Assembly: GCA_031265845.1 (NCBI GenBank)
Contig: JAISCC010000148.1
Location: 1 to 64,000, forward strand
Reading direction: 5' to 3'
Length of the DNA stretch: 64,000 bases
From: Treponema sp.
GTDB taxonomy: Bacteria > Spirochaetota > Spirochaetia > Treponematales > Breznakiellaceae
The stretch's first letter is position 1. Every line of letters begins with the position of its first letter. Position numbers and translations under genes: made by a program. The notes under the pieces were generated by a model. The model did not search any database and was not told where the DNA came from. It saw only the letters and a program-made list of their open reading frames with translations. Positions 1 to 64,000 of this stretch are shown piece after piece.

Positions 1-105
1 GTCAATGTCTCCGAACCTGGGGCTTACAGTGGCGGTAAACATAGCGTCATTGTACTAAAAATGGCGCCGCGTTGCAAGGTTCAACCCGCGAAAAAGACGC
101 TGTAA
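1..105 (+). CDS. C-terminal tail of a gene entering from the left edge
   Basis: An open frame enters at base 1 and stops with TAA at 103-105, giving 34 residues that begin VNVSEPGAYSGGKHSVI. The start lies outside the window. The composition looks protein-like, but no family can be named from this length. It overlaps the next ORF in another frame, so the two may be pieces of one gene broken by a frameshift. Confidence 0.3.
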   Translation, partial: VNVSEPGAYSGGKHSVIVLKMAPRCKVQPAKKTL

Positions 106-401
106 AAAGCGTCAAAAATGAGAAAAAGTTGTTTCCTTGGGGAGAAGCGCGGGTTGAGAGGATATTGGAATCGGGAATTTATTCATTCTATAGGATTCCA
201 GAAGGAATTAGGCTTGGAATCATCGAAGGAAGCGTTCTGAACGCCGAATACGGCATAACCGCAAGAACAATTATCGCCAAGATTGACGGGAAGCCGGCGC
301 GGGAGATAAGCGACAGGGATATGTGGAATATGGATGTTTTTAGGGCGAGGAATTTCACAGTTCTTGAAGACGGCAGAGAGCGGACAATAGAATTCAAGTG
401 A
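72..401 (+). CDS. Hypothetical protein with PDZ-like C-terminal half (possibly a fragment)
   Basis: This is a 109-aa ORF with a TTG start. The second half has the rhythm of a PDZ domain: a hydrophobic strand, a GS-x-A-like turn (GSVLNAEYG), then TIIAKIDGKP, an acidic turn, and a closing strand FTVLEDGRERTIEF. Free-standing PDZ halves of this type usually sit at the end of periplasmic proteases or aspartic-protease-like proteins, so this may be the 3' part of the gene that enters at base 1, separated by a frameshift. No signal peptide or convincing RBS was seen for the TTG start. The PDZ call rests on resemblance only. Confidence 0.4.
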   Translation: MQGSTREKDAVKSVKNEKKLFPWGEARVERILESGIYSFYRIPEGIRLGIIEGSVLNAEYGITARTIIAKIDGKPAREISDRDMWNMDVFRARNFTVLEDGRERTIEFK

Positions 402-415
402 AATATTGGATGTTT

Positions 416-466
416 GAGCTTGTTCCAAAACGCGAACTACGTTCGGGTTGGTTTTGAAACAAGCTC
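416..466. repeat. Long inverted repeat after the first gene (16-bp arms)
   Basis: The arms GAGCTTGTTCCAAAAC (416-431) and GTTTTGAAACAAGCTC (451-466) pair with one mismatch. An inner CGAAC/GTTCG stem (433-437 with 441-445) extends the structure. It lies 15 bp after a stop codon but lacks a T-run. A related hairpin follows at 536-577, so it looks like a dispersed palindromic repeat rather than a simple terminator. Confidence 0.6.
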
Positions 467-535
467 TTGGATAAAATCGCCAATTCTTTATAAGTTAAGC
501 GTTTACGGCTTATGCAATTTTCTCCAGGGGTAGAA

Positions 536-577
536 GGTTGTTCCAAAAACTGTCGCTCTGTGCGTTTTGGAACAGCC
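536..577. repeat. Second inverted repeat with the same TTGTTCCAAAA core
   Basis: The arms GGTTGTTCCAAAA (536-548) and TTTTGGAACAGCC (565-577) pair with one mismatch across a 16-nt loop. The core TTGTTCCAAAA is shared with the repeat at 416-466, which supports a small dispersed palindrome family. Confidence 0.55.
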
Positions 578-1216
578 TCATTTGATAAAATTCGCTTGAC
601 TTTATCCTAGAAGTCTCTAATACTTGAAAAAGCGGGTGTGACTCGCTAACCATTCTGATGAGTTGTTCTTCATAAACGGAGGATGTAGCGCTGGCATCGG
701 CGGCGCTATCGGTAGCGGCAAAAATTATCGCTAAATAAAACACACTGCAATGGATAACAGCCTCAAACGCTTGTATGAGAATCAAGCGGATTCCCATACA
801 AGCCATAATTAGATTGGGGAGCGTCTCTCTAATTGGAATTCGAATCATCCGGCTCATCCGGCCACGCCGAAATGCCTGTCAAGAGTCTGATAAAGTCATT
901 TCTTAAGCCGATGTCGCTTACAGGGAAAGCGGGATGTCCATCTTTTGACCCGCCGTGTTTTTCAGTATGAAATTCACGGAAAAGCAACCCATCGGATGAT
1001 CCGCGTAGGTGAAGGCGGCTTGACTCCTTCCGAAAGGCGCAACGACGCGCCATGGAAAAGCTCATAGGGCGTCTCGTCAATGGTGTAGCGGCTTTGCCTT
1101 TGGCCAATGCAGGGTATATCATAATTAGACACGTGATGAGGTTTTAAATGCCAATCAGCCGGACATTTCCGTAAATTTTGACTCGCCTCCAAAGTCTGCT
1201 GTAGCGGCTTTATAAT
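578..1216. other. Stretch without a recognisable gene
   Basis: Only mutually overlapping minus-strand ORFs occur here (510-857, 829-1122, 974-1192). None has a good RBS or a family I recognise. The 115-codon ORF ending at 510 has some protein-like composition in its second half and could be a decayed remnant. No tRNA, promoter or terminator was identified. Confidence 0.4.
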
Positions 1217-1688
1217 TTACTGTAAAAAATACAGCTTATTCCCATACATCCAGCTTTCGATCTTTAAAAAATAGTGTTTGTCTTTTTCGCCAATCTCACG
1301 AACAACTCTGCATGGAACGCCAAGCGCGGCGACATTCGCGGGAATATCGTCCGTGACAACGCTTCCGGCTCCTATTGCGGAATTATCGCCTATTGTCACG
1401 CCCGGAAGTATCTGATCGCCGGAGCCAATCCACACGTTTCCGCCTATATGCGCCGGTATATACGTAATGGTTCTCGCGTAATACCGGCAATATAGGATGC
1501 CCTGACGTGGCGACGACGTTAGGCGCGATCATGCAATAATCGCCTGTAAATACACTCGTCATCGCTTCGCATATTTTTCTCCTTGTTGAGGATTTTTCAC
1601 AATTTTGGAAAAAGCCTCTGTTGAAAAATTGCACCCGCATGGATAGAAAAATGCCAAGCCCAATTATGTATGTTTCGTCTACAGACAT
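1217..1688 (-). pseudogene. Sugar O-acetyltransferase pseudogene (left-handed beta-helix)
   Basis: Two frames read on the minus strand together resemble maltose/galactoside O-acetyltransferases. The upstream frame carries [17 protein letters not shown]. The downstream frame carries [18 protein letters not shown] and [14 protein letters not shown], the usual hexapeptide-repeat C-terminus. The frame changes near 1460, where GNVWIG continues one frame away. The N-terminal third of the family is missing, so this is a truncated and frameshifted relic. Intact family members use acetyl-CoA to acetylate sugars in the cytoplasm. The relic sits in a zone of other decayed elements. Confidence 0.8.
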
Positions 1689-1729
1689 GTTAGGCGAAAT
1701 AATTTTTGAATTTGCCGGAGAATTATAGT

Positions 1730-1891
1730 ATGACTTATGAAGAAATCATTTTATTGAGAGAAAATTATTTAAAGACGAAATTTCGTATGAAAATGCGAAA
1801 AAATTATATTTCAAAGAAAATAAAAAAATTGGTATACAAATTACCAATCTTTACAAAAGTATTAGTTCATGATATCGTCAAAAGTGTCTGA
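1730..1891 (+). CDS. Small AT-rich basic ORF of unknown function
   Basis: This 53-codon ORF starts at ATG 1730, nine bases after GGAGAA; the track uses a TTG further upstream. The peptide is lysine-rich (KMRKNYISKKIKK) and has no family I recognise. Its base composition is much more AT-rich than its neighbours. Its stop codon TGA lies inside a GTGTCTGACAC palindrome, and it overlaps the 3' end of the RAYT gene on the other strand. It may be a remnant truncated by that element. Confidence 0.3.
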   Translation: MTYEEIILLRENYLKTKFRMKMRKNYISKKIKKLVYKLPIFTKVLVHDIVKSV

Positions 1892-2371
1892 CACCGTATC
1901 GTCTACTGTATCGTCTACTAAACCAGTTAGCCTGTGCAACCTGTGATATAAACTTCCAAACACCCACGCTCCGGCTCGCTCCACAAGCCCCGCCTTCACC
2001 GGATTCTCATCTATATACTCCCGCACCCGTAAGAAATCCGTTATTCCCTTGATTATCCGTGAATAAAATCGCTCCCCCCATACATGCCCTTTCCTGTTGT
2101 GATCTTTATTCCACGCCTTGGCGAAATTGCACTTTATCCATTGCATTATCTCCGATAAAGTCCCGCTCTTGCCCGGCTTTATCAAAAAATGGATGTGGTT
2201 TCCCATAATACAGAAATCCCATAAACGGAACTTGAACTTCCGTTTCGCCTTCTCGACGAAAGAGAGGAACAGCCTCTTGAATCGTGGCTCAAGAAGAGCC
2301 ATGTCGTCATGATCAATTTTCGACGTGACGTGATAGGTCGCTCCGTCGCGGAGCGTTCGCAAACTTCTCAT
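1862..2371 (-). CDS. REP-associated tyrosine transposase (RAYT, Y1/IS200-like)
   Basis: The 169-aa protein has the Y1 transposase fold signature: an N-terminal GATYHVTSKIDHDD, the metal-binding H-x-H in IMGNHIHFLIKP, and the family-typical GHVWGERFYSRII and VREYIDENPVKAGLV segments. RAYTs cut single-stranded DNA at palindromic REP elements and are normally single-copy, domesticated relatives of IS200/IS605 transposases. The candidate catalytic Tyr is in the VREYIDENP helix. The last about 20 codons (VDDTVDDTVSDTFDD) are a low-complexity tail partly encoded by a GTGTCTGACAC motif, and a second motif lies 80 bp upstream of the start. The gene is thus flanked by its probable target palindrome, which also occurs in arrays at 14.8 and 40.8 kb. 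Confidence 0.87.
   Translation of the reverse strand: MRSLRTLRDGATYHVTSKIDHDDMALLEPRFKRLFLSFVEKAKRKFKFRLWDFCIMGNHIHFLIKPGKSGTLSEIMQWIKCNFAKAWNKDHNRKGHVWGERFYSRIIKGITDFLRVREYIDENPVKAGLVERAGAWVFGSLYHRLHRLTGLVDDTVDDTVSDTFDDIMN
1884..1894. repeat. GTGTCTGACAC palindrome at the RAYT 3' end
   Basis: A perfect 11-mer palindrome (5+1+5) lies within the last codons of the RAYT gene. It is the same core as the long array at 14.8-15.6 kb. Confidence 0.75.
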
Positions 2372-2448
2372 ACTTATAATAACGGGATTGTCATGAGAAT
2401 TGCTTTGGTGTTAGACGCCGACTTGCCAAAAATGCTGAAAATATTTTG

Positions 2449-2460
2449 ATGTCTGACACT
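2449..2460. repeat. GTCTGACAC half-palindrome upstream of RAYT
   Basis: The sequence ATGTCTGACACT lies about 80 bp upstream of the RAYT start codon. Together with 1884-1894 it brackets the transposase gene. Confidence 0.55.
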
Positions 2461-2511
2461 GCCGACTCCCCGACTTATCGGGTCAAATTTAGATATCTGC
2501 TCCGGGGTTGT

Positions 2512-3540
2512 TCATTTTCCTTTCACATACAGCTTTCCCGCTTTGATATGCTCGTCAAATGTCTTTGAGAAATAATGCTTGCCCACATTCGGATCAACGA
2601 GCCTGAAAAAGAGGTGATCGCTTGTGACCGGGTTGAACGCCGCAGAGAGCGCGGTTAAGCCCGGAGCAGAAATGGGTCCGGGTGGCAACCCCTCCACTCT
2701 GTAGGTGTTGTACGGATTTTCAATTTCAGTATCCGTAGTACTGATGATTTCCGGGTGAGGTTTATGCTGAATTTCAGTGATGATGTACTCGACCGTGGCG
2801 CAGGATTGCAACGCCATGCCCACGGCAAGCCGGTTGTAAAACACGCCAGCCATGAGCGGGGCTTCTTCCGCAAGCCGGTATTCGCGCTCCACAATGGAGG
2901 CAAGCGTCACCTTTTCAAAAAGCTCTTCAGGGGTGAGGGACGCAACGTCAACAATGCTGGAGAGTCGTTTGAAAAAAGTCTCGGCCATGATCCGCACCAC
3001 ACGCTTCGCATTATAGTCTTCCTGAAACAAATACGTGTCTGGAAAGAGGTAGCCTTCAAAGGTTTTGGCGGGAATGTGAAAGGCTTCAAGAATTTCAGGA
3101 TTCAAGGCGGCTTCCATAAACGCTTCTTCCGTACAGACGCCCGTTTCGTCAAACAGGCGGGCGGTTTTGGCAAGCGTCGCGCCTTCGGGAACAGTAACTT
3201 TTATGAGCGGTTGCCGTCCGGTCTCCAGAATATTGTGTATTTCAAACTGGGTGGCGGGAAGCCGGATGGTATATGCGCCGGCTTTTATAACGTCTTTGTC
3301 GATTCTATTCACCACGTACCAAAAATGTCGGCTCTTGATGACACCCGCCTCCTCAAGCCTTCTCCCGATGGAACGGGACGTTTCTCCCTGTTCCACCTCG
3401 AAAAACGCCTCGCCTTGAGCGGAAGCGGGCGCTTTGTTGAGTTCCATCGCAACTATTATAACGGCTGTTCCCACAATAAGGGCGAAAACAACAACGAAAA
3501 CGTCAATGATTATGATGAGCTTTACAATATTTATCCGCAT
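2512..3540 (-). CDS. mltG: Endolytic murein transglycosylase MltG
   Basis: MltG cleaves nascent peptidoglycan glycan strands in the periplasm and is thought to release them from synthases, setting glycan length. The 342-aa protein fits the YceG/MltG family. It has an N-terminal membrane anchor (about residues 7-32), a LysM-like segment (EQGETSRSIGRRLEEAGVI), then the catalytic domain with TFEGYLFPDTY and LASIVEREY, whose Glu matches the catalytic residue of E. coli MltG, and the C-terminal YNTYRVEGLPPGPISAPG motif. It is the last gene of a compact minus-strand operon: its ATG directly follows the stop of the 75-aa gene. Nothing is missing from the catalytic core. Confidence 0.95.
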   Translation of the reverse strand: MRINIVKLIIIIDVFVVVFALIVGTAVIIVAMELNKAPASAQGEAFFEVEQGETSRSIGRRLEEAGVIKSRHFWYVVNRIDKDVIKAGAYTIRLPATQFEIHNILETGRQPLIKVTVPEGATLAKTARLFDETGVCTEEAFMEAALNPEILEAFHIPAKTFEGYLFPDTYLFQEDYNAKRVVRIMAETFFKRLSSIVDVASLTPEELFEKVTLASIVEREYRLAEEAPLMAGVFYNRLAVGMALQSCATVEYIITEIQHKPHPEIISTTDTEIENPYNTYRVEGLPPGPISAPGLTALSAAFNPVTSDHLFFRLVDPNVGKHYFSKTFDEHIKAGKLYVKGK

Positions 3541-3768
3541 TTATTTCCTGATGCCGCCTATAATTTCATTCATCAGACTTTCAGCTTCCTGAATGGAAAG
3601 ATTCCGGTACAGCGACTTTTCAATTCTCAAGAGAAAAGCCTGTTCCACAGGCGAAAGTCCGGTGGAGGCGGACGGAACATCTGATTCTATGCGCTTGAGT
3701 CTTATAAACAAGGCTCTCACTTCCTGCGGCGTTAAAGAAACAACGGGTTCAGTTGGGTTCGTCGTCAA
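3541..3768 (-). CDS. Small conserved-looking protein upstream of mltG
   Basis: This is a 75-aa ORF with a TTG start that overlaps the stop of the upstream gene (TTGA), suggesting translational coupling. Its own stop abuts the mltG start. The protein is soluble, charged and mostly helical (PQEVRALFIRLKRIES, QAFLLRIEKSLYRNLSI). I do not recognise a family. Its tight packing between two real genes is the main reason to accept it. A role linked to MltG or peptidoglycan is only suggested by position. Confidence 0.6.
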   Translation of the reverse strand: MTTNPTEPVVSLTPQEVRALFIRLKRIESDVPSASTGLSPVEQAFLLRIEKSLYRNLSIQEAESLMNEIIGGIRK

Positions 3769-4226
3769 CGGCTGCCCCGCCTTCTCTGGATAAGCCGCCG
3801 CGCCTTTCCTTGTTCCAACACGCCCGCTATTTCATCAAAGGAATGCAAGGCTCCTTGCCCCACGCCCGGACAGTCTTGCGCGGCGCGTTCCCATGCGTCG
3901 GCATCGGCGAGTGTCGAATCCCAAAAAGGAAAGGTTCTGCATTGCAGGGGTCTGCTTTCATATACCGAACAGCCGTCGTTCCAGAAAATACAGTCAAGAT
4001 TAGACTTTTCCTTCAAAGACAGGCGGTCTATGACTCCCAATGGAACCCATGTGCAGTAGAGACCTTCAACTTCATGCCGTGGGAGGTTGAGGGCTTTGAT
4101 GAGCAACGCCACGTCGTCCTCCGAGAGAAACACAAAACCACTCTCGTAACGGCAACACGCGGAGCAACGGGCGCAGGAAAATCGAAGCCCGTTTTGATAA
4201 AAAGGTTCTCTGGATTTGCTATGCAT
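3765..4226 (-). CDS. YkgJ-family cysteine cluster protein (CxxCxxCC)
   Basis: The 153-aa protein begins with a cysteine cluster, FSCARCSACCRYESGFVFLS, typical of the YkgJ/UPF0153 zinc- or iron-chelating family. A second set follows around residues 80-105 (LDCIFWNDGCSVYESRPLQC, then RTFPFW). This matches the family pattern in which about eight Cys bind metal. The biochemical role of the family is unsettled. The gene overlaps the upstream hydrolase by 8 bp and the downstream 75-aa gene by a few bases, so the set is almost certainly one transcript. Length is normal for the family. Confidence 0.88.
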   Translation of the reverse strand: MHSKSREPFYQNGLRFSCARCSACCRYESGFVFLSEDDVALLIKALNLPRHEVEGLYCTWVPLGVIDRLSLKEKSNLDCIFWNDGCSVYESRPLQCRTFPFWDSTLADADAWERAAQDCPGVGQGALHSFDEIAGVLEQGKARRLIQRRRGSR

Positions 4227-5139
4227 ATTTCTCCTCCGACTTGGCGACCGCCTCGGCTACTGCCGCAACAACCGCCTCGGCTACTGCCGCCGGATTTTCC
4301 TGCTGGGGCAAATGCCCTGCGTTGGGAATCAACAAGAATGGGGCGTCTTTCCGTATTGAACGGATAACCTCCGCAGTTTTCGGCGGCAGAATTGCGTCGT
4401 TCTCGCCCCATACAAGCGACACCTTGCCTTTGTAATCAGCCAACGCCTTTGTCAAAAACGCCGTTTTGGTTATATTGTACCATATTGCGCTTCGCATAGT
4501 GGCGAAATACGCCTTCTCCTGCTCCTCGCTTTCCACCCTTTCAATGACGCGCTTCCGCAGAAAAACGCGGTCATCTTCCGGCAGGCTTTTCAGATTGTGG
4601 TAATAGCCGAAAAGCGAATGATAGGCCGCGTCGTGATTCTTGCGGAATTGGCGGTACCAGTACGGGCCGTAAAACGGCAGCGCCTTGCCCACCAGGGACA
4701 ATGCGCCGCCCGTCGCAACAAGCGGCGCGCCTCCGTCAATGAGTATGAGCGCTTTAACCAGAGACGGCTTCTCTGCGGCGACGGCTTGAGCGATCACGCC
4801 GCCCAGAGAGTTGCCCGCAAGCGCCGCAGGTCCGATCATTTCGAGGAGGGAGGCAATGGCTTTAATATGCCGGTTGATGGTTATAATGCCGCCCGCCTTT
4901 GAACGCCCGAATCCGGGCAGGTCAGGCGCAAGCGTCCGGCAGGCGCTGTTCAGCAGCGGGATAAGATGCCGCCACGAGTCTGCTTCATCTCCCAGTCCGT
5001 GTATCAGAATGACGGGCGGCTTGGCGGTGTCGCCACTGGCGGCGCCAGAATCGTAGTAGAATATGCTGTCGCGCTTGTTTATTGTGAGCCATTTCACCTG
5101 ATTGAGCAACGCGGGATATGGCTGCATACGGATATCCAT
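4219..5139 (-). CDS. Alpha/beta-fold hydrolase
   Basis: This is a serine hydrolase of the alpha/beta fold; the substrate is unknown. The ATG at 5139 was chosen because the protein's fold begins shortly after it, while the 51 residues added by the longer ORF do not resemble the family. Visible motifs are the oxyanion strand VILIHGLGDEADSW, the nucleophile elbow GNSLGG, the acid region VSLVWGENDAILP, and the catalytic His in IPNAGHLPQQENP. About 306 residues is normal. No signal peptide is evident in the short form, so it is probably cytoplasmic. It is first in the operon with the YkgJ protein, the 75-aa protein and MltG. An esterase or lipase role is the default guess. Confidence 0.85.
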   Translation of the reverse strand: MDIRMQPYPALLNQVKWLTINKRDSIFYYDSGAASGDTAKPPVILIHGLGDEADSWRHLIPLLNSACRTLAPDLPGFGRSKAGGIITINRHIKAIASLLEMIGPAALAGNSLGGVIAQAVAAEKPSLVKALILIDGGAPLVATGGALSLVGKALPFYGPYWYRQFRKNHDAAYHSLFGYYHNLKSLPEDDRVFLRKRVIERVESEEQEKAYFATMRSAIWYNITKTAFLTKALADYKGKVSLVWGENDAILPPKTAEVIRSIRKDAPFLLIPNAGHLPQQENPAAVAEAVVAAVAEAVAKSEEKYA

Positions 5140-5477
5140 ACCGGATATTGAATACGAAAAGACTTTGAATGTCAATAACCCGCAACGCCTCAAGAAAAGT
5201 GTTAGCGAAAATGTCCTATGCCTCAAAGAGAAAATGTCGCCTAAATTAAAACAAGGGCGCTCGAAGAAGGGCATCCGAATGGGGTTAGACATGGAAGAAA
5301 AACAGGCGGCAACAAAGGAAAAGGCCGGTTCGGGAAGTCCCGTCCAATGCGGTCGGCAGACCTGTAAAACTCAAGCCGGAAAAAAAGCGTCCGGCGAACC
5401 GCAAGCTGTTTGGTCGAACAAAAGAACGGATCGGTCGTCCGTGAATACGCCGGGCGTGGCCGACGGGAAGTCCTTGA

Positions 5478-5843
5478 GGAACAGGACTCCTGTCGGCTGT
5501 CCGCAAGCCGTCGGCTCCTCCGCTCAACTTCTTCACGCCCGCCGAAAAGCTCAAAAGCAAAACGCGGGCAGGCTCCAAAGAGATCGAGGTTTACGACGAG
5601 TCCAGTATCCCGTTCGGCAGACTCTCCGAGAATGCCGGGCTGCCGCAGGCGTATAAGGACACTCTCAATGTCCGATACGCCCTTTACAACCCGGTAGAAC
5701 TTCAACGGAATGTCAACAAGGCGATCCTGCGTCTGCGCCAGCGGCTCGCTGAGCCAAACCGTATTCAGACGCGGAACCATGAAAGGCTTCGGTACCATTT
5801 TCTAAATGAGGCGTCCTTGCCTTTTGGCGCCATTTCTATTTGA
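5478..5843 (+). pseudogene. C-terminal remnant of an integrase-type (DDE) transposase
   Basis: The frame that is open from 5478 to the TGA at 5841-5843 reads NFFTPAEKLKSKTRAG, then KEIEVYDESSIPFGRL and LYNPVELQRNVNKAI. This resembles the C-terminal tail of ISNCY-like integrase-core transposases (NFF-x-P, KLKSKTR, YD-x-P-x-TPFQRL, LYNPV). No start or DDE core remains. An in-frame stop lies at 5475, and upstream lysine/arginine-rich frames (5285-5475) look like further decayed pieces. The longer ORFs reported across this stretch in other frames are not real genes. Confidence 0.65.
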
Positions 5844-5887
5844 AGCATGTTGCAACTGTCCATTTGATCGTACGGTTGCATCGCAGG

Positions 5888-6808
5888 TTATTCTTCCCAG
5901 AGCCATGTGGAGAGGTATCGCTCGCCGGTGTCGGGTAGAACCGCGACAATGACTTTTCCCTTGTTTTCAGGACGCTTTGAAACAGCAAGCGCCGCTTCGA
6001 GCGCCGCGCCGGAAGATATGCCGACCAGGATGCCTTCTTTTTTTGCGAGAAGGCGGGCGGTGGCGCCGGCTTTCACCTCATCGGTTTTGTAGATTTCGTC
6101 TATGATTGCGGGATCGTAGACCTGGGGCTGGAAACCGGCGCCAATGCCTTGAATTTTGTGGGCGCCGGGCTGTCCTCCGGAAAGCACGGGCGAAGCCGCA
6201 GGTTCAACGGCAATGACCTTAACGGAAGGTTTCTTGGATTTAAGGTATTTGCCCGCGCCGGTGACGGTTCCGCCGGTTCCAACGCCGCCAATGAGAATGT
6301 CGATTGCGCCCTCGGTGTCGATCCAAATTTCGGGACCGGTTGTCGTTTCATGGATAGCGGGGTTCGCCGGATTGTTGAACTGCTGAGGAATGAACGAATT
6401 GGGTATGGATGCGGCAAGCTCTTCGGCTTTGGCGATGGCGCCTTTCATGCCTTTTGCGCCTTCGGTAAGCTCAAGCTCGGCTCCAAGCGCCTTGAGGAGT
6501 TTCCGGCGTTCAACGCTCATGGTCTCCGGCATGGTGAGAATAATCCGGTAGCCTTTCACCGCCGCGACAAACGCAAGCCCGATGCCGGTGTTGCCGCTCG
6601 TCGGTTCAATAAGCACAGTTCCGGGTTTTATTTTCCCTTCTTTTTCACCCACTTCAATCAAAGCGAGGGCTATACGATCTTTCACGCTGGAAAGCGGGTT
6701 GAAGTATTCAAGTTTTACATAAATTTCCGCTTCCCCTTCGTTGATCTTGCCTATCTTAACGATAGGAGTGTTTCCGATTAAATCGGTTATTCTTTCTACA
6801 CGCGCCAT
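5888..6808 (-). CDS. cysK: Cysteine synthase A (O-acetylserine sulfhydrylase)
   Basis: CysK makes L-cysteine from O-acetylserine and sulfide using PLP. The 306-aa protein carries the family motifs in order: [10 protein letters not shown], the PLP-binding lysine in [11 protein letters not shown], the substrate loop [12 protein letters not shown], the phosphate-binding [16 protein letters not shown], and [11 protein letters not shown] near the C-terminus. The ATG is preceded by a near-perfect AAGGAGG at the right distance. It is monocistronic, with a strong promoter and a palindromic operator upstream, so it is probably regulated by sulfur or Fe-S status. An Rrf2-type regulator is encoded at 51.3 kb. 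Confidence 0.96.
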
Positions 6809-6831
6809 AATGGCCTCCTTATCAGATTGTA

Positions 6832-6896
6832 TAGATAATATTCATATTATCTACATAAGTTTAGTATACTATAACAACACCGCGAAAATTTGTCAA
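6832..6896 (-). promoter_or_regulatory. cysK promoter with palindromic operator
   Basis: On the minus strand, TTGACA (6891-6896) is separated by exactly 17 bp from TATAGT (6868-6873), a near-consensus sigma-70 promoter. Just downstream, overlapping the expected transcript start, lies the perfect inverted repeat TAGATAATAT-GA-ATATTATCTA (6832-6853). A repressor bound there would block initiation. This is a direct reading of the sequence; the identity of the regulator is not known. Confidence 0.85.
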
Positions 6897-7274
6897 TATG
6901 GTTTTGAACGAAAAAGACGAATAGTGAAATGAGCAAGCGGAGCCGCGCAGCAAACGCAATCTATATCAAAGATCCATGTCTCGTTGCATGGACGAATATA
7001 GAGATATATAAAAGAGAATAATCACGAAAACTTTAAGAAGAAGCCGTGACGCTTTTCCTTGTCTTTTTCCCACGCGCCGATGCCCTCTCTCCCCCCAGAA
7101 TGATCCCGCCTGCGAACGCCGTCAGCGGCGCCGCGAGCGTCAATCCGAATTATAGGTTTTGCTTCTGCCCATACCGAGTTTGTCAAAAAAACAGAATGTC
7201 AATACTATGTTAAAAAAGATACCGGAACGTTATACGGCATAATTTTAAAAAAGTGAATGAAAAAGAGAAGAAAC
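6897..7274. other. Intergenic stretch with no gene found
   Basis: Short AT-rich and GC-rich patches alternate. No ORF with a credible start, no RNA gene and no clear hairpin with a T-run was found. Confidence 0.4.
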
Positions 7275-7303
7275 TTGACGAAATGGACATTATAGCATAT
7301 AGT
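7275..7303 (+). promoter_or_regulatory. Sigma-70-type promoter upstream of the membrane protein
   Basis: TTGACG (7275-7280), a 17-bp spacer and TATAGT (7298-7303) form a strong promoter candidate. It lies about 130 bp upstream of the ATG at 7432. Confidence 0.75.
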
Positions 7304-7315
7304 AGACTTATGAGA

Positions 7316-7346
7316 TTATGAGACAACCCGATTGATTGTCTCATAA
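7316..7346 (+). promoter_or_regulatory. Perfect 11-bp hairpin in the 5' leader
   Basis: TTATGAGACAA (7316-7326) pairs perfectly with TTGTCTCATAA (7336-7346) across a 9-nt loop. It begins about 10 bp after the predicted transcript start, so it would form the 5' end of the mRNA. It could stabilise the transcript or be an operator. Confidence 0.6.
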
Positions 7347-7431
7347 GTCCTGCAATTTCCCGCCTTGTGGCTGTGAAATTGCGGCTTTTAGTGAAATTTG
7401 TTCGGAGACTGAAGTTTCCAAGGAGATTGTT

Positions 7432-7875
7432 ATGACAAGCATTTTAGGATGTGTTTTTTTGGCAGTTGTTTCTTTTGTTGTTTTTGTTATCGGTTGTGGT
7501 GGCATGATACCATATATTTTTGATCCACTTGCAATAATGATCATGGTGTTCTTGCCATTTTTGTTTCAATGTATTTTTTATGGAAAATTTTTTGCAACCG
7601 CTTTTACGATTATTGGCAAAAAAGAAGAAAAAAAGGAAATATGGATTAAAGCTTATAATTTTTTCAAAAACTATGAACAATTTATATGGGTAATCGCGAT
7701 ATTGTTTTTACTTGCTCAGTTCGCCATTGATTTGATTTGGTTGGAAACCAGGGAGGGTTTAGGACCCCATATTAAATTTATGGCGAATTTAATAATTGTC
7801 GCGGGACTAATAGATTTAGCAATCGTGTTGCCATATAAAATATTAATAAAGAAACAGTTGACACAAATAGAATAA
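7432..7875 (+). CDS. Small MotA-like membrane protein of unknown function
   Basis: The start at ATG 7432 is chosen over the track start because AAGGAG lies at the correct spacing and a membrane segment begins at once. The 147-aa product has about four hydrophobic segments: residues 3-22, 26-50, about 85-105, and 115-135. The segment GCGGMIPYIFDPLAIMIMV resembles the N-terminal hairpin of MotA/ExbB-like stator proteins, in which a GG-x4-F-x-D turn links two helices. The protein is too short for a full MotA, and no MotB partner is adjacent. A promoter and leader hairpin are present. The MotA resemblance is my reading and needs a profile search. Confidence 0.6.
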   Translation: MTSILGCVFLAVVSFVVFVIGCGGMIPYIFDPLAIMIMVFLPFLFQCIFYGKFFATAFTIIGKKEEKKEIWIKAYNFFKNYEQFIWVIAILFLLAQFAIDLIWLETREGLGPHIKFMANLIIVAGLIDLAIVLPYKILIKKQLTQIE

Positions 7876-7894
7876 ACTATACTTTTGTGTTAAA

Positions 7895-8440
7895 TCAATA
7901 ACCCCGGAGCAGAGCTTCGGGGCATGTTTCTCAAAAGAAGCTATGTGAATAGCTCTAATTGCCCGCTTTCATATTTTTTCTCATATTCCTCTTGATTGCG
8001 TCCTTGATTTCTTACATATCTCAATATTACTTGTTCATCTCCATGTTCTCCTACTGTTCCTACATAAACCCCCTCGTTCAGAATTCCCCTCCTCACAACG
8101 CTTTCTTTACTTCTGGATGTGATTAGAATATTTTCTTTGCGGTTATACTCTTGCCTGAATTATTCTTGCAGGGCTATATGTCGGCGCTGATTGCGCCAGA
8201 AAATGCGCATGATCTTTCTCGGCTCCTATTTCCAAAAATTTTATCTCATATCTCGCTTCCATCCCCTGGCATATTTCTATTAATTTTTCATCTACTTTCT
8301 CAGTTATTACTCCGTCTATACTTTGCTGGACATATTATTATGATACATTCACATTGCGTTTCATGAATTGACTCGCTCATCCTTCCGTCATCTGCTTTCT
8401 TTCAGCCGGAGCAACTCCGGGGTATTAAGCCGTTTAAATT
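7895..8440 (-). mobile_element. Relic of an IS200/IS605-family insertion sequence
   Basis: The pseudogene at 7941-8380 is bracketed by two subterminal palindromes, as expected for this family. One is CCCCGGAGC...GCTTCGGGG at about 7902-7923 and the other is CCGGAGCAACTCCGG at about 8406-8420. Both share a CCCCGGAG core on one strand. IS200-type elements use such hairpins as the ends recognised by the Y1 transposase. No target-site duplication is expected. The element looks dead because its transposase is broken in several places. Confidence 0.65.
7941..8380 (-). pseudogene. tnpA: IS200-type Y1 transposase (tnpA) pseudogene
   Basis: The ORF track misses this gene because it is broken. Read on the minus strand, pieces in different frames give CPAKYRR, then EKDHAHFLAQSAPTYSPARI containing the H-x-H motif, then KKIF, HPEVKKAL, GGEF, and finally GVYVGTVGEHGDEQVILRYV. 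Together they follow the order of IS200 TnpA. At least three frameshifts are needed, and two in-frame TGA codons occur exactly where the family has Trp (L-W-GGEF-W-T), consistent with TGG to TGA decay. The protein cannot be functional as it stands. Confidence 0.75.
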
Positions 8441-8601
8441 GTAATAAAAAGAAAAATTAGTTCGCATAAAGAACCGCTTGCGCTTCTCCGCTAAAGCGGA
8501 GAGAGTTTCGTTCGCCTTGCAACCCATTGTTGAGTTGCAAAAGCAATATCTAATCCGGGCTTCGCTACAACCAGAACGACAGCGGCGGCGACCCGCTGTT
8601 T
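8441..8601. other. Hairpin-rich spacer downstream of the histidine kinase
   Basis: Three short inverted repeats follow one another: CTCCGCT-AA-AGCGGAG, TTGCAAC...GTTGCAA, and CAGCGG...CCGCTG next to the histidine kinase stop codon. The last could help end the efflux-operon transcript, although a T-run is lacking. Confidence 0.45.
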
Positions 8602-9969
8602 TTAGAGTTCGGTTTGATCGGTATATTCGGGCAGCGTGACAGCAACCTGCGCTCCGCCTCCATCCCTGTTTTCAAGAACGATTGTCCCCTTTGCGGCTTC
8701 TATAAAACGTTTGCTGATGGAAAGTCCTATGCCGGTGCCGGTACTTTTAGTGGTATAGAATGGATCGAGGGCGCGTTTTATATCAGAAAAACCTCTTCCG
8801 CGATCAAAAATGGCGACGACAATGCGCTGTTGTCCGTTGAGGCGCGTTTTCTTCATGGTCGCGCCTATTTCCTGTTCGGGGCAGCCGGACTCAAGGGCGT
8901 TTCGGATGATGTTTTCAAGCGTTGAGCGGAAACGGTCGGGATCAATAAAAACCTCCCCGTCCTCCGCTTCGCAGACGATGTTTCTATTGCAAAGCCTCAT
9001 TGAAATTTCGGCGAGCAAATTGTAGACATGCACCGGCGCCGGATTGCCACGAGCTTCCCTAAGATAATCATTTACGCGGTAAATGAGGGAGGATATGCGA
9101 TCAATTTCTTCCTCAATGATCGAAAGCTCTTCTTCTCCATTTTCGCCGGCGTTGCCGCCGGAAGTTTTTAACTTGCGCAGAATGCCGGTTTGAAGGCGAA
9201 TCGCCAGCAACGGATTCTTGATTTCATGGGCAAGCGTACTTGCCGCGGTTCCAAGCACAACAAGATTCTGTTGCTCCTCAATGCGCTCGCGGTATCCCCG
9301 GTTCCGCAAGTAAAGATGACGGATATAAAACATCAAAACAAAAAAGACTATTTCACAAAAAGGAAACATAAACGCCGTGAGCGTTTGCGTCCGCCAATAC
9401 GCGGGATGAGTTATATCAATGTATATATATTTCCCCGTAATAGCGGGAAACCTATAGATTTGACGCTGGTGGTGGTTTTCCGGTCTTTCCCGCGCGGGCC
9501 GCGCGGGAACTGGCGGCGGCAAAAACCTTTCAATGTTTAGGATAAACGCGACCGAGCGTCCGCTTTTATTGGGGATGGTGTATCTGCCGAAACGGGTGGG
9601 ATTTTCTTTGCCCAATCCGGCTTCCGTATAAACATCCGGCGCTTTTCCCCATCGGTAGATCGCGGAAAGATTCGCGTCATATATGGCGAAACCCCGTATG
9701 CGCTCTGAAAGAATGGAGTTCGCTTCGATGGCTTCTCCAAATTCATCGTACTCCCGCAGGCTGGCGAAGAAAGCGTTGAGTATCCGCTCATTGTCATTGT
9801 CTCTGATGAGACGCGCCCTGTCCCTCATGGTCCATAGAACGAGCAAGGTCAGCGCGGATAGAAACAGCCACGCGAAAAGAGCCGCGATTAACGTCGTGCG
9901 CGAGGCGAGGCGGGGATTTTTTTGCCGCGCCGTATGCGGCACACGCGCTGCGCATGATTTATTCGCCAT
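8602..9969 (-). CDS. Membrane sensor histidine kinase
   Basis: The 455-aa kinase has a basic N-terminus, a first membrane helix (about residues 27-46), a periplasmic sensor region of about 160 residues with a proline-rich stretch (RFLPPPVPARPARER), a second helix near 208-228, and a cytoplasmic kinase core. Motifs seen are the H-box LAHEIKNPLLAIRLQ, the N-box NIIRNALESG, the G1-box DRGRGF, and the G2-box GTGIGLSIS. It autophosphorylates on the H-box His and should pass phosphate to a response regulator. None is encoded next to it. The ATG overlaps the stop of the TolC-like gene by one base (TAATG), so it is the last gene of the efflux operon and may sense envelope stress or an efflux substrate. 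Confidence 0.92.
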   Translation of the reverse strand: MANKSCAARVPHTARQKNPRLASRTTLIAALFAWLFLSALTLLVLWTMRDRARLIRDNDNERILNAFFASLREYDEFGEAIEANSILSERIRGFAIYDANLSAIYRWGKAPDVYTEAGLGKENPTRFGRYTIPNKSGRSVAFILNIERFLPPPVPARPARERPENHHQRQIYRFPAITGKYIYIDITHPAYWRTQTLTAFMFPFCEIVFFVLMFYIRHLYLRNRGYRERIEEQQNLVVLGTAASTLAHEIKNPLLAIRLQTGILRKLKTSGGNAGENGEEELSIIEEEIDRISSLIYRVNDYLREARGNPAPVHVYNLLAEISMRLCNRNIVCEAEDGEVFIDPDRFRSTLENIIRNALESGCPEQEIGATMKKTRLNGQQRIVVAIFDRGRGFSDIKRALDPFYTTKSTGTGIGLSISKRFIEAAKGTIVLENRDGGGAQVAVTLPEYTDQTEL

Positions 9970-11381
9970 TATTCCGTATTATTCCATCCGGCCAATAAAA
10001 AGGCGATCACATCTTCATCACGCTCAAACGCTCCAAGGCTCCTGATTGTTGAGAGGGCGAGAAGAAACCCGTATTGCGCCTCAATGCATCTATTGAGACT
10101 GCTGTGCGCCTGATTTGAGGCGTCATAGTACTCAGACAGCGATTTTTGATACAACTGGTAGAGTTCCTGTATGTATTCAAAGTGTTTTTGCGCGTACTCA
10201 TAGGCGCGGCGCGAAGAGATGACTGTACCGGCCTGGAGGATAAGATCGAGGATCGCGCTCTGCATTTCTATTTGGATGGAAGAGACGGAGTCAAGATACT
10301 CAAGCCGCGTTCGCTCCTGTGAAAGCTTCTGTTTGTCAACCTTGTTTTTTATCACCCAGAAATCAAGCGGGATGGACACTTTGATAGAGAGGTTGCCCAC
10401 AAAAGGGGATGGCGCGTTTGATTTTCCATAGTGATAGTTGTAGTCCAGTCCGGTTGACATACTCGCGATGAGGCTTGGAAGATAATCCTTTGCCGCAAGC
10501 TCGACGCTTCTCTCAGCTTTCTGCAGGGAAATTCCTTCTTTTGCAAGGTTTGGATTGTTCGCCGCCATAATTTGCCACAGATGCAAGCATAGCGCGTTAA
10601 TAGCGTCTTCATCAAGATTTGTACAGTATGCAATCAGGCTTTCATGCTTGCCAAAGTCCACCGGCGCCAATACCGGCGTTTCCGCTATGCCGGCGATATT
10701 TTTCAGGTTCGCCATAGTTATGGCGAGGGTTCGCTCGGCTTGTTTCTTTGCCGTCGCCGCAGATTCCCTTTCAGACAACGCTTGCAGGTAATCGCCGTAC
10801 CGTATCATTTCATTTTCATACCGGATCTGACTAGCGGCGAGGCTTAGTTCCGCAGCCGCAAGCGCTGATTCGGCGGATTCAAGATTGGCTTGCGCTTTCA
10901 ATACCTCATAATAGGCGGAGTCGGTGTTGTTGAGAACAGCGTAATATTCCGCAAGCGCGTCTTTTCTCGCGCTTTCCGTGGACAAGGCGTTGATGGCTTT
11001 TAGAATTCGTGTTTTGCCGCCTTCATACAACGGCAGCGTCTCGCTTATTTCCAACGCGGCTCCGGCGGCAAGGCTATCAAGCGCCGGGCCGCCGCTGGCA
11101 TTCCATACATTCATTGACGTTGCGCCAGTGAGGGACAGGGAAGGCAGATACGTAAAATTATACGCTTTTTCATCAAGAAGTCCGCTCTCTATGGCAAGAT
11201 TGTAACGGGCGAGAGAGCGGGAATTGGCGAGAGCCAACATGCGGACATCCTCAAGCGAGAGACCCTCGTCCTTGCGGACATCCTCCTTACGCGCCGCGTC
11301 CGTGATAACATCTGAAAAAACAAACGTATGTATATGCAACAACATGCTGAACACCATGCAGAAACCTGCCATTTTTTTCAT
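9969..11381 (-). CDS. TolC-family outer-membrane efflux protein
   Basis: The 470-aa protein begins with a Sec signal peptide (MKKMAGFCMVFSMLLHIH to about residue 23) behind a good GGAG RBS. It contains the two long helical-hairpin repeats typical of outer-membrane efflux factors: LSLEDVRMLALANSRSL with LDEKAYNFTYLPSLSLTG, and later LQKAERSVELAAKDYLPSL with an internal FVGNLSIKVSIPLDFW. It should trimerise to form the outer-membrane and periplasmic duct for the MacAB-like pump encoded upstream. The location just after the permease supports a dedicated type I or MacAB-TolC system. Confidence 0.9.
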   Translation of the reverse strand: MKKMAGFCMVFSMLLHIHTFVFSDVITDAARKEDVRKDEGLSLEDVRMLALANSRSLARYNLAIESGLLDEKAYNFTYLPSLSLTGATSMNVWNASGGPALDSLAAGAALEISETLPLYEGGKTRILKAINALSTESARKDALAEYYAVLNNTDSAYYEVLKAQANLESAESALAAAELSLAASQIRYENEMIRYGDYLQALSERESAATAKKQAERTLAITMANLKNIAGIAETPVLAPVDFGKHESLIAYCTNLDEDAINALCLHLWQIMAANNPNLAKEGISLQKAERSVELAAKDYLPSLIASMSTGLDYNYHYGKSNAPSPFVGNLSIKVSIPLDFWVIKNKVDKQKLSQERTRLEYLDSVSSIQIEMQSAILDLILQAGTVISSRRAYEYAQKHFEYIQELYQLYQKSLSEYYDASNQAHSSLNRCIEAQYGFLLALSTIRSLGAFERDEDVIAFLLAGWNNTE

Positions 11382-11412
11382 TCTTTTTTCTCCTTTTCCC
11401 GATCATCCATAT

Positions 11413-12627
11413 TCATTCATACCGCAATGCGTCAATCGGGTTGCGGTTCGCCGCTTTTTGAGCCGGATAATAGCCGAATGTAATGCCGACAAAAGCAGCG
11501 AACAAGGCCGCCGTGATGACGACAAGCATATTGATTGACGTTGGGATTTCCATAAGCGCCAGCATCTTGCAGGCGATAAACGCCAGACTTATGCCGATGA
11601 CTCCCCCCAACAGGCTTAAAATGACAGCTTCCGATAGAAACTGGAAAAGGATGTCTCGCTTGCGCGCGCCGATTGCCATACGGACGCCGATTTCCCGCGT
11701 CCGTTCGCTGACAGACACCAACATGATGTTCATGATGCCGACGCCGCCCACGAGAAGCGACACGCCCGCGATGGCGGCGAGCAATGTGGTGAGGCTTTTC
11801 GATGTTTCAGACGCCATATCCAGCATATCAGATTGATTCATAATCTCAAAATCAGCCGCGTCCCGTTCGCTCAATGAATGCGTTTCCCGTAAAATCAATT
11901 CCGCCTCCTTTTGGGCCGCTTCCATATAATCCTTATGCGCCACGCTTATCGCTATTTGGTTGATGTTTTTGGTGTTGGTGAGTCTGGTCAACATGGTGTC
12001 AAGAGGAATCATAATCACGTCATCCTGATCATTGCCGTTTCCGGCCGCGCCCTTCTTTTCCAGTACGCCGATGACGGAAAATTGGGTTGACCCGATGCGG
12101 ATCCGCTTGCCGATTGGATCGTCGTTCCCAAAGAATGTCGCGGCGGCCGTCGCCCCCAGCGCCGCGACTTTGTTTCTCCGCTCCCCGTCAGCGTCGTCAA
12201 AGAAAACGCCCTGTTCGACATTCCAGTTTCTAATGACAAGATAATCCGGCTCCACCCCCATGACAGCGACAGACGCGCTTCCGTTGGCGGTGGAAGCGGT
12301 GAAACTCCGCTGGCTCACGCCAGAAACCGCGCGCGCGTACCCGGCTTCGCTTTTCACTTTTTCCGCGTCGTATCTGGTGATCTGGACGCGGCGCGGCAAG
12401 GTCTGCTGCCCCGGCGTCATGCGTATCCGGCGAGGCATGATTTGCAAAAGGTTCGTCCCCATAGCCGTAATCCGGCCTTCTATTTGTTTCTGCGCCCCTT
12501 CCCCGATTGCCACCATACTAATGACCGCCCCCACGCCGATGATGATTCCCAACGAGGTGAGAAAACTCTTCATGCGGTTGCGGAGTATGTTTCTGAAACA
12601 GGTGGACGCCAGTTCAATGATATTCAC
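11413..12627 (-). CDS. MacB/FtsX-type ABC transporter permease
   Basis: The GTG at 12627 is preferred as start: it follows GGAGGGACGGA at normal spacing, while the TTG of the track lies inside that RBS. The protein of about 404 aa has the MacB_PCD layout. There is one N-terminal helix (NRMKSFLTSLGIIIGVGAVI), a periplasmic domain (about residues 45-275), and three C-terminal helices ending with GITFGYYPAQKAANRNPIDA, with GIGVRMAIGARKRDILFQFL between helices. The gene overlaps the ATPase gene by 14 bp. It is the membrane half of a mechanotransmission exporter that moves substrate from periplasm to outside. Confidence 0.93.
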   Translation of the reverse strand: MNIIELASTCFRNILRNRMKSFLTSLGIIIGVGAVISMVAIGEGAQKQIEGRITAMGTNLLQIMPRRIRMTPGQQTLPRRVQITRYDAEKVKSEAGYARAVSGVSQRSFTASTANGSASVAVMGVEPDYLVIRNWNVEQGVFFDDADGERRNKVAALGATAAATFFGNDDPIGKRIRIGSTQFSVIGVLEKKGAAGNGNDQDDVIMIPLDTMLTRLTNTKNINQIAISVAHKDYMEAAQKEAELILRETHSLSERDAADFEIMNQSDMLDMASETSKSLTTLLAAIAGVSLLVGGVGIMNIMLVSVSERTREIGVRMAIGARKRDILFQFLSEAVILSLLGGVIGISLAFIACKMLALMEIPTSINMLVVITAALFAAFVGITFGYYPAQKAANRNPIDALRYE

Positions 12628-13360
12628 GCTCCGTCCCTCCAATTTGCCGCAAGTCTTTCGCCGCGCTCCGCCTGTTTTTTACCGGAATGTCTGACACCAC
12701 CGCGCCGTCCCTCAGAGTGACAATCCGTTTTGTGTATACAGCCAATTCCGGCTCGTGGGTTACCATAACAATCGTTTTCCCTCGCTCGTTCAGATTCTGA
12801 AACAACGCCATTATTTCAAGGGACATCTCGGAATCGAGGTTTCCGGTTGGCTCGTCAGCCAACATGAAGGCCGGGTCGTTCACCATGGCGCGGGCGATAG
12901 CCACCCGTTGTTGCTGCCCTCCGGACAATTGCGAAGGCACATGGGACATGCGCTCATCCAGCCCCACTTCTCTAAGGCATTTTTTAGCCCGTTCCTTTCG
13001 TTCTTTTTTCTTGTATATGCGATTATAAAACATGGGAAGCTCCACATTTTCAAGCGCCGTCGTTCTTGCGAGCAGGTTGAACGCCTGAAACACAAAACCG
13101 ATCTTTTGATTTCTGATAAAGGCGAAGGCGTCGGCGCTGGAAGTCGCGGTTTCGATTCCATCAAGCAGATATGATCCCGCGCTCGGCTTGTCAAGGCAGC
13201 CGAGGATGTTCATAAACGTTGATTTTCCCGAACCTGACGGGCCCATCACCGCCACAAATTCGCCTGCTTCCGCGAAAAAATCTACGCCCCGAAGCGCGTT
13301 TACGACCACCGATTCAAGCTTGTATATGCGCGTAACGCCCCGCAATTCAATGACAGCCAT
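12614..13360 (-). CDS. MacB-type ABC transporter ATP-binding protein
   Basis: The 248-aa ATPase has Walker [10 protein letters not shown], a Q-loop in [19 protein letters not shown], the signature [14 protein letters not shown], Walker [14 protein letters not shown], and an H-loop MVTHEPELA. This is the LolD/MacB/FtsE class that pairs with FtsX-type permeases. The ATG at 13360 overlaps the last base of the adaptor stop; a GTG one codon upstream is an alternative that would overlap by 4 bp. The last about 25 residues are an arginine-rich extension beyond the usual end and are encoded across a TGTCTGACACC sequence, probably by chance. Confidence 0.95.
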
Positions 13361-14742
13361 CACCGTATCCTCTCCCGGACTATGATTTGCTTTTCTTCCA
13401 GTTCCCGCTCATTTTCGCCTCTGGCCGGGATCGCTTCGGTGTAAGAGCCGTCGCTTGCCCCGGCTTGAACCATGACGCAGGCGAGCGCGCCGTTTTCGTC
13501 CATAAACCAAAGCGCCTTCATCTGCTCTGATGGCTGGCGCCCGCCTGTTTGGGCGCCGCCGGTTCCGCCGGACCCGGCGGCGTTTTGTTGACGGATGGCG
13601 CCCCTGCCCGGCATACCCGGCGGCATGGGCCCGCCGCTCTGCATAAGCCCTGTCAGTCCGTTCCGCTGGCTTTGATTAAGAGCTTGAGCGGATTGATCGC
13701 CCGAATCGGCTTGCGTTTGCCGACGGCGCTCTAGCGCCAGCGCTTTCTGCTCTTCGCTCATGCCGGAAATAGTCGCGTTAAAAATCATGTCGCTTATCTC
13801 CGCCGCCGAAAGGCTGGCAGGCTGATAGCGCAAAGCCGCGTTTGGAACAAGCAAAATGTTCTCCTTTCTTTCTTCAATAAATTCGACCGAACACGTCATG
13901 CCCGGCAGCAGCGACCCGTCTTTATTTTCAACGCTTATCACAATAGCATAGGAAACAACGCTGTCCTGGACTGAAGGCATAAGCCGTTTGCTCTCAACCG
14001 AGCCGGAAAAATTCTTGCCCGGAAGGCTTTCAAGCGTAAAACGAACCTCCTGTCCTTCATGAATAGACGCGATGTCCAATTCTCCAACCCACGACATTAT
14101 GCGCATTTCTTCAAGATTTTCCGCCAAAGTGAAAATCGCCGATGAATTGCCGCTTGAGCTGTCAACCACAGTGTCCCCTTCGTTGATCGCTCGTTCCAGC
14201 ACTATTCCGTCAATGGGCGACGTGATATAAGCGTACTGGTTGATTTCTGTTTCTATGCTTCGTAAATTTGATTCGGCGACCGAAAGATCGGCTTTTTGAA
14301 TGTCAAGGGTTGTCTTGCCGCTTTTTAACTCATATTCTGAAATCAGATTCTTTTCGGCAAGTCTTTCTAAATTCTGATAGTTGATCAATTGCAAATTGTA
14401 GTTCGCTCTGGCTTTCAGCGCCTGCGCGGCTTGTTGCTCCCGTTGCAGTTTGAGCATGTCCGTATTGAGTTCGGCGAGTATTTGTCCTTTGCGAACGCTG
14501 TCGTTGTAATCAACAAAGACCCGCTCCACTTTGCCGCTCATGCGGGGTAGCGCTTTTATCGTTGCGACAGGCTCAAGCGTTCCGCTGGAGGATACGGTTT
14601 TTTCTATGACCCCTCGCCTTATGGCCGCATATTCATACGCTATGGTTCCGCTCCGCGTCTTGCCGAATTGGTTTAGTATGGGCGCGCAGGTTCCAAACAA
14701 GAGGGCGATGGAGCAAAGGGACAACGCTTTTATAGATTTCAT
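13360..14742 (-). CDS. Periplasmic adaptor (HlyD/MacA-type membrane fusion protein)
   Basis: The ATG at 14742 is chosen because it begins a signal sequence (MKSIKALSLCSIALLFGTC). The 60 extra residues in the track are translated repeat-array DNA. The mature protein has the MacA order: a lipoyl-like half (GTLEPVATIKALPRMSGKVE), a helical hairpin around residues 105-170, the second lipoyl half with YITSPIDGIVLERAINEGD, and a beta-barrel domain (SWVGELDIASIHEGQEVRF). A low-complexity Gly/Pro/Met-rich insert follows (MPPGMPGRGAI), then the C-terminal membrane-proximal part. It links the permease to the TolC-like duct and is the first gene of the operon. Confidence 0.92.
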   Translation of the reverse strand: MKSIKALSLCSIALLFGTCAPILNQFGKTRSGTIAYEYAAIRRGVIEKTVSSSGTLEPVATIKALPRMSGKVERVFVDYNDSVRKGQILAELNTDMLKLQREQQAAQALKARANYNLQLINYQNLERLAEKNLISEYELKSGKTTLDIQKADLSVAESNLRSIETEINQYAYITSPIDGIVLERAINEGDTVVDSSSGNSSAIFTLAENLEEMRIMSWVGELDIASIHEGQEVRFTLESLPGKNFSGSVESKRLMPSVQDSVVSYAIVISVENKDGSLLPGMTCSVEFIEERKENILLVPNAALRYQPASLSAAEISDMIFNATISGMSEEQKALALERRRQTQADSGDQSAQALNQSQRNGLTGLMQSGGPMPPGMPGRGAIRQQNAAGSGGTGGAQTGGRQPSEQMKALWFMDENGALACVMVQAGASDGSYTEAIPARGENERELEEKQIIVRERIR

Positions 14743-14792
14743 ATATACTATATATGCAAGATATGTTCCAATCAATCGCTTTTTGGCATACA

Positions 14793-15626
14793 TTTGAAGT
14801 GTTTGATGTGAAGGTGTCAGACACTTTTGGCACACGTTTGAAGTGAGGAGTGAAAGTGTCAGACACTTTTTGGACACACGTTTGAAGTGAAGGAGTGAAA
14901 GTGTCAGACACTTTTTTGGCATACATTTGAAGTGTTTGATGTGAAGGCGTCAGTCGCTTTTTTAGCATACGTTTGAAGTGAAAGTGTCAGACATTTTTTG
15001 GAATATACGTTTGAAGTGAAGGTGTCAGACACTTTTTGGGCATACGTTTTTACATATTTGAAGTGAAAGTGTCAGACACTTTTTTGGCATACATTTGAAG
15101 TGTTTGATGTGAAGGCGTCAGTCGCTTTTTTAGCATACGTTTGAAGTGAAGGCGTCGTCAGACACTTTTTTGGGCACACGTTTGAAGTGAAGGAGTGAAA
15201 GTGTCAGACATTTTTTGGAATATACGTTTGAAGTGAAGGTGTCAAACACTTTTTGGGCACATATTTGAAGTGAAGGCGTCTGACACTTTTTTAGCATACG
15301 TTTGAAGTGAAGGTGTCGTCAGACACTTTTTGGGCACACGTTTGAGGAAGGAATGAAGGTGTCAGACATTTTTTGGAATATACGTTTGAAGTGAAGGTGT
15401 CAGACACTTTTTTGGGCACACGTTTGAGAGGAATGAAGATGTCTGACACTTTTTTAGCATACGTTTGAAGTGAAGGAGTGAAGGTGTCAGACACTTTTTG
15501 GAATACATTTGAAGGAAGGAGTGAAGGCGTCAGACACTTTTTGGACACACATTTGAGGCATACATTTGAAGTGAAGGCGTCAGACACTTTTTGGCGCATA
15601 TTTGAAGTGATGAAGGCGTCAATAGT
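14793..15626. repeat. Array of about 19 imperfect GTGTCAGACAC repeat units
   Basis: Units of about 36-50 bp follow the pattern GTGAAGGTGTCAGACAC, a T5-6 run, a short variable link (GGCATAC, GGACACAC or GGAATATAC) and GTTTGAA. I count about 19 copies between 14813 and 15620. The core is mostly GTCAGACAC, sometimes GTCAGACAT or GTCAGTCGC, and in two copies inverted to GTCTGACAC. A segment of about 85 bp (near 14899-14983) recurs almost unchanged at 15066-15150, showing block duplication. There are no unique spacers, so it is not a CRISPR array. It ends about 70 bp from the efflux-operon start and must contain or displace its promoter region. Confidence 0.88.
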
Positions 15627-15654
15627 TGTCTATAGAGCCTTTCCCAAAGAGAAA

Positions 15655-15770
15655 CAAACCTTCACTCCCGCAGGGGTCTAGTCTGCGCCCTTGCGGGGTC
15701 TAGACCGAACCCCTCTGGGGTCTAACCTCCACCCCGCAAGGGTCTGGACTGAACCCCGCCGGGAAGCTGT
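15655..15770. repeat. 22-bp direct-repeat array next to DUF4469 gene A
   Basis: Four to five units start with GGGTCT at 15674, 15696, 15718 and 15740, a period of 22 bp, with a weaker fifth unit near 15761. Each unit also holds a tiny CCC/GGG hairpin. The array ends about 3 bp from the DUF4469 stop codon (15773-15775). Similar arrays follow the other two DUF4469 genes. Confidence 0.8.
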
Positions 15771-15772
15771 TG

Positions 15773-16531
15773 TTAGGGGGTGATGACGGCAAGCTGGGGG
15801 GTGAACGTGATGACGCGGGGTTCTTTGAGGGAAGAGCCGCCGTGCGTGTACTGGGTGACGACTTCCAGCGTGTACGCCCCGGCGCTCAGAGCGGGAATGA
15901 CGCCGATGAGTTTTGAGGCCGCGTTTTCCGCCAGATGTCCGGAAACTTTGACCCGTTGCGAAGGGTCGGCGGCGGACGCGAAGTACACGCCCACCTCCGG
16001 GTTGTCCCCCGCCACCTTGATCTTGTGGCCCGACACGCTGAACTGTCCGCCGGGGGTCAAGATTTCGTTCACTGATTCGGTGGCGATGTCGATGAACTCG
16101 TCGATGTAGCCGGAGGAGTCGGCCAGCCCCTCTATGTCCACGACGACGCGCTCGGCTAAGGCGCGGAGAGGGGCGCGGGTGCGGAAGCGGAAGGTCACCG
16201 GATGTTTGCCCGCGTCGCGCCCCTCCGTAACTTTGTCGAATGTGCCGCCCACGTTGGGATGCACCGAGAAGTAGCCCGCGTTGACCGCGAAGCCGTCGCA
16301 GAGCTGGTAGGCGGTCTCGTTAAAGAACTGGCGGACGCACTCCACAAGGTCGTCGTAATTGCCGGTGAAGCCGCCCCGGTTCTTGAGAGCGGCGCAGACA
16401 TCCTCGACACTAAGGGTCGCCTCGTTGTTCGTGCGGGCGATGTACGCGCCCTCCACTTTGGGGAGGTAGTTTGGATAGAGTTTCACCCGTATGCGGTGCA
16501 AAACTTCGTTGACGTTGTTTACGATTGCCAT
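15773..16531 (-). CDS. HU-like DNA-binding plus DUF4469 protein (paralogue A)
   Basis: The 252-aa protein has an N-terminal IHF/HU-like domain (about residues 1-120; RIRVKLYPNYLPKVEGAYIA, LSVEDVCAALKNRGGFTG, FSVHPNVGGTFDKV) and a C-terminal immunoglobulin-like DUF4469 domain (GGQFSVSGHKIKVAGDNPEV, IGVIPALSAGAYTLEVVTQY). The family is known from Bacteroidetes and spirochaetes; its function is not established. It starts at ATG 16531 behind AGGAG. Two divergent paralogues lie at 39.8 and 52.0 kb. Upstream are a terminator-like hairpin and a lipoprotein gene; downstream is a 22-bp repeat array. No signal peptide was seen, so it is probably cytoplasmic. Confidence 0.85.
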   Translation of the reverse strand: MAIVNNVNEVLHRIRVKLYPNYLPKVEGAYIARTNNEATLSVEDVCAALKNRGGFTGNYDDLVECVRQFFNETAYQLCDGFAVNAGYFSVHPNVGGTFDKVTEGRDAGKHPVTFRFRTRAPLRALAERVVVDIEGLADSSGYIDEFIDIATESVNEILTPGGQFSVSGHKIKVAGDNPEVGVYFASAADPSQRVKVSGHLAENAASKLIGVIPALSAGAYTLEVVTQYTHGGSSLKEPRVITFTPQLAVITP

Positions 16532-16549
16532 GGTAATTTCTCCTATTAA

Positions 16550-16607
16550 TATATAAAAATAAAACGCGACAGACAGCAGGCGGGCGCGGGCCCTTAACCG
16601 CTGTCTG
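16550..16607 (-). terminator. Terminator-like hairpin between lipoprotein and DUF4469 gene A
   Basis: On the minus strand, CAGACAGC (16600-16607) pairs perfectly with GCTGTCTG (16570-16577), followed by CGCGTTTTATTTTT. It could terminate or attenuate transcription from the lipoprotein gene into the DUF4469 gene. A comparable hairpin sits in the same place in locus C. Confidence 0.55.
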
Positions 16608-16645
16608 CCGCATCTTCACGCTAAAAAACGCCGTCGCGTTACCGG

Positions 16646-17554
16646 TTAGTTATCCCAACCAACGGTCTTTTCCGTTAGGTCATAGGGATATTGTTGAACG
16701 ATAAATCTGCCGTTTGTTAGGGAGGCGCGATAGTCGTCTGCGGTGTTATAATAACCGGTGTAATCACCGCTCATCGACTCAAAGTATTGAACGTTGGTCT
16801 TGCCGTCAATTTCAGCCGGTTTAAGATACACCAATTTTATTTGGGCATTCCATGCGTATGTTCCAGTCGCGCTATTGCTGTGGCTATCGGTGTAGGTATA
16901 GCCTGCGCCAGAAAAAACATACGTGCTGGCCGATCCATTAAAGGTTTGCCCGTCCAGTTCATTCGCGCCGTTGTTTGACGGCAATTCTTCTGACATGAGC
17001 AGGGCCGCTCCTTCTGCGGCAAAAATATAAGCGAATATTGTATTGGCAAACGCTTCATTCACCCTATAATCAATATATGCGGACATGCTTGAAAAGCCCA
17101 TGCCGGCAAGCTCTTGGTCTAACGCAGCTTGCCCATTTTTTGCTTTGAATTTATCAATCTCCTCTTGAAAGGCGCTTCTGTACCCTGTCCTATCCAGCAA
17201 GGCGCCATAGCCGGAGTAGTCTTCCAACAAAATAGCAATTTTAGCCGGTTTGAAAACCACCTTTTTTGATGAATCATCCCACGAATAGCTTCCGTTTTCA
17301 ATTTCGGTGTAGGTGTATTTCCCGTTGCCGTCGTATACATAGTCCCCATCTTCGTCAGTTGTTGGCGTAGATTTCTTATAAGTTCCGCTTTCGGCAAATT
17401 CAATTTTTTGGCTATACATAAAATACGTTTTGCCGCTCAATTCGTTTTCCCCTACATTGCCATCGCCGCCGCCGTCATCGCCGCAACCCGTCAAAACCAA
17501 TCCGAATGTCAGCAGAATAGCCGCCATTCCCGTAAAAAACACTCTCTTTTTCAT
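16646..17554 (-). CDS. Lipoprotein with duplicated beta-rich domain
   Basis: The ATG at 17554 follows GGAGGACAGTT and begins a lipoprotein signal with lipobox LVLTGC; Cys is near residue 23, followed by an acidic DDGGGDG linker. The rest (about 302 aa in total) shows two related modules. One begins NELSGKTYFMYSQKIEFAES and the other NELDGQTFNGSASTYVFSG. Each ends in a GxYxW-x-(7-8)-VxxKPAxI motif, which points to internal duplication. No enzyme motifs were found. It is probably anchored in the outer membrane or periplasm. Upstream of DUF4469 gene A on the same strand, it may be co-expressed with it. Confidence 0.8.
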   Translation of the reverse strand: MKKRVFFTGMAAILLTFGLVLTGCGDDGGGDGNVGENELSGKTYFMYSQKIEFAESGTYKKSTPTTDEDGDYVYDGNGKYTYTEIENGSYSWDDSSKKVVFKPAKIAILLEDYSGYGALLDRTGYRSAFQEEIDKFKAKNGQAALDQELAGMGFSSMSAYIDYRVNEAFANTIFAYIFAAEGAALLMSEELPSNNGANELDGQTFNGSASTYVFSGAGYTYTDSHSNSATGTYAWNAQIKLVYLKPAEIDGKTNVQYFESMSGDYTGYYNTADDYRASLTNGRFIVQQYPYDLTEKTVGWDN

Positions 17555-17635
17555 AACTGTCCTCCTGAATGCAAGAGGCCTCCACGCATTGCAATTCCGC
17601 CTGAAACGGCGTAAACTGGCGATGCGTGTAGCGCG

Positions 17636-17692
17636 ACCCAAAGCCGGCTCGTTCCGCCAAGAATACCGCCGGCTTTGGGTTCCTCTTTTTTA
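17636..17692 (+). terminator. Strong hairpin with T-run on the plus strand
   Basis: ACCCAAAGCCGGC (17636-17648) pairs perfectly with GCCGGCTTTGGGT (17668-17680), followed by TCCTCTTTTTT. It has the form of an intrinsic terminator on the plus strand, yet no plus-strand gene precedes it, so it could instead belong to the leader of the minus-strand lipoprotein transcript. Confidence 0.55.
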
Positions 17693-18623
17693 CTATAACC
17701 GCTATGCGGTCAAACCGCCCGTACGGGCAAGGTTCCTGTGTTAAAGCGGGAGCGAGTCCCGCGCGGGAGCGGCTCACGCATCCCGTCGCTCTCCAAATGG
17801 CGCGTATCTGCGGAGCGTCCGCTTGCGTCCGCAACCAGCCGGCCATTTCTATTCATTTCTATACGGCGTTGGTTTGCGGCGCATGAGTTCAAAGGGATTT
17901 TCAAGACATCCGCCGACGTTGCCACGCCTGTTATGGGAGAGAAAAATGCGCCCGCGCTTCGCGCATATAAAAAATGTCGCTCTTTGCAATATAAGACGCA
18001 GTTTAAAAAATATGGGGGGGGGGGGGGGCGTACCGAATCGCGCCGCCGCGTCATCGCCCAACAGCTTGTTCACTTTTTTATCTACGCTCCTTTTGAAGGT
18101 TTTTGATGTTTGCAAAAACAATTATATACGTTATTACCGCCATGTGTCAACATCCTTGTGAAATAAATGAGAAAAAAGTGTGAATGTAGGCTGTCAGGAA
18201 GTTGACAAGAACGCTACGAAGCCCATAATCGAGCGCATGGGGGGCGATGCGAGGCGGATTGAGTCGCAAAGATGTAAAATATGCCCTCATGGGTAAATTT
18301 TTTATACTCATCTGACACTTTTTTACCCATGAAGACAAAACAGGATAGTTTAGACGGAAAGCGAAAAGACAGACGCGGCTCACAATTCCGCCAATGTGAA
18401 TGGCCCCGGCTTTCACTATGCGACAACACTCTCTCTTAAATCATGGGCGTCACTTTTTGCGAAACCGCGTTGCAGTCAGGGACGAGACTTTGAAACAAAG
18501 CCTTTTCGCCGCTTGGCAGGTTTGCGGACTGCTAGACGATCCCGCATGGATTTTGTATCATAGCTTGAATCCGGCTCGGCGGCCGGAGTAAAACACACGA
18601 CAGAACAAAGAAAAGGAGCGTAT
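17693..18623. other. Long intergenic stretch with a poly-G tract
   Basis: No gene with a credible start and family was found. The overlapping ORFs (17704-18161 on both strands) arise from GC-rich sequence around a G15 tract. A partial CATCTGACACTTTTTT motif occurs near 18308. The region just before icd should hold its promoter; TGTATCAT near 18555 is only a weak -10 candidate. Confidence 0.45.
18014..18028 (+). repeat. Poly-G tract of 15 (locus A)
   Basis: Fifteen consecutive G residues follow TTTAAAAAATAT. No clearly coding frame crosses the tract. It is the first of three G tracts of the same length and strand in this window. Confidence 0.85.
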
Positions 18624-19817
18624 ATGATACCCATGAAAACGCCAATCGTTGAGATTGACGGGGATGAAATGACGCGGATATTGTGGGCTTTGATAAAGGA
18701 CAAGCTCATAAAGCCGTTTGTTGATTTGAAAACCGAATATTACGATTTGGGGCTTAAAAACCGCGACAGTACAGAGGATAGGGTGACTTCCGAATCCGCG
18801 TATGCGATTAAGCGGCTTGGGGTTGGCGTGAAATGCGCCACCATTACGTCAAACAAGGCGCGGAAGGCTGAATATGGACTAAAACATCTGTACCCAAGCC
18901 CCAACGCCACGATTCGGGCTATTCTTGACGGTACGGTTTTTCGCAAGCCCATAGCGGTCTCATGCGTCAAACCGTCGGTTTCCACATGGGAAAAACCCAT
19001 TGTCATTGGACGCCACGCCTACGGCGATGTGTACAAGAGCGCGGAACTGCTGATTCCCGGTCCCGGCAAGGTCGAGCTTGTGTATACGGTCGGAGACGAG
19101 AGCGAGACGCGGATATTGGTCGCGGATATGAAGGGTCCCGGAGTGGTGCAGGGTATGCACAACACCGATGAATCGATCATGAATTTTGCGCGCTCCTGTT
19201 TCCTCTACGCGATTGATGAAAAGCTTCCGGTGTGGTTCGCCGCAAAAGACACGATTTCCAAAATCTATGACGGCAGGTTTAAAGAGCTTTTCAGCGAGGT
19301 GTACGAAACCGAATTCAAGACAGCGTGTGAGGCTGCCGGCGTACGCTATTTCTACACCTTGATTGACGACGCCGTGGCGCGGGTGGTTAAGGGCGAAGGC
19401 GGCTTTCTCTGGGCGTGCAAAAACTATGACGGCGATGTGATGAGCGACATGATCGCAAGCGCGTCCGGCAGTCTCGCCATGATGACAAGCGTACTGGTGT
19501 CCCCTTCCGGCGCGGTTGAGTATGAAGCGGCGCACGGCACGGTGCAACAGCATTACTATAAATACCTGAAAGGCGAAAAAACAAGCACCAATCCGGTTGC
19601 GCTCATCTTTGCGTGGACAGGGGCGCTCGCAAAACGCGGAGAATTGGATGGTACGCCGGAACTGGCCGCATTTGCGAGAAAGCTTGAACACGCGGTTTTG
19701 GAAACCATCGAAGAAGGCGGCATGACCGGCGATCTCGCCCGCCTCGCAAACCCCGCTCCCGCGCAAACGCTCACTTCCTGGGAATTCATGGACGCCATCG
19801 CGAAACGGCTCGCGTGA
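18624..19817 (+). CDS. icd: NADP-dependent isocitrate dehydrogenase (homodimeric, eukaryote-type)
   Basis: It oxidises isocitrate to 2-oxoglutarate with reduction of NADP. The 397-aa sequence begins PIVEIDGDEMTRILWALIKD, the hallmark of the subfamily II (eukaryote-like) enzymes. It contains TITSNKARKAEYGLKHLYPS, a substrate-binding segment, and NYDGDVMSDMIAS with EAAHGTVQQHYYKYLKGEKT in the cofactor region. The ATG follows AAAGGAGCGT. The next gene starts inside its stop codon (TGATG), so the two are co-transcribed. In a fermentative spirochaete it would supply 2-oxoglutarate and NADPH for biosynthesis rather than a full cycle. Confidence 0.95.
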   Translation: MIPMKTPIVEIDGDEMTRILWALIKDKLIKPFVDLKTEYYDLGLKNRDSTEDRVTSESAYAIKRLGVGVKCATITSNKARKAEYGLKHLYPSPNATIRAILDGTVFRKPIAVSCVKPSVSTWEKPIVIGRHAYGDVYKSAELLIPGPGKVELVYTVGDESETRILVADMKGPGVVQGMHNTDESIMNFARSCFLYAIDEKLPVWFAAKDTISKIYDGRFKELFSEVYETEFKTACEAAGVRYFYTLIDDAVARVVKGEGGFLWACKNYDGDVMSDMIASASGSLAMMTSVLVSPSGAVEYEAAHGTVQQHYYKYLKGEKTSTNPVALIFAWTGALAKRGELDGTPELAAFARKLEHAVLETIEEGGMTGDLARLANPAPAQTLTSWEFMDAIAKRLA

Positions 19818-21184
19818 TGTTTGATCATATTCTCGGACAACCCGCAACCGCCCAACTCGCCGCTGATTTTGAACAGGGAAGATTGCCGCCGAGCATCCTG
19901 CTTGCGGGCCCGGCGGCGTCCGGCAAAGGCACGACCGCGTTGGAACTGGCGCGCGTGTTTTCGTGCGCCGGACGAATATCCGCCGGACATTCGTCCGCAG
20001 GCGCTGACTGCGATTGTCCCTCCTGCGCCAGGCACCGCCTGCTCTCTCACCCGGACTTGCTGTGCCTTGGCTCGCGGGATTTTTCTGCGGAGATCGCCGG
20101 AGCCGCCGACGCTTTCGCGCGCGCGGTGGATGCCGGGCGTGAAATGGAGGCGCGGGAAAGAACGTTTATACTGTCCATAAAAAAGCTGCTTGCGCGTTTT
20201 GCGGTTGTTTTATGGGAAGATGATCCGAAATTCGGCAAATTGACCAATTTGATCCTCGCCCTTGAGGAAGATGTGGAGGAAATCAGCGCTCTCAAAAAAA
20301 GCGGCGCGGAAGCCGCGCGGAAACGGTGCGCGGCGATCCTTAAAGACGCGGTGAAACTCGAAGCCGAGGGCATTGCGGATGCGATACCCATCAACCAGAT
20401 ACGCAGGGCTGCGGCGTGGGCGCATCTTGCGCCCAGCGGCACGCGCAAAACCATGATCATTGAAAACGCGGACCGTATGCAGGAAGGGGCGCGGAATTCT
20501 CTGCTGAAAATACTGGAAGAGCCGCCGGCGGCGGTTTCAATCATACTCGCCACCTGCCATGAGCAAGCCTTGCTGCCGACCATTCTCTCCCGCGTACGCC
20601 CGTATCGCTTTGTACAGCGTCCGCTGGAAACCGAAGCCGAGGTGATGCGGCGCGTGTTCGGAGCGCGGGAACCGGACTATGAAAAAGATGCAAAAGGCGC
20701 AAAAGACGGCGGACTCTCCATTACGGCGCATCTCAAAACATTTCTGCCCGTCACGGATGAAACATTGCGCCCTCTGGCGGCGTATCTTGCGGCTTCGGTC
20801 GCTATGACAACGGCGTTGAGTCTGCGCCGTCCGGCCTCGGCGCTACCCTGGGAACTGGTGGCGCTCGGCAAGTACGCCGCGCCTATTGCGGAAGCTGCGG
20901 GGTTAGGCAGGCCCGTCAAAAACATGCAGGTCTTGATTGAAAAGCTGCTTGCGTCTACCGGCAATTTTGAAATGCGGGGGCTTTTCTCCCGTTTTTTGCA
21001 GATACTGCTCGCGCTTGTCGGCGAAAGCTGCGCGACAAGATTTTCGCCCGCATATCTTGATATATGGCGCGACTGCGCGGCGGAAGCTGGCGCGTCTCTC
21101 TATTACAACCAAAAGCCCGCCGCGACGCTCAATCGTCTGACAATCGAAGCGCGGCGAGCTATGACCGCGCTCTGGCGCGTGTGA
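19817..21184 (+). CDS. holB: DNA polymerase III delta'/gamma-type clamp-loader subunit
   Basis: This AAA+ clamp-loader protein of 455 residues shows HILGQPATAQLAADFEQGRL, Walker A GPAASGKGTT, a Cys-rich zinc-module sequence CDCPSCARH, sensor-like NSLLKILEEPPAAVSIILAT, and ILSRVRPYRF at the arginine-finger position; the SRC motif of the family reads SRV here. About 120 residues between the zinc module and NSLLK are longer than usual for delta'. It would load the sliding clamp at the replication fork. A GTG one codon upstream is an alternative start. It overlaps the icd stop. Confidence 0.85.
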   Translation: MFDHILGQPATAQLAADFEQGRLPPSILLAGPAASGKGTTALELARVFSCAGRISAGHSSAGADCDCPSCARHRLLSHPDLLCLGSRDFSAEIAGAADAFARAVDAGREMEARERTFILSIKKLLARFAVVLWEDDPKFGKLTNLILALEEDVEEISALKKSGAEAARKRCAAILKDAVKLEAEGIADAIPINQIRRAAAWAHLAPSGTRKTMIIENADRMQEGARNSLLKILEEPPAAVSIILATCHEQALLPTILSRVRPYRFVQRPLETEAEVMRRVFGAREPDYEKDAKGAKDGGLSITAHLKTFLPVTDETLRPLAAYLAASVAMTTALSLRRPASALPWELVALGKYAAPIAEAAGLGRPVKNMQVLIEKLLASTGNFEMRGLFSRFLQILLALVGESCATRFSPAYLDIWRDCAAEAGASLYYNQKPAATLNRLTIEARRAMTALWRV

Positions 21185-21603
21185 ATGAGCTTCCACGCGG
21201 CAAGATCAGACTTTGCGATGAATATCCCCACTCTGAATGGCGAGGCGTTTTGCCCGCGTCATGCCCGCATCCCGGTATATGCGAGGTTCTGATCCGCACT
21301 GCGTATGCGGGCATGAAAACCGTGCGAAACCGTTTTTTATCTTTGCTATGATAATATAAATGTCATTAAACGATACAAAAACAGTGTCAACCACGCTCCC
21401 AAGACATTTCCTCGACCAGACGCGAACGCCGCTTCCCTGCCAGAACCGCGCCGATCTATATAAAATTTTTATGAAACGCAGTAGATGCCCCTCCTTTTCA
21501 CATACCCCTCCTTATCCGTCCACCCTCAAGAACATCGTCTTTCCTTCTTACCAAGGCATACGCTTTGTTTTTGAACGCTTCGCCGCCGCCTGACACTCCA
21601 AAT
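21185..21603. other. Intergenic stretch with no supported gene
   Basis: A 77-codon plus-strand ORF (21360-21593) lacks a good RBS and has a low-information Pro/Phe-rich sequence; I do not accept it. No strong terminator for the upstream gene was identified. Confidence 0.4.
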
Positions 21604-22332
21604 TTAACGGGCCAGCCTTCTTTTTTCCAAAATAAAGATAACAGCGATAATTATCATTGCAAACAATAACGCGCTAATTACGAAAGACCTAAAAAAATAA
21701 CCATACAGAATTTCCCCGGTGATTATTGCTGAAATAGAACTTATTGCGAGTTTTATAACAAATTTATCTAACTTGTCATTAAGTTTTCCAAACTTGACAA
21801 GAAACGCCGACACTGCTATAAAACCAGTTGACGCCCCGAGCCATTTTAACGCTTCTACGACTCCTTCAATCAGCCAACCCCATTGGTTGGCAAGCGCCAA
21901 TGAGTAGAAAAACATCTGAATAAAGACGGGAGAAATCAAAAGCAGCCATCCAAGAATGGAATACATTCCTTTTTTAGTGTTATTTGAAATGATATATGCC
22001 AAGACAAAAGCGATTGCCATAACCAAAACACCCAATGGACACCAGAAAAACCACTTGAGAGGAAGACTCGACGGCTGTACAAAAACCGTAGCGGCGCATC
22101 CATATAAAACAACAATGGACGCCGCACCTTTTGGGTGTCTGACAATGGCAATCATCAAATTAAGCGACAGATATATGAACATTGCGCTCGAAATGGACAA
22201 CCCTATATCTATTCCTCTGTGTACATGATAATCGGTCTCTTGCTGTAAATAAACCATGACAACGCTATACAACTCGCAAAATGTCAAAGCTATATTAAAT
22301 TGAACGCCGAGTCTTAATAAAAATGCGCGCAT
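21604..22332 (-). CDS. Multi-pass membrane protein of unknown function
   Basis: The 242-aa sequence has about six to seven hydrophobic segments. Examples are IGLSISSAMFIYLSLNLMIA, WFFWCPLGVLVMAIAFVLAY, YSILGWLLLISPVFIQMFFY, FVIKLAISSISAIITGEIL and FVISALLFAMIIIAVIFIL. The N-terminus MRAFLLRLGVQFN may itself be membrane-inserting, and the C-terminus EKRRLAR is basic and likely cytoplasmic. No family motif is recognised. It is AT-richer than its neighbours and isolated between gene-poor stretches, so it may be an acquired or lineage-specific gene. Confidence 0.65.
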   Translation of the reverse strand: MRAFLLRLGVQFNIALTFCELYSVVMVYLQQETDYHVHRGIDIGLSISSAMFIYLSLNLMIAIVRHPKGAASIVVLYGCAATVFVQPSSLPLKWFFWCPLGVLVMAIAFVLAYIISNNTKKGMYSILGWLLLISPVFIQMFFYSLALANQWGWLIEGVVEALKWLGASTGFIAVSAFLVKFGKLNDKLDKFVIKLAISSISAIITGEILYGYFFRSFVISALLFAMIIIAVIFILEKRRLAR

Positions 22333-22533
22333 CTAATGCGCCCATAATCCATACATAGTTAATAAAAACCCGTGCGAATATGCGGACTCCATTATTTTAC
22401 CCCCATAAAATCGCCAACTCCGCCGTTCCTATCGGCGTGTTGTCTATAACTCTGTTTTCATCAAGACGATCCATTCTCTCCTCCGATCCGTCAGGAAATT
22501 TCACCTCAATGTTTTAATCCAAAACAAGCGGGG

Positions 22534-22863
22534 TCACTCCCGGATATTCATATCGCCATTCCGCTCGATTCCAACACTCATAGCGCGGTCTTTACGCCAC
22601 GGATGAAACAACGCCTCGTCTGGAGTGTTATATATGCCATGTATAATTATAAATGGCATTGGCGTAAGATGTGAACTCCACCGATATGCCATTATTTTCT
22701 TCGCTTCTGTGCTGTCCTTGTAAAAGAAGCGCTTATAAAAATAAGAATAATTCAGAATGTCTTCTTTTGCAAGCGTCGCCTCATTAAACTCCGCTGTCAA
22801 TTTCGCCAATTCAAACGCGCCTTTCGGAGCGTTGGAAACGACAAAATGTTCGATTTTCATCAT
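22534..22863 (-). CDS. Small hypothetical protein
   Basis: This 109-aa ORF starts with two adjacent ATGs behind AAGGCGG. The sequence (EHFVVSNAPKGAFELAKLTA, YFYKRFFYKDSTEAKKIMAY) looks like a real soluble protein but matches no family I know, and no membrane segment or signal is present. Downstream on the same strand, 22392-22475 holds a further 27-codon ORF behind GGAGG (MDRLDENRVIDKHADR), perhaps a small partner or remnant. The surroundings are gene-poor, so decay cannot be excluded. Confidence 0.5.
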   Translation of the reverse strand: MMKIEHFVVSNAPKGAFELAKLTAEFNEATLAKEDILNYSYFYKRFFYKDSTEAKKIMAYRWSSHLTPMPFIIIHGIYNTPDEALFHPWRKDRAMSVGIERNGDMNIRE

Positions 22864-23444
22864 GCCGCCTTGAATGTCCTCTTTCGCGCCCTTTATTTAT
22901 TTTATATGCGGCGCGCCGCCATCTCTTCCGCAGGCGACGCATAGCGTGAGTACAATTAGATATAATGTTTTTTGTAAAGCGGACATTAGAACTCTCTTCC
23001 TTTAATTTCATAGCTGCACGTCATCTTCGTGAAGACGGCTTGCGGATAATCTTTAAGGAGGTTGCGGGTGCGGTTTCGGGCGATGCGCTTCGGTTTACAG
23101 CGGCTTCGCCCGTCGGCAAGGCGGCGCGGTCAAAGAGATTCTGCTTGACCGAAGCGTCAAATCTAATAGATAAAAAATATGTGATAAACATTCTCTATTA
23201 CTCCTTGCCGGGCGCCTTGTAGTCAAAAAGCGCGGCTCACATAGCCTTCCTCCGCAGTCAACGTTCCAGCCCGCGCGGAATATTCTCTGCCGCTAGGTTT
23301 TTTCCCCTATTTTCCGCGCATTGTTTCTATGGCAATATACAACTTGTTATTTATAAAAAATGTAAAGCATGCGTTTTTCAAACGCCAATCGGGTTTTGAA
23401 AAAACGCGCGCGACAAGACCTATTAACCTATCATACAGAGGAGG
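22864..23444. other. Leader region of the ABC-transport cluster
   Basis: No convincing gene: the 85-codon plus ORF at 22965-23222 has low-information sequence. The last 100 bp before the cluster contain an inverted repeat (23371-23407) and AT-rich promoter-like sequence, for example TTGTTATTTATAAAAAATG. Confidence 0.4.
23371..23407 (+). promoter_or_regulatory. Inverted repeat upstream of the carbohydrate transport cluster
   Basis: GCGTTTTTCAAA (23371-23382) and TTTGAAAAAACGC (23395-23407) pair with a single bulge across a 12-nt loop. It lies about 40 bp before the RBS of the first gene and could be an operator or leader hairpin for the whole cluster. Confidence 0.5.
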
Positions 23445-26339
23445 ATGGATGTCTTGATGTGGAAAAGGCATAAAGAGACGCTGATTACCATAGGCATTAT
23501 TGCCGCGTTGCTGGCGGTTTTTCTTGCGACCCGAAGCAGAATTGTGGATTATAGCGCCAAATATACGGGCTTTGATTTGACAACGAGCGAATCAGGCAGG
23601 CAAAACACCTACGCAAAATATCTGGATCGCTACGCGCGCTATGCGGGCGCGACGTTGGGCGCGAGAGACATTCCGGTTGATATTTTTTCTTATACTGCGG
23701 CGGAAGGCGTGTCGGAGCTTGTCAATTTCGAGGGAGAGGCGCGAGCGCTGAGAACAGAGGAAAATGGATTCGTTGAATACAGCGTTTTCGTCGGGAAGTC
23801 AGGATTGTACAACATCTATCTTGAATATTTTCCTGTTGAGGCGCGTGGCATTCCCATTGAGCGAAGCCTCTTGATTAACGGCGAAACGCCCTTTTTGGGC
23901 GCGGAGCAACTCGCGTTCCAGAGGGTGTGGGGCGATGCGCTCACAGGTGTAAAAACCGACAACCAGGGCAATGAAATCAGGCCCTCGCAGATTGAAAAAC
24001 CGCGCTGGGAAAAGGCGTATCTTAAAGATTACATGGGTTATTTTACCATCCCCTACCAGTTTTACTTTAACGCGGGCGACAACGCCATCCGGTTTGAAGG
24101 CATAAACGAGCCTCTGGTGATCCGCAAGATACGCGTGACGGGCGTTGCGGTTACGCCGGCGTATGCGGACTACATAAAAGAAATCAATGCCGGTAGATTT
24201 CAGAGCGCCAATCAAACGTTTGTGGAAAAGATACAGGGCGAAACCGCGTTGTACCGCTCCGATCCCTCCCTTTACGCGGTGTACGACCGGTCTTCCGGCG
24301 CGACCGAACCGGCGAGCGTCGCAAAAATCAAGCTGAACATGATTGGCGGCCAGAGTTGGCGCGTTTCCGGCCAGTGGATCGAATGGGAAATTGAGGCGCC
24401 GGAAGACGGCGTGTACCGCATTTCCGTCAAGGCGCGGCAGAACTACAACCGGGGCTTCGTATCAAACCGCACCCTGCTGATTGACGGTGAAATCCCCTGT
24501 GAGGAAGTCGCGGCTATCCCATTCAAGTATGACAACAAGTGGAGGCTGATTACATTCAAGGACAAAGACGGAAACGATCTGTATTTCCCCCTCGCCAAAG
24601 GCAAGCATACAATCAGGTTTGACATAACGCTTGGGGAATTGGGCGGCATGTTGAATGTTATGGAAGAAAGCGTGTTCCGCCTCAACGAAATGTACCGTAA
24701 AATTCTGGTCTTGACCGGTCCGGAGCCTGATCCCTACCGTGATTACCGCGTGGATTACGTGTATCCAGATGTCATTGCGGCAATGGCGAAGGAAAGTAAA
24801 ATTCTGTACAAACTGGTTGACGATCTGACTGTCTATTCGGGCGAGCGCGGCTCTCAGGCCGCTTCGGCGCTTACTTTGGCGCGGCAACTTGAACTGTTTG
24901 TGAAAAAACCGCATAAAATCCCGCAGATGCTCATAAACTTCAAAGGCAATATAAGCGGGCTGGGCGACAGCTTAAACGGCCTCGCCCAATCGCAGCTTGA
25001 CATAGATTATCTGGTGGTAAGCGCGAAGGATGCGAAACTGCCGGTTGTCCATGAAAATTTCTTTGTAGCCGCAATGCACGAACTGCGGTCGTTTTTCGTG
25101 TCGTTTTTTGTCGACTACAATAATCTCGGCGATGTACACAGAGGCGAAGATGTTGTCGATGTGTGGATGTTAAGCGGACGCGACCAAAGTACGATTCTGA
25201 AAGCGATGATTGACGACACGTTCACGCCCCTGACAGGCATTAAGATAAATGTCAAGCTCGTCGCCCCTGACGCGGTTATGCCCGCCGTTGTCGCGGGAAC
25301 TGGTCCTGACGCGGCGCTCTCAATACCGCAAGCCGATCCGGTGAACTACGCGATCCGCAGCGCGGCTATGGATCTGTCGCGGTTCGAGGGCTTTGACCAA
25401 ATGAAAGCCGAGTTCTATGACAGCGTATTTGTGCCGCTTCGCTACAGCGGCGGCACGTATGGTTTGCCGGAGGCGCAGTACTTCAATGTCATGTTCTACC
25501 GCACGGACATTATGGCAGAGCTTGGCGTTGATCCCCCTGAGACATGGGAAGACTTGATAAACATACTGCCGGTCATTCAGAAAAGCAACATGAATGTGGG
25601 CATTCCATCTGTGGCGACGACAAGCGATTTCTCGAACTTCCTCGCCCAGCTTTACCAGCGGCATGGAACGCTTTACAACGAGGAGGGCTCAAGAACCTTG
25701 CTTGACAGTGAAATATCAGTTGACGCCTTTGACGCATACACGAAGTTCTTCACCCATTACAAAGCGCCCACGGTCTATGACTTTGTGAACCGCTTCCGCA
25801 CCGGGGAAATGCCCCTTGGATTTGCGGATTACACGACGTTCAACACGCTGGAAGTGTTCGCGCCGGAAATCCGCGGATTGTGGGATTTCGGGCTTATGCC
25901 CGGCAGGAGGCAGCCCAACGGCGAGATTGACCGTTCCGCGCCTACCGGTTCGGTCGCCTCAATGATCTTCTCCAACGCGAAGAATCCGGAAAGCGCGTGG
26001 GAGTTCTTGAAGTGGTGGGTGAGCGCGGATACGCAGGTGCGGTTCGGACGCGAGCTTGAGAGCGTCATGGGCGCGGCGGCGCGTTATCCGACCGGAAACA
26101 TCAAAGCCTTCCAGCGGCTTTCATGGGGTTCCCGCGAAATGGCGGTTTTAAGCGAACAGCGTTCGTGGACGGTCGGCACCCCGGAAGTGCCGGGCGGTTA
26201 TTACGTCAACCGGCATATAGTAAACGCGGTGCGCCGCGTACTGAACGAAGGCGAGGACACCCGTGAAACCCTGCTTGATTACAGCCGCACCATAAATGAC
26301 GAGTTGATAAAAAAACGAAAGGAATTCGGGCTTGAGTAG
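23445..26339 (+). CDS. Large extracellular solute-binding protein with N-terminal carbohydrate-binding-like domains
   Basis: The 964-aa protein has one N-terminal membrane anchor (TLITIGIIAALLAVFLAT) and no lipobox. It has two jelly-roll-like modules (about residues 90-250 and 285-420; the second includes SWRVSGQWIEWEIEAPEDGV), a helical linker, and from about residue 560 a classical family-1 sugar-binding protein: VVDVWMLSGRDQSTILKAMI, GTGPDAALSIPQADPVNYAI, MFYRTDIMAELGVDPPETWE. The RBS GAGGAGG abuts the ATG at 23445, so TTG 23454 or ATG 23457 may be the real start. It would deliver a sugar or oligosaccharide to the adjacent permeases. Confidence 0.88.
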   Translation: MDVLMWKRHKETLITIGIIAALLAVFLATRSRIVDYSAKYTGFDLTTSESGRQNTYAKYLDRYARYAGATLGARDIPVDIFSYTAAEGVSELVNFEGEARALRTEENGFVEYSVFVGKSGLYNIYLEYFPVEARGIPIERSLLINGETPFLGAEQLAFQRVWGDALTGVKTDNQGNEIRPSQIEKPRWEKAYLKDYMGYFTIPYQFYFNAGDNAIRFEGINEPLVIRKIRVTGVAVTPAYADYIKEINAGRFQSANQTFVEKIQGETALYRSDPSLYAVYDRSSGATEPASVAKIKLNMIGGQSWRVSGQWIEWEIEAPEDGVYRISVKARQNYNRGFVSNRTLLIDGEIPCEEVAAIPFKYDNKWRLITFKDKDGNDLYFPLAKGKHTIRFDITLGELGGMLNVMEESVFRLNEMYRKILVLTGPEPDPYRDYRVDYVYPDVIAAMAKESKILYKLVDDLTVYSGERGSQAASALTLARQLELFVKKPHKIPQMLINFKGNISGLGDSLNGLAQSQLDIDYLVVSAKDAKLPVVHENFFVAAMHELRSFFVSFFVDYNNLGDVHRGEDVVDVWMLSGRDQSTILKAMIDDTFTPLTGIKINVKLVAPDAVMPAVVAGTGPDAALSIPQADPVNYAIRSAAMDLSRFEGFDQMKAEFYDSVFVPLRYSGGTYGLPEAQYFNVMFYRTDIMAELGVDPPETWEDLINILPVIQKSNMNVGIPSVATTSDFSNFLAQLYQRHGTLYNEEGSRTLLDSEISVDAFDAYTKFFTHYKAPTVYDFVNRFRTGEMPLGFADYTTFNTLEVFAPEIRGLWDFGLMPGRRQPNGEIDRSAPTGSVASMIFSNAKNPESAWEFLKWWVSADTQVRFGRELESVMGAAARYPTGNIKAFQRLSWGSREMAVLSEQRSWTVGTPEVPGGYYVNRHIVNAVRRVLNEGEDTRETLLDYSRTINDELIKKRKEFGLE

Positions 26340-26361
26340 AGCCGTCAAGGAGAGATGATAA

Positions 26362-27294
26362 ATGAGTTTTAAATCTTATGTGGCAAAGAGAAAAAACCGG
26401 TTCAGCGAGCTTCTGCAACAAATCGGGAGGGCCAAGACATGTTATCTTTTTTTATTGCCGTATGCGGTTGTATTCGCGCTTTTTGTTGTGGCGCCGCTGA
26501 TTGTTTCGATTTTTTACAGTTTCACGTATTACAACATCCTTGAAACGCCCAAGTTTATTGGACTGCGCAACTACATCAACCTGCTTTTGGGCGACGATGT
26601 ATTTCTAACTGCGGTGAAAAACACGTTTATACTCGCCGCAATCACAGGTCCAATCGGCTATCTCGCGTCCTTCCTGTTCGCGTGGTTCATCTACGAATTG
26701 CCGCGCTACATTCGCGCGTTTGTAACGCTGATCTTCTATGCGCCCTCCATTTCAGGATCCGTGTACATAATTTGGGCGATTATTTTTTCCGGCGACGCCT
26801 ACGGCTACATAAACGGGTTGCTGATGCAGATCGGCATAATCGATCAACCGGTGTTGTGGCTGACGGATCCAAACTATATGATGCCGGTTATGATCGTCGT
26901 CGTCCTGTGGATGAGTTTGGGTACGGGCTTTCTGGCGTTTATCGCGGGGCTTTCCACCATTGACGAAAGTCAGTACGAGGCGGGCATCATGGATGGCATA
27001 ACGAATCGCTGGCAGGAACTGTGGTACATCACCCTGCCGAACATGAAAGGCATGTTGCTGTTCGGCGCGGTCATGGCAATCACCCAGTCCTTCGGCATCG
27101 CGGATGTAACGACCGCGTTGTGCGGTTTCCCTAGCACCGACTACGCGGTGCATACGGTGGTAAACCATCTTGTGGACTACGGTTCAATCCGGTTTGAAAT
27201 GGGGTACGCTTCCGCCATCGCAACGTTGCTGTTTCTCGCCATGATTTTGTGCAATAAAGCGGTTCAGAAGATGTTGAGCCGGGTCGGAACTTGA
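26362..27294 (+). CDS. Sugar ABC transporter permease (MalF/LacF type)
   Basis: The 310-aa inner-membrane protein has six predicted helices, beginning CYLFLLPYAVVFALFVVAPL. It carries the EAA loop contacting the ATPase, seen as DESQYEAGIMDGITNRWQEL followed by WYITLPNMKG. A GGAG RBS lies upstream. It follows the large binding protein by 22 bp and precedes the second permease by 10 bp, so these three form one importer. No ATP-binding protein is encoded in the cluster; a shared MsmK/MalK-type ATPase encoded elsewhere is the likely partner. Confidence 0.93.
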   Translation: MSFKSYVAKRKNRFSELLQQIGRAKTCYLFLLPYAVVFALFVVAPLIVSIFYSFTYYNILETPKFIGLRNYINLLLGDDVFLTAVKNTFILAAITGPIGYLASFLFAWFIYELPRYIRAFVTLIFYAPSISGSVYIIWAIIFSGDAYGYINGLLMQIGIIDQPVLWLTDPNYMMPVMIVVVLWMSLGTGFLAFIAGLSTIDESQYEAGIMDGITNRWQELWYITLPNMKGMLLFGAVMAITQSFGIADVTTALCGFPSTDYAVHTVVNHLVDYGSIRFEMGYASAIATLLFLAMILCNKAVQKMLSRVGT

Positions 27295-27304
27295 GGGAGA
27301 GGAA

Positions 27305-28192
27305 ATGGTGAAAAAGGCTCCTAAGAAAAAATTAATGAAAAAGCTGCATAACAGAAGACCAAACCGGTCTCTGGGAGGCGATATCTTTATCGGCGTCATC
27401 CTTACGATTTTCGGGTTGTTTTTCGCGTATCCACTTCTGTACGCGATCAACAACGCTTTCAAACCGCTGAACGAGATATTCCTGTTTCCACCCAAGTTGT
27501 TTGTTCAACAGCCCACCATGAACAACTTCCAGGATCTGTTCATCATAATGAGCAAATCCTGGGTGACATTCTCGCGGTACATATTCAACACCGTGTTCAT
27601 CACCTTCGGCGGGACGCTCGGACTTGTCATCCTCGCTTCAATGGGCGCGTTTGTTGTCTCAAAGTACGTGTTTCCGGGCGGCAAGCTATTCTTCTCTCTC
27701 GTCATTACCACGCTTATGTTTTCCGGTTATGTAACGGCGATTCCAAATTATTTGATTATGACGAGGCTCGGTTGGGTGGACACGTACCTCGCGGTCATTA
27801 TTCCCGCGTTTGCCATGCCTATGGGCTTCTTCCTGTTAAAGCAGTTTATTGACACCATACCGAACACGCTCATTGAGGCGGCGAAAGTCGACGGCGCGGG
27901 CGAGGCGCGGATATTCGCGCAAATCATCATGCCGATGATTAAACCGGCATGGCTGACGGTTATGATCTTTTCCGTTCAGAACCTTTGGAACGCCCGCGCC
28001 TCCAATTTCATCTATTCTGAGCAGTTGAAGACCCTGCCCTACGCGCTGGGGCAGATTATCACCGCAGGCGTGGCGAGAGCCGGCGTCGGCGCTGCGGTCA
28101 CCTTGTTTGTTATGATCGTTCCTCTGGTTCTGTTCATTTTGTGCCAGAGCAATGTTCTTCAAACGATGGCGAATTCCGGCATCAAGGAGTAA
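27305..28192 (+). CDS. Carbohydrate ABC transporter permease (MalG type)
   Basis: The 295-aa protein starts with a basic N-terminus and a first helix near residues 32-52 (GVILTIFGLFFAYPLLYAIN). It contains the MalG-family FVVSKYVFPGGKLFFSLVIT stretch and an EAA loop, IEAAKVDGAGEARIFAQIIM, followed by PMIKPAWLTVMIF. It pairs with the preceding LacF-type permease. The ATG is preceded by GGGAGAGG. The gene is intact and of normal length. Confidence 0.93.
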   Translation: MVKKAPKKKLMKKLHNRRPNRSLGGDIFIGVILTIFGLFFAYPLLYAINNAFKPLNEIFLFPPKLFVQQPTMNNFQDLFIIMSKSWVTFSRYIFNTVFITFGGTLGLVILASMGAFVVSKYVFPGGKLFFSLVITTLMFSGYVTAIPNYLIMTRLGWVDTYLAVIIPAFAMPMGFFLLKQFIDTIPNTLIEAAKVDGAGEARIFAQIIMPMIKPAWLTVMIFSVQNLWNARASNFIYSEQLKTLPYALGQIITAGVARAGVGAAVTLFVMIVPLVLFILCQSNVLQTMANSGIKE

Positions 28193-28206
28193 GGAGGGAC
28201 ACCGAT

Positions 28207-29775
28207 ATGAAGTTTCCATTATTTTCAAAATTGTTGGATGCGTCAAAAATGCATGAGGCGTTGGCGGCGGAGCCGTTAGCGGAGCTATTGGGTCAGCCAG
28301 AGCCGTTCTCTTTATGCGACGCCACAAGAATCGTGATTGCGCTCGGTTTTATCCTGCTTTTTGCGCCGCTTGCATCTCCCCTCTTCGCGGACGTGGCGAC
28401 GAACTATTCGTACAACTACGACTACTGGAACGAACAGGTCGTTTCGCCCGATCCGTACCATGTGAGCGCCTATTTTGTGGGAGATGATTTTGGCGTCGGG
28501 AATTTCCGCGATCCCCAGGGCTTGTTTATTAAAGACAACCGCATCTACATCTGCGATTCCGGCAACAACCGGATCGTGCAGCTTGAGGTGAAACCGGACG
28601 GCTCCTATGATCTTGCACGGATCATCAATTCGTTCTGGATTGGCGAAGAGGAGAGCGCGTTCAATTACCCGTCCGATCTGTTTGAAACTACGGAAGGCGA
28701 GCTTTTTATCTGCGATACGAACAACCACAGGGTCGTCCGGCTTGACAAGGACGCGAACTACATCGCTTCAATAATAAAACCGGTTGATGAAAGTTTTGAC
28801 GCGAATGTGGAATTCCTTCCGACGAAATTAATCGTTGATCATGCGGGGCGCATATTCCTGCAAGCGAGGAACGTCAACAAGGGGCTTATGGAATTTGACA
28901 AAAACGGCGTTTTTGTGGGGTTCATGGGGGCGAATAAGGTGTGGGTCAACCCTGTCGACTATATATGGAAGTTGATTTCCACTCAGGCGCAACGAGCGCG
29001 GATGGATCTGTTCATCCCCACGGAATATAACAACCTCTGCCTTGACAACGACGGCTTCATCTACGTGACAAACAGCAGCAGTTGGTACATAGCCTCAATA
29101 CGCAGGCTTAACGCAATGGGGCAGGACATTCTGATACGGAACGGGTACGAAGACCCGGTGGGCGATCTTTCGTTCGGCAACGCGGGCGGTGTCAGCGGGT
29201 CGTCCAAGTTTATTGATGTGGCGGCGCTGGACAACGACAGTTACGCCTGCATTGACCGTACTCGTGGACGCATTTTCATGTACGACTTTCAGGGAAACCT
29301 GCTGTATGCATTCGGCGGACTCGGCAATTATAAAGGTTACTTTTTGCTTCCGGTCGCCATTGACAAAATGGGCTATTCGATCTTCGCGCTTGATTCACGC
29401 GCCGCGACGCTCACCCGATTCGACTTGACTACGTACGGCTTGCTCATCAATGAGGCGTTGGATGAATATAAGGCGGGGCGGTATGAAGTGTCTGCGGAGA
29501 AATGGGAACAGGTGCTGAAAATGAACGGCAATTACGACCTCGCGTACATCGGCATTGGCCGCGCCGCGCTTCGGCAGGGCGACTATGTGAAGGCGATGGA
29601 ATACTACAAGTTGAAGCGGGACGATAAGGGCTATGGCAAAGCGTTTCAGTTTTACCGCAAACAATGGATGGAAGAAAATTTGTGGAAAATACTCCTTGTC
29701 CTTGCCATTGCCATTATTGTTCCCAAATTGGTTAAAAGCATACTGAAATTCCGCAAGGAGGTCATGGAAGAATGA
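28207..29775 (+). CDS. Membrane-anchored NHL-repeat and TPR protein
   Basis: The ATG at 28207 follows AAGGAGGGACACC; the longer ORF start in the track lies inside the permease gene. The 522-aa product has an N-terminal hydrophobic segment (IVIALGFILLFAPLASPLFA), an extracellular domain with NHL-type propeller blades (GNFRDPQGLFIKDNRIYICD, YPSDLFETTEGELFICDTNN), a TPR pair near residues 420-490, and a C-terminal helix ILLVLAIAIIVPKLV with a short cytoplasmic tail. NHL propellers bind ligands, including glycans. It sits between permeases and the Yip1 gene and overlaps the latter by 4 bp, so it is probably an accessory part of the uptake system. Confidence 0.82.
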   Translation: MKFPLFSKLLDASKMHEALAAEPLAELLGQPEPFSLCDATRIVIALGFILLFAPLASPLFADVATNYSYNYDYWNEQVVSPDPYHVSAYFVGDDFGVGNFRDPQGLFIKDNRIYICDSGNNRIVQLEVKPDGSYDLARIINSFWIGEEESAFNYPSDLFETTEGELFICDTNNHRVVRLDKDANYIASIIKPVDESFDANVEFLPTKLIVDHAGRIFLQARNVNKGLMEFDKNGVFVGFMGANKVWVNPVDYIWKLISTQAQRARMDLFIPTEYNNLCLDNDGFIYVTNSSSWYIASIRRLNAMGQDILIRNGYEDPVGDLSFGNAGGVSGSSKFIDVAALDNDSYACIDRTRGRIFMYDFQGNLLYAFGGLGNYKGYFLLPVAIDKMGYSIFALDSRAATLTRFDLTTYGLLINEALDEYKAGRYEVSAEKWEQVLKMNGNYDLAYIGIGRAALRQGDYVKAMEYYKLKRDDKGYGKAFQFYRKQWMEENLWKILLVLAIAIIVPKLVKSILKFRKEVMEE

Positions 29776-30440
29776 ATGGAGCGATTCAACTCATAATGGA
29801 CAAGCCAAAATGGGCGCGTTTGGGGACAACACTCAAATACGCGCTATATGTTATAACGCATCCATTTGACGGGTTTTGGGATTTGACGCATGAAAAACGG
29901 GGTTCTCTTGCGGCTGCAAATGTTATCACTGTGGTGATGGTGTTGGTTGAAGTGTTGCGTCTCACCTTAACCAATTTTCAGTTTGTTTCTATAAATATGG
30001 AATATTTTAACGTCATCACTGTGGCGCTCCGTATCCTTCTGCCGCTTTTCTTGTGGACGGTCGCGAATTGGAGCCTTACGACTTTGATGGACGGCAAAGG
30101 TCACCTGCTTGAAATCTATATGGCGACGGCGTACGCATTCACCCCGTACATTATTATCAATGCGGCTATGATAGCGCTAAGCCAGTTTATTACAGCACAG
30201 GAAGGCTCCGTCTATTACGTCTTAACCAGCTTTGCGCTTGTGTGGTCGGTTCTGCTGGTGTTGGCGGCGATGATGATGGTTCATAGCTACAGCGCCGCGA
30301 AAGCGATTCTTTCCAGTCTGCTTTCTATAATAGCGATGGGCGTTATGGTGTTTATCTTTCTTATGTTTTTTAGTCTTATTAGCGATGCGATAGCCTATTT
30401 CATATCGCTGTACAAAGAAATTGCTTTCAGGCTGACGTAG
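29772..30440 (+). CDS. Yip1-family membrane protein
   Basis: The 222-aa protein has five hydrophobic helices (for example NVITVVMVLVEVLRLTL, ITVALRILLPLFLWTVANW, YIIINAAMIALSQFI). Its LMDGKGHLLEIYMATAYAFTPY motif is typical of bacterial YIP1-domain proteins. The function of bacterial members is unknown. In Gram-positive bacteria they often sit beside DUF5696 and sugar-transport genes, as here, which suggests a shared role in glycan use. Its ATG overlaps the stop of the preceding gene (ATGA), implying translational coupling. Confidence 0.82.
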   Translation: MNGAIQLIMDKPKWARLGTTLKYALYVITHPFDGFWDLTHEKRGSLAAANVITVVMVLVEVLRLTLTNFQFVSINMEYFNVITVALRILLPLFLWTVANWSLTTLMDGKGHLLEIYMATAYAFTPYIIINAAMIALSQFITAQEGSVYYVLTSFALVWSVLLVLAAMMMVHSYSAAKAILSSLLSIIAMGVMVFIFLMFFSLISDAIAYFISLYKEIAFRLT

Positions 30441-30449
30441 GAGAGGGAC

Positions 30450-33020
30450 ATGAAAAAGAATTTAACGCCGGTTTTGCAACCGGTTTTACGGGTTTTGCTG
30501 GCGTTTGCCATAGTGGGAGCGGTTTTCATTTCAATCTCCTGCAACAAGGTGAAAACGGAAGACAGAAGGATCCAGTGGTACGAATGGGACGGCAATGAAC
30601 AAGAAGTGACGCTCCAAAACAATCAGCTTGAACTGCGTTTTTTCCCAAAAACCACTGGCTTCGCGCTGACGGACAAAACCACCGGAACGGTATGGCATTC
30701 CACTCCGGAAGACGCGGGAAGCGATCCCATCGCGGACGGCTTGACGAAACAGATATTGCAATCGCAATTTACATTGGTTTACTCGGATGACGCGGGCGTG
30801 GGTGTAACATTGCCGAATTCCAGATACAGCATTGAAAAAGGCATGTTTGAATACGCTGTGGTTGACGGCGGGCTTGAGGTGAGCTATACGGTCGGCAATG
30901 TGGCGCGTGTTTTCTACATTCCAAAAGCGATTCGGGAAGCGCGCTTCGTTGATTTCCTTGAAAAAATGGAGAAATCGGATCGTGACAAGGTTGAAGGAAG
31001 CTACCGTCTGTACGACATCAACAGACTTCGCGCCAATGACAACAAAGACGCGCTTCTTGCGTCGTACCCGGATTTAGAAGATGAAAAGGTGTACGTGCTG
31101 AGGGACACCACGCAGGATTTTATGAAGGCGCAAATTGACGACCTGCTCGCCTCGGTTGGGTATACAATAGAAGATTACGAGGAAGACGCCGTACGGTACA
31201 ACGCGTCGGCTGAGCCTGAAAGACCCGTGTTTAACGTAACCATCCGCTACGAATTAGATGGCAACGCTCTTGTGGTGAGCGTTCCGTTTGACAAATTGGC
31301 GTTTAGGCCTTCATTCCCTATAACTCAATTGAGCCTTTTGCCGTATTTCGGCGCGGGCGGCGTTCAGGACGAGGGGTATCTGCTTGTGCCGGACGGAAGC
31401 GGCGCGCTTATCAATTTCAACAATGGCAAACAGGGTCAGCTTGCGTACAACAACTACGTGTACGGCTGGGATGCGGGCATGTTCCGTGAAGCGATCATCC
31501 ACGACAACAAGGGGCCGTTTCCGGCGTTCGGCGTCCAGAAAAACGGCGCCGCGCTTCTGTGCGTGATCGAAGAAGGCGCTTCTTACGCAAGCGTCAGGGC
31601 GGATGTTTCCGGCAGAAGCAGCTCCTATAACAACGTATACGGACAGTACGCCGTCATACACGGAGCGAGTCTGGATATTTCGGCGAAATCCGACAAAGCC
31701 GTGTACATGTACCAGACGCAACTTCCGGCAGGCGAGCGGATCGTTCAGCGGTACATACTCTGCGCTGAAGACTCGTATGCCGGAATGGCGAAAGAATTCA
31801 GAAAGCGCCTGCTTGCGAAAGAGAAAGGGCTAAACAACGAAATCGATGGCGGCGCGCCTGTCGCGGTGGAGATCATTGGCGCGGTGAACAAGACTCAGCA
31901 TCGAGTTGGCGTTCCTTTTGACCTGCCGTTAAAGCTCACTTCATACGAAGAAGCGGAAGGAATGGTGGAAGATTTCGCCGCTTTCGGCTGGAAAAACGTG
32001 AACGTCAAGATGATCGGCTGGTTTAACGGTAGCGTCGAGCATTCGGTTCCGTCGAATGTTCGCCTGATTTCCGAATTGGGCGGCAAAAATACATTCATAC
32101 GCCTTGTTTCCACAGCGCGTGACTTTGGCTTCAAATTATACGCCGAGTCCGATTTCCTCCATATGTACGACAACAGCCCTTTTGACACGTTCAGCCTGTA
32201 TACGGACGCGGCGCGGTACGTCACCCGCAAGCGGATAGAAAGCTATCCCTACAGCTTCGTCTGGTTCGGCGAGCGGAAAAATTGGGGCAAGATCAATTAT
32301 ATGGCGACGCCTCTTTATATGAAAGAACTCATCCAGAACTTTAGGGAGAAAACCGGAAAATTGGGCGTAACAAACATCGCGTTCAGAACAATCGGCGCGA
32401 AACTCGGCGGCGATTACTATGAGAAACGGTTTGTAAGCCGCGAGGCGTCCATGAACATGCAAAAGGAGACGCTTGCCGAATTAAAAGGAAAGGGGAGGGG
32501 AGTCCTCGTGAATACGGGCTTTCTGTACACCGCGCCGTACGCTGATTTCATCACTGATGTCCCGCTTGTGGATCAGGCGTTTGGCATCACCGACGTATCG
32601 GTGCCTTTCTATCAAATCGTTCTGCATGGGCTTGTACCCTTTGCCGGGCGGGCGATCAATCTCGCCGAGGATTACCGGCTCAATTTGCTGAAATCCATTG
32701 AGGGAGGCGCCGGTTTGTACTTCAGTTTTATGACTGAGGACAGCGCCATTCTTCAGGAAACAAAATTCAGACAATTTTACGCCAATGAGTACGGAAAATG
32801 GGTGGGCGATGCAAACGCCATCTATCAGCGGTTTGCGCGTGATTTTGATGGGTTGTTCAATCAAAAGATTGACAACCACGAAATACTCGCGCCGAATATA
32901 ACGCTGACCGTATATGAGAATGGAACCAAGGTTCTGGTGAACGCAAGCAAAACGAGTTGCAACTATGAAGGCAAAAACATAGCCTCGTATGATTATGCGG
33001 TAATAAAGCAGGAGGAATAG
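30450..33020 (+). CDS. DUF5696-type lipoprotein, probable glycan-processing protein
   Basis: The 856-aa protein has a signal ending in an SISC lipobox (FAIVGAVFISISC), then an N-terminal beta-rich domain (NNQLELRFFPKTTGFALTDK, TVWHSTPED). A large domain with a TIM-barrel-like character follows, around residues 480-740 (FGWKNVNVKMIGWFNG, DFGFKLYAESDFLHMYDN, GVLVNTGFLYTAPYADF). The order and flanking genes match DUF5696 proteins next to Yip1 and sugar permeases. These look like distant glycoside-hydrolase-fold proteins, but I know of no proven activity. It should be anchored on the outer face of a membrane and may process the oligosaccharide that this cluster imports. Confidence 0.8.
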   Translation: MKKNLTPVLQPVLRVLLAFAIVGAVFISISCNKVKTEDRRIQWYEWDGNEQEVTLQNNQLELRFFPKTTGFALTDKTTGTVWHSTPEDAGSDPIADGLTKQILQSQFTLVYSDDAGVGVTLPNSRYSIEKGMFEYAVVDGGLEVSYTVGNVARVFYIPKAIREARFVDFLEKMEKSDRDKVEGSYRLYDINRLRANDNKDALLASYPDLEDEKVYVLRDTTQDFMKAQIDDLLASVGYTIEDYEEDAVRYNASAEPERPVFNVTIRYELDGNALVVSVPFDKLAFRPSFPITQLSLLPYFGAGGVQDEGYLLVPDGSGALINFNNGKQGQLAYNNYVYGWDAGMFREAIIHDNKGPFPAFGVQKNGAALLCVIEEGASYASVRADVSGRSSSYNNVYGQYAVIHGASLDISAKSDKAVYMYQTQLPAGERIVQRYILCAEDSYAGMAKEFRKRLLAKEKGLNNEIDGGAPVAVEIIGAVNKTQHRVGVPFDLPLKLTSYEEAEGMVEDFAAFGWKNVNVKMIGWFNGSVEHSVPSNVRLISELGGKNTFIRLVSTARDFGFKLYAESDFLHMYDNSPFDTFSLYTDAARYVTRKRIESYPYSFVWFGERKNWGKINYMATPLYMKELIQNFREKTGKLGVTNIAFRTIGAKLGGDYYEKRFVSREASMNMQKETLAELKGKGRGVLVNTGFLYTAPYADFITDVPLVDQAFGITDVSVPFYQIVLHGLVPFAGRAINLAEDYRLNLLKSIEGGAGLYFSFMTEDSAILQETKFRQFYANEYGKWVGDANAIYQRFARDFDGLFNQKIDNHEILAPNITLTVYENGTKVLVNASKTSCNYEGKNIASYDYAVIKQEE

Positions 33021-33021
33021 T

Positions 33022-33945
33022 ATGGAGAGAAATAATCTGACGCTTGAAACCAAAAACGCTATAGCGGGCTATCTTTTCATATTGCCGTTTCTTATTGGAT
33101 TCTTGGCGTTTATGGTGTTTCCTATTATAGAGTCGGTGAGGATGATATTCAGCGATGTCAGAATCGACACGGTGAAGCAGGGGTTTTCCATGACCTTTAC
33201 GGGCTTGGCAAACCTGAACAAGGTCTTTTTTATTGACGCGGAATTCAACCGCATGTTGGTTGAAGAATTGGGGCGCATGGTGCTGATTGTGCCGGCGGAA
33301 CTCATTTTCAGCCTTTTTGTCGCGTTGATTCTGAATCAGGAGTTTAAGGCGAGGGGATTTGTACGCGCGGTTTTCTTCCTACCGGTTATTCTGTCATCGG
33401 GCATTATGATTGGACTTGAGACGAACAATACGCTTTTAAACGGCATGGCTGAAATGATACGGGACGGCAATACGATGAAGGCGTCTGTCACTAGCGTGCT
33501 TGAGGATATCCTTGTCGTTTCCGAAGGGTCCGGAGACAACGCGGTGGCCGATTTTATGGGCTATATTTTCGCGGTCGTCAATCAGGTTTACGATATTGCG
33601 ATGGCGTCCGGCATACAGATCATCATCTTCCTGTCAGCGTTGCAGTCAATCTCGCCAAGCGTGTATGAAGCGGCGGATATTGAAGGCGCGACTAAATGGG
33701 AAAGTTTCTGGAAAGTGACATTTCCCATGGTAAGCCCGTTGATACTGGTCAATATCATCTACAGCGTGGTGGATTATTTCATAAGAACGGACAATACGAT
33801 AATGACAAAAATACGTACAACACTTATGCAACGTCTGGAATACGGCTTTGCGACGGCGATGGCGTGGGTATACTTCCTGGCTGTCATCATCATTCTCGGC
33901 GTCGTGGCGTTTGTCATTTCAAAGAAGGTGTACTACTATGAATAA
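33022..33945 (+). CDS. Sugar ABC transporter permease (LacF type, second set)
   Basis: The 307-aa protein starts NAIAGYLFILPFLIGFLAFM and has six predicted helices. It carries an EAA loop VYEAADIEGATKWESFWKVT followed by FPMVSPLILVNIIYS. Between helices it has an unusual insert of about 45 residues (ETNNTLLNGMAEMIRDGNTM to DFMGYIF) in place of a short periplasmic loop. It starts one base after the DUF5696 gene stop, with the RBS GGAGG inside that gene. It overlaps the next permease by 8 bp. It forms the second importer of the cluster. Confidence 0.92.
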   Translation: MERNNLTLETKNAIAGYLFILPFLIGFLAFMVFPIIESVRMIFSDVRIDTVKQGFSMTFTGLANLNKVFFIDAEFNRMLVEELGRMVLIVPAELIFSLFVALILNQEFKARGFVRAVFFLPVILSSGIMIGLETNNTLLNGMAEMIRDGNTMKASVTSVLEDILVVSEGSGDNAVADFMGYIFAVVNQVYDIAMASGIQIIIFLSALQSISPSVYEAADIEGATKWESFWKVTFPMVSPLILVNIIYSVVDYFIRTDNTIMTKIRTTLMQRLEYGFATAMAWVYFLAVIIILGVVAFVISKKVYYYE

Positions 33946-34945
33946 TATATTGGAAAAAATCGAGCGGTTTTTGGAGCAAAACCGCGCTTCAAAAGGAATC
34001 CTTCTTAAAAAGAAGACAGGAGACGTTTTATTCAAAGCATGCCGCGCCTTATTGCTGTTCGGGCTTTGTTTTCTTATCCTACAGCCGCTTTTAGACAAAT
34101 TGAGCATATCCTTTATGGCGCGGCAGGACCTGTACGACCCGACTGTAATAAGCATACCACGGCACTTCACGCTGGAGAATTTCGGGTTGGCGAGTCAATT
34201 GATGAACTTTTTTCCCTCGCTTCTCAGGACGCTTATTCTGGTTGTCGTCAGCGCGACGTTGCAAATCGCCGCATGTACGCTCGCGGGCTATGGATTTGCG
34301 CGTTTCAAATTTCCCCTGAAAAATTTCTGGTTCACCTGCGTCATGCTTATCATTGTAGTGCCGCCACAGACAATAATGGCGCCTCTGTACCTGAATTTCC
34401 GGTTTTTCGACATATTCGGACTTATCCGTGGGTTGACCGGCAAACCGATTAACATGTTGAACAGCGTAGCGGGGTATTTGTTGCTGTCAGTGACGGGCAT
34501 GGGCTTAAAGAGCGGCTTGTATATCTTTATGCTCAGGCAGTTCTTCCGCAGTATGCCGAAAGAACTTGAAGAAGCCGCGTTTATAGACGGATGCGGCAGG
34601 CTCAGGACGTTTGGCGAGATTATTCTCCCCGATGCCGCGCCTATGGTTACGTCGTGTTTTTTATTCTCCTTCGTATGGCAATGGACGGATTCATTTTACT
34701 CCGGACTTTTCCTGACGACGTATAGGGTGCTTGCCGCCCAGCTTGGCGCGGTTTCCGACCGTCTGCGCGAATGGTGGGAGCAAAGCGTCGGTTATGCAAG
34801 CGGCGCCTTGCCGCCAGTCGGGTATATGCAGGCGATCATCGCCACCGGCATGTTGATGAGCCTTATACCGCTTATAATCCTGTACCTTCTAGCCCAAAAA
34901 GCGTTTGTTCAGAGTTTGAGCCGGACGGGTATTACGGGCATGTAG
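33938..34945 (+). CDS. Carbohydrate ABC transporter permease (MalG type, second set)
   Basis: The ATG at 33938 overlaps the preceding stop (TACTATGAATAA), and AAGAAGG lies upstream; the longer track start is not credible. The 335-aa protein has MalG topology with an EAA loop EEAAFIDGCGRLRTFGEIIL followed by PDAAPMVTSCFLF. A long N-terminal cytoplasmic extension of about 35 residues precedes the first helix. A loop with GLIRGLTGKPINMLNSVAGY between helices is longer than usual. It pairs with the LacF-type gene just upstream. Confidence 0.92.
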   Translation: MNNILEKIERFLEQNRASKGILLKKKTGDVLFKACRALLLFGLCFLILQPLLDKLSISFMARQDLYDPTVISIPRHFTLENFGLASQLMNFFPSLLRTLILVVVSATLQIAACTLAGYGFARFKFPLKNFWFTCVMLIIVVPPQTIMAPLYLNFRFFDIFGLIRGLTGKPINMLNSVAGYLLLSVTGMGLKSGLYIFMLRQFFRSMPKELEEAAFIDGCGRLRTFGEIILPDAAPMVTSCFLFSFVWQWTDSFYSGLFLTTYRVLAAQLGAVSDRLREWWEQSVGYASGALPPVGYMQAIIATGMLMSLIPLIILYLLAQKAFVQSLSRTGITGM

Positions 34946-34952
34946 TCTGGAT

Positions 34953-34979
34953 GCGGGAAATTTCACCGAAATTTCCCGC
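34953..34979 (+). terminator. Perfect 11-bp hairpin just after the second permease
   Basis: GCGGGAAATTT (34953-34963) and AAATTTCCCGC (34969-34979) pair perfectly with a 5-nt loop, eight bases after the stop codon. There is no T-run, so it may protect the mRNA 3' end or attenuate read-through into the following binding-protein gene. Confidence 0.55.
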
Positions 34980-35061
34980 CGTATTAATGAGGCTTTTTCA
35001 AAACTAGTCAAGACAGAAGCGAGCCTTCGTTCAAACCAATGCAACGTTTAAGATGCCGCGC

Positions 35062-35076
35062 CGAACCGCAGGTTCG
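35062..35076. repeat. CGAACC-GCA-GGTTCG dispersed palindrome
   Basis: This hairpin, followed by CGCG, occurs here and twice near 63540-63566. In both places an AGGCTTTTTCAAA motif is close by (34989 and 63588), so a composite dispersed repeat is likely. Confidence 0.5.
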
Positions 35077-35143
35077 CGTTTGTTGGGCGGAGGCTCATTA
35101 TAAAGGAAAATATCGCTTTAGGGTGATTTTTTCATACTTAGGG

Positions 35144-35167
35144 AAAAAACCGGATGGTTTTTTTATA
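35144..35167 (+). terminator. A/T-type terminator hairpin before the second binding protein
   Basis: AAAAAACC (35144-35151), a GGAT loop, and GGTTTTTT (35156-35163) are followed by TATAAAT. This is a small intrinsic-terminator shape about 40 bp upstream of the binding-protein ATG, and it could separate the two transcripts or set their ratio. Confidence 0.5.
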
Positions 35168-35201
35168 AATCGCTTTTATTGTAGATAGTCAGGAGGAAGA
35201 T

Positions 35202-36605
35202 ATGTCAAGAAAAGCAAAACAAATTGGTGTTGTGTTGCTCTCACTTATGATTGCGGTAGTATTTATGGGATGTCAGAAGAAGACGGCTGCTGGCGAAGCG
35301 GCTGCCCCGGTTGCGCAAGTCGCGGAGCGCGATCTCGGCGGTTTGGAAGTCGTCTTCGGCAACTGGTGGGCTGATTACGATACAGCCACTTACGAGCCGA
35401 CTGACCCCTCTGCTGAAAGGACGCTTGAATGGCGCAAGGAAATTCAGGAAAAGTACAACTTCAAGATGAGCGAAGCGAATGTAACCACATGGGAACTTAT
35501 GATGGAAGAAAGCGCGTCCTCCATTATGACGGGCGCGCCTTTTGCGCAAATTATTCAACTCCAGCCGAACTGGGCGATGGCGCTGTATGGGCAAAAATTG
35601 CTTGCGCCCTTGAATGTGCCGAGCGTTGATTTTAACCAGGATAAACCCATACAATGGAATAGATCGGTTAGGGACGCCTTTAATTTCAATGGAAATACGT
35701 ATGCCATGTCCATTGGGTATGGTGGGTCGCTACATGGCGGCGGCGTGTTTTATAATAAACGGCTCTTTGAAGAAGCCGGTTTAGACCCGAATCTGCCCTA
35801 TGATTTGCAAAAGTCAGGAGAATGGACATGGGAAAAATTCCGCGAGATTTGCGAAAAAGTGCAACGCGATGTTGACAACGACGGTGTGATTGACGTGTAT
35901 GCCATGGCATCAATATCTACCGATGCGCTGGATTTTATCATTGCCAGCAACGGCGCCCGCATCGTTGACAAAGATTCCAGCGGCAAATTTGTCCTCGCCA
36001 CCAACAGGCCCGAATTTCTTGAAGCGCTTCAGTTCTCTTGCCAGTTGTTCCTGGACGGCTATATCAGAACCCAGCGCGCTGACGAGAACTGGAACTATTT
36101 CGAGCCGCTGTTCCATGACGGGAAGATAGCCATGCGTATAGCTCAACAGTACGTCGCCTCACAACTTGCTGAGATGCAGGATGACTGGGGATTTGTACTG
36201 TTTCCCAAGGGCCCAAGACTTTCCGACTACCTGTTCAGCCAGGATGAAAACGTATGTATCATTCCCTCGACCTATACGCCGGAAGAGGTTGACAATATCA
36301 TGTTCGCCTATAAGTTGTGGCAGACTCCCGCTCCGGGGAACGATGATGATAATGCGTGGAAAGCCTCCCAGTACAATATATACCGCGACACCCGCGCCGT
36401 TGATGAAACGGGCGCTATGATTCGTGATCCCCAATACAGCATCTTCAAATATGAAAACCTGCTGAGTGGTTTTACCAACAACGCGAGAGGCCAAATGGCG
36501 TGGGAGATGTGGGTTGACGGCGTAGCCCAGAACCCGGCGCAACTCATTGAGCGAGTCACCCCGTCATGGCAAGCCATTGTTGAAGACGCCAATGCGGAAA
36601 TGTAA
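35202..36605 (+). CDS. Sugar-binding lipoprotein (extracellular solute-binding protein family 1)
   Basis: The 467-aa protein has an AGGAGGAAGAT RBS and a lipoprotein signal with lipobox VFMGC (Cys near residue 24). The mature part follows the family-1 pattern: GGLEVVFGNWWADYDTATYE, a cleft region with PFAQIIQLQPNW, GGGVFYNKRLFEEAGLDPN with EWTWEKFREICEKV, and DDWGFVLFPKGPRLSDY. It is the main periplasmic receptor for the second permease pair, separated by a 256-bp gap with two hairpins that may allow higher expression of the receptor. Its last 95 codons are partly duplicated downstream. Confidence 0.92.
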   Translation: MSRKAKQIGVVLLSLMIAVVFMGCQKKTAAGEAAAPVAQVAERDLGGLEVVFGNWWADYDTATYEPTDPSAERTLEWRKEIQEKYNFKMSEANVTTWELMMEESASSIMTGAPFAQIIQLQPNWAMALYGQKLLAPLNVPSVDFNQDKPIQWNRSVRDAFNFNGNTYAMSIGYGGSLHGGGVFYNKRLFEEAGLDPNLPYDLQKSGEWTWEKFREICEKVQRDVDNDGVIDVYAMASISTDALDFIIASNGARIVDKDSSGKFVLATNRPEFLEALQFSCQLFLDGYIRTQRADENWNYFEPLFHDGKIAMRIAQQYVASQLAEMQDDWGFVLFPKGPRLSDYLFSQDENVCIIPSTYTPEEVDNIMFAYKLWQTPAPGNDDDNAWKASQYNIYRDTRAVDETGAMIRDPQYSIFKYENLLSGFTNNARGQMAWEMWVDGVAQNPAQLIERVTPSWQAIVEDANAEM

Positions 36606-36633
36606 GTCATAACCTATGCAAGAGTGATACATG

Positions 36634-36661
36634 CCCCGTCGCATTGCGGCGGGGTTTTTTA
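36634..36661 (+). terminator. Intrinsic terminator of the binding-protein gene
   Basis: CCCCGTCGC and GCGGCGGGG form a 9-bp stem (one G-T pair) with a 3-nt loop, followed by TTTTTT. It lies 29 bp after the stop codon. Confidence 0.88.
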
Positions 36662-36671
36662 TTCGCAGTGG

Positions 36672-36954
36672 AGTCTAATTCGGGGAATAATGATGATAAT
36701 GTGTGGAAAGCCGCCCAGTACAACACCTGCCACGACTCCCTCGCGCCGTTGATGAAACGATCTCTGTGATTCGTGATCCCATATACAGTGGCTTCAGCTA
36801 CGAACAACTGCTTGGCGGGTTTGACAACAACGCGAGAGGTCACATGGCATGGAGCATGTCGGTTGACGGCGCAGCCCAGAATCCGGCGCGATGTATTAAG
36901 CAAGTCGTCCCTGCATGGCAAGCCATTGTTGAAGACGACAAGGCGAGATACTAA
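36672..36954 (+). pseudogene. Duplicated 3' fragment of the sugar-binding lipoprotein gene
   Basis: The fragment reads like the last about 95 codons of the gene at 35202-36605. NNDDNVWKAAQYN mirrors NDDDNAWKASQYN, and VDGAAQNPARCIKQVVPAWQ mirrors the parent's VDGVAQNPAQLIERVTPSWQ. A frameshift near 36740 splits it, and there is no start or signal. It ends with TAA at 36954 and is followed by a copy of the parental terminator, so the duplication unit spanned gene end and terminator (about 370 bp). Confidence 0.85.
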
Positions 36955-37008
36955 ACGAGATGCTAATACGTCGTAACCGTTATAACCCCTGCAAGAGGGA
37001 TTGCGGCG

Positions 37009-37038
37009 CCCCGCCGCTTTCCTGCGGCGGGGTTTTTC
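37009..37038 (+). terminator. Second copy of the terminator after the duplicated fragment
   Basis: CCCCGCCGC (37009-37017) and GCGGCGGGG (37024-37032) form a perfect 9-bp stem followed by TTTTT. The flanking CCTGCAAGAGGGAT also matches the parental copy. Confidence 0.85.
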
Positions 37039-37186
37039 GTCCCTGTTCCAGATCGTCCCGCTTAATTGATTGAGGCAAGACTGTCCAATCCCAGATCGCC
37101 GCCGACAAGCGCATTCCTGTGTATGGTCTGCGCTACCATCCGGTAGTGAGCCGGGATTGGCCTGCCGGCAAACGGTATGGCGCCGC

Positions 37187-39373
37187 TCATGGTTCTGCGG
37201 AGACATCCCCGATGTCAAGGACTATGCCGCTTATCGGCTGATTGGTTACCGAATTGGTGGCGGCGGGGCTAAAGGTTTTAGTGGTGAAAAGCTGGTTAGA
37301 GCCGGAAGCGTCAAAGCCGTACACTCGGAAGCTCACCGCTCCTCCCTGCTGGGCGGGTATGGTCAGGGACCACGGAGCGTTGTCAGCTGGCGAATAAAGG
37401 ATCCGCTGGTTATCGATAAGATTGGTTCCGTCGGCCTGTATGCTTACGAGCGGTATACGCTGTCCGTCGTCATGTACCGTTATGGTTCCGCTCAAAGTGA
37501 CGGAGGCGAGGCTCACCGAACCAACATCGCCTATGTTCAGATTTCCGCCCGACAGATCGCCTGCCGCAAACTCCTTGTGACTGCTTATCAGGTACCGAGG
37601 GTATTGGCTGTCGCCGGAACCAATGAACAGCCTAAAGGTGCCGAAGTGCAGCGTTCCAGTTTGCAACGCGGAGAGGAACGGTTGGGTAAAGGGAATTGAG
37701 AACGAGCCGGAGCCGGAGCCGTCATACGCTACATCGTAGTACGAACTCCGCCCGTCTACATAGCCACCATCTCCTTCCGGGATGTAATAAGGCGCGAGGA
37801 TGCGCACATCCGGTTTTGGATTGGGGATTTCGGTCAGGGTGACGCTGCCGGTTATGTAGCCTTGCGCCGGGTCCGGTTCAAGCGTCTTGAAGTCCGAAAA
37901 AGCCAGGGTAACGCTGTCGCCGTCGAAAGACTTCGCACTTGTGGTGATATGCCAGTCGAAGTTGGTGTCGGATGCAATCCCAAGCGCCACATGCCACGAG
38001 CCGGTTCCCGACCACGCGATCCCGTCGCTGAAATGTGTCAAGCGCAGGGTCGCCGCGCCGCCCTGTAGTATTCCTTGCCCTCCAATGGCATCTCCGCCCG
38101 ATATGACTTCCGCTATCTTCACCTTCGCCTCCGCTTCCGATGAGCCAAGGATGGCAACAACGCTGCCGTCCGGCGCGGATACGCCGGTAATGACAACGGT
38201 CTTCGCCTTTGTTCCCGCTTGCTTCGCATTATTGAATGCAGTTATCGCCGCCGCCAACACGGTATACGCGGCATCCCACCCGGTGTCCGCCGCCGTCCCC
38301 GCCGCTTCAATCGCCGCGTTGAACGTGTCCATAGCGGACTGCGAAACCCAGTACACGCTGGACAACTGATCCGTTCCATCCGCGCTGATTGCGACATCCG
38401 TCTTCGCGACGTTTGCGCTTGCGATCAGGGCGGTCAATTCCGCCTCGCTAAAGCCTGTGGTTTTCGTCCCGTCCGTCTTGATGGCGCCCGTGAAGGCGGC
38501 AATTGCGCCGGTCAACGCCTCCACTGCGGATGCCGCCTGTTTCGCAGTCGCTGCGCCGTTGTTGTTTACGCCCCGCGCCGCGTCAATCGCCGCATTGAAC
38601 GTGTTCATACCAGACTGCGAGACATACTTCACGCCCGCCGGCGCATCCGCTGCGGAAGCGCCGATCAGTACGCCGGCTTTAGCCTGTTCCGCCTCGGCGA
38701 TCTTAGCCGCCAGCGCGGTCTTGTCAACAGGATCGGGCGTATCGTCGCGGCGTCCCGCCCGCTTCGCATTATTAAACGCGATTATCGCCGCCGCCAGCGC
38801 GGTATACGCGGCGTCCCGCCCGGCGTCCGCCGTTGTCCTCGCCGCGTCAATCGCCGCGTTGAACGTGTCCATAGCGGCCTGCGAAACCCAGTACACGCTG
38901 GACGGCTGATCCGTTCCATCCGCGCTGATTACGACGCCCGTTTTCGCGGTAGTCGCGATGGCGATCAGGACGGTCAATTCCGCCTCGCTAAAGCCTGTGG
39001 ATTTCGTCCCGTCCGTCTTGACGGTACTATTGAAGGCGGCAATCGCGCTGGTCAACGCCTCCACCGCAGACGCCGCCTGTTCCGCAGTCGCCGCGCCGTT
39101 GTTGTTTACGACCCGCGCCGCCTCAATCGCCGCGACAAATGTGTCCATAGCGGCCTGCGAGACATACTTCACGCCCGCCGCCATCTCCTCTGCGGAAGCG
39201 CCGGTCAGTACGCCGGCTTTAGCCTGCTCCGCCTCGGCGATCTTCGCCGCCAGCGCGGTCTTGTCAACAGGATCGGGTGTATCACTATTGCCCAAGTCGC
39301 ATCCGGCAAGCGACAGCCCGAATGCCAGCGTTGCACCGAGCATTCCCAATCTACATCGTGTGGATAACCTCAT
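37187..39373 (-). CDS. Large lipoprotein with FIVAR-like tandem repeats
   Basis: The second ATG (39373) is preferred: it sits 6 nt after GGAGG, while the track's first ATG abuts it. The product of about 728 residues has a lipobox LSLAGC. Four FIVAR-like helical modules follow, arranged as two copies of a block of about 180 residues; DTPDPVDKTALAAKIAEAEQ begins near residues 34 and 215. Each block alternates a KYVSQ...MDTF/MNTF module and a VYWVSQ...MDTFNAAI module. The C-terminal half is beta-rich (SSYYDVAYDGSGSGSF, VSLASVTLSGTITVHD). FIVAR repeats act as extended stalks or ligand binders in surface proteins. It lies downstream of DUF4469 gene B on the same strand. Confidence 0.85.
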   Translation of the reverse strand: MRLSTRCRLGMLGATLAFGLSLAGCDLGNSDTPDPVDKTALAAKIAEAEQAKAGVLTGASAEEMAAGVKYVSQAAMDTFVAAIEAARVVNNNGAATAEQAASAVEALTSAIAAFNSTVKTDGTKSTGFSEAELTVLIAIATTAKTGVVISADGTDQPSSVYWVSQAAMDTFNAAIDAARTTADAGRDAAYTALAAAIIAFNNAKRAGRRDDTPDPVDKTALAAKIAEAEQAKAGVLIGASAADAPAGVKYVSQSGMNTFNAAIDAARGVNNNGAATAKQAASAVEALTGAIAAFTGAIKTDGTKTTGFSEAELTALIASANVAKTDVAISADGTDQLSSVYWVSQSAMDTFNAAIEAAGTAADTGWDAAYTVLAAAITAFNNAKQAGTKAKTVVITGVSAPDGSVVAILGSSEAEAKVKIAEVISGGDAIGGQGILQGGAATLRLTHFSDGIAWSGTGSWHVALGIASDTNFDWHITTSAKSFDGDSVTLAFSDFKTLEPDPAQGYITGSVTLTEIPNPKPDVRILAPYYIPEGDGGYVDGRSSYYDVAYDGSGSGSFSIPFTQPFLSALQTGTLHFGTFRLFIGSGDSQYPRYLISSHKEFAAGDLSGGNLNIGDVGSVSLASVTLSGTITVHDDGQRIPLVSIQADGTNLIDNQRILYSPADNAPWSLTIPAQQGGAVSFRVYGFDASGSNQLFTTKTFSPAATNSVTNQPISGIVLDIGDVSAEP

Positions 39374-39672
39374 AGTCATCCTCCTCTTTGTATCACGCCG
39401 CCGCCGCCCTTGCTGGGCGCGGCGGCGCGTTTTACAGCCGCCCGTACGGGCGGCCTATCAAAAAAGAGGGCCGAATGAGGCGCATTCCAACGATCCCTTT
39501 GCAAAAGAACGCCGGTTAGGTATACTTATACCGCGCCTTTAGGCGCGCCACATTCGGTTGCGCCCCGCTTCCGGCATTGTTCCTGCCAAAGACCTAACCG
39601 GTCGCGGGGCTTCCTCTTATATGCCTTGTCGCCATAGGCTTCGCGTCTTGCAAGCGCCTCGCAACTATGACG
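39374..39672. other. Spacer with several strong palindromes
   Basis: It holds GCCGCCCGTACGGGCGGC near 39440 and a GGCGCGCC-rich palindrome near 39535-39549, both intrinsic hairpins. No gene is seen. The first lies in the leader of the FIVAR lipoprotein gene, which should be transcribed from here or from the DUF4469 gene. Confidence 0.45.
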
Positions 39673-39764
39673 GCTAAACTCTCGACGCTACGCTTACGAA
39701 TGTCTCGAAACTACGCTTGCGAGAGTCTCGATACTACGCTTTCGAGGATTTCGACGCTACACTT
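39673..39764. repeat. 23-bp direct-repeat array at the stop of DUF4469 gene B
   Basis: On the minus strand, four consecutive 23-bp units start with AAGYGTAG at 39764, 39741, 39718 and 39695. The first unit includes the stop codon TAG of the DUF4469 gene (39757-39759). Units diverge mainly in the middle and end. The period equals that of the array in locus C. Confidence 0.82.
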
Positions 39765-40479
39765 GATCCGTCGGCACCGTCAATGCCACGCTGAACTCCG
39801 CGATGTGCGGCTTCTTGACCTCCGTCCCGCTTCCCGAATACTGCGTGACAAGCCTCAACGTCCACTCCCCGGCGGCCAGAGCCGGTATCATCACGATCAC
39901 TTCCGACGGCTTGTTCTCCACCATGTCCGTTATGTCCACCTTCACTTCGCTTCCGTCCGCTCCCTTGAAGTACACCCCCACAGACGGATCGTCCCCCGTA
40001 ATCTTGAGCTTGCTTCCATAGATGCGGAGCGGGCGCCCGGGCGTGAGCAGATTGTTCGCCGAGCCGCTTTTCACGTCCGTTACCGACGCGATGAACGCGC
40101 CCGTCTGTCCGGGCTGAACCTTCCTGGTCTTCACCTGATCCTCGACGCTCCGCAGACTCGCGCCCTCGCTCAAGTGTATCTTGACGCGATGCCGTTTTGG
40201 GTCGAAACTGTCCTCAGCGCCTGAGAACACGCCCTGGACGCTGGGATAGGCGTTAAAGAGATCGGTCGTAACGGCCTCGCCATCCGCGAGCATGGCGTAA
40301 ATGACCTGCTTTTCCGCCTCAAGCACGGAAAGCACGTCGCTGCGGGTGAGACCCGCGCCTGTTTGCAGGATGCGGTCGATGACCGCCAATTGATTGCGGG
40401 ATATGACATTGACCGTTTTGGCGCGCATGTCGTCCGGATTGGTTGTAAGCTCGTTAAGCTCCAAACTATACTCAAGCAT
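39757..40479 (-). CDS. HU-like DNA-binding plus DUF4469 protein (paralogue B)
   Basis: The ATG at 40479 sits behind a perfect AAGGAGG; the track's 50-residue extension (with CPPPPPL) crosses a poly-C tract and is rejected. The 240-aa protein has an N-terminal HU/IHF-like half (MLEYSLELNELTTNPDDMRA, GLTRSDVLSVLEAEKQVIYA) and a C-terminal DUF4469 half (LTPGRPLRIYGSKLKITGDD, VIVMIPALAAGEWTLRLVTQ). It is clearly related to paralogues A and C but shares little outside the conserved core. A G15 tract lies about 90 bp upstream, in the presumed leader or promoter. The 3' end runs into a 23-bp repeat array. Confidence 0.85.
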   Translation of the reverse strand: MLEYSLELNELTTNPDDMRAKTVNVISRNQLAVIDRILQTGAGLTRSDVLSVLEAEKQVIYAMLADGEAVTTDLFNAYPSVQGVFSGAEDSFDPKRHRVKIHLSEGASLRSVEDQVKTRKVQPGQTGAFIASVTDVKSGSANNLLTPGRPLRIYGSKLKITGDDPSVGVYFKGADGSEVKVDITDMVENKPSEVIVMIPALAAGEWTLRLVTQYSGSGTEVKKPHIAEFSVALTVPTDQV

Positions 40480-40567
40480 AAAGCCTCCTTGTGAATGAGA
40501 GAAAAGATAAAGAGACATACGATAGATAGTGGGAAAACAGGGGAAAAGGCGGGTTGCGTCAGCGAGT

Positions 40568-40582
40568 GGGGGGGGGGGGGGG
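40568..40582 (+). repeat. Poly-G tract of 15 (locus B)
   Basis: Fifteen G residues (poly-C on the coding strand of DUF4469 gene B) lie 89-103 bp upstream of its ATG. Length change here could alter promoter spacing or the leader. Poly-G tracts near promoters are known to modulate transcription of tpr genes in Treponema pallidum. Confidence 0.85.
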
Positions 40583-40794
40583 CATCCGCGATGCCGGAAG
40601 CCCGCCGCTTTGCGTGAGAGCCACCGCAATATGTTTCAAAAGAACAACTCGTTTCATACTGAAAGAGAGTATAAACGCTGATGCGCCTTTTGTCAAGGGG
40701 GACGCGCCCACAGGCGATTGACAAGGGAAAATTGTAGCGTTCAAAATAACGAGCCTGTTTCAAAGCGCGAGGCTATGGATCTGTTGGGAGCTTT

Positions 40795-41045
40795 CTCCAT
40801 TAAGCCCGTGTCTGACACCTTTGTTCTAAAGCGGCTCTTTTTTCCCGCAGAGCAGGGCGGCTCGTTAAGCCTGTGTCTGACGCTATTTTGTTCTAATTCC
40901 ATACCCTGCCGCAAGTACAAAGCCTGTGTCTGACACCTTATTCCCGCAGAGCAGGGCGGCTCGTTAAGCCTGTGTCTGACGCCATTTTGCGCTAATTCTA
41001 TACCCTGCCACAAGCGCCTAGCTCGTGTCTGACACCTTTGTTCTA
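40795..41045. repeat. Array of five GTGTCTGACRCC units upstream of folP
   Basis: Five copies of GTGTCTGACACC or GTGTCTGACGCC occur at intervals of about 45-65 bp. They alternate with two kinds of filler. One contains CCCGCAGAGCAGGGCGGCTC, which is nearly identical to the early coding sequence of folP. The other contains TTCTAATTCCATACCCTGCC. The array lies 130-380 bp before folP on the same strand. The palindrome core is that of the 14.8-15.6-kb array. Confidence 0.82.
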
Positions 41046-41176
41046 ACGGCTTTGTAAAGAAAGACATTCGCATTTGCCGACCTTGGCCGCGTTCCTGTGG
41101 AACGGTCATATACAACGCCCGTCGCGTCAACCCTTGACAGTATTCCACTCTCATTCTATACTCTCGACCCAGATAT

Positions 41177-42025
41177 ATGATTACCACTACTACAAAAGAC
41201 GCTCATCGCGCCGTACGCCGCGTTTTTGTCATGGCAATAGTCAACTGCAATAGCGACTCTTTTTACCCGCAAAGCAGGGCGGCTGACACTGAGGCGGCGG
41301 TGGAAAAGGCGTTGCGCGCTGTGGAGGATGGCGCGGACATCATTGACATCGGCGGAGAATCGACAAGACCCGGCGCAGCGTATATAGACGCGGAAGAGGA
41401 GGGCAGACGGGTGCTGCCGGTCATTCAGGGAATCAGACGCTGGTCTAATGCGCCCATATCGGTGGACACGCGGAAAGCTGCGGTTGCGGAGGCGGCGCTG
41501 GAAGCCGGGGCGGACATCATCAACGACATTTCCGCGCTGGAAGATGATCCCGACATGGGAAGGGTCTGCGCGGCGCATCGCGCGAAAGTCATTCTTATGC
41601 ACAAGAAAGGCTCGCCTGAAACCATGCAAAATGGCCCGTTCTACCATGACGTTGTCGCCGAGGTCGCCGCTTACTTGCAAGACGCGGCGCAGAAGGCTTT
41701 GGACGCGGGTGTTGCGCGGGAAAACATCATACTGGATCCGGGCGTTGGGTTTGGAAAGCGTCTGGAAGACAATACGGCGCTCATCAGGCGCCTTGCAACA
41801 ATCCGCGCTTTAGGCTATCCTGTGCTGGTGGGGCTTTCGCGGAAGACCTTCATTGGAGAACTGACCGGAAGGGGCGTAGAGCATAGGCTCGCCGGCTCCC
41901 TTGCGGCTAACGCTGCCGCCATTATTGCCGGAGCGGATATCATCAGGGTACACGATGTTAAAGAATCGGTTGACATGGTAAAGGTGTTGAATGGAGTGGT
42001 TGCAGAAACTCTCGGCAATGTATGA
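41177..42025 (+). CDS. folP: Dihydropteroate synthase
   Basis: FolP condenses 6-hydroxymethyl-7,8-dihydropterin pyrophosphate with p-aminobenzoate to make dihydropteroate in folate synthesis and is the sulfonamide target. The 282-aa protein has the expected motifs: MAIVNCNSDSFY, ADIIDIGGESTRPGA, ISVDTRKAAVAEAAL, GADIINDISALEDDP, IILDPGVGFGKRLEDN, and LVGLSRKTFIGEL. The usual MGI/LNVTPDSF loop reads MAIVNCNSDSFY, as in other spirochaetes. Its 3' end overlaps cdaA by 35 bp, so the two are co-translated. A GTGTCTGAC array lies just upstream. Confidence 0.95.
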   Translation: MITTTTKDAHRAVRRVFVMAIVNCNSDSFYPQSRAADTEAAVEKALRAVEDGADIIDIGGESTRPGAAYIDAEEEGRRVLPVIQGIRRWSNAPISVDTRKAAVAEAALEAGADIINDISALEDDPDMGRVCAAHRAKVILMHKKGSPETMQNGPFYHDVVAEVAAYLQDAAQKALDAGVARENIILDPGVGFGKRLEDNTALIRRLATIRALGYPVLVGLSRKTFIGELTGRGVEHRLAGSLAANAAAIIAGADIIRVHDVKESVDMVKVLNGVVAETLGNV

Positions 42026-42863
42026 TGTGATACGTCCGGCGCTGGATATAACGATCCTCGCGTCGCTTCTGTACCTGACGTATGGACTCTTGGTGAAAAC
42101 GCAAGCCGTACAAATGATAAAGGGCGCGGGTTTCCTCGCCTTGGTGTATGGACTGGCGACCTTGCTGAAACTCTCCACGCTGGTGTGGATACTCAAAGCG
42201 CTGGCTCCCGGACTGCTCATCGCGGTCGCCATTGTGTTTCAGCCTGAATTGCGCAAGATTATCCTCCGGCTTGGGCAAAGCGAGTTTTTCAGACCGAACG
42301 CCAAGCCGAATCCGGGTCATCTGGAAGCTGTCATCACGGCTGCGGAAATTCTTTCCCAAAAACGGCGCGGCGTGCTTGTCGTGTTTCCCCGAAAAATCAA
42401 CATCAAGAACATCATTGATACGGGCACAAAGCTCAACGCGGAAATTTCTTCAAGCCTTATCGTCGCCATTTTTGAGTTTGACGGGCCCCTCCACGATGGG
42501 GCCATGATCATTCAAAATGAGCGGATCGCGGCGGCCGGATGCTTTCTTCCCCTGTCCGAGCAACAGGACATCAAAAAAAGTTTCGGCACCCGCCATAGGG
42601 CGTCGTTGGGCATGTCCGAGCAATCGGACGCGGTGATTCTGGTTGTCTCCGAAGAGACCGGGGCTATCAGCCTCGCTTTTGACGGAAAACTGTACTACGA
42701 TCTTTCGCCCGCAGAGTCCACCCGAAAGCTACAGGATCTGCTTGAGCATGGAAAACGCAGCGCTGGTATTGGAGAGACAAGCGTGGACGCCGGTGATACA
42801 AACTTGTTTGCAAACGGCTCGTTTGACAGCGTTAATTTGGAAGCCGCTCCGTTCAAGAAGTAA
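41991..42863 (+). CDS. cdaA: Diadenylate cyclase (CdaA type)
   Basis: CdaA makes cyclic di-AMP from two ATP. The 290-aa protein has three N-terminal membrane helices (about residues 12-75), then the DAC domain with FRPNAKPNPGHLEAVITAAE, LVVFPRKINIKNIIDTGTKL, the catalytic EFDGPLHDGAMIIQNERI, and RHRASLGMSEQSDAVILVVS. The DGA and RHR motifs are intact, so it should be active. The start at 41991 inside folP has AAAGGTG upstream; an ATG at 42015 is an alternative. The next gene encodes the usual CdaA regulator, a YbbR-domain protein, as in the conserved cdaA-cdaR pair. Confidence 0.95.
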   Translation: MEWLQKLSAMYDVIRPALDITILASLLYLTYGLLVKTQAVQMIKGAGFLALVYGLATLLKLSTLVWILKALAPGLLIAVAIVFQPELRKIILRLGQSEFFRPNAKPNPGHLEAVITAAEILSQKRRGVLVVFPRKINIKNIIDTGTKLNAEISSSLIVAIFEFDGPLHDGAMIIQNERIAAAGCFLPLSEQQDIKKSFGTRHRASLGMSEQSDAVILVVSEETGAISLAFDGKLYYDLSPAESTRKLQDLLEHGKRSAGIGETSVDAGDTNLFANGSFDSVNLEAAPFKK

Positions 42864-42877
42864 GAGAGGCATCTGTT

Positions 42878-43885
42878 ATGAAAACACTGGATTATAGAAA
42901 AATGCTCTTGAAAATCGCCGAAAACTGGACCGCAAAGGCGCTATCCGTTGTTTTGGCGATTCTGTTGTTTGCGTTTCACAAGGCGTCTTCAATGGAGGAG
43001 CGTTTTTTTTCAGCGCCGTTGCGTCTGGAAATTGACGGAAGCTATACGCCTTCCAGCCCGTATGAGCAGACGATCCGTGTGGGACTGCGCGGGGAAGCGA
43101 ACAGCGTCTACCCTATTCTGGAAGATGACATTATCGCGTACATTGATCTTAAAGGAAAAACCAAAGGCACGTACCGCATTCCGGTACAGATACGGAAAAA
43201 GGGAACCGCTTTGGGTGTTGAGCCTCTTGAAATAAAGGTTGAGCCTGGGGAAATATCGTTGACCATAGATCATAAGGCGAGCAAAACCGTGCAACTCAAA
43301 ACAAATGTCAGGGGCAGCTTGCGCGACGGCTACCAGCTTGCGGGCTGGAGTCTTACGCCGGAACAAGCCGTTGTCGATGGTCCTGCGGATGTGATCGCAA
43401 ATATTTCAGAGCTTTTCACCGAAGACGTAGAGATTGACGATCATGATTCGGATTTTTCCGTTGTGGTGAACATTTTGAATCACGAACCGCTTGCCATACT
43501 AAGGGGCGGTGCGACTGTGGAATTCAAGGGCGTTGTGCAGGAAATTCTTTCACAGAAAACCTATGAAAACATCCCCATTATCCTGAAAAATCTGGATTCC
43601 GCCCGCTGGACGGCAATCTTGAACATTGAGAATGGAAGCGTCTCCGTTGAGGGCAGGCAACGCGATCTCGACCGGTATACGGCGCTTGACGCATTCAGCG
43701 TAGATTGCGCGGGAGTTCAGGAAGCGGGGTCTTTTTCCTTGCCGGTTGATGTGAATGTACCCGTATATCTCAGCGCTACGGCAAGCGCGCCCAAAATGGT
43801 TGTCGTTACGGCGCAGATTGCGGAACCATCCGCCGCTGGTGAGACCGGCGGACAGTCCGGCGATGAGGGGGAAATGGCGCCCTGA
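42878..43885 (+). CDS. ybbR: YbbR-domain protein (CdaR-like regulator of CdaA)
   Basis: The 335-aa protein has a single N-terminal membrane helix (ALSVVLAILLFAFHKAS) and a periplasmic part made of YbbR repeats. Among them, YEQTIRVGLRGEANSVYPIL, GTYRIPVQIRKKGTALGVEP and WSLTPEQAVVDGPADVIANI show the family pattern. In Firmicutes CdaR binds CdaA in the membrane and tunes c-di-AMP production, and the adjacency here (15-bp gap) supports the same pairing. The C-terminal about 30 residues (SAAGETGGQSGDEGEMAP) are disordered and acidic. Confidence 0.9.
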   Translation: MKTLDYRKMLLKIAENWTAKALSVVLAILLFAFHKASSMEERFFSAPLRLEIDGSYTPSSPYEQTIRVGLRGEANSVYPILEDDIIAYIDLKGKTKGTYRIPVQIRKKGTALGVEPLEIKVEPGEISLTIDHKASKTVQLKTNVRGSLRDGYQLAGWSLTPEQAVVDGPADVIANISELFTEDVEIDDHDSDFSVVVNILNHEPLAILRGGATVEFKGVVQEILSQKTYENIPIILKNLDSARWTAILNIENGSVSVEGRQRDLDRYTALDAFSVDCAGVQEAGSFSLPVDVNVPVYLSATASAPKMVVVTAQIAEPSAAGETGGQSGDEGEMAP

Positions 43886-43975
43886 TAGCCCAGCAACCCT
43901 AATGCGCACACCCGGTTGTGAAGTTCGGTTCTAACCCCAACTAACCAAGCGGGGCGCGCTAGTGTGCGGGAAAGG

Positions 43976-45970
43976 TCAGCGCAAGGTTCTCAACAAAGCG
44001 CGTAATTCCGGATCCGCCGCAGGCGACTGATCCGTACGTGGAGGCGAAGCGGCGTCCTGCGTTTCCGGCGACAACAACACCTCGTCTCCGTCGGCAATCC
44101 GGTCAAAAAAGCCGATGCGGGTAAGCGTACCGGACGCGACTTCTTCATCAACAACGGTAATGACCAGCTTGCCGACCACATCTTCCGGCGAGTAGAGGAT
44201 TCCTACGCCTTCATTTTTGATGACGGGCTGCTTCTTTTTCACCACATCGTAGGTTGCTCCGGCTCTCACTCCGTCCGCCTTTCCCTTGTCAATGAATCCC
44301 TGCCCCTGTTTATGCTGAAGCAGTACGCCCCGGAACGGCAAAGACGCGCTTAATTGTTCGGTGATTCCCCGTGATGCGTTCCGCAGTTTTTCCGCGCCGG
44401 TGCGGTAGGAGGAAAAAACGCCGGCGGGGGATCCGGTGCGGGCCACAAAAAATTCGCCCTTAACCGATATATCCCGCTCATTTTCATTTACCGATATGAT
44501 GAGAAAATAATCCGCGCCGGCTGAACGCGCTTCCCTAAAAGCCGCTGAAAAAGATGGCTGCCTCAATTCAATGTTCATGGGAATGATGTTTCTGTCGTGG
44601 ATCATAAAGTCTTTTATATAAGAAGCGGTGAGGGCACCCGCGTCCGCGTGGTAAAAACTCGACTGGGAGACAACCGAGAAGATAGCGACGTTCCAATGGC
44701 GGCTGACGCTTGACGCGGGGTCAACGCCCCATTGCCGGTGAAGCGCGTCGGCTAAGAGCGCGTCATAGGCTTCCATCGCGTCGTCCACGGTTTTGTCTGC
44801 GGCGCCGAGTTGTTGCATGAAGCGCAATTCATCAACATAGCGAGCCGGGTAGCCTTGCAACTTGAGAATCTCGGCGTATTCCTTTCTGGCTGGCGCGTAC
44901 GGATTGATGCGGAGTCCGCGGCGGTATTCAAAAAGCGCCTGATCCGACAGGTTGGCGGCTCTGTAATCGCGGGCGCGGTTGAAATGGTAGTCCGCCCAAC
45001 GGACGCGCGCCGGGTCTTCGAGGGTGGTGTCGGCTATAAGCCTCTCTTCCAGCGCAATGCGGATAAATTCATCGCTTTGGTCGATGGCGAGCGCGTTTAT
45101 AAAAATGTTTCTGGCATCGCCCTTGCGTCCAAGCTGGGCGTACGACATGCCTTTGAGATACCACGCGCTTAAATTCCCTTGGTTAAACGCGATTGCCTCA
45201 TCAGCAAGACGCGCCGCCTCTTCGTATCTGCCTGTTCTGTAGCGGAGGTTCGCAAGAAGAGAACGCGCCGGATCAAATCCGGGTTTATAGAAAAGGGATT
45301 TCTCCGCGTACGCTATTGCGGAATTGACTCTTCCCGCCTCCGCGTCGAGGTAAGCCGCGTAGTAGTAGACTCGGTAATCGTCCGGGTGCTGAAGGAGGGC
45401 GCGTTCTATGTAGGACTTCGCCTGCTCCGTATTGCCGAGCGAGCCTTGCACAAGCGCAAGGGAGACGAGAAGGCGCCGGTCGTCCGGGTAGCGGCGGACT
45501 GCTTCCTGGTAGCGCTGAACCGCGTCCCCTGCGTGGCCGCGGGCGATGTCAAGCTCAGAAGCGGCGAACAGCGCTTCTTTGTTGTAGGGTTCGCGGGAAA
45601 GCGTCTCGGCGATCACCTGGGAAGCCGCGTCGAGCCGCCCCAGCGCGATGAGGATAAAGGCTTCAAGGTTGGCAAGGGCCATGTTTCCTCTCGCAAAGAC
45701 GCGAGCCTTCCGCGCCCACGCGAGGGCTTCGTCAAATTCGCCTAAATTGTAGTAACACTCGGCGAGTGCGGCGGTGGCTTCCACATGGGCGGGGCTGAGG
45801 CGCAGACATTCAAGCAGGGCTTCCGACGCGGAGTACCAATCTTCCTCCACCATGAAAGCGCGTCCCTGATTGTAGTATGAGGTCACGCTTGCGGGCGCTT
45901 GCGCGGCTTGCGCATAGAGAACGCTGGCGGTTGTAGATAGTATTATTATAAGGATGATCCGGTATTTCAT
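43976..45970 (-). CDS. Secreted TPR protein
   Basis: The 664-aa protein begins with a Sec signal (MKYRIILIIILSTTASVLYA-QA). About nine TPR units run from residue 30 to about 400 (SYYNQGRAFMVEEDWYSASE, NPYAPARKEYAEILKLQGYP). The C-terminal 250 residues are alpha/beta, with VGKLVITVVDEEVASGTLTR at the end resembling the FlgT/CsgG-adjacent beta domain of other spirochaete proteins; that resemblance is weak. It is probably periplasmic and scaffolds a protein complex. It is last in a minus-strand operon with bactofilin, a small TPR protein and TlyC, two bases after TlyC. Confidence 0.85.
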   Translation of the reverse strand: MKYRIILIIILSTTASVLYAQAAQAPASVTSYYNQGRAFMVEEDWYSASEALLECLRLSPAHVEATAALAECYYNLGEFDEALAWARKARVFARGNMALANLEAFILIALGRLDAASQVIAETLSREPYNKEALFAASELDIARGHAGDAVQRYQEAVRRYPDDRRLLVSLALVQGSLGNTEQAKSYIERALLQHPDDYRVYYYAAYLDAEAGRVNSAIAYAEKSLFYKPGFDPARSLLANLRYRTGRYEEAARLADEAIAFNQGNLSAWYLKGMSYAQLGRKGDARNIFINALAIDQSDEFIRIALEERLIADTTLEDPARVRWADYHFNRARDYRAANLSDQALFEYRRGLRINPYAPARKEYAEILKLQGYPARYVDELRFMQQLGAADKTVDDAMEAYDALLADALHRQWGVDPASSVSRHWNVAIFSVVSQSSFYHADAGALTASYIKDFMIHDRNIIPMNIELRQPSFSAAFREARSAGADYFLIISVNENERDISVKGEFFVARTGSPAGVFSSYRTGAEKLRNASRGITEQLSASLPFRGVLLQHKQGQGFIDKGKADGVRAGATYDVVKKKQPVIKNEGVGILYSPEDVVGKLVITVVDEEVASGTLTRIGFFDRIADGDEVLLSPETQDAASPPRTDQSPAADPELRALLRTLR

Positions 45971-45972
45971 TT

Positions 45973-46737
45973 TTACTCCTCATTTTCACGCTTCACCACG
46001 ATCTTTACCTTCTGGATTTTGTAGCCTTCCATTTCCTGAATGATGAAGTCACAACCATTATACACGGTCTTTTCATATTTAACAGGAATTTTACCAAAAA
46101 GATCGAAAACAAAGCCTCCCAATGTGTCGAAATCATCAATCGGAAGGTCGATGTTGATCTCTTCCGCGAGGTCTTCAAGGTTGACGCGGGCGTCACAGAG
46201 GTAAACGCTCTCGTTTATTTTGACTATGTTCTCGGTTTCATTGTCGAACTCGTCCTGAATGTCTCCGACGATCTCCTCAAGGATGTCTTCCATGCTCACA
46301 ATGCCGGAAACGCCGCCATACTCATCGACTACAATCGCAATATGCACTCGTTTGCGCCTGAGTTCCCGAAAAAGCTCGTCAATGCGTTTTGGCTCAGGCA
46401 CGAAAAACGGTGTGCGGAGCAGTTTTTGAATGTCGAATTCCTGATTCTTGACAAGGCAGGTAAGAACATCCTTCGCATAAAGGATGCCGATAACGTTGTC
46501 TATGGTCTCTTCGTATACCGGAAAACGGGAATGTCCGCTTTCTGTAATTGCGGCGAGAATTTCATCTCTCGGCGCGCTTGCGTGAATAAAAACCGTGTCA
46601 ATGCGCGGCGCCATGATTTCTTTCGCCGTGGTGCCGGAGAGTTCTATGATGCCCCGTATCATTTCTTTCTGCTCATTTTCAAGAGCGTTGAAGGTTTTTT
46701 GTGTTATTTCAATGTCTTTTTTGAAAAAAGGTTTCAT
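45973..46737 (-). CDS. tlyC: TlyC/CorC-type CBS-domain protein
   Basis: The 254-aa cytoplasmic protein has two CBS domains (IMAPRIDTVFIHASAPRDEI with SGHSRFPVYEETIDNVIGIL; PFFVPEPKRIDELFRELRRK with IAIVVDEYGGVSGIVSMEDI). A C-terminal CorC/HlyC transporter-associated domain follows (VNLEDLAEEINIDLPIDDFD, VFDLFGKIPVKYE). The membrane DUF21 domain of larger CorC proteins is absent, as in the spirochaete TlyC form. The old name hemolysin C is not well supported; a role in divalent-cation homeostasis or adhesion is more likely. It sits between two TPR genes and downstream of bactofilin. Confidence 0.93.
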   Translation of the reverse strand: MKPFFKKDIEITQKTFNALENEQKEMIRGIIELSGTTAKEIMAPRIDTVFIHASAPRDEILAAITESGHSRFPVYEETIDNVIGILYAKDVLTCLVKNQEFDIQKLLRTPFFVPEPKRIDELFRELRRKRVHIAIVVDEYGGVSGIVSMEDILEEIVGDIQDEFDNETENIVKINESVYLCDARVNLEDLAEEINIDLPIDDFDTLGGFVFDLFGKIPVKYEKTVYNGCDFIIQEMEGYKIQKVKIVVKRENEE

Positions 46738-46745
46738 TTTTTCTC

Positions 46746-47402
46746 TTAGCGTCCGCCGAGCGCTTTTCGCGCCCGCTCAGCCCCGCGCCGCGCGTCGGTT
46801 AGCTGCGGGTTAATTGACAGAGCCTTTTCGTAAGCCGAAATCGCGTTGGCGTAGTCCCCCGCGCTCTCGCGGGCGTAGGCGAGGCGGGCGAGCCATTCCG
46901 CATTTTTCGGCTGCCAGTGAACTGCGGTTGTCAGGGCTATGTCCGCCGAACGGAACTTGCCGAGCCTGATGTACAATTCGCCCATAAAGAAGTAAACCTG
47001 ATCGATGTATCCCCCGTCCGGCGCGTAATTGACGTATTCCTGAAAGAAGCGCAGGGCGTCCTGATTTCTACCCTGATAATAGTTGGTTTCCCCAAGAATT
47101 TCGATGATCCGCGGGTCGTACCGGCTGACATTGCGTCCTGCTGTCGCATAGGTATGAGCTTCTTCGTATCTGCCTAACCGTATGAGGCTCCACGCCGCGA
47201 CGACATGGGCGTCGATGTTGTTGGCGTTGCCAGCTAATTCTTCCTGACAAATGCTCACCGCTTTTTCGTAGTTGCCCGTACGGTATTCAACAACCGCATC
47301 CGGTTTTGTCTGGGCGTTTTGGGGAAAAAGTCTGAACGCGGAAAGCAGGAAAATGCATACACTGATACACCTCATGCAACGGCGCGTACGGGACAGGTTC
47401 AT
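46746..47402 (-). CDS. Secreted TPR protein next to bactofilin
   Basis: The ATG at 47402 overlaps the bactofilin stop by 4 bp (ATGA) and begins a signal-like sequence (CISVCIFLLSAFRLFPQ); the longer track start reads inside bactofilin and is rejected. The mature protein of about 190 aa holds four to five TPRs (VVEYRTGNYEKAVSICQEEL, ANAISAYEKALSINPQLTDA). In spirochaetes bactofilin is often co-transcribed with such TPR and peptidoglycan proteins. A role in cell shape or envelope assembly is inferred only from this context. Confidence 0.82.
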   Translation of the reverse strand: MNLSRTRRCMRCISVCIFLLSAFRLFPQNAQTKPDAVVEYRTGNYEKAVSICQEELAGNANNIDAHVVAAWSLIRLGRYEEAHTYATAGRNVSRYDPRIIEILGETNYYQGRNQDALRFFQEYVNYAPDGGYIDQVYFFMGELYIRLGKFRSADIALTTAVHWQPKNAEWLARLAYARESAGDYANAISAYEKALSINPQLTDARRGAERARKALGGR

Positions 47403-47788
47403 AGTTTGGGCGCGGTTTCTTGAACAGAAGGAGAGGGGCTTGCGGTCATGGAACAGCGTCCGTTGAACAAAGCTCCCGATTCCAGACAAATTTCCGTGGT
47501 GATGATGTTTCCTTGCAACTTGCCCGTTAACGTGATGTGGACTTTCTCCGATGCGTTCACGTTGCCTTTGACAGTTCCTCGTATGACAACACGGGGCGCG
47601 GTGATATCCGCGTCCACAACCGCCTCTTCATCGACAACAAGGAGGCTGGTCGAAAGTATCTCTCCGGTAATTTTACCGCGCACCAAAAAGGGTCTTTCGA
47701 GCCTTGCCGTTCCTGAGAAATCTATATCATTAGATAATATAACATCAAAGTCACTTTCATCCAGCGTTTCATTGCGGGACTCCGTCAT
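47399..47788 (-). CDS. Bactofilin (polymer-forming cytoskeletal protein)
   Basis: The 129-aa protein has the right-handed beta-helix repeat pattern of bactofilins: GTARLERPFLVRGKITGEIL, LLVVDEEAVVDADITAPRVV, and IRGTVKGNVNASEKVHITLT followed by GKLQGNIITTEICLESGALF. Bactofilins polymerise on the inner face of the membrane and organise peptidoglycan enzymes and cell curvature. The N-terminal about 20 residues are polar and the C-terminal tail is Ser/Pro-rich. The RBS is GGAGG at the right distance. It heads a four-gene minus-strand operon. Confidence 0.92.
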   Translation of the reverse strand: MTESRNETLDESDFDVILSNDIDFSGTARLERPFLVRGKITGEILSTSLLVVDEEAVVDADITAPRVVIRGTVKGNVNASEKVHITLTGKLQGNIITTEICLESGALFNGRCSMTASPSPSVQETAPKL

Positions 47789-47941
47789 TATTTCATAGCC
47801 TCCATTTTTTCAAGTTAAACCAACAAGTTTACCGAAAAAGTCTACCAATGCGCCTCGTATTTGTCAAGAGGGTCTTTCAAATAGAACGCTTGTCATAGAA
47901 AAAACGCTATAATAACCGGTGATTTCTGCCGATAGAATAGT

Positions 47942-49300
47942 ATGACTTTTATTCTTATTCTAGCGCTTGTTGTTATTCTTGTAGCGGCGGTTTGCGTCAT
48001 ATTTGCCGGACGTGTTTTAAGAGGAGGAGATGGAAATTCCACTGGCACCAACAACGCTAAATTGAAAGAAGCGAACAAGAAACTCGCCCAAAACCCCAAA
48101 GACGCGGAAGCTCTTCTTGTGGTGGCGGACCATTTTTATACGCAAGGCAGTTGGGAAGAAGCGTATAGGACATATACAACGCTTGCCGAAGTTGGCGGCA
48201 GCAGTGATGAATTTACCGTATACTGCCGTTACGGCATCTGCGCTCTCAAACTTGGCTTGGTTGACAACGCATACAAAGGGCTTACGGTCGCCCGTTCTCT
48301 GCGGCAAAACGATTTTGATGTCAATTTCAGTCTTGGCATTATTGAATTTCAGAAAAAGAACTACGAGAAAGCGGTGCAACTGCTTCAAAACGCTCGCGTT
48401 GTCAATCCCGAAGACGCCGCGACTTTGCGTTGCCTTGGACATGCTTTTTTCAAATTGAACAGGTATAAGGAAGCCATGACATTTATCCGTCAGGCGATGG
48501 ATATTGCGCCGGACGATAAGGAATCCCTCTTTGTTTTGGGCGAGTGCTACTTTGAGGCGAATCAGGTGGAGCAGGCGCTAAAAATTTTCACGCACCTGCG
48601 TCCGGATCCGGTTATGGGATCAAACGCATGCTTGCTCTCCGGCGCCATTCATTTGAACGTGCATAATTACGATAAGGCGATAGAAAATTTTGAGATCGGC
48701 TTGAAGCATGAGAATATCAGCCCCGATATAGCGCTAGACTTACGGTATAGATTAGCCACGACGTACTTAAAACGGAACGATATTGGGAAGGCGTTGCCGT
48801 TGCTCAAACAAATACAGACGAGTAATCCGGGGTACAAAGACGTACCCGCGTTGATAAGCCGGTATCAGGAGCTGAACGCGAATAAAAACCTCCAAATCTT
48901 CCTTATGGGAAGTCAGGCGGATTTTGTCGCCCTTTGCAGAAAAAGCGTAATAAGCTATTATCAGCGGGCAAAGGTGAAGATATCCAGTATAACCGTAACA
49001 AAGAACGATTGGGCGGATATAAACGCGGAAATTGACACCCCAAAATGGTCAGACGTGGTCGCATTCAGGTTCGTCAGAAGCCAGGGTACCGTGGGGGAGC
49101 TTGTCGTGCGGGATTTTCACTCTCATCTCAAGGAAGTCAAGGCGGGCAAGGGCATCTGTTTCACGATGGGGACGTTCAGTGATGAAGCCAAACGTTTCAC
49201 CGAAGCCCGTCTCATTGACCTTATTGAAAAAGACCGCTTCACCGCCATACTGAATGCGGCCAGCGCGGGTGCCGGTGGCGCTCAGAAAAAATCGAAATAA
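47942..49300 (+). CDS. Membrane-anchored TPR protein with Mrr-like C-terminal domain
   Basis: The 452-aa protein has one N-terminal membrane helix (FILILALVVILVAAVCVIF). A TPR solenoid of about eight repeats follows (residues 40-300; DAEALLVVADHFYTQGSWEE, DDKESLFVLGECYFEANQVE). The C-terminal domain resembles the restriction-endonuclease-like (Mrr_cat) fold: VVAFRFVRSQGTVGELVVRD, then GKGICFTMGTFSDEAKRFTE and RLIDLIEKD. The last part closely mimics the 'TTG-x-FS-x-EA ... I-x-LID' tail of Mrr, but the D...E/QxK catalytic set is not evident, so it is probably a non-catalytic relative. Its 3' end overlaps the convergent pseudouridine synthase gene by 19 bp. Confidence 0.82.
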   Translation: MTFILILALVVILVAAVCVIFAGRVLRGGDGNSTGTNNAKLKEANKKLAQNPKDAEALLVVADHFYTQGSWEEAYRTYTTLAEVGGSSDEFTVYCRYGICALKLGLVDNAYKGLTVARSLRQNDFDVNFSLGIIEFQKKNYEKAVQLLQNARVVNPEDAATLRCLGHAFFKLNRYKEAMTFIRQAMDIAPDDKESLFVLGECYFEANQVEQALKIFTHLRPDPVMGSNACLLSGAIHLNVHNYDKAIENFEIGLKHENISPDIALDLRYRLATTYLKRNDIGKALPLLKQIQTSNPGYKDVPALISRYQELNANKNLQIFLMGSQADFVALCRKSVISYYQRAKVKISSITVTKNDWADINAEIDTPKWSDVVAFRFVRSQGTVGELVVRDFHSHLKEVKAGKGICFTMGTFSDEAKRFTEARLIDLIEKDRFTAILNAASAGAGGAQKKSK

Positions 49301-49998
49301 TCGGGAAGCGGACTTGAAACATCGATCTCAAAAGCGCCGCCGCTCTTTGAGATCGCCGCAGCCGGAATGATCAACCGTGAAGCGTGCAGAAGCAGGCGTT
49401 TGACGCCGAAACGCTTGCGGAGCCGCTTGTTCAGCTTGAAATCGCCGTACTTGTCATCGCCGGCTATGGGATTGCCGATGCCGGCAAGGTGGCGTCTGAT
49501 TTGATGCATACGCCCCGTACCAAGCTCAATTTCCAAGAGCGAAAACAATTCTTCACTGTTCTCAATGGCAACGCGCCGCTCATTGATTTTTTTGTAGCGC
49601 GTTTCCGCAGTTTTCCACGCGCCTTTCACCTCAAGATCGAGCCTGATGCCGCCCGCCTCCGGCGCTGGCGTTCCCTTGCAGAGGGCAAGGTAGCGCTTGA
49701 TGACGCCGCCGCCGGCGCCGCGATCTTCGGCGGAGAAAAGCCCGCCGAAAAAGGACGCGGCTTCGCGGTTTTTTGCGACGAGGATGACGCCGGACGTGTC
49801 TTTGTCAAGCCGGTGAACCAGCAACGGACGTTGTGGAAATTCCGCCGTCAGGATGGAGTCAAGCGAGGCTCCGACTCCCTTCCCGCCCTGCGCCGCAAGC
49901 CCCGCCGGTTTGTCAAGCGCCATGCATTCGTCATTTTCAAAAAGAACCGGTATGCCGCGGATTGCGGCGCCGCAGTCTGCGGTGCGTTTGCTATTCAA
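49282..49998 (-). CDS. RluA-family 23S rRNA pseudouridine synthase
   Basis: The 238-aa enzyme isomerises uridine in RNA. It has the catalytic motif VHRLDKDTSGVILVAKN with the essential Asp, KRYLALCKG, a basic RYKKINERR stretch, IELGTGRMHQIRRHLAGIGN with GDDKYGD, and RLLLHASRL near the end. There is no N-terminal S4 domain, so it resembles the short RluC/TruC-like members, and the exact target cannot be read from sequence. It overlaps the M20 peptidase gene by 8 bp and is co-transcribed with it. Confidence 0.9.
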   Translation of the reverse strand: MNSKRTADCGAAIRGIPVLFENDECMALDKPAGLAAQGGKGVGASLDSILTAEFPQRPLLVHRLDKDTSGVILVAKNREAASFFGGLFSAEDRGAGGGVIKRYLALCKGTPAPEAGGIRLDLEVKGAWKTAETRYKKINERRVAIENSEELFSLLEIELGTGRMHQIRRHLAGIGNPIAGDDKYGDFKLNKRLRKRFGVKRLLLHASRLIIPAAAISKSGGAFEIDVSSPLPDYFDFF

Positions 49999-51148
49999 CT
50001 GATCCCAGCCTTTTCAGCGATTTTTCCGCAATGGAAGCCAAGAGCGCGGACGCCGTACCCAGCGCCGCCGGATTTGCGGCAAACCGCGAATTATGCGCGG
50101 GTTCCGGGCTGGCGACGCCTATGTTCCAGAACACCCCGCGAATGCGTTCCAGATAGAAAGCGAAGTCCTCTCCTCCCATAGTCGGGTTGCTTGGTCCCGT
50201 CTTAAACCCCAGTTCCTGAGCCGTTCGCTTCACAAATTCAACCAGTTCGGCGTCGTTGTTTACGGCGGGCGCGTTGAGTTCGCAATGAAAATCAATAGAT
50301 ACGCCGCAGGTCGCTTCAACGCCCTTGCACACACATTCAAGCCGTCCCTTTATAGCGTTGAATTGTTCCTTGCCAAAAGCGCGGATCGTGCCTTCCGCAA
50401 AGGCGTCTTCCGGTATGACGTTCCACGTATTGCCCGCCTCGACATGGGTGAAGCTCAGCGCCACGGGGTCAAAAGGGTTGGTCTGCCGGCTTGCAATGGT
50501 TTGAGCCGCGCCTACGATCTGGCTGAGCGCGACTATTGGGTCGCGGCACTCGTGCGGGTGGGCCGCGTGTCCGCCCTTCCCGTGTATATGGATGGCGAAC
50601 GATCCCACTGCGGCGTACACCGCGCCCGGGCTGACCCCGATCATGGATACCGGCATATCGGGCGCGGTATGCAGCCCATATATCTCCGCCACGTCGTCAA
50701 GCGCGCCGGAAGCCAGCACAGAAATCGCGCCATTTACCGTTTCCTCGGCAGGCTGAAAGACGAGCTTGACGGCGCCCATGAGACGGCTCTCCCGCTGTTT
50801 CAGGATCGCGGCCGCGCCTATCATGCTTGTCAGGTGAAAATCGTGTCCGCAGGCGTGCATACAGCCATTCTTCGAGGCGTAGTCAAGACCGGTCGCTTCG
50901 GCGATGGGCAGGGCGTCAATATCGCACCGCAGAGCGACAACCGTTTCGCCGCCGCCGACGAGCGCGACCAGTCCGGTTTTAAGCCCCGTGTCAAGGATTT
51001 TCACACCGGCGTCCTTCAGAATATCCCGTATGTGGGCGGTCGTTTCCCATTCATGGTGTCCGAGTTCGGGATGGCTGTGGAACCATTTGAAATGCGTTGC
51101 AAGCGTTTCCTGTAGAGCGGAAAATTCCATCGCTGTTTCTTCATCCAT
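49991..51148 (-). CDS. M20-family amidohydrolase/peptidase
   Basis: The start at ATG 51148 gives a normal-length 385-aa protein; the longer ORF adds a basic stretch not seen in the family. It is a zinc amidohydrolase of the hippurate/N-acyl-amino-acid hydrolase type. It has FHSHPELGHHEWETTAHIRD, VALRCDIDALPIAEATGLDY, CMHACGHDFHLTSMIGAAAI, VFQPAEETVNGAISVLASGA, a dimerisation lid (VGSFAIHIHGKGGHAAHPHE), and a C-terminal GGEDFAFYLERIRG. Metal ligands are present. The substrate is probably an N-acyl amino acid or a small peptide. It lies divergently from the Rrf2 regulator and upstream of the pseudouridine synthase. Confidence 0.92.
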   Translation of the reverse strand: MDEETAMEFSALQETLATHFKWFHSHPELGHHEWETTAHIRDILKDAGVKILDTGLKTGLVALVGGGETVVALRCDIDALPIAEATGLDYASKNGCMHACGHDFHLTSMIGAAAILKQRESRLMGAVKLVFQPAEETVNGAISVLASGALDDVAEIYGLHTAPDMPVSMIGVSPGAVYAAVGSFAIHIHGKGGHAAHPHECRDPIVALSQIVGAAQTIASRQTNPFDPVALSFTHVEAGNTWNVIPEDAFAEGTIRAFGKEQFNAIKGRLECVCKGVEATCGVSIDFHCELNAPAVNNDAELVEFVKRTAQELGFKTGPSNPTMGGEDFAFYLERIRGVFWNIGVASPEPAHNSRFAANPAALGTASALLASIAEKSLKRLGSVE

Positions 51149-51238
51149 ATTTTGGCACACTCTTGATATTTCCTCTTTTTTGTAAAATCCAGGCGCAAGC
51201 CGGACTTGCCGGGGCGGACGAGCCGCTCTTTTTTCCAC

Positions 51239-51267
51239 TTGCTTTCTTTACTAATATACCGTATTAT
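51239..51267 (+). promoter_or_regulatory. Promoter of the Rrf2 regulator gene
   Basis: TTGCTT (51239-51244), a 17-bp spacer and TATTAT (51262-51267) lie 27 bp before the ATG. The spacer holds ACTAATATACCGTATTAT, an AT-rich imperfect palindrome that could be an autoregulatory site. Confidence 0.6.
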
Positions 51268-51293
51268 TTTTATAAATAAAAGAGGTTTTTATT

Positions 51294-51725
51294 ATGAGAA
51301 TTTCAACAAAAGGCCGCTATTCGCTTGAAGCCTTGCTTTATATGGCGTTGCTTCCGGAAGGGACGTACGCGAGCACCAGATCCATTGCGGAAAACACCGG
51401 CATGTCGGACGGCTACTTGGAACAGCTTTTCATTCCCTTGCGCAAGGCGGGGATTGTATGCGGAGTGCGCGGATCGCAGGGCGGTTACTTTCCGGGCAAG
51501 GCGGCTGACGAAATAATGGTGGGCGAGGTGCTTCGCACGGTGGAAGGGTCTATGGAGCCGGTTGACTGCGTTCATTCAAAAATATGCCCCAGGCAGAACG
51601 CCTGTCTTTCACGGCATACGTGGAGCGAACTGTACACGGAAATAAACAAGTGTATTGACACGATCAGCTTGCAGGACCTTGTTGACGCTTATAAAACCAT
51701 GGACAAGGATGAGTATTGCATATAA
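51294..51725 (+). CDS. Rrf2-family transcriptional regulator with IscR-like cysteines
   Basis: The 143-aa winged-helix protein begins MRISTKGRYSLEALLYMALL, the classical Rrf2 N-terminus. The recognition region is STRSIAENTGMSDGYLEQLF followed by GVRGSQGGYFPGK. Three cysteines with IscR spacing follow (C-x5-C-x5-C in DCVHSKICPRQNACL), which in IscR bind a [2Fe-2S] cluster. It should therefore sense Fe-S or redox state, or act as a CymR-like cysteine regulator. Possible targets here are its own promoter and the palindromic operator before cysK; both links are inference. A GAGG RBS precedes the ATG. Confidence 0.9.
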   Translation: MRISTKGRYSLEALLYMALLPEGTYASTRSIAENTGMSDGYLEQLFIPLRKAGIVCGVRGSQGGYFPGKAADEIMVGEVLRTVEGSMEPVDCVHSKICPRQNACLSRHTWSELYTEINKCIDTISLQDLVDAYKTMDKDEYCI

Positions 51726-51802
51726 GGATCGCAGCCTGCGGCTGTTTCCTAGCGCCTTGACGTAACGTTGCGTCTCGCCTCGTTACCGCCCAGTAACGCG
51801 CC

Positions 51803-51940
51803 GCGTTATAGGACAGAGTCGCGGCGCGTTATAGGACAGAGTCGCGGCGCGATCAAGGACAGGATCGAGATGCGATCAAGAGTGGAGTCGCGGCGCGATC
51901 AAGAGCGGGATCACGACGCGATCAAAGAGAGCCTCTTCCG
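51803..51940. repeat. 23-bp direct-repeat array downstream of DUF4469 gene C
   Basis: Five regular 23-bp units start with GCG(T/A)T at 51803, 51826, 51849, 51872 and 51895, with a decaying sixth at 51918. The first two are identical; the others drift (GCGATCAAGGACAGG, GCGATCAAGAGTGG). The array ends about 75 bp from the stop codon of DUF4469 gene C. Confidence 0.85.
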
Positions 51941-52014
51941 CCAGTCTTGGAGGTTTGCGAAGCGAAACTCCACGCTCACTAGAGCGGATCAGCCGCTTTA
52001 GCGAGCCTTCATGT

Positions 52015-52752
52015 TCATTCCACGACAACAGCGAGGGGCAGGGCGTAGGTTATGGCGCGGGGGTCTTGCACCAGCGTTTTTGCGCTGGAGAAGCGGGTTA
52101 TGATCTTGAGCGTATACGAGCCTGCGGCAAGCGCCGGGACGCGGACTATCAGCTTCTTGGGCAGGTTCTCCGTTATCTTGTGCGTAACCGGATGTTCCAC
52201 GCCGGACTCGTCAACAAAGAATACGCCCAAGCCGCTCTCGTCTTCCGGCGCTATCTTTATCTTGTCTCCGGTTATCAAAATGTCTTCGTCCGGCGTTATC
52301 GCGCCGTCCGTCCTGCCTGTGGCGATGTCCGTGACCAGGGCGATGTAGCCCGCGCCCTCCTTTTCGCCCAAGACCTCAACGCCCACGGTTTCGAGCGCGG
52401 CGCGCATGTCAGCGGTGAGGCTCGCGTCGACGCCCAGTTTGTGGACTTTGGGGTCGAAGGCGCGGGAGGCGCCGAGCCACGCGCCGCTCACGCGGGGGGA
52501 CATGCGGACGCAGCCGTCCTGAACTGCGGTTCCCTGCAACAGGGACTTTCGGACGATCTCGTCGCGGGCCGTGAGGATGCTCATGATGGTTTCGAGGCGG
52601 AGTTCCGAGCGCTCGGCGACGACGCGGGCCGCGATGTCCTTGTTGTGGATGGTGGAGCCGGCGGTGGAGACTTCGGCGACGAAGTCGTTTTCAATGTCTT
52701 TGGTGAGGCGGTTTGGCGTGAGCCAGACCTTCCAATAGGTTTCTTTTGCCAT
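52015..52752 (-). CDS. HU-like DNA-binding plus DUF4469 protein (paralogue C)
   Basis: The ATG at 52752 follows AAGGAAGG; the track's 59-residue extension is rejected. The 245-aa protein has an HU/IHF-like N-terminal half (VWLTPNRLTKDIENDFVAEV, TIHNKDIAARVVAERSELRL, VRMSPRVSGAWLGASRAFDP) and a DUF4469 C-terminal half (ITPDEDILITGDKIKIAPED, LIVRVPALAAGSYTLKIITR). It has no signal peptide. The flanking genes are a DUF1566-like lipoprotein and the phase-variable outer-membrane protein, on the same strand. A terminator-like hairpin (52784-52806) separates it from the lipoprotein. Confidence 0.85.
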   Translation of the reverse strand: MAKETYWKVWLTPNRLTKDIENDFVAEVSTAGSTIHNKDIAARVVAERSELRLETIMSILTARDEIVRKSLLQGTAVQDGCVRMSPRVSGAWLGASRAFDPKVHKLGVDASLTADMRAALETVGVEVLGEKEGAGYIALVTDIATGRTDGAITPDEDILITGDKIKIAPEDESGLGVFFVDESGVEHPVTHKITENLPKKLIVRVPALAAGSYTLKIITRFSSAKTLVQDPRAITYALPLAVVVE

Positions 52753-52783
52753 AATTTCCTTCCTTAAGTAAGATATAAAATAA

Positions 52784-52806
52784 CGGAGGGGGCTTGCGCC
52801 CCTCCG
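52784..52806 (-). terminator. Hairpin between lipoprotein and DUF4469 gene C
   Basis: CGGAGGGG (52784-52791) and CCCCTCCG (52799-52806) pair perfectly with a 7-nt loop. On the minus strand it is followed by TTATTTTATATC, so it could act as a weak terminator or attenuator, as in locus A. Confidence 0.55.
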
Positions 52807-52828
52807 GGATGAACTGAATAACGGGGCG

Positions 52829-52839
52829 GTGTCAGACAC
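52829..52839. repeat. Single GTGTCAGACAC palindrome
   Basis: An isolated perfect copy of the RAYT-associated core lies in the lipoprotein-DUF4469 spacer of locus C. Confidence 0.7.
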
Positions 52840-52951
52840 CCGCCAGCCGTTTGCGTTTACCAACAAAATTTGGCGCCAGGCGCCCTTGCGCTTATCCAGA
52901 TAAATGGCGGGGCCTGTCCCCGCCTTCACACATACCGCCTACCCTCGCGGC

Positions 52952-53389
52952 TTAAAACTTTCGCACGGTACGAGTATATTCGGCGTAGTCGTAAGAGTGG
53001 TCGTAGAAGTAAGAGAGGTTGCTATTTACGCCTCCATTCGCAAGACGGACGTAATATGAGCGACCGTCGCTGTCTTTTTCTGAAGACAAGTAGTAGTCTT
53101 TAGGGTAATCATCATCATGGTCAAAATCACCCATACCCTTCTTGTACAGGTTATCGCTCATCCATTTGAGTTCCTGTACGGAAGGTACATACCAGTCTTC
53201 ATAACCGCCGAAATTGGCATATCCATCTTTGGGGGCGCATTCCAGATAACGCCAGCCGTCCGAATACTCGCCTTTGTCATAGAACACATAGCCGCCCGCA
53301 GGCCCCGGCACGCCGCCTTCCAGCACGATTGTTGGGCAGGAACACAGCAGAAGCGCGAATGGCAATACGCCGTAATAGTATGCTTTCAT
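52952..53389 (-). CDS. Small lipoprotein with a DUF1566-like domain
   Basis: The 145-aa protein has a short signal with lipobox LLLCSC (Cys near residue 18) and one beta-rich domain: GPAGGYVFYDKGEYSDGWRY, EDWYVPSVQELKWMSDNLYK, YYLSSEKDSDGRSYYVRLAN. W(Y/R)-x-P-(S/T)-xxEL, a variable acidic stretch and a closing S...R-x-V-R pattern are typical of the DUF1566/Lcl domain found on bacterial surface proteins. The RBS GGAG precedes the ATG. It is probably surface- or periplasm-exposed and sits between the phase-variable gene and DUF4469 gene C. Confidence 0.82.
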   Translation of the reverse strand: MKAYYYGVLPFALLLCSCPTIVLEGGVPGPAGGYVFYDKGEYSDGWRYLECAPKDGYANFGGYEDWYVPSVQELKWMSDNLYKKGMGDFDHDDDYPKDYYLSSEKDSDGRSYYVRLANGGVNSNLSYFYDHSYDYAEYTRTVRKF

Positions 53390-53558
53390 AATAATTCTCC
53401 TTTATTCGCAACGGGGACTCATGCCACGCCCTTTAGGGCGGTTTGGCAGCGCCAACAAAAATGGCGGCAGCCCCCGCTGGCATATAATTTCTTTACAGAA
53501 CAATCCTCGTAAACAACGCGGCGCTTGCAAGCCGCCGCGCCATTCAGTGCGGGGAGGT

Positions 53559-55063
53559 TCATTTGACTTTTCCAAACCTATAGATCAAGTTTATGGATCC
53601 TTTGTGATTAACCCCTTTGAAATCTGTCCGCACTGAATAACTCACATCAATGGCGTTGATGAGCAAAAAGCCCGCGGCGGCATTAAAGGTGTGAGCCACC
53701 GCGCGATTGTCATAGTCGCCGAACCTGTAATCGGCTATCATGCAACCGTAACCAACTCCGATGTGGAACCCGAACTTGCTACCAAGTTCCCTATGGCTAT
53801 CATCGAAAGGTATAAACGCGCTTGCCCGTATATAGGGGTAGTATGAGTTATAGGACAAGTCTTTGATATAATCGGCGTTGCTAAGAAAGCCGAAGTCGCA
53901 ACCCAGATCAACATAGGCGGCAGCAACAATGGGTATAGTTATATTCGGGCTCAGGGTCAAACGCGGCGTTAGAAAAGTGGAGCCAAAAGCGGAGCCTATG
54001 CTCAAGCCCGCGCTCCAGTATGACAAAGGATAACCCTTCTTTAGTACATTCCCTATAGCCCGCTTAACATCCTCCCTTTTCCGCCGCGCCTCCTCCTTTT
54101 TCCGCGCCGCTTCCTTTGCCGCCGCCCGCTTTTCCACAGCCTTGTCTTGTCCGGTAAGTTTCAGCGCAAGCTCTTCCATTATTGCCAAGCCGTCCTCAAG
54201 GCTTTGATAATTAACCGAATCCCCGGCTTCCTGTATTCCGGTTTCAAGATTGACAACCGCCGCGTTGAACATGGCGCGGGCGCCCAGCCGCCGCGCCGTT
54301 ACAGACAGCGCGAGCCGCGGGTTGCCCGCCTTCCCTATAGCGGGCAGGTACTCGTCCGCCGTATCGCCGTTAAACTGATTGCCGTACTCTTCCAGCACCT
54401 GCTCAAGGCTCTTGGTGCGCGGATACACCGCGTATGCGCCGCTCTGTATCAGGTGTACCGCCAGTATCTGCGCCAGCGCGTCCGCCTCGCGGCTGTCCGC
54501 CCCTTCCGCCAGTTGCACCGGCGGAAGCGCGAGCAGGGGCAGTTTCGACGTGTCCTTCTTGACCGCCTCGGCGATGTTCCGCGCCATGGCGGGCAGCTTG
54601 CCGTCTATCTCCTCGATAGTCCGGTAGGTCTCGATGCCTCCGGCTATCTGCTGGAGGTTTTTCATGCGCAGTATGGCGATGATCAGCAGGTTCTGATCGC
54701 CTAGTGTGGTGATGGTTCCCGCGACCACGTAGTCCGCGCTGAGATGCTTTCCGAGCGCCGCGATGGTGTCAGGGTCGGTCATGCCGGACTCCATCTGGAA
54801 GCCCCGCTCGTTGCGTATGGCGCGGGTGATGCTGGTGCGCGGCACCGGGCTGAAAACGGCGGTCAGGTCTTTCTGAAAGGAGAAGAGTTCGGCGATGGTC
54901 TCTCCGTCTTCACCTTGGGCTCCGGTGAAGGGGAGGATGGCGAGCGTGTCTTTCGCCTGCGCGTTCGCGGCGGAGCTTAGAGCGAAAAGAAGGAGGAGGA
55001 GATTACAGAGAAACCGCCCCGTGCGGGGGGGGGGGGGGGCAAACCGGAAACTGTTTTATACAT
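53559..55063 (-). pseudogene. Phase-variable outer-membrane protein, CsgG/LpoB-like plus beta-barrel (OFF as sequenced)
   Basis: The true start is ATG 55063, six bases after AAAGGAGG. Codons 1-8 lead into 15 consecutive C. With 15 C the frame runs into TAA about 16 codons after the tract. With 13 or 16 C it continues through a signal peptide (GRFLCNLLLLLFALSSAANA) into the long ORF, giving 500 or 501 residues. The mature part begins KDTLAILPFTGAQGEDGETI and has two CsgG/LpoB-like domains (ALGKHLSADYVVAGTITTLG; a second near residue 190). A coiled coil follows (KRAAAKEAARKKEEARRKRE), then a C-terminal membrane barrel (YWSAGLSIGSAFGSTF) ending GSINLIYRFGKVK. The track start (GTG 54845) lacks signal and RBS. 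It is listed as broken because this assembly is out of frame; switching, not decay, is the favoured reading. Confidence 0.85.
55025..55039 (+). repeat. Poly-G tract of 15 inside the start of an outer-membrane protein gene (locus C)
   Basis: On the coding (minus) strand this is C15, spanning codons 9-13 of the gene that starts at 55063. Length modulo 3 decides the reading frame: 13, 16 or 19 C read through, while 14, 15 and 17 stop early. Confidence 0.9.
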
Positions 55064-55181
55064 AAAAAGCCTCCTTTGGAGGGGTTGTTAAAATGCGCCT
55101 CGCTACGGAGGCGGCTTCTTTGCAGAAGCGGCGTTTCTGGAAGCTACACTGGAAGCTGCGCTTCTTTACGAAAGCGTTCAT

Positions 55182-55210
55182 AGCATAGCATAATTTGCCG
55201 CGTGTTTCAA
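55182..55210 (-). promoter_or_regulatory. Promoter of the phase-variable gene
   Basis: On the minus strand, TTGAAA (55205-55210), a 17-bp spacer and TATGCT (55182-55187) lie about 120 bp upstream of the ATG. The leader in between has several short repeats of GGAAGCT/AGAAGC type and a GCCTCCGTAGCGAGGC hairpin. Confidence 0.65.
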
Positions 55211-55270
55211 GGCTTGGCTATACCACTCATGCGTTTGCCTCGCATGAGCGGACGCTTTGCGTCCGCCGCT

Positions 55271-55888
55271 TCACCACTGCTTTGGCGCAAAGCCGTCCGG
55301 CGGCGGAGCGAGACGAACCGTTTCGCCGCTCAGCTCAAGCACATAAAAGCCGCTTTCATAGGCGTATCGCTGGACATCGCCGTCGACAACGCCGCCCGCC
55401 ATCGCCCCCAACAGCTTTTTGCCCGCCACTTCCGCTGGAGGATATTTCCGTATAAGCTCCATTCGTTTCAGATGGTCGCTCACATCTTCTTTCTTATTGA
55501 GTTCGCGCTTGACCTCAACCGCCATCGCCACACCGGTGTTGGAAAGCAAGATGTCTATGTCCGTCATGACGCGATTTTTCTCATCGAATATCGGCATCCG
55601 CTGGTACGCCCGTTTAAGGTTATACTCCGGAAATTTCTCCCAGAGGCGGGCGGCGATCAGGGTCTCGATCAGCTCTCCCAGCGACCGGTTCAAACCGCCG
55701 ACGTTTTGGCTCACCCGCTCAACCGTTTTCCTTAAGTTTTCAGTCTCTCTGGCATTCTTGTCTAACTGCCGGTCGGTTTCTGCCTGCCGTAAAGCGGTTT
55801 CCTTGACTATACGGTCGGTTTCCTTCAACATGGCCCAAATTTCGTCAGCCGCAGTTTTCCACTCCGGCAACAACTGTGTCGTCTCCAT
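55271..55888 (-). CDS. Coiled-coil plus PD-(D/E)XK-like protein (DUF3782-type)
   Basis: The ATG at 55888 is chosen because GGAGG precedes it; the track start lies upstream of the RBS. The 205-aa protein has an N-terminal coiled coil (residues 25-70; KETALRQAETDRQLDKNARE) and a hinge VSQNVGGLNRSLGELIETL. An alpha/beta domain follows with MTDIDILLSNTGVAMAVEVK, where D...E-x-K matches a PD-(D/E)XK nuclease core. Such proteins are frequent, often multi-copy, in Treponema and cyanobacteria; their function is unknown. A second member begins at 63790. No adjacent methylase or transposase was seen. Confidence 0.82.
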   Translation of the reverse strand: METTQLLPEWKTAADEIWAMLKETDRIVKETALRQAETDRQLDKNARETENLRKTVERVSQNVGGLNRSLGELIETLIAARLWEKFPEYNLKRAYQRMPIFDEKNRVMTDIDILLSNTGVAMAVEVKRELNKKEDVSDHLKRMELIRKYPPAEVAGKKLLGAMAGGVVDGDVQRYAYESGFYVLELSGETVRLAPPPDGFAPKQW

Positions 55889-56032
55889 AATGACCTCCAC
55901 CTTAACCATACGTCATTTCCGGCCGTTTGTAAAGGGCGCGTTCTTTTGACAGGGATGACGCCCTCCGCCGCTGGCGCAATTATAGCATAAGCCAAGAAAA
56001 ATTGCGGGTCACTTTTAACGTGGAGCGGCGCG

Positions 56033-56090
56033 GTGTCAGACACTCATCGAACGGCGGGGCGCTTGGCGCTCCTGTCGCGGTGTCAGACGC
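56033..56090. repeat. Two-copy GTGTCAGAC repeat upstream of polA
   Basis: CGGTGTCAGACACTCATCGA (core 56033-56043) recurs 47 bp later as CGGTGTCAGACGCTCATCGA (core 56080-56090). They belong to the RAYT-associated palindrome family. Between here and polA (56110-56170) short GGCTCTGGAGCC-type palindromes follow. Confidence 0.72.
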
Positions 56091-56201
56091 TCATCGAATG
56101 AACCATGACGGGCGAACTCACGAGCCATTCGGCTCTGGAGCCTCCAGCTCTGGAGCCGTCCGGCTCCTTGACAATTCCCGCCTTCCCGTCTATAGTTATG
56201 T

Positions 56202-59018
56202 ATGCTTCCTCTTTATCTTATTGATTCATACGCTCTTATCTATCGTTCTTATTTCGCCTTTTTGAAACGCCCTTTGAGAAACACTTCGGGTAAAAACGTC
56301 TCCGTCCTGTTCGGTTTTGCCCGCGCGCTTGCCGGACTTTTGAACAACGGTGCTCCGGCGGCCGACGAGTGGGAAAAGCCGCTTGAAACCCCGCAAAAAC
56401 CGCGTCTGCTTGCCGCTGTTTTCGATCCGAAAGGCAAGACGTTCAGGCACGAATTGTACGCCGAATACAAGGCGAACAGGCAGAAAGCGCCGGAAGACCT
56501 TCACGCGCAAGTGCCGCTTGTGGAAGAATTTTTGGCGGCCCTCAACATCCCCATACTGCGGGCGGACGGGTTTGAAGCCGATGATGTCATTGCGACGTTG
56601 GTGAAGAAATGCCGCGCTGAAAAGCGCCAGTGTTACATACTTTCCAGCGACAAGGACCTGTTGCAACTCGTGGGAGACGGTGTGTATGAACTGCGTTCGT
56701 CAAAAACAGTCGGCGAGATATGGGATTTGATCGGCGCCCGCGAGGTGAAAGCCGAATGGGGCGTGCCTCCGGCAAAAATGCTCGACTTGTTGTCCCTTAC
56801 CGGCGACTCTTCGGACAATGTGCCCGGCGTGAAAGGCATAGGCGAAAAAGGCGCGGTCAAACTCATGGCGCGGTACGGATCCCTTGAGGAGATTTTCAAT
56901 AACATCGCGGGCATTGAAGGCGCAATCGGCAAGAAACTCGCGGAAGGAAAGGAAAGCGCGTGGTTTTCAAGAACGCTTGTCGCGCTGAAAGACGATGTGC
57001 CGCTTCCCGTGTCCGCGATTGACGAGCTTTCGATAGAAAACATGCGCGGGAGCGCGGGCGCCGCTATCCTCGTTCGTGAAAATTGCCGTGAAACTGCGGA
57101 ACTATTCAACGCTGCCGCCATCTCTTCCAACTCCTTTTCCTCCCAAGAAAAAGGCGCCCAAACCGCGCCGCCGCTGGCGTCGGCGTTGGATGCGGCGTTG
57201 GACGCTTCCGATGAAAAGTTGCTTGGCGAAGGAACGTACCGTACCGTACTGGATATTGAGGAACTGCGCGTCCTGCTTGATGAAGCGCACAAGCGGTCGC
57301 TTGTGGCGTTTGATTTTGAAACCGATTCTCTTGACGCATGGAATGCGACTCCGGTGGGCGTTTCCCTTTCTTTCTCACTCAAAGAGGCAGTGTATGTGCC
57401 GGTCGCTTCGCACGGCATGGGCAGTCCTTTCATTGATCCGGAACTGGTGCGTTCCGCCATAAAACCCCTGTTTGAAGACCCGGGCATGACCATCGTCGCC
57501 CATAACGCAAAGTACGATTACGAGGTGTCGCGCCGCTGGGGGATTGACCGCTGGCAATGCAATATCTGGGACACCATGATCGCGGCGTGGCTCAACGAGC
57601 CTGATCGCGCCGGATTCTCCCTTGATTCGCTTGCAGGCTATTATTTTAACTATACGCCTATTCTTTACAAGGACATTGTGCCGAAAGACGAGACATTCGC
57701 GTTCGTTCCGCTTGATCTTGCGACCCGCTATTCGGCGGAAGACGCGGATCTCTGTTTCCGTTTGAAGACGCTTCTTGAGAAAAAGTTGCGGAGCGCCGAA
57801 TTGCTCCCGCTTTTCCAGAACCTCGAAATGCCCTTGCTCCCGATTCTTGCGGAAATGGAGGGCGAGGGCATTATGATTGAAAAGCAGGCGCTTGTGGATT
57901 ATGGGGACGAATTGACTGACGCGCTCGAAGACTTGGAAGCCCGCATTTTCGCGCTGGTTGGGCATGATTTTAATATTCTTTCCACGCAACAGCTTCAAAA
58001 AGTGCTTTTTGAGGAACGGGGGTTGAAGCCCGGCAAGAAAACCAAGACCGGCTATTCCACCGATATGGTGGTTCTGGAAGAGCTTGCCCGCATCGATCCG
58101 GCGCCGGCTATGGTGTTACGGCACCGCACCCTCTCGCGGCTCAAGTCCACCTATGTTGACTCGCTTGGTTCCCAAGCCGATGCGGAAGGCCGCGTGCACA
58201 CCAGTTTTCTCCAAACCGGCACCGTAACCGGACGGCTTTCGAGCAAAGATCCCAATCTCCAGAACATACCGATTCGGGACGAAGAAGGCCGCCGCATACG
58301 GGAAGCCTTTATCGCAAAAGACGGGCGTCTCCTCATTTCCGCAGATTACAGCCAGATTGAACTCGTGGTGCTGGCGCATCTGTCCGAAGACCCCGCCCTC
58401 ATCTCGGCGTTCTGTGACGGCAAAGACGTTCATGCGCGCACCGCAAGCCTCATCTTCGGCGTTGACGAGGATGCCGTCCTGCCGGAACAGCGTCGTGTCG
58501 CCAAGATCATCAACTTTGGGGTGATGTATGGCATGAGCGCGTTTAGGCTCAGCAATGAGCTTGGCATAAGCCGCCATGAGGCCGCGGCGTTCATCGAAGC
58601 CTATTTCAGAACCTATTCCGGCATCAACAGCCTTATTGAGCGCCTCGTCAAGCAATGCGAGAAGACTGGTTTCGCCTCGACTCTTTTGGGCAGAAGACGG
58701 TTCATACCGGCGATCAACTCAACGAACAAGACCGAAAAAGCTGCGGCCGAGCGGATCGCGGTGAACACCCCGATCCAAGGCTCCGCCGCGGACATAGTGA
58801 AAACCGCCATGCTGAACGTTGACAAAGCCCTTGCCGCAACTCATAGCAGCGCAAAACTTCTGTTGCAGGTGCATGATGAACTCATCCTTGAAGTCCCCGA
58901 AGATGACGCGGAAAAAGCTGCGGCGCTCGTACGGGAACACATGGAAAACACGATCTCACTGAGAGTTCCGCTGAGGGTCAGCGTGGAGATCGGCAAACGC
59001 TGGGGAGATTTTCATTAA
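56202..59018 (+). CDS. polA: DNA polymerase I
   Basis: PolA processes Okazaki fragments and fills repair gaps. The 938-aa protein has the 5'-3' exonuclease domain (LYLIDSYALIYRSYFAF, GFEADDVIATLVKKC, LSLTGDSSDNVPGVKGIGEK), then a 3'-5' exonuclease with intact motifs VAFDFETDSLD, AHNAKYDYEV and YSAEDADLC, so proofreading is likely. The polymerase domain carries DYSQIELVVLAHLSED, RRVAKIINFGVMYGMS and LLQVHDELILEVPED. Length is normal for three-domain Pol I. No strong RBS precedes ATG 56202, but the N-terminus fits the family exactly. coaE follows after 5 bp. Confidence 0.97.
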   Translation: MLPLYLIDSYALIYRSYFAFLKRPLRNTSGKNVSVLFGFARALAGLLNNGAPAADEWEKPLETPQKPRLLAAVFDPKGKTFRHELYAEYKANRQKAPEDLHAQVPLVEEFLAALNIPILRADGFEADDVIATLVKKCRAEKRQCYILSSDKDLLQLVGDGVYELRSSKTVGEIWDLIGAREVKAEWGVPPAKMLDLLSLTGDSSDNVPGVKGIGEKGAVKLMARYGSLEEIFNNIAGIEGAIGKKLAEGKESAWFSRTLVALKDDVPLPVSAIDELSIENMRGSAGAAILVRENCRETAELFNAAAISSNSFSSQEKGAQTAPPLASALDAALDASDEKLLGEGTYRTVLDIEELRVLLDEAHKRSLVAFDFETDSLDAWNATPVGVSLSFSLKEAVYVPVASHGMGSPFIDPELVRSAIKPLFEDPGMTIVAHNAKYDYEVSRRWGIDRWQCNIWDTMIAAWLNEPDRAGFSLDSLAGYYFNYTPILYKDIVPKDETFAFVPLDLATRYSAEDADLCFRLKTLLEKKLRSAELLPLFQNLEMPLLPILAEMEGEGIMIEKQALVDYGDELTDALEDLEARIFALVGHDFNILSTQQLQKVLFEERGLKPGKKTKTGYSTDMVVLEELARIDPAPAMVLRHRTLSRLKSTYVDSLGSQADAEGRVHTSFLQTGTVTGRLSSKDPNLQNIPIRDEEGRRIREAFIAKDGRLLISADYSQIELVVLAHLSEDPALISAFCDGKDVHARTASLIFGVDEDAVLPEQRRVAKIINFGVMYGMSAFRLSNELGISRHEAAAFIEAYFRTYSGINSLIERLVKQCEKTGFASTLLGRRRFIPAINSTNKTEKAAAERIAVNTPIQGSAADIVKTAMLNVDKALAATHSSAKLLLQVHDELILEVPEDDAEKAAALVREHMENTISLRVPLRVSVEIGKRWGDFH

Positions 59019-59023
59019 ACGCC

Positions 59024-59626
59024 ATGCTTATCGGTTTAACCGGACTGTATTGTGCGGGGAAGAATTACATCGCCTCATTGCTTGAAGAACAGGGGTTTCC
59101 CGCGCTTGATGTTGACAAGCTGGGACACGAGGCGATCCGCCGGGAACGGGATGCGATAACCACGCGTTTCGGCGCGGATGTGTTGGGAAAGGAAAGCGGA
59201 GAAATAGACCGGAGGCTGCTGGGCGAAAAAGTCTTTGGGAGTCCGCCTGAACTGGCGGCGCTTGAAGCCATCGTCCATCCTACGGCAAATGCGATCACCA
59301 GCGAATGGATCGCGGCGCAGGGTGGAAAAACCTGTGTCATCAACGCGGCGTTGCTCCATAAGTCAATCGCGTTTGACCGTCTCGATGCCATTGTCATTGT
59401 CAAGGCGGGGCTTGCGACGCGGCTCGTCCGCGCTAGAAAACGGGATCGGCTGCCGTGGCTCGAGCTTATAAAACGCTTTCGTTGCCAGAGCGGTTTTTCG
59501 TCTCACTATGTACAAAAAAATGCCGATAATAGAAAAGTCAATATATACATAATCAATAACACTGCCGGAAGAAATGTTCGAAAGCAACTGGATCGCGTGG
59601 TTCAGGCTTTTATAAAGGATAGATAG
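59024..59626 (+). CDS. coaE: Dephospho-CoA kinase
   Basis: CoaE phosphorylates dephospho-CoA, the last step of coenzyme A synthesis. The 200-aa protein has a P-loop variant, IGLTGLYCAGKNYIASLLEE (GxxxxGK kept), LDVDKLGHEAI, VHPTANAITSEWIA, CVINAALLHKSIAF in place of the usual D-x-PLLFE segment, and a lid region around RLVRARKRDRL. The missing D-x-P-L motif and the short C-terminal part (NIYIINNTAGRNVRKQLDRV) make it divergent, as in other spirochaetes. It is packed between polA and the SPOR gene, starting 5 bp after polA. Confidence 0.88.
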   Translation: MLIGLTGLYCAGKNYIASLLEEQGFPALDVDKLGHEAIRRERDAITTRFGADVLGKESGEIDRRLLGEKVFGSPPELAALEAIVHPTANAITSEWIAAQGGKTCVINAALLHKSIAFDRLDAIVIVKAGLATRLVRARKRDRLPWLELIKRFRCQSGFSSHYVQKNADNRKVNIYIINNTAGRNVRKQLDRVVQAFIKDR

Positions 59627-60439
59627 ATGGAAAAGAAAAAAATACTGTTCATATCGGTGATCATTGGTCTCTTTTTATTCATTGCGATAGCGCTTCCTCT
59701 ATCGCTTCTTTCGTCTAAAGACAACGCGTTGGCCGCAGTCCCGCCTGCGGTCTCCGGTGTTCCCAAGCCGGAAGACACGCCTGCGGATCGCCCGGCTTCT
59801 ATGGATGTACGGGATGCGATTGTCAATCCGGCGGCTGAGCAGGCGCCGTCTGCGTCATCCGGAGGCCAGAATGTTGTTATCAACAACTACGATGCGTCTG
59901 GCGCTGTGGTTTCCGAAAGCAGATCCGCGCTTAATGAAGGGGAAACGGTAACGATTACCGTCGTACCTGCGGCGCCCGCCGCCCAAACGCCTGACGCAAC
60001 CCAAGCGCCGACGCCGCCCGCGTCTTCCCCGGCTCCAGCCGCATCACAGAGCGAGCAAAGCGCACAAAGCGTCCGCAGTACAGCCCCACCCGCACAGCCG
60101 AAACCTCCGGCAAGACCCGCAACAAAACCTGCGGCGCAACCCGCCGCGAAACCAGTGGCAAGCCCCGTGAAACCGCCAGCTTTTTCTGGCAAGTACAACT
60201 ACTGGATACAAACAGGTTCCTTTGCCACAAAGCCGCGCGCCGAAAACGTTCAAATAGCCCTTAAAGATAAGGGCATTTCCTCAAAAATTGAGTCGGCGGT
60301 CGTGAAAGGGAATAGTGTATACCGCGTCCGCACCGGTCCCTATACAACACATAATGAAGCGACCTACTGGTTGAAGCTCATCAAATCCATTGATATGGAG
60401 GGGCTTGATGAAAGCTGGATCGATCAGGTCTCCAAGTGA
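59627..60439 (+). CDS. SPOR-domain envelope protein
   Basis: The 270-aa protein has an N-terminal membrane helix (ILFISVIIGLFLFIAIALPL). A long Pro/Ala-rich linker spans about residues 50-185 (QAPTPPASSPAPAASQSEQS, then KPAAQPAAKPVASPVKPPAF), followed by a C-terminal SPOR domain (YWIQTGSFATKPRAENVQIA, KGNSVYRVRTGPYTTHNEAT). SPOR domains bind denuded glycan at division septa, so it probably works at the septum or in peptidoglycan remodelling. It starts directly after the coaE stop with RBS AAAGGATAGAT. A bidirectional terminator follows. Confidence 0.92.
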   Translation: MEKKKILFISVIIGLFLFIAIALPLSLLSSKDNALAAVPPAVSGVPKPEDTPADRPASMDVRDAIVNPAAEQAPSASSGGQNVVINNYDASGAVVSESRSALNEGETVTITVVPAAPAAQTPDATQAPTPPASSPAPAASQSEQSAQSVRSTAPPAQPKPPARPATKPAAQPAAKPVASPVKPPAFSGKYNYWIQTGSFATKPRAENVQIALKDKGISSKIESAVVKGNSVYRVRTGPYTTHNEATYWLKLIKSIDMEGLDESWIDQVSK

Positions 60440-60483
60440 GTTGTCGCGGCGCCTGATGAACCGTTCGCCAGAAACAAAAAAAT

Positions 60484-60526
60484 GGCGCCGACATTGAAGA
60501 CACGCCGTCCGTCCAACGTCGGCGCC
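60484..60526. terminator. Bidirectional terminator between convergent genes
   Basis: GGCGCCGAC (60484-60492) pairs perfectly with GTCGGCGCC (60518-60526). An A-run (AAACAAAAAAAT) lies on the left, giving a U-tract for the minus-strand transcript, and TGAAATAACTTTCTT lies on the right for the plus-strand one. Confidence 0.75.
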
Positions 60527-60539
60527 TGAAATAACTTTC

Positions 60540-61241
60540 TTACACTACTTCCAGTACCAACAAGGTCTTGGGATCGAGTTTTAGCGTCGCGGAAGACGGG
60601 GTGTACACATTTCTATCCTTGGATACGGAAAGCTCTATGTGGGAAAGCTTTTGCTCAAGCGTAATGATCACATCAATGATGTCAACATAATCTTTGATCA
60701 CAAGCGGGATTTTCCGGTTGTCATACACGCCTTCGGGCGCCGAGCAACTGTACCACACGGAAAGGTCAAGCTCAGACCCAAATTGCTTGATCGCCCTGAA
60801 AAAACCGGCGTCCGTAAGCGAGAAGTCAAGCCCGTCTATGATGAGGGCTTCGGCTTTGAAACCGCCTTCAACGATTAAGGAACGCAAGCTCTTCAATATC
60901 TGTTCGCGCGTCATGCCTTCTTGGTTGAAGTTCATCAACACCCTGTTTCTAACAAGGCTGTTTTTCACTTCATTTGCGTGTTCAAGACTCTTTTTTTTGG
61001 TGAATTCGTCAAAAATATCTTCGTACCATGAAAGAACATGGTCTACGTGCCTGACAAACGATACGTGGATGACTTTATGCGATTGCAACAGTTTATATAA
61101 GGCGATCTGCACCAGAACGGAGGTCTTGCCAATACCGTTAGGCGCCGCAATGACGCCGGTTTCCCCGCCCTTCAAGCCCCCATGAATAGATTGCTCAAAA
61201 ATCCGTATGGGGCTGCGCCGTATCAAATCTTCTATAGTCAT
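60540..61241 (-). CDS. RecA/KaiC-like P-loop ATPase coupled to fusA
   Basis: The 233-aa cytoplasmic protein has a DnaB/KaiC/RecA-like fold. It has [20 protein letters not shown] with Walker A PNGIGKTS, then [20 protein letters not shown], a Walker-B-like strand [10 protein letters not shown], and a C-terminal beta region ([27 protein letters not shown]). I do not recognise a named family. Its ATG overlaps the fusA stop by 4 bp (ATGA), so it is translationally coupled to EF-G, which suggests a housekeeping role. No DNA-binding domain or partner is evident. Confidence 0.75.
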
Positions 61242-63325
61242 TTCTGCTCCTTCTTCCGCTTTTCTTCATATTCCTTGATGAGCGCATCAGAAATACTTGC
61301 CGGAACCTTCCCGTATTTCTCAAATTCCATAGAGAATTCAGCCTTGCCTTGGGTCATGCCCCGCAATGCGGGCGAGTAACCGAACATTTCACTCAACGGC
61401 ACTTCGGCTTCAACGCGGGAATTTATTCCATCTTCGGTGGACGAAACTATTATACCACGCCTTTGATTGATTGAGGCGAAAATATTTCCCTGAAATTCCG
61501 TCGGCCCTTCAACGGCAACCCGCATGATCGGTTCAAGGATGCAGGGCTTCGCCTTGGCGTACGCCTCATGGAACCCTCCGATTGCCGCCAACTGGAACGC
61601 GATGTCCGAAGAGTCCACCGGATGGGATTGACCGTCGTTGATGAGGCAGCGCACGTTGACGATGGGGAAGCCGATAAGCGACCCTTTCTGAATCGCATGA
61701 CGGAACCCTTTGTCGCAACTTGGAATGTATTCCGTGGGAATCGCGCCGCCCTTGATGTTGTCCACAAACTCATAGTCGATCTCGCAGGGTTCCATGTAGC
61801 CGGCCACACGGCCATATTGTCCTGAACCGCCGGTTTGTTTTTTGTGGGTGTAGTTGAATTCCGCCCGCACGGTGATGGCTTCACGGTACGCGACCTGCGG
61901 CATACCGGTTTCAACCTCGCAACTGTATTCACGTTTCATACGGGTGATGTACACGTCAAGGTGAAGCTCGCCCATGCCTTTGATGATGGTCTGATTCGAT
62001 TCAGGGTCCACGAGGGTCTGAAACGTGGGATCTTCTTTTGTGAACCGGTTGAGCGCCTTCGCCATTTGATCCGCTGATTTCTTGTCTTTCGGCGTAATGG
62101 CAAGCGATATGACGGGTTCCGGCACGTACATTGAAGACATGGCGTAATTGAGTCCGCCGCCGCAAAACGTGTCGCCGGACGCGCACTCAATGCCGAAAAG
62201 CGCCACGATGTCGCCCGGAACGCCCTCGCTGATGTCTTCCATTGTATTGGCGTGCATACGCACCAAGCGCCCTACCTTGAACCGCTTGCGCGCGCGAGTA
62301 TTCATAAGCTCATCGCCTTTTTTGAGTTCGCCTTGATAGATGCGTACATAGGTGAGTTGTCCGTATTTGCCATCTTCCAGTTTGAATCCAAGCGCGACCG
62401 TGGGTTTTTTTGCGTCCGCCGCCAGTTCCACGTGATCTTCGTTGTTGTCGATGTCAAGCGCGTAATTCTTCACCTCCGTGGGATTCGGCAGATAATACGT
62501 AACGCCGTCAAGCAGGGGCTGGACGCCCTTGTTTTTGTACGCTGACCCGACCATCACCGGCACCAGCTTCTCCGCCAGCGTTCCCTTGCGGATAGCCGTA
62601 CGGATGATGTTTTCGGATATAACCCCGCCTTCCATCAGCAGTTCCATGAGCGTATCGTCGAACATGGAAACCGCGTCAAGCATTTCCTCGCGGCGCTTCT
62701 CGACATCCGCCTTGAGGTGCGCCGGAATTTCCGCGATCCGCACGATTTCGCCTCTGTCGCCGTCAAAGTACAGGGCTTTTTGGGTTACAAGATCAACCAC
62801 GCCTTCAAGTTTGTCTTCAAGACCAATGGGGATTTGGATCATAACCGCGTTAAGCCCCAGTTTTTCCCGCAACTGATTTTTCACCTTGAAAGGGTTCGCG
62901 CCCGCTCGGTCGCATTTATTCACAAAGGCGATGCGCGGGACATGGTAGCGCTTGAGCTGCCTATCCACCGTGATGGACTGGGATTGAACGCCGCCCACCG
63001 CGCACAGCACGAGAATCGCGCCGTCCAGAACGCGCAAAGAACGCTCGACTTCAATGGTAAAGTCAACGTGTCCGGGCGTATCGATCAAATTGATGGTGTG
63101 TTCTTTCCATTCCACCTGAGTCGCGGCGCTCTGAATGGTGATGCCGCGCTCCCGCTCAATGTCCATGGAATCCATGGTCGCGCCCGCTCCGTCCTTGCCC
63201 CGCACTTCGCGGATGATATGGATTTTATTACTGTAGAACAAAATACGTTCAGAAAGCGTCGTCTTTCCTGAGTCAATGTGCGCGCTGATTCCGATGTTCC
63301 GCATCTTACAGATGTCGATGCTCAT
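61238..63325 (-). CDS. fusA: Translation elongation factor G (spirochaete/mitochondrial EFG1 type)
   Basis: EF-G is the GTPase that moves tRNA and mRNA on the ribosome. The 695-aa protein carries G1 [18 protein letters not shown], switch I with [20 protein letters not shown]3 DTPGHVDF, G4 NKCDRAG, and domain [21 protein letters not shown]. The [15 protein letters not shown] and [13 protein letters not shown] forms are the hallmark of the spd/mitochondrial EFG1 lineage, which in spirochaetes performs translocation, while a second EF-G handles recycling. The start ATG 63325 follows GAGGAGAGTTATGTT. The P-loop ATPase gene overlaps its stop. Confidence 0.96.
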
Positions 63326-63789
63326 AACATAACTCTCCTCAAATTCCTATGTTCAAATTGTATTGGGCAAAACTAAACGCCGTACCACGTCGTCTGTTTT
63401 GCATATAGCGTTAAAATATAGCGCTATTTGCAAAAAAAATCAAGATATGGTTTGCTGGCAATGTAATAAAGGCGCTTCTGGAAATCCCGGTTGGGTTCCC
63501 GGCGGCGTCAGGCTACGAAAACCTCTGAAACCTGTCGAACCGCAGGTTCGCAACCGCAGGTTCGCGTTTTTAGAGGTTCCCATAAAAGGCTTTTTCAAAT
63601 CTCTTTGACAGGCTCTGGGAGTGAAGAGCGATGGCGCGGAAGGCGAGCCGCTGTGCGAGTTGGACAACCGCTTTTTGATCGCCATTTTATGTGTGAGGAG
63701 GCGTGAGGACAAAACGGCCTCCTCATGCGTTTCATGCTGGCATTTCTTGCTTTTTTATGCTATACTGGAAGGCAAGCTAGGGGGTGGAC
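63326..63789. other. Intergenic stretch with dispersed palindromes and a promoter
   Basis: It contains the fusA promoter region, then two adjacent palindromes (CGAACC-GCA-GGTTCG at 63536-63550 and AACC-GCA-GGTT right after), AGGCTTTTTCAAA near 63588, and an extended -10 sequence TGCTATACT at 63758-63766 in front of the last gene. Overlapping ORFs in this stretch look spurious. Confidence 0.5.
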
Positions 63790-64000
63790 ATGGAGGTAGT
63801 GACAGCGGAACAGGCCGTCGAGTGGGGCAAAAGCCTGAGTTTTGAAAAAGTCTGGGCGGCTTTGATGGAAGACCGCGAGCAGATGCGGAAGACCGATGAG
63901 CGGATGCGGAAAACTGACGAGCAGATAGCCGAAACCAGCAGAATAGTAGCTGAAACCAGCAGAAAAGTCGACGAATTGTCGAAAAATGTCGGCGGGCTTA
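63790..64000 (+). CDS. Coiled-coil PD-(D/E)XK-like protein (DUF3782-type), 3' end outside window
   Basis: The frame from ATG 63790 is open to the window edge (70 codons). After MEVVTAEQAVEWGKSLSFEK it shows a heptad-like repeat (REQMRKTDERMRKTDEQIAE, TSRIVAETSRKVDELSKNVG). The last part, DELSKNVGGL, aligns with RVSQNVGGL of the protein at 55271-55888, so the missing remainder should be the same nuclease-like domain. The ORF track lists only an unrelated frame here. A GGGGGTGG sequence precedes the ATG. Confidence 0.75.
   Translation, partial: MEVVTAEQAVEWGKSLSFEKVWAALMEDREQMRKTDERMRKTDEQIAETSRIVAETSRKVDELSKNVGGL

Follow-up and report, generated by a model that had tools for sequence, protein, structure and literature searches.

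A gene on the minus strand of a 64,000-nucleotide stretch of genome G000 (hereafter the window, meaning the whole of the DNA analyzed) is best read as a translationally phase-variable outer-membrane protein gene, with a probability of roughly 0.8; switching between cells, export, insertion of the barrel and the function of the protein are inferred. According to this model, replication slippage would alter a C tract located between the start codon and the signal peptide in single-base steps. Of the three tract phases, one would join the ribosome-binding site and ATG to the signal peptide, so that a two-domain LpoB/CsgG-like beta-barrel protein could be made and exported, and the other two phases would stop translation at most about 20 codons from the tract. 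The assembled copy (C15) is predicted to be OFF and one slip away from ON, and its tract would be part of a genome-wide set of about 180.

The start region and reading frames of the gene comprise the following elements, in window coordinates:

55182..55210, minus strand: promoter-like site TTGAAA-N17-TATGCT, with 9 of 12 consensus bases matched
55069..55077, minus strand: Shine-Dalgarno sequence AAAGGAGGC, with the ATG 5 nt further on
55040..55063, minus strand: ATG (55063) and the eight pre-tract codons, MYKTVSGL
55025..55039, minus strand: C15 tract of exactly 15 C, the proposed slipped-strand switch
53559..55024, minus strand: post-tract frame of the putative outer-membrane protein, accessible in just one tract phase out of three (hexamer coding score 286.7)

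An earlier note on this DNA had placed a C15 tract between the start codon and the signal peptide and had predicted that 13 or 16 C would open a long frame. Both claims were borne out, the succession being AAAGGAGGC, the ATG at 55063, eight codons and C15 at 55039-55025, i.e. 21 nt past the start codon and 142 nt 3' of the -10-like site. As sequenced, the ORF reads MYKTVSGLPPPPPARGGFSVISSSFFSL and then stops, after 28 codons in all. Any tract length of 1 mod 3 yields instead an ORF of 500/501 codons that includes the signal peptide, has no internal stop and ends at 53559, with 487 codons added by the post-tract opening phase, versus 19-29 codons in the other phases. Two details of the note had to be corrected: the early stop is real, yet it lies 15 codons beyond the tract rather than about 16, and the ribosome-binding site is strong as described, whereas the supposedly near-perfect promoter is only a fair one. 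A similar site (TTGCAA-N17-TATGCT/TATACT) can be read at the equivalent position 5' of two tract-bearing homologues, one at C78 (L065) and one in G006 (L243), and the Shine-Dalgarno-ATG layout is common to tract-bearing and tract-free homologues. Dinucleotide shuffling gives an expectation of 0.34 C runs of at least 9 per 64 kb, and the window contains three C15 runs; the tract at 55025-55039 is thus not unique, being one of these three and one of 179 C/G runs of at least 10 in the genome.

The gene has several close paralogues in G000 and more in related genomes. Over the first 300 residues the family members are alike; the C-terminal part diverges, being similar in L031, an FGE-sulfatase in L034 and L070, and unknown in the others. 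Five members, representing four species and two genera, have a C tract in the interval from the ATG to the signal peptide: the window gene (C15), a G000:C78 paralogue that is 77% identical to it (C14 at the equivalent site), and copies in G002 (C16), G006 (C14) and G063 (C14), the last belonging to the other genus and having its tract in front of a lipoprotein signal. The comparison across relatives proposed in the earlier note therefore recovers a tract that varies from C14 to C16 at the equivalent site and is not fixed at an in-frame 13 or 16. The signal peptide, whose absence from intact homologues would have counted against the proposal, is present in them. Closer tract-free homologues (C78:7410-8366, L032/L223 and L033/L037) have an equivalent Shine-Dalgarno-ATG followed by an uninterrupted frame into the signal peptide, and in a G082 member (L224) the tract site is occupied by an in-frame C7, suggesting that the tract probably arose by expansion of a short C run that encoded proline, in frame, after the start and ahead of the signal peptide in an ordinary family member.

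Comparison of the window copy with the G000:C78 paralogue, both tract-bearing, gives a dN/dS of 0.38 overall (0.30 in the N-terminal domains and 0.34 in the barrel), with about 490 codons open and no stops in each; in the signal peptide region the value is 0.21 against the tract-bearing G002 copy (22 codons). The low overall ratio and the lack of stops imply that both G000 proteins are made and selected, now or until recently. Slipped-strand phase variation of the window gene, as put forward in the earlier note, is thus supported by a tract site kept in five copies, by tract-free relatives that are in frame and by intact ORFs under purifying selection. One counterpoint is that all five tract-bearing family copies are out of frame as assembled, for which the chance is about 0.13 if the phases are equally likely.

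Two family members have further peculiarities. A third paralogue (L065:1624-3504, G000:C78) carries, fused in frame, the opening 31 codons of an HU-DNA_bdg/DUF4469-type gene (compare window 52015-52929), a swap of the start region that would free it from a tract. In G002 (L043), besides the C16 after the ATG, a C10 run lies directly 5' of the Shine-Dalgarno sequence and is a possible second switch.

The post-tract frame encodes a product of 492 aa (P0001) with a hydrophobic signal peptide at its start. Its predicted organization is as follows:

54954..55025, minus strand: signal peptide region, P0001 residues about 5-28, kept in homologues
54558..54953, minus strand: first LpoB/CsgG-like domain, residues 29-160 (Pfam LpoB 3.8e-6; Foldseek LpoB, GNA1162, TolB and LPHT-ring chain)
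54150..54545, minus strand: second alpha/beta domain, TolB-N-like, residues 165-296 (Pfam TolB_N 0.0099)
54036..54146, minus strand: long helix or coiled coil, residues 298-334 (low-confidence AF2 model; composition)
53562..54035, minus strand: probable 8-stranded outer-membrane beta-barrel, residues 335-492 (low-confidence model, pLDDT 51)

The claim of two CsgG/LpoB-like domains holds in part. The Pfam LpoB profile (PF13036) is matched with 27.3 bits against a cut-off of 22.3, though only over profile positions 73-113 of 147, and the NCBIfam LpoB equivalog is far from reached (20.6 vs 110.55). Pfam CsgG (PF03783; E 4.7e-4) falls just under its cut-off (20.0 vs 20.8 bits), and TolB_N (PF04052) likewise stays below its own in P0001, though it reaches 2.5e-5 in the homologue L034. 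The mature chain was modeled with AF2 from a shallow alignment; the first domain has a pLDDT of about 80, and TolB, LpoB, GNA1162, HpaA and an LPHT-ring chain are among the best Foldseek matches. These matches and the Pfam LpoB hit are what P0001 shares with the periplasmic LpoB, CsgG and TolB-N domains; it differs from them in having two such domains in tandem, followed by a coiled coil and a barrel. The C-terminal 158 residues, modeled from two sequences, form eight main strands, and their best PDB matches are the OmpX, NspA, Ail and OmpA barrels, which they resemble in length as well; unlike those barrels the region is without a sequence match, and confidence in the model is low. Arrival of the product in the outer membrane is inferred, not shown. 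A PDB sequence search with P0001 returned nothing relevant, an Rfam scan of the 64-kb window gave no match, and the genes adjoining the tract-bearing gene presented no functional link.

Genome G000 harbors 179 places with at least 10 C/G (84 preceded by G and 95 by A/T), and its 169 C runs of at least 13 are the highest number among 392 genomes sampled across the phylum, most of which have 0-5. Loss of mismatch repair was rejected as a cause of this load, since MutS1 and MutL are present and intact. Positions and orientations were counted for the 112 tracts separated from the nearest contig end by 250 nt or more, with genes and start codons taken from a simple hexamer-based finder rather than a curated annotation. 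Only 15 of the 112 lie inside coding stretches, versus 79% of the sequence being coding, and the strand with the C is the sense strand of the gene 3' of the tract in 74 cases vs 23 (p 2e-7). A TTGAC-N-TATA promoter occurs at most 220 nt upstream on the C strand of 38/112 tracts, against 1 on the opposite strand and a random rate of 1.9%, and a Shine-Dalgarno sequence with a start codon open to the tract is found in 30/112 (random 12.4%, p 3.5e-5). Genes 3' of tracts are enriched in signal-peptide-like starts (33/71 vs 98/386, p 5e-4) and in lipoboxes (19/71 vs 36/386, p 2e-4), and in several lipoprotein genes (C5, C46 and C60) the tract comes soon after the lipobox. The upstream regions of at least 43 tracts form one similarity cluster with a common promoter-leader layout. 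An independent related species, G001, has the same mode of 15 (36/56), a similar orientation (25 vs 10) and promoters in a proportion of 10 vs 0. Altogether, the roughly 180 tracts suggest that a non-pathogenic spirochaete, inferred to be a termite-gut Treponema, carries an exceptionally extensive repertoire of putative stochastic on/off switches.

The two other C15 runs of the window are:

18014..18028, minus strand: second C15 tract, in the leader of lipoprotein gene 16649-17554, behind TTGACA-N18-TATAAT (12/12)
40568..40582, minus strand: third C15 tract, 88 nt 5' of gene 39760-40479, behind TTGACA-N17-TATACT (11/12)

Elsewhere (L192 near 2256, the G000:C143:42172 tract), a leader-type C15 lies 239 nt 5' of a gene for a probable argininosuccinate synthase, an identity read from the N-terminal sequence without a family search, indicating that the tracts are not confined to surface genes.

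Tract lengths in the sampled regions of G000 (n=183) peak sharply at 15, with 11 tracts of 13, 35 of 14, 89 of 15 and 17 of 16, and only 12 runs of 8-9 C/G were found in these regions. When genomes were classed by how many of their runs reach 10, 13 and 17 bases, tracts were mostly of 13-16 C in G000-G007, G021 and G024 and mostly of 10-12 C in G008, G009, G018 and G023. One modal length per genome, differing between species, is what would be expected of fast slippage to an equilibrium. The idea that all tracts derive from an inserted C15 cassette of fixed size was rejected on account of the species-specific mode and the C7 seed of G082 at the family's tract site. Near-identical flanks with different tract lengths were not used as direct evidence of variation, the sole pair (C67/C150) being located at contig ends that share assembly overlap.

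These lengths also bear on an explanation without switching, in which the DNA of the tract is effectively fixed and slippage of RNA polymerase or of the ribosome on the C run yields a constant low amount of in-frame protein in every cell. Long homopolymers are known to cause transcriptional slippage (PMC1088944), a precedent that comes from an analysis of A/T runs, and constant low expression could account for five family tracts that are out of frame as assembled in genes that are nevertheless conserved. However, tract lengths differ between paralogues and species, and a modal length that is genome-wide and species-specific points to slippage of the DNA. In-frame tract copies found at other loci are a further argument against this explanation, which is considered unlikely.

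A second alternative is that the gene is ordinary and constitutive, the homopolymer length being wrong in the assembly and the true length in frame. Contigs do break at tracts (71 of the 183 are no more than 118 nt from a contig end), so that assembled lengths are good to about one base (+/- 1), and a single extra base would put the window copy in frame. In G000, G007 and G021, many contigs have a C/G tract within about 118 nt of one of their termini, and true tract numbers are therefore probably higher than those counted. Yet with one base added throughout, neither the paralogue nor the G002 homologue would come into frame, and the 26 start-proximal tracts of G000 open at n, n+1 and n-1 in 3, 14 and 9 cases. 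Moreover, a run of C14-C16 at the tract site should be prone to slippage even if its assembled length is off by one, and an assembly artifact is judged quite improbable. No bias towards OFF at the modal length is claimed from these counts, as 3/26 tracts are ON in G000 but 4/11 in G001. Decay into a pseudogene, or the neutral, functionless growth of a mutable tract, can be set aside as very improbable in spite of the OFF state of the assembled window copy and of the many tracts in the genome, some of them inside or antisense to genes, given a dN/dS well below 1 between two OFF-phase copies with 490 stop-free codons each, a site kept in several species, and the enrichment in promoters, sense orientation and exported proteins.

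Phase variation by homopolymer slippage has been studied mainly in a few pathogens. The phase-variable reading of the window gene has its closest counterpart in the ORF-internal homopolymer switches of Neisseria and Campylobacter, where one-base slippage in an early G/C tract likewise shifts the frame of a surface gene (PMC5084427, PMC6321876). In N. meningitidis 115 genes have been validated, counting all repeat types (PMC5084427), and C. jejuni has a median of 20 tracts per genome, of which 52% are 9G and 30% are 10G, a clustering around one value per genome that the G000 set shares (PMC6321876). The G000 set differs in its mode of 15 rather than 9-10, in its number of about 180 and in its host, an uncultured and apparently non-pathogenic spirochaete. 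Among spirochaetes, the tprE/G/J, tprL and tp0126 genes of Treponema pallidum are similar in being outer-membrane protein loci with a poly-G/C tract; their poly-G tracts lie in promoters, vary in length within isolates and affect transcription, whereas the window tract, between start codon and signal peptide, would affect the reading frame (PMC7864442). A promoter switch of the T. pallidum type, which requires a tract in or beside the promoter and 5' of the transcription start, does not fit the window tract, since the tract is downstream of both the -10-like site and the start codon. Nothing relevant on phase variation in termite-gut treponemes was found in the literature searched.

The window gene taken singly would belong to a known kind of switch; what surprises is the size of the repertoire. 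If the tracts do switch, surface-protein heterogeneity would be a major feature of uncultured symbiont populations, and, the presumed insect host being without adaptive immunity, phage, competitors or host-niche selection could be the drivers. Annotators should be aware that tract genes are likely to appear as truncated or absent genes in many assemblies.

In 66 cases the gene start lies more than 30 nt past the tract (leader-type tracts). In 14 of these 66, one post-tract frame terminates between -3 and +8 nt from the start codon that follows, whereas shuffled sequences give 3.8 +/- 1.6 such cases and never more than 8. The shortest of the frames that follow a sense-strand tract is reduced as well, at 10.3 nt vs 23.5 nt after shuffling (0/200). 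When leader ORFs were tested for protein-level selection, most families lacked an excess of third-position changes, and leader peptides are therefore not claimed as functional proteins. These patterns could reflect a lineage-wide cassette, consisting of a promoter, a ribosome-binding site, a short leader ORF and about 15 C, placed before many genes. One phase would leave the leader open up to or overlapping the next start, allowing translational coupling, and the others would stop it at once, the outer-membrane gene being the version fused directly to its protein. This generalization is tentative and somewhat more likely to fail than to hold; coupling gated by a leader-type tract is in itself a reasonable hypothesis, not an established one.

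At the window tract 40568-40582, an upstream ATG and the gene 3' of the tract share a single open frame in one phase. This gene and L102 are paralogous (MLEYSLELNELT...), each with a C15 88-104 nt before its start and with similar leaders. In another genus (G137), two members of one protein family (L241 and L253) have a leader ORF, MTQKPRN.SY..ELV, that runs into C15/C14, and their tracts, about 75-130 nt 5' of the gene, represent the leader-type version of the switch.
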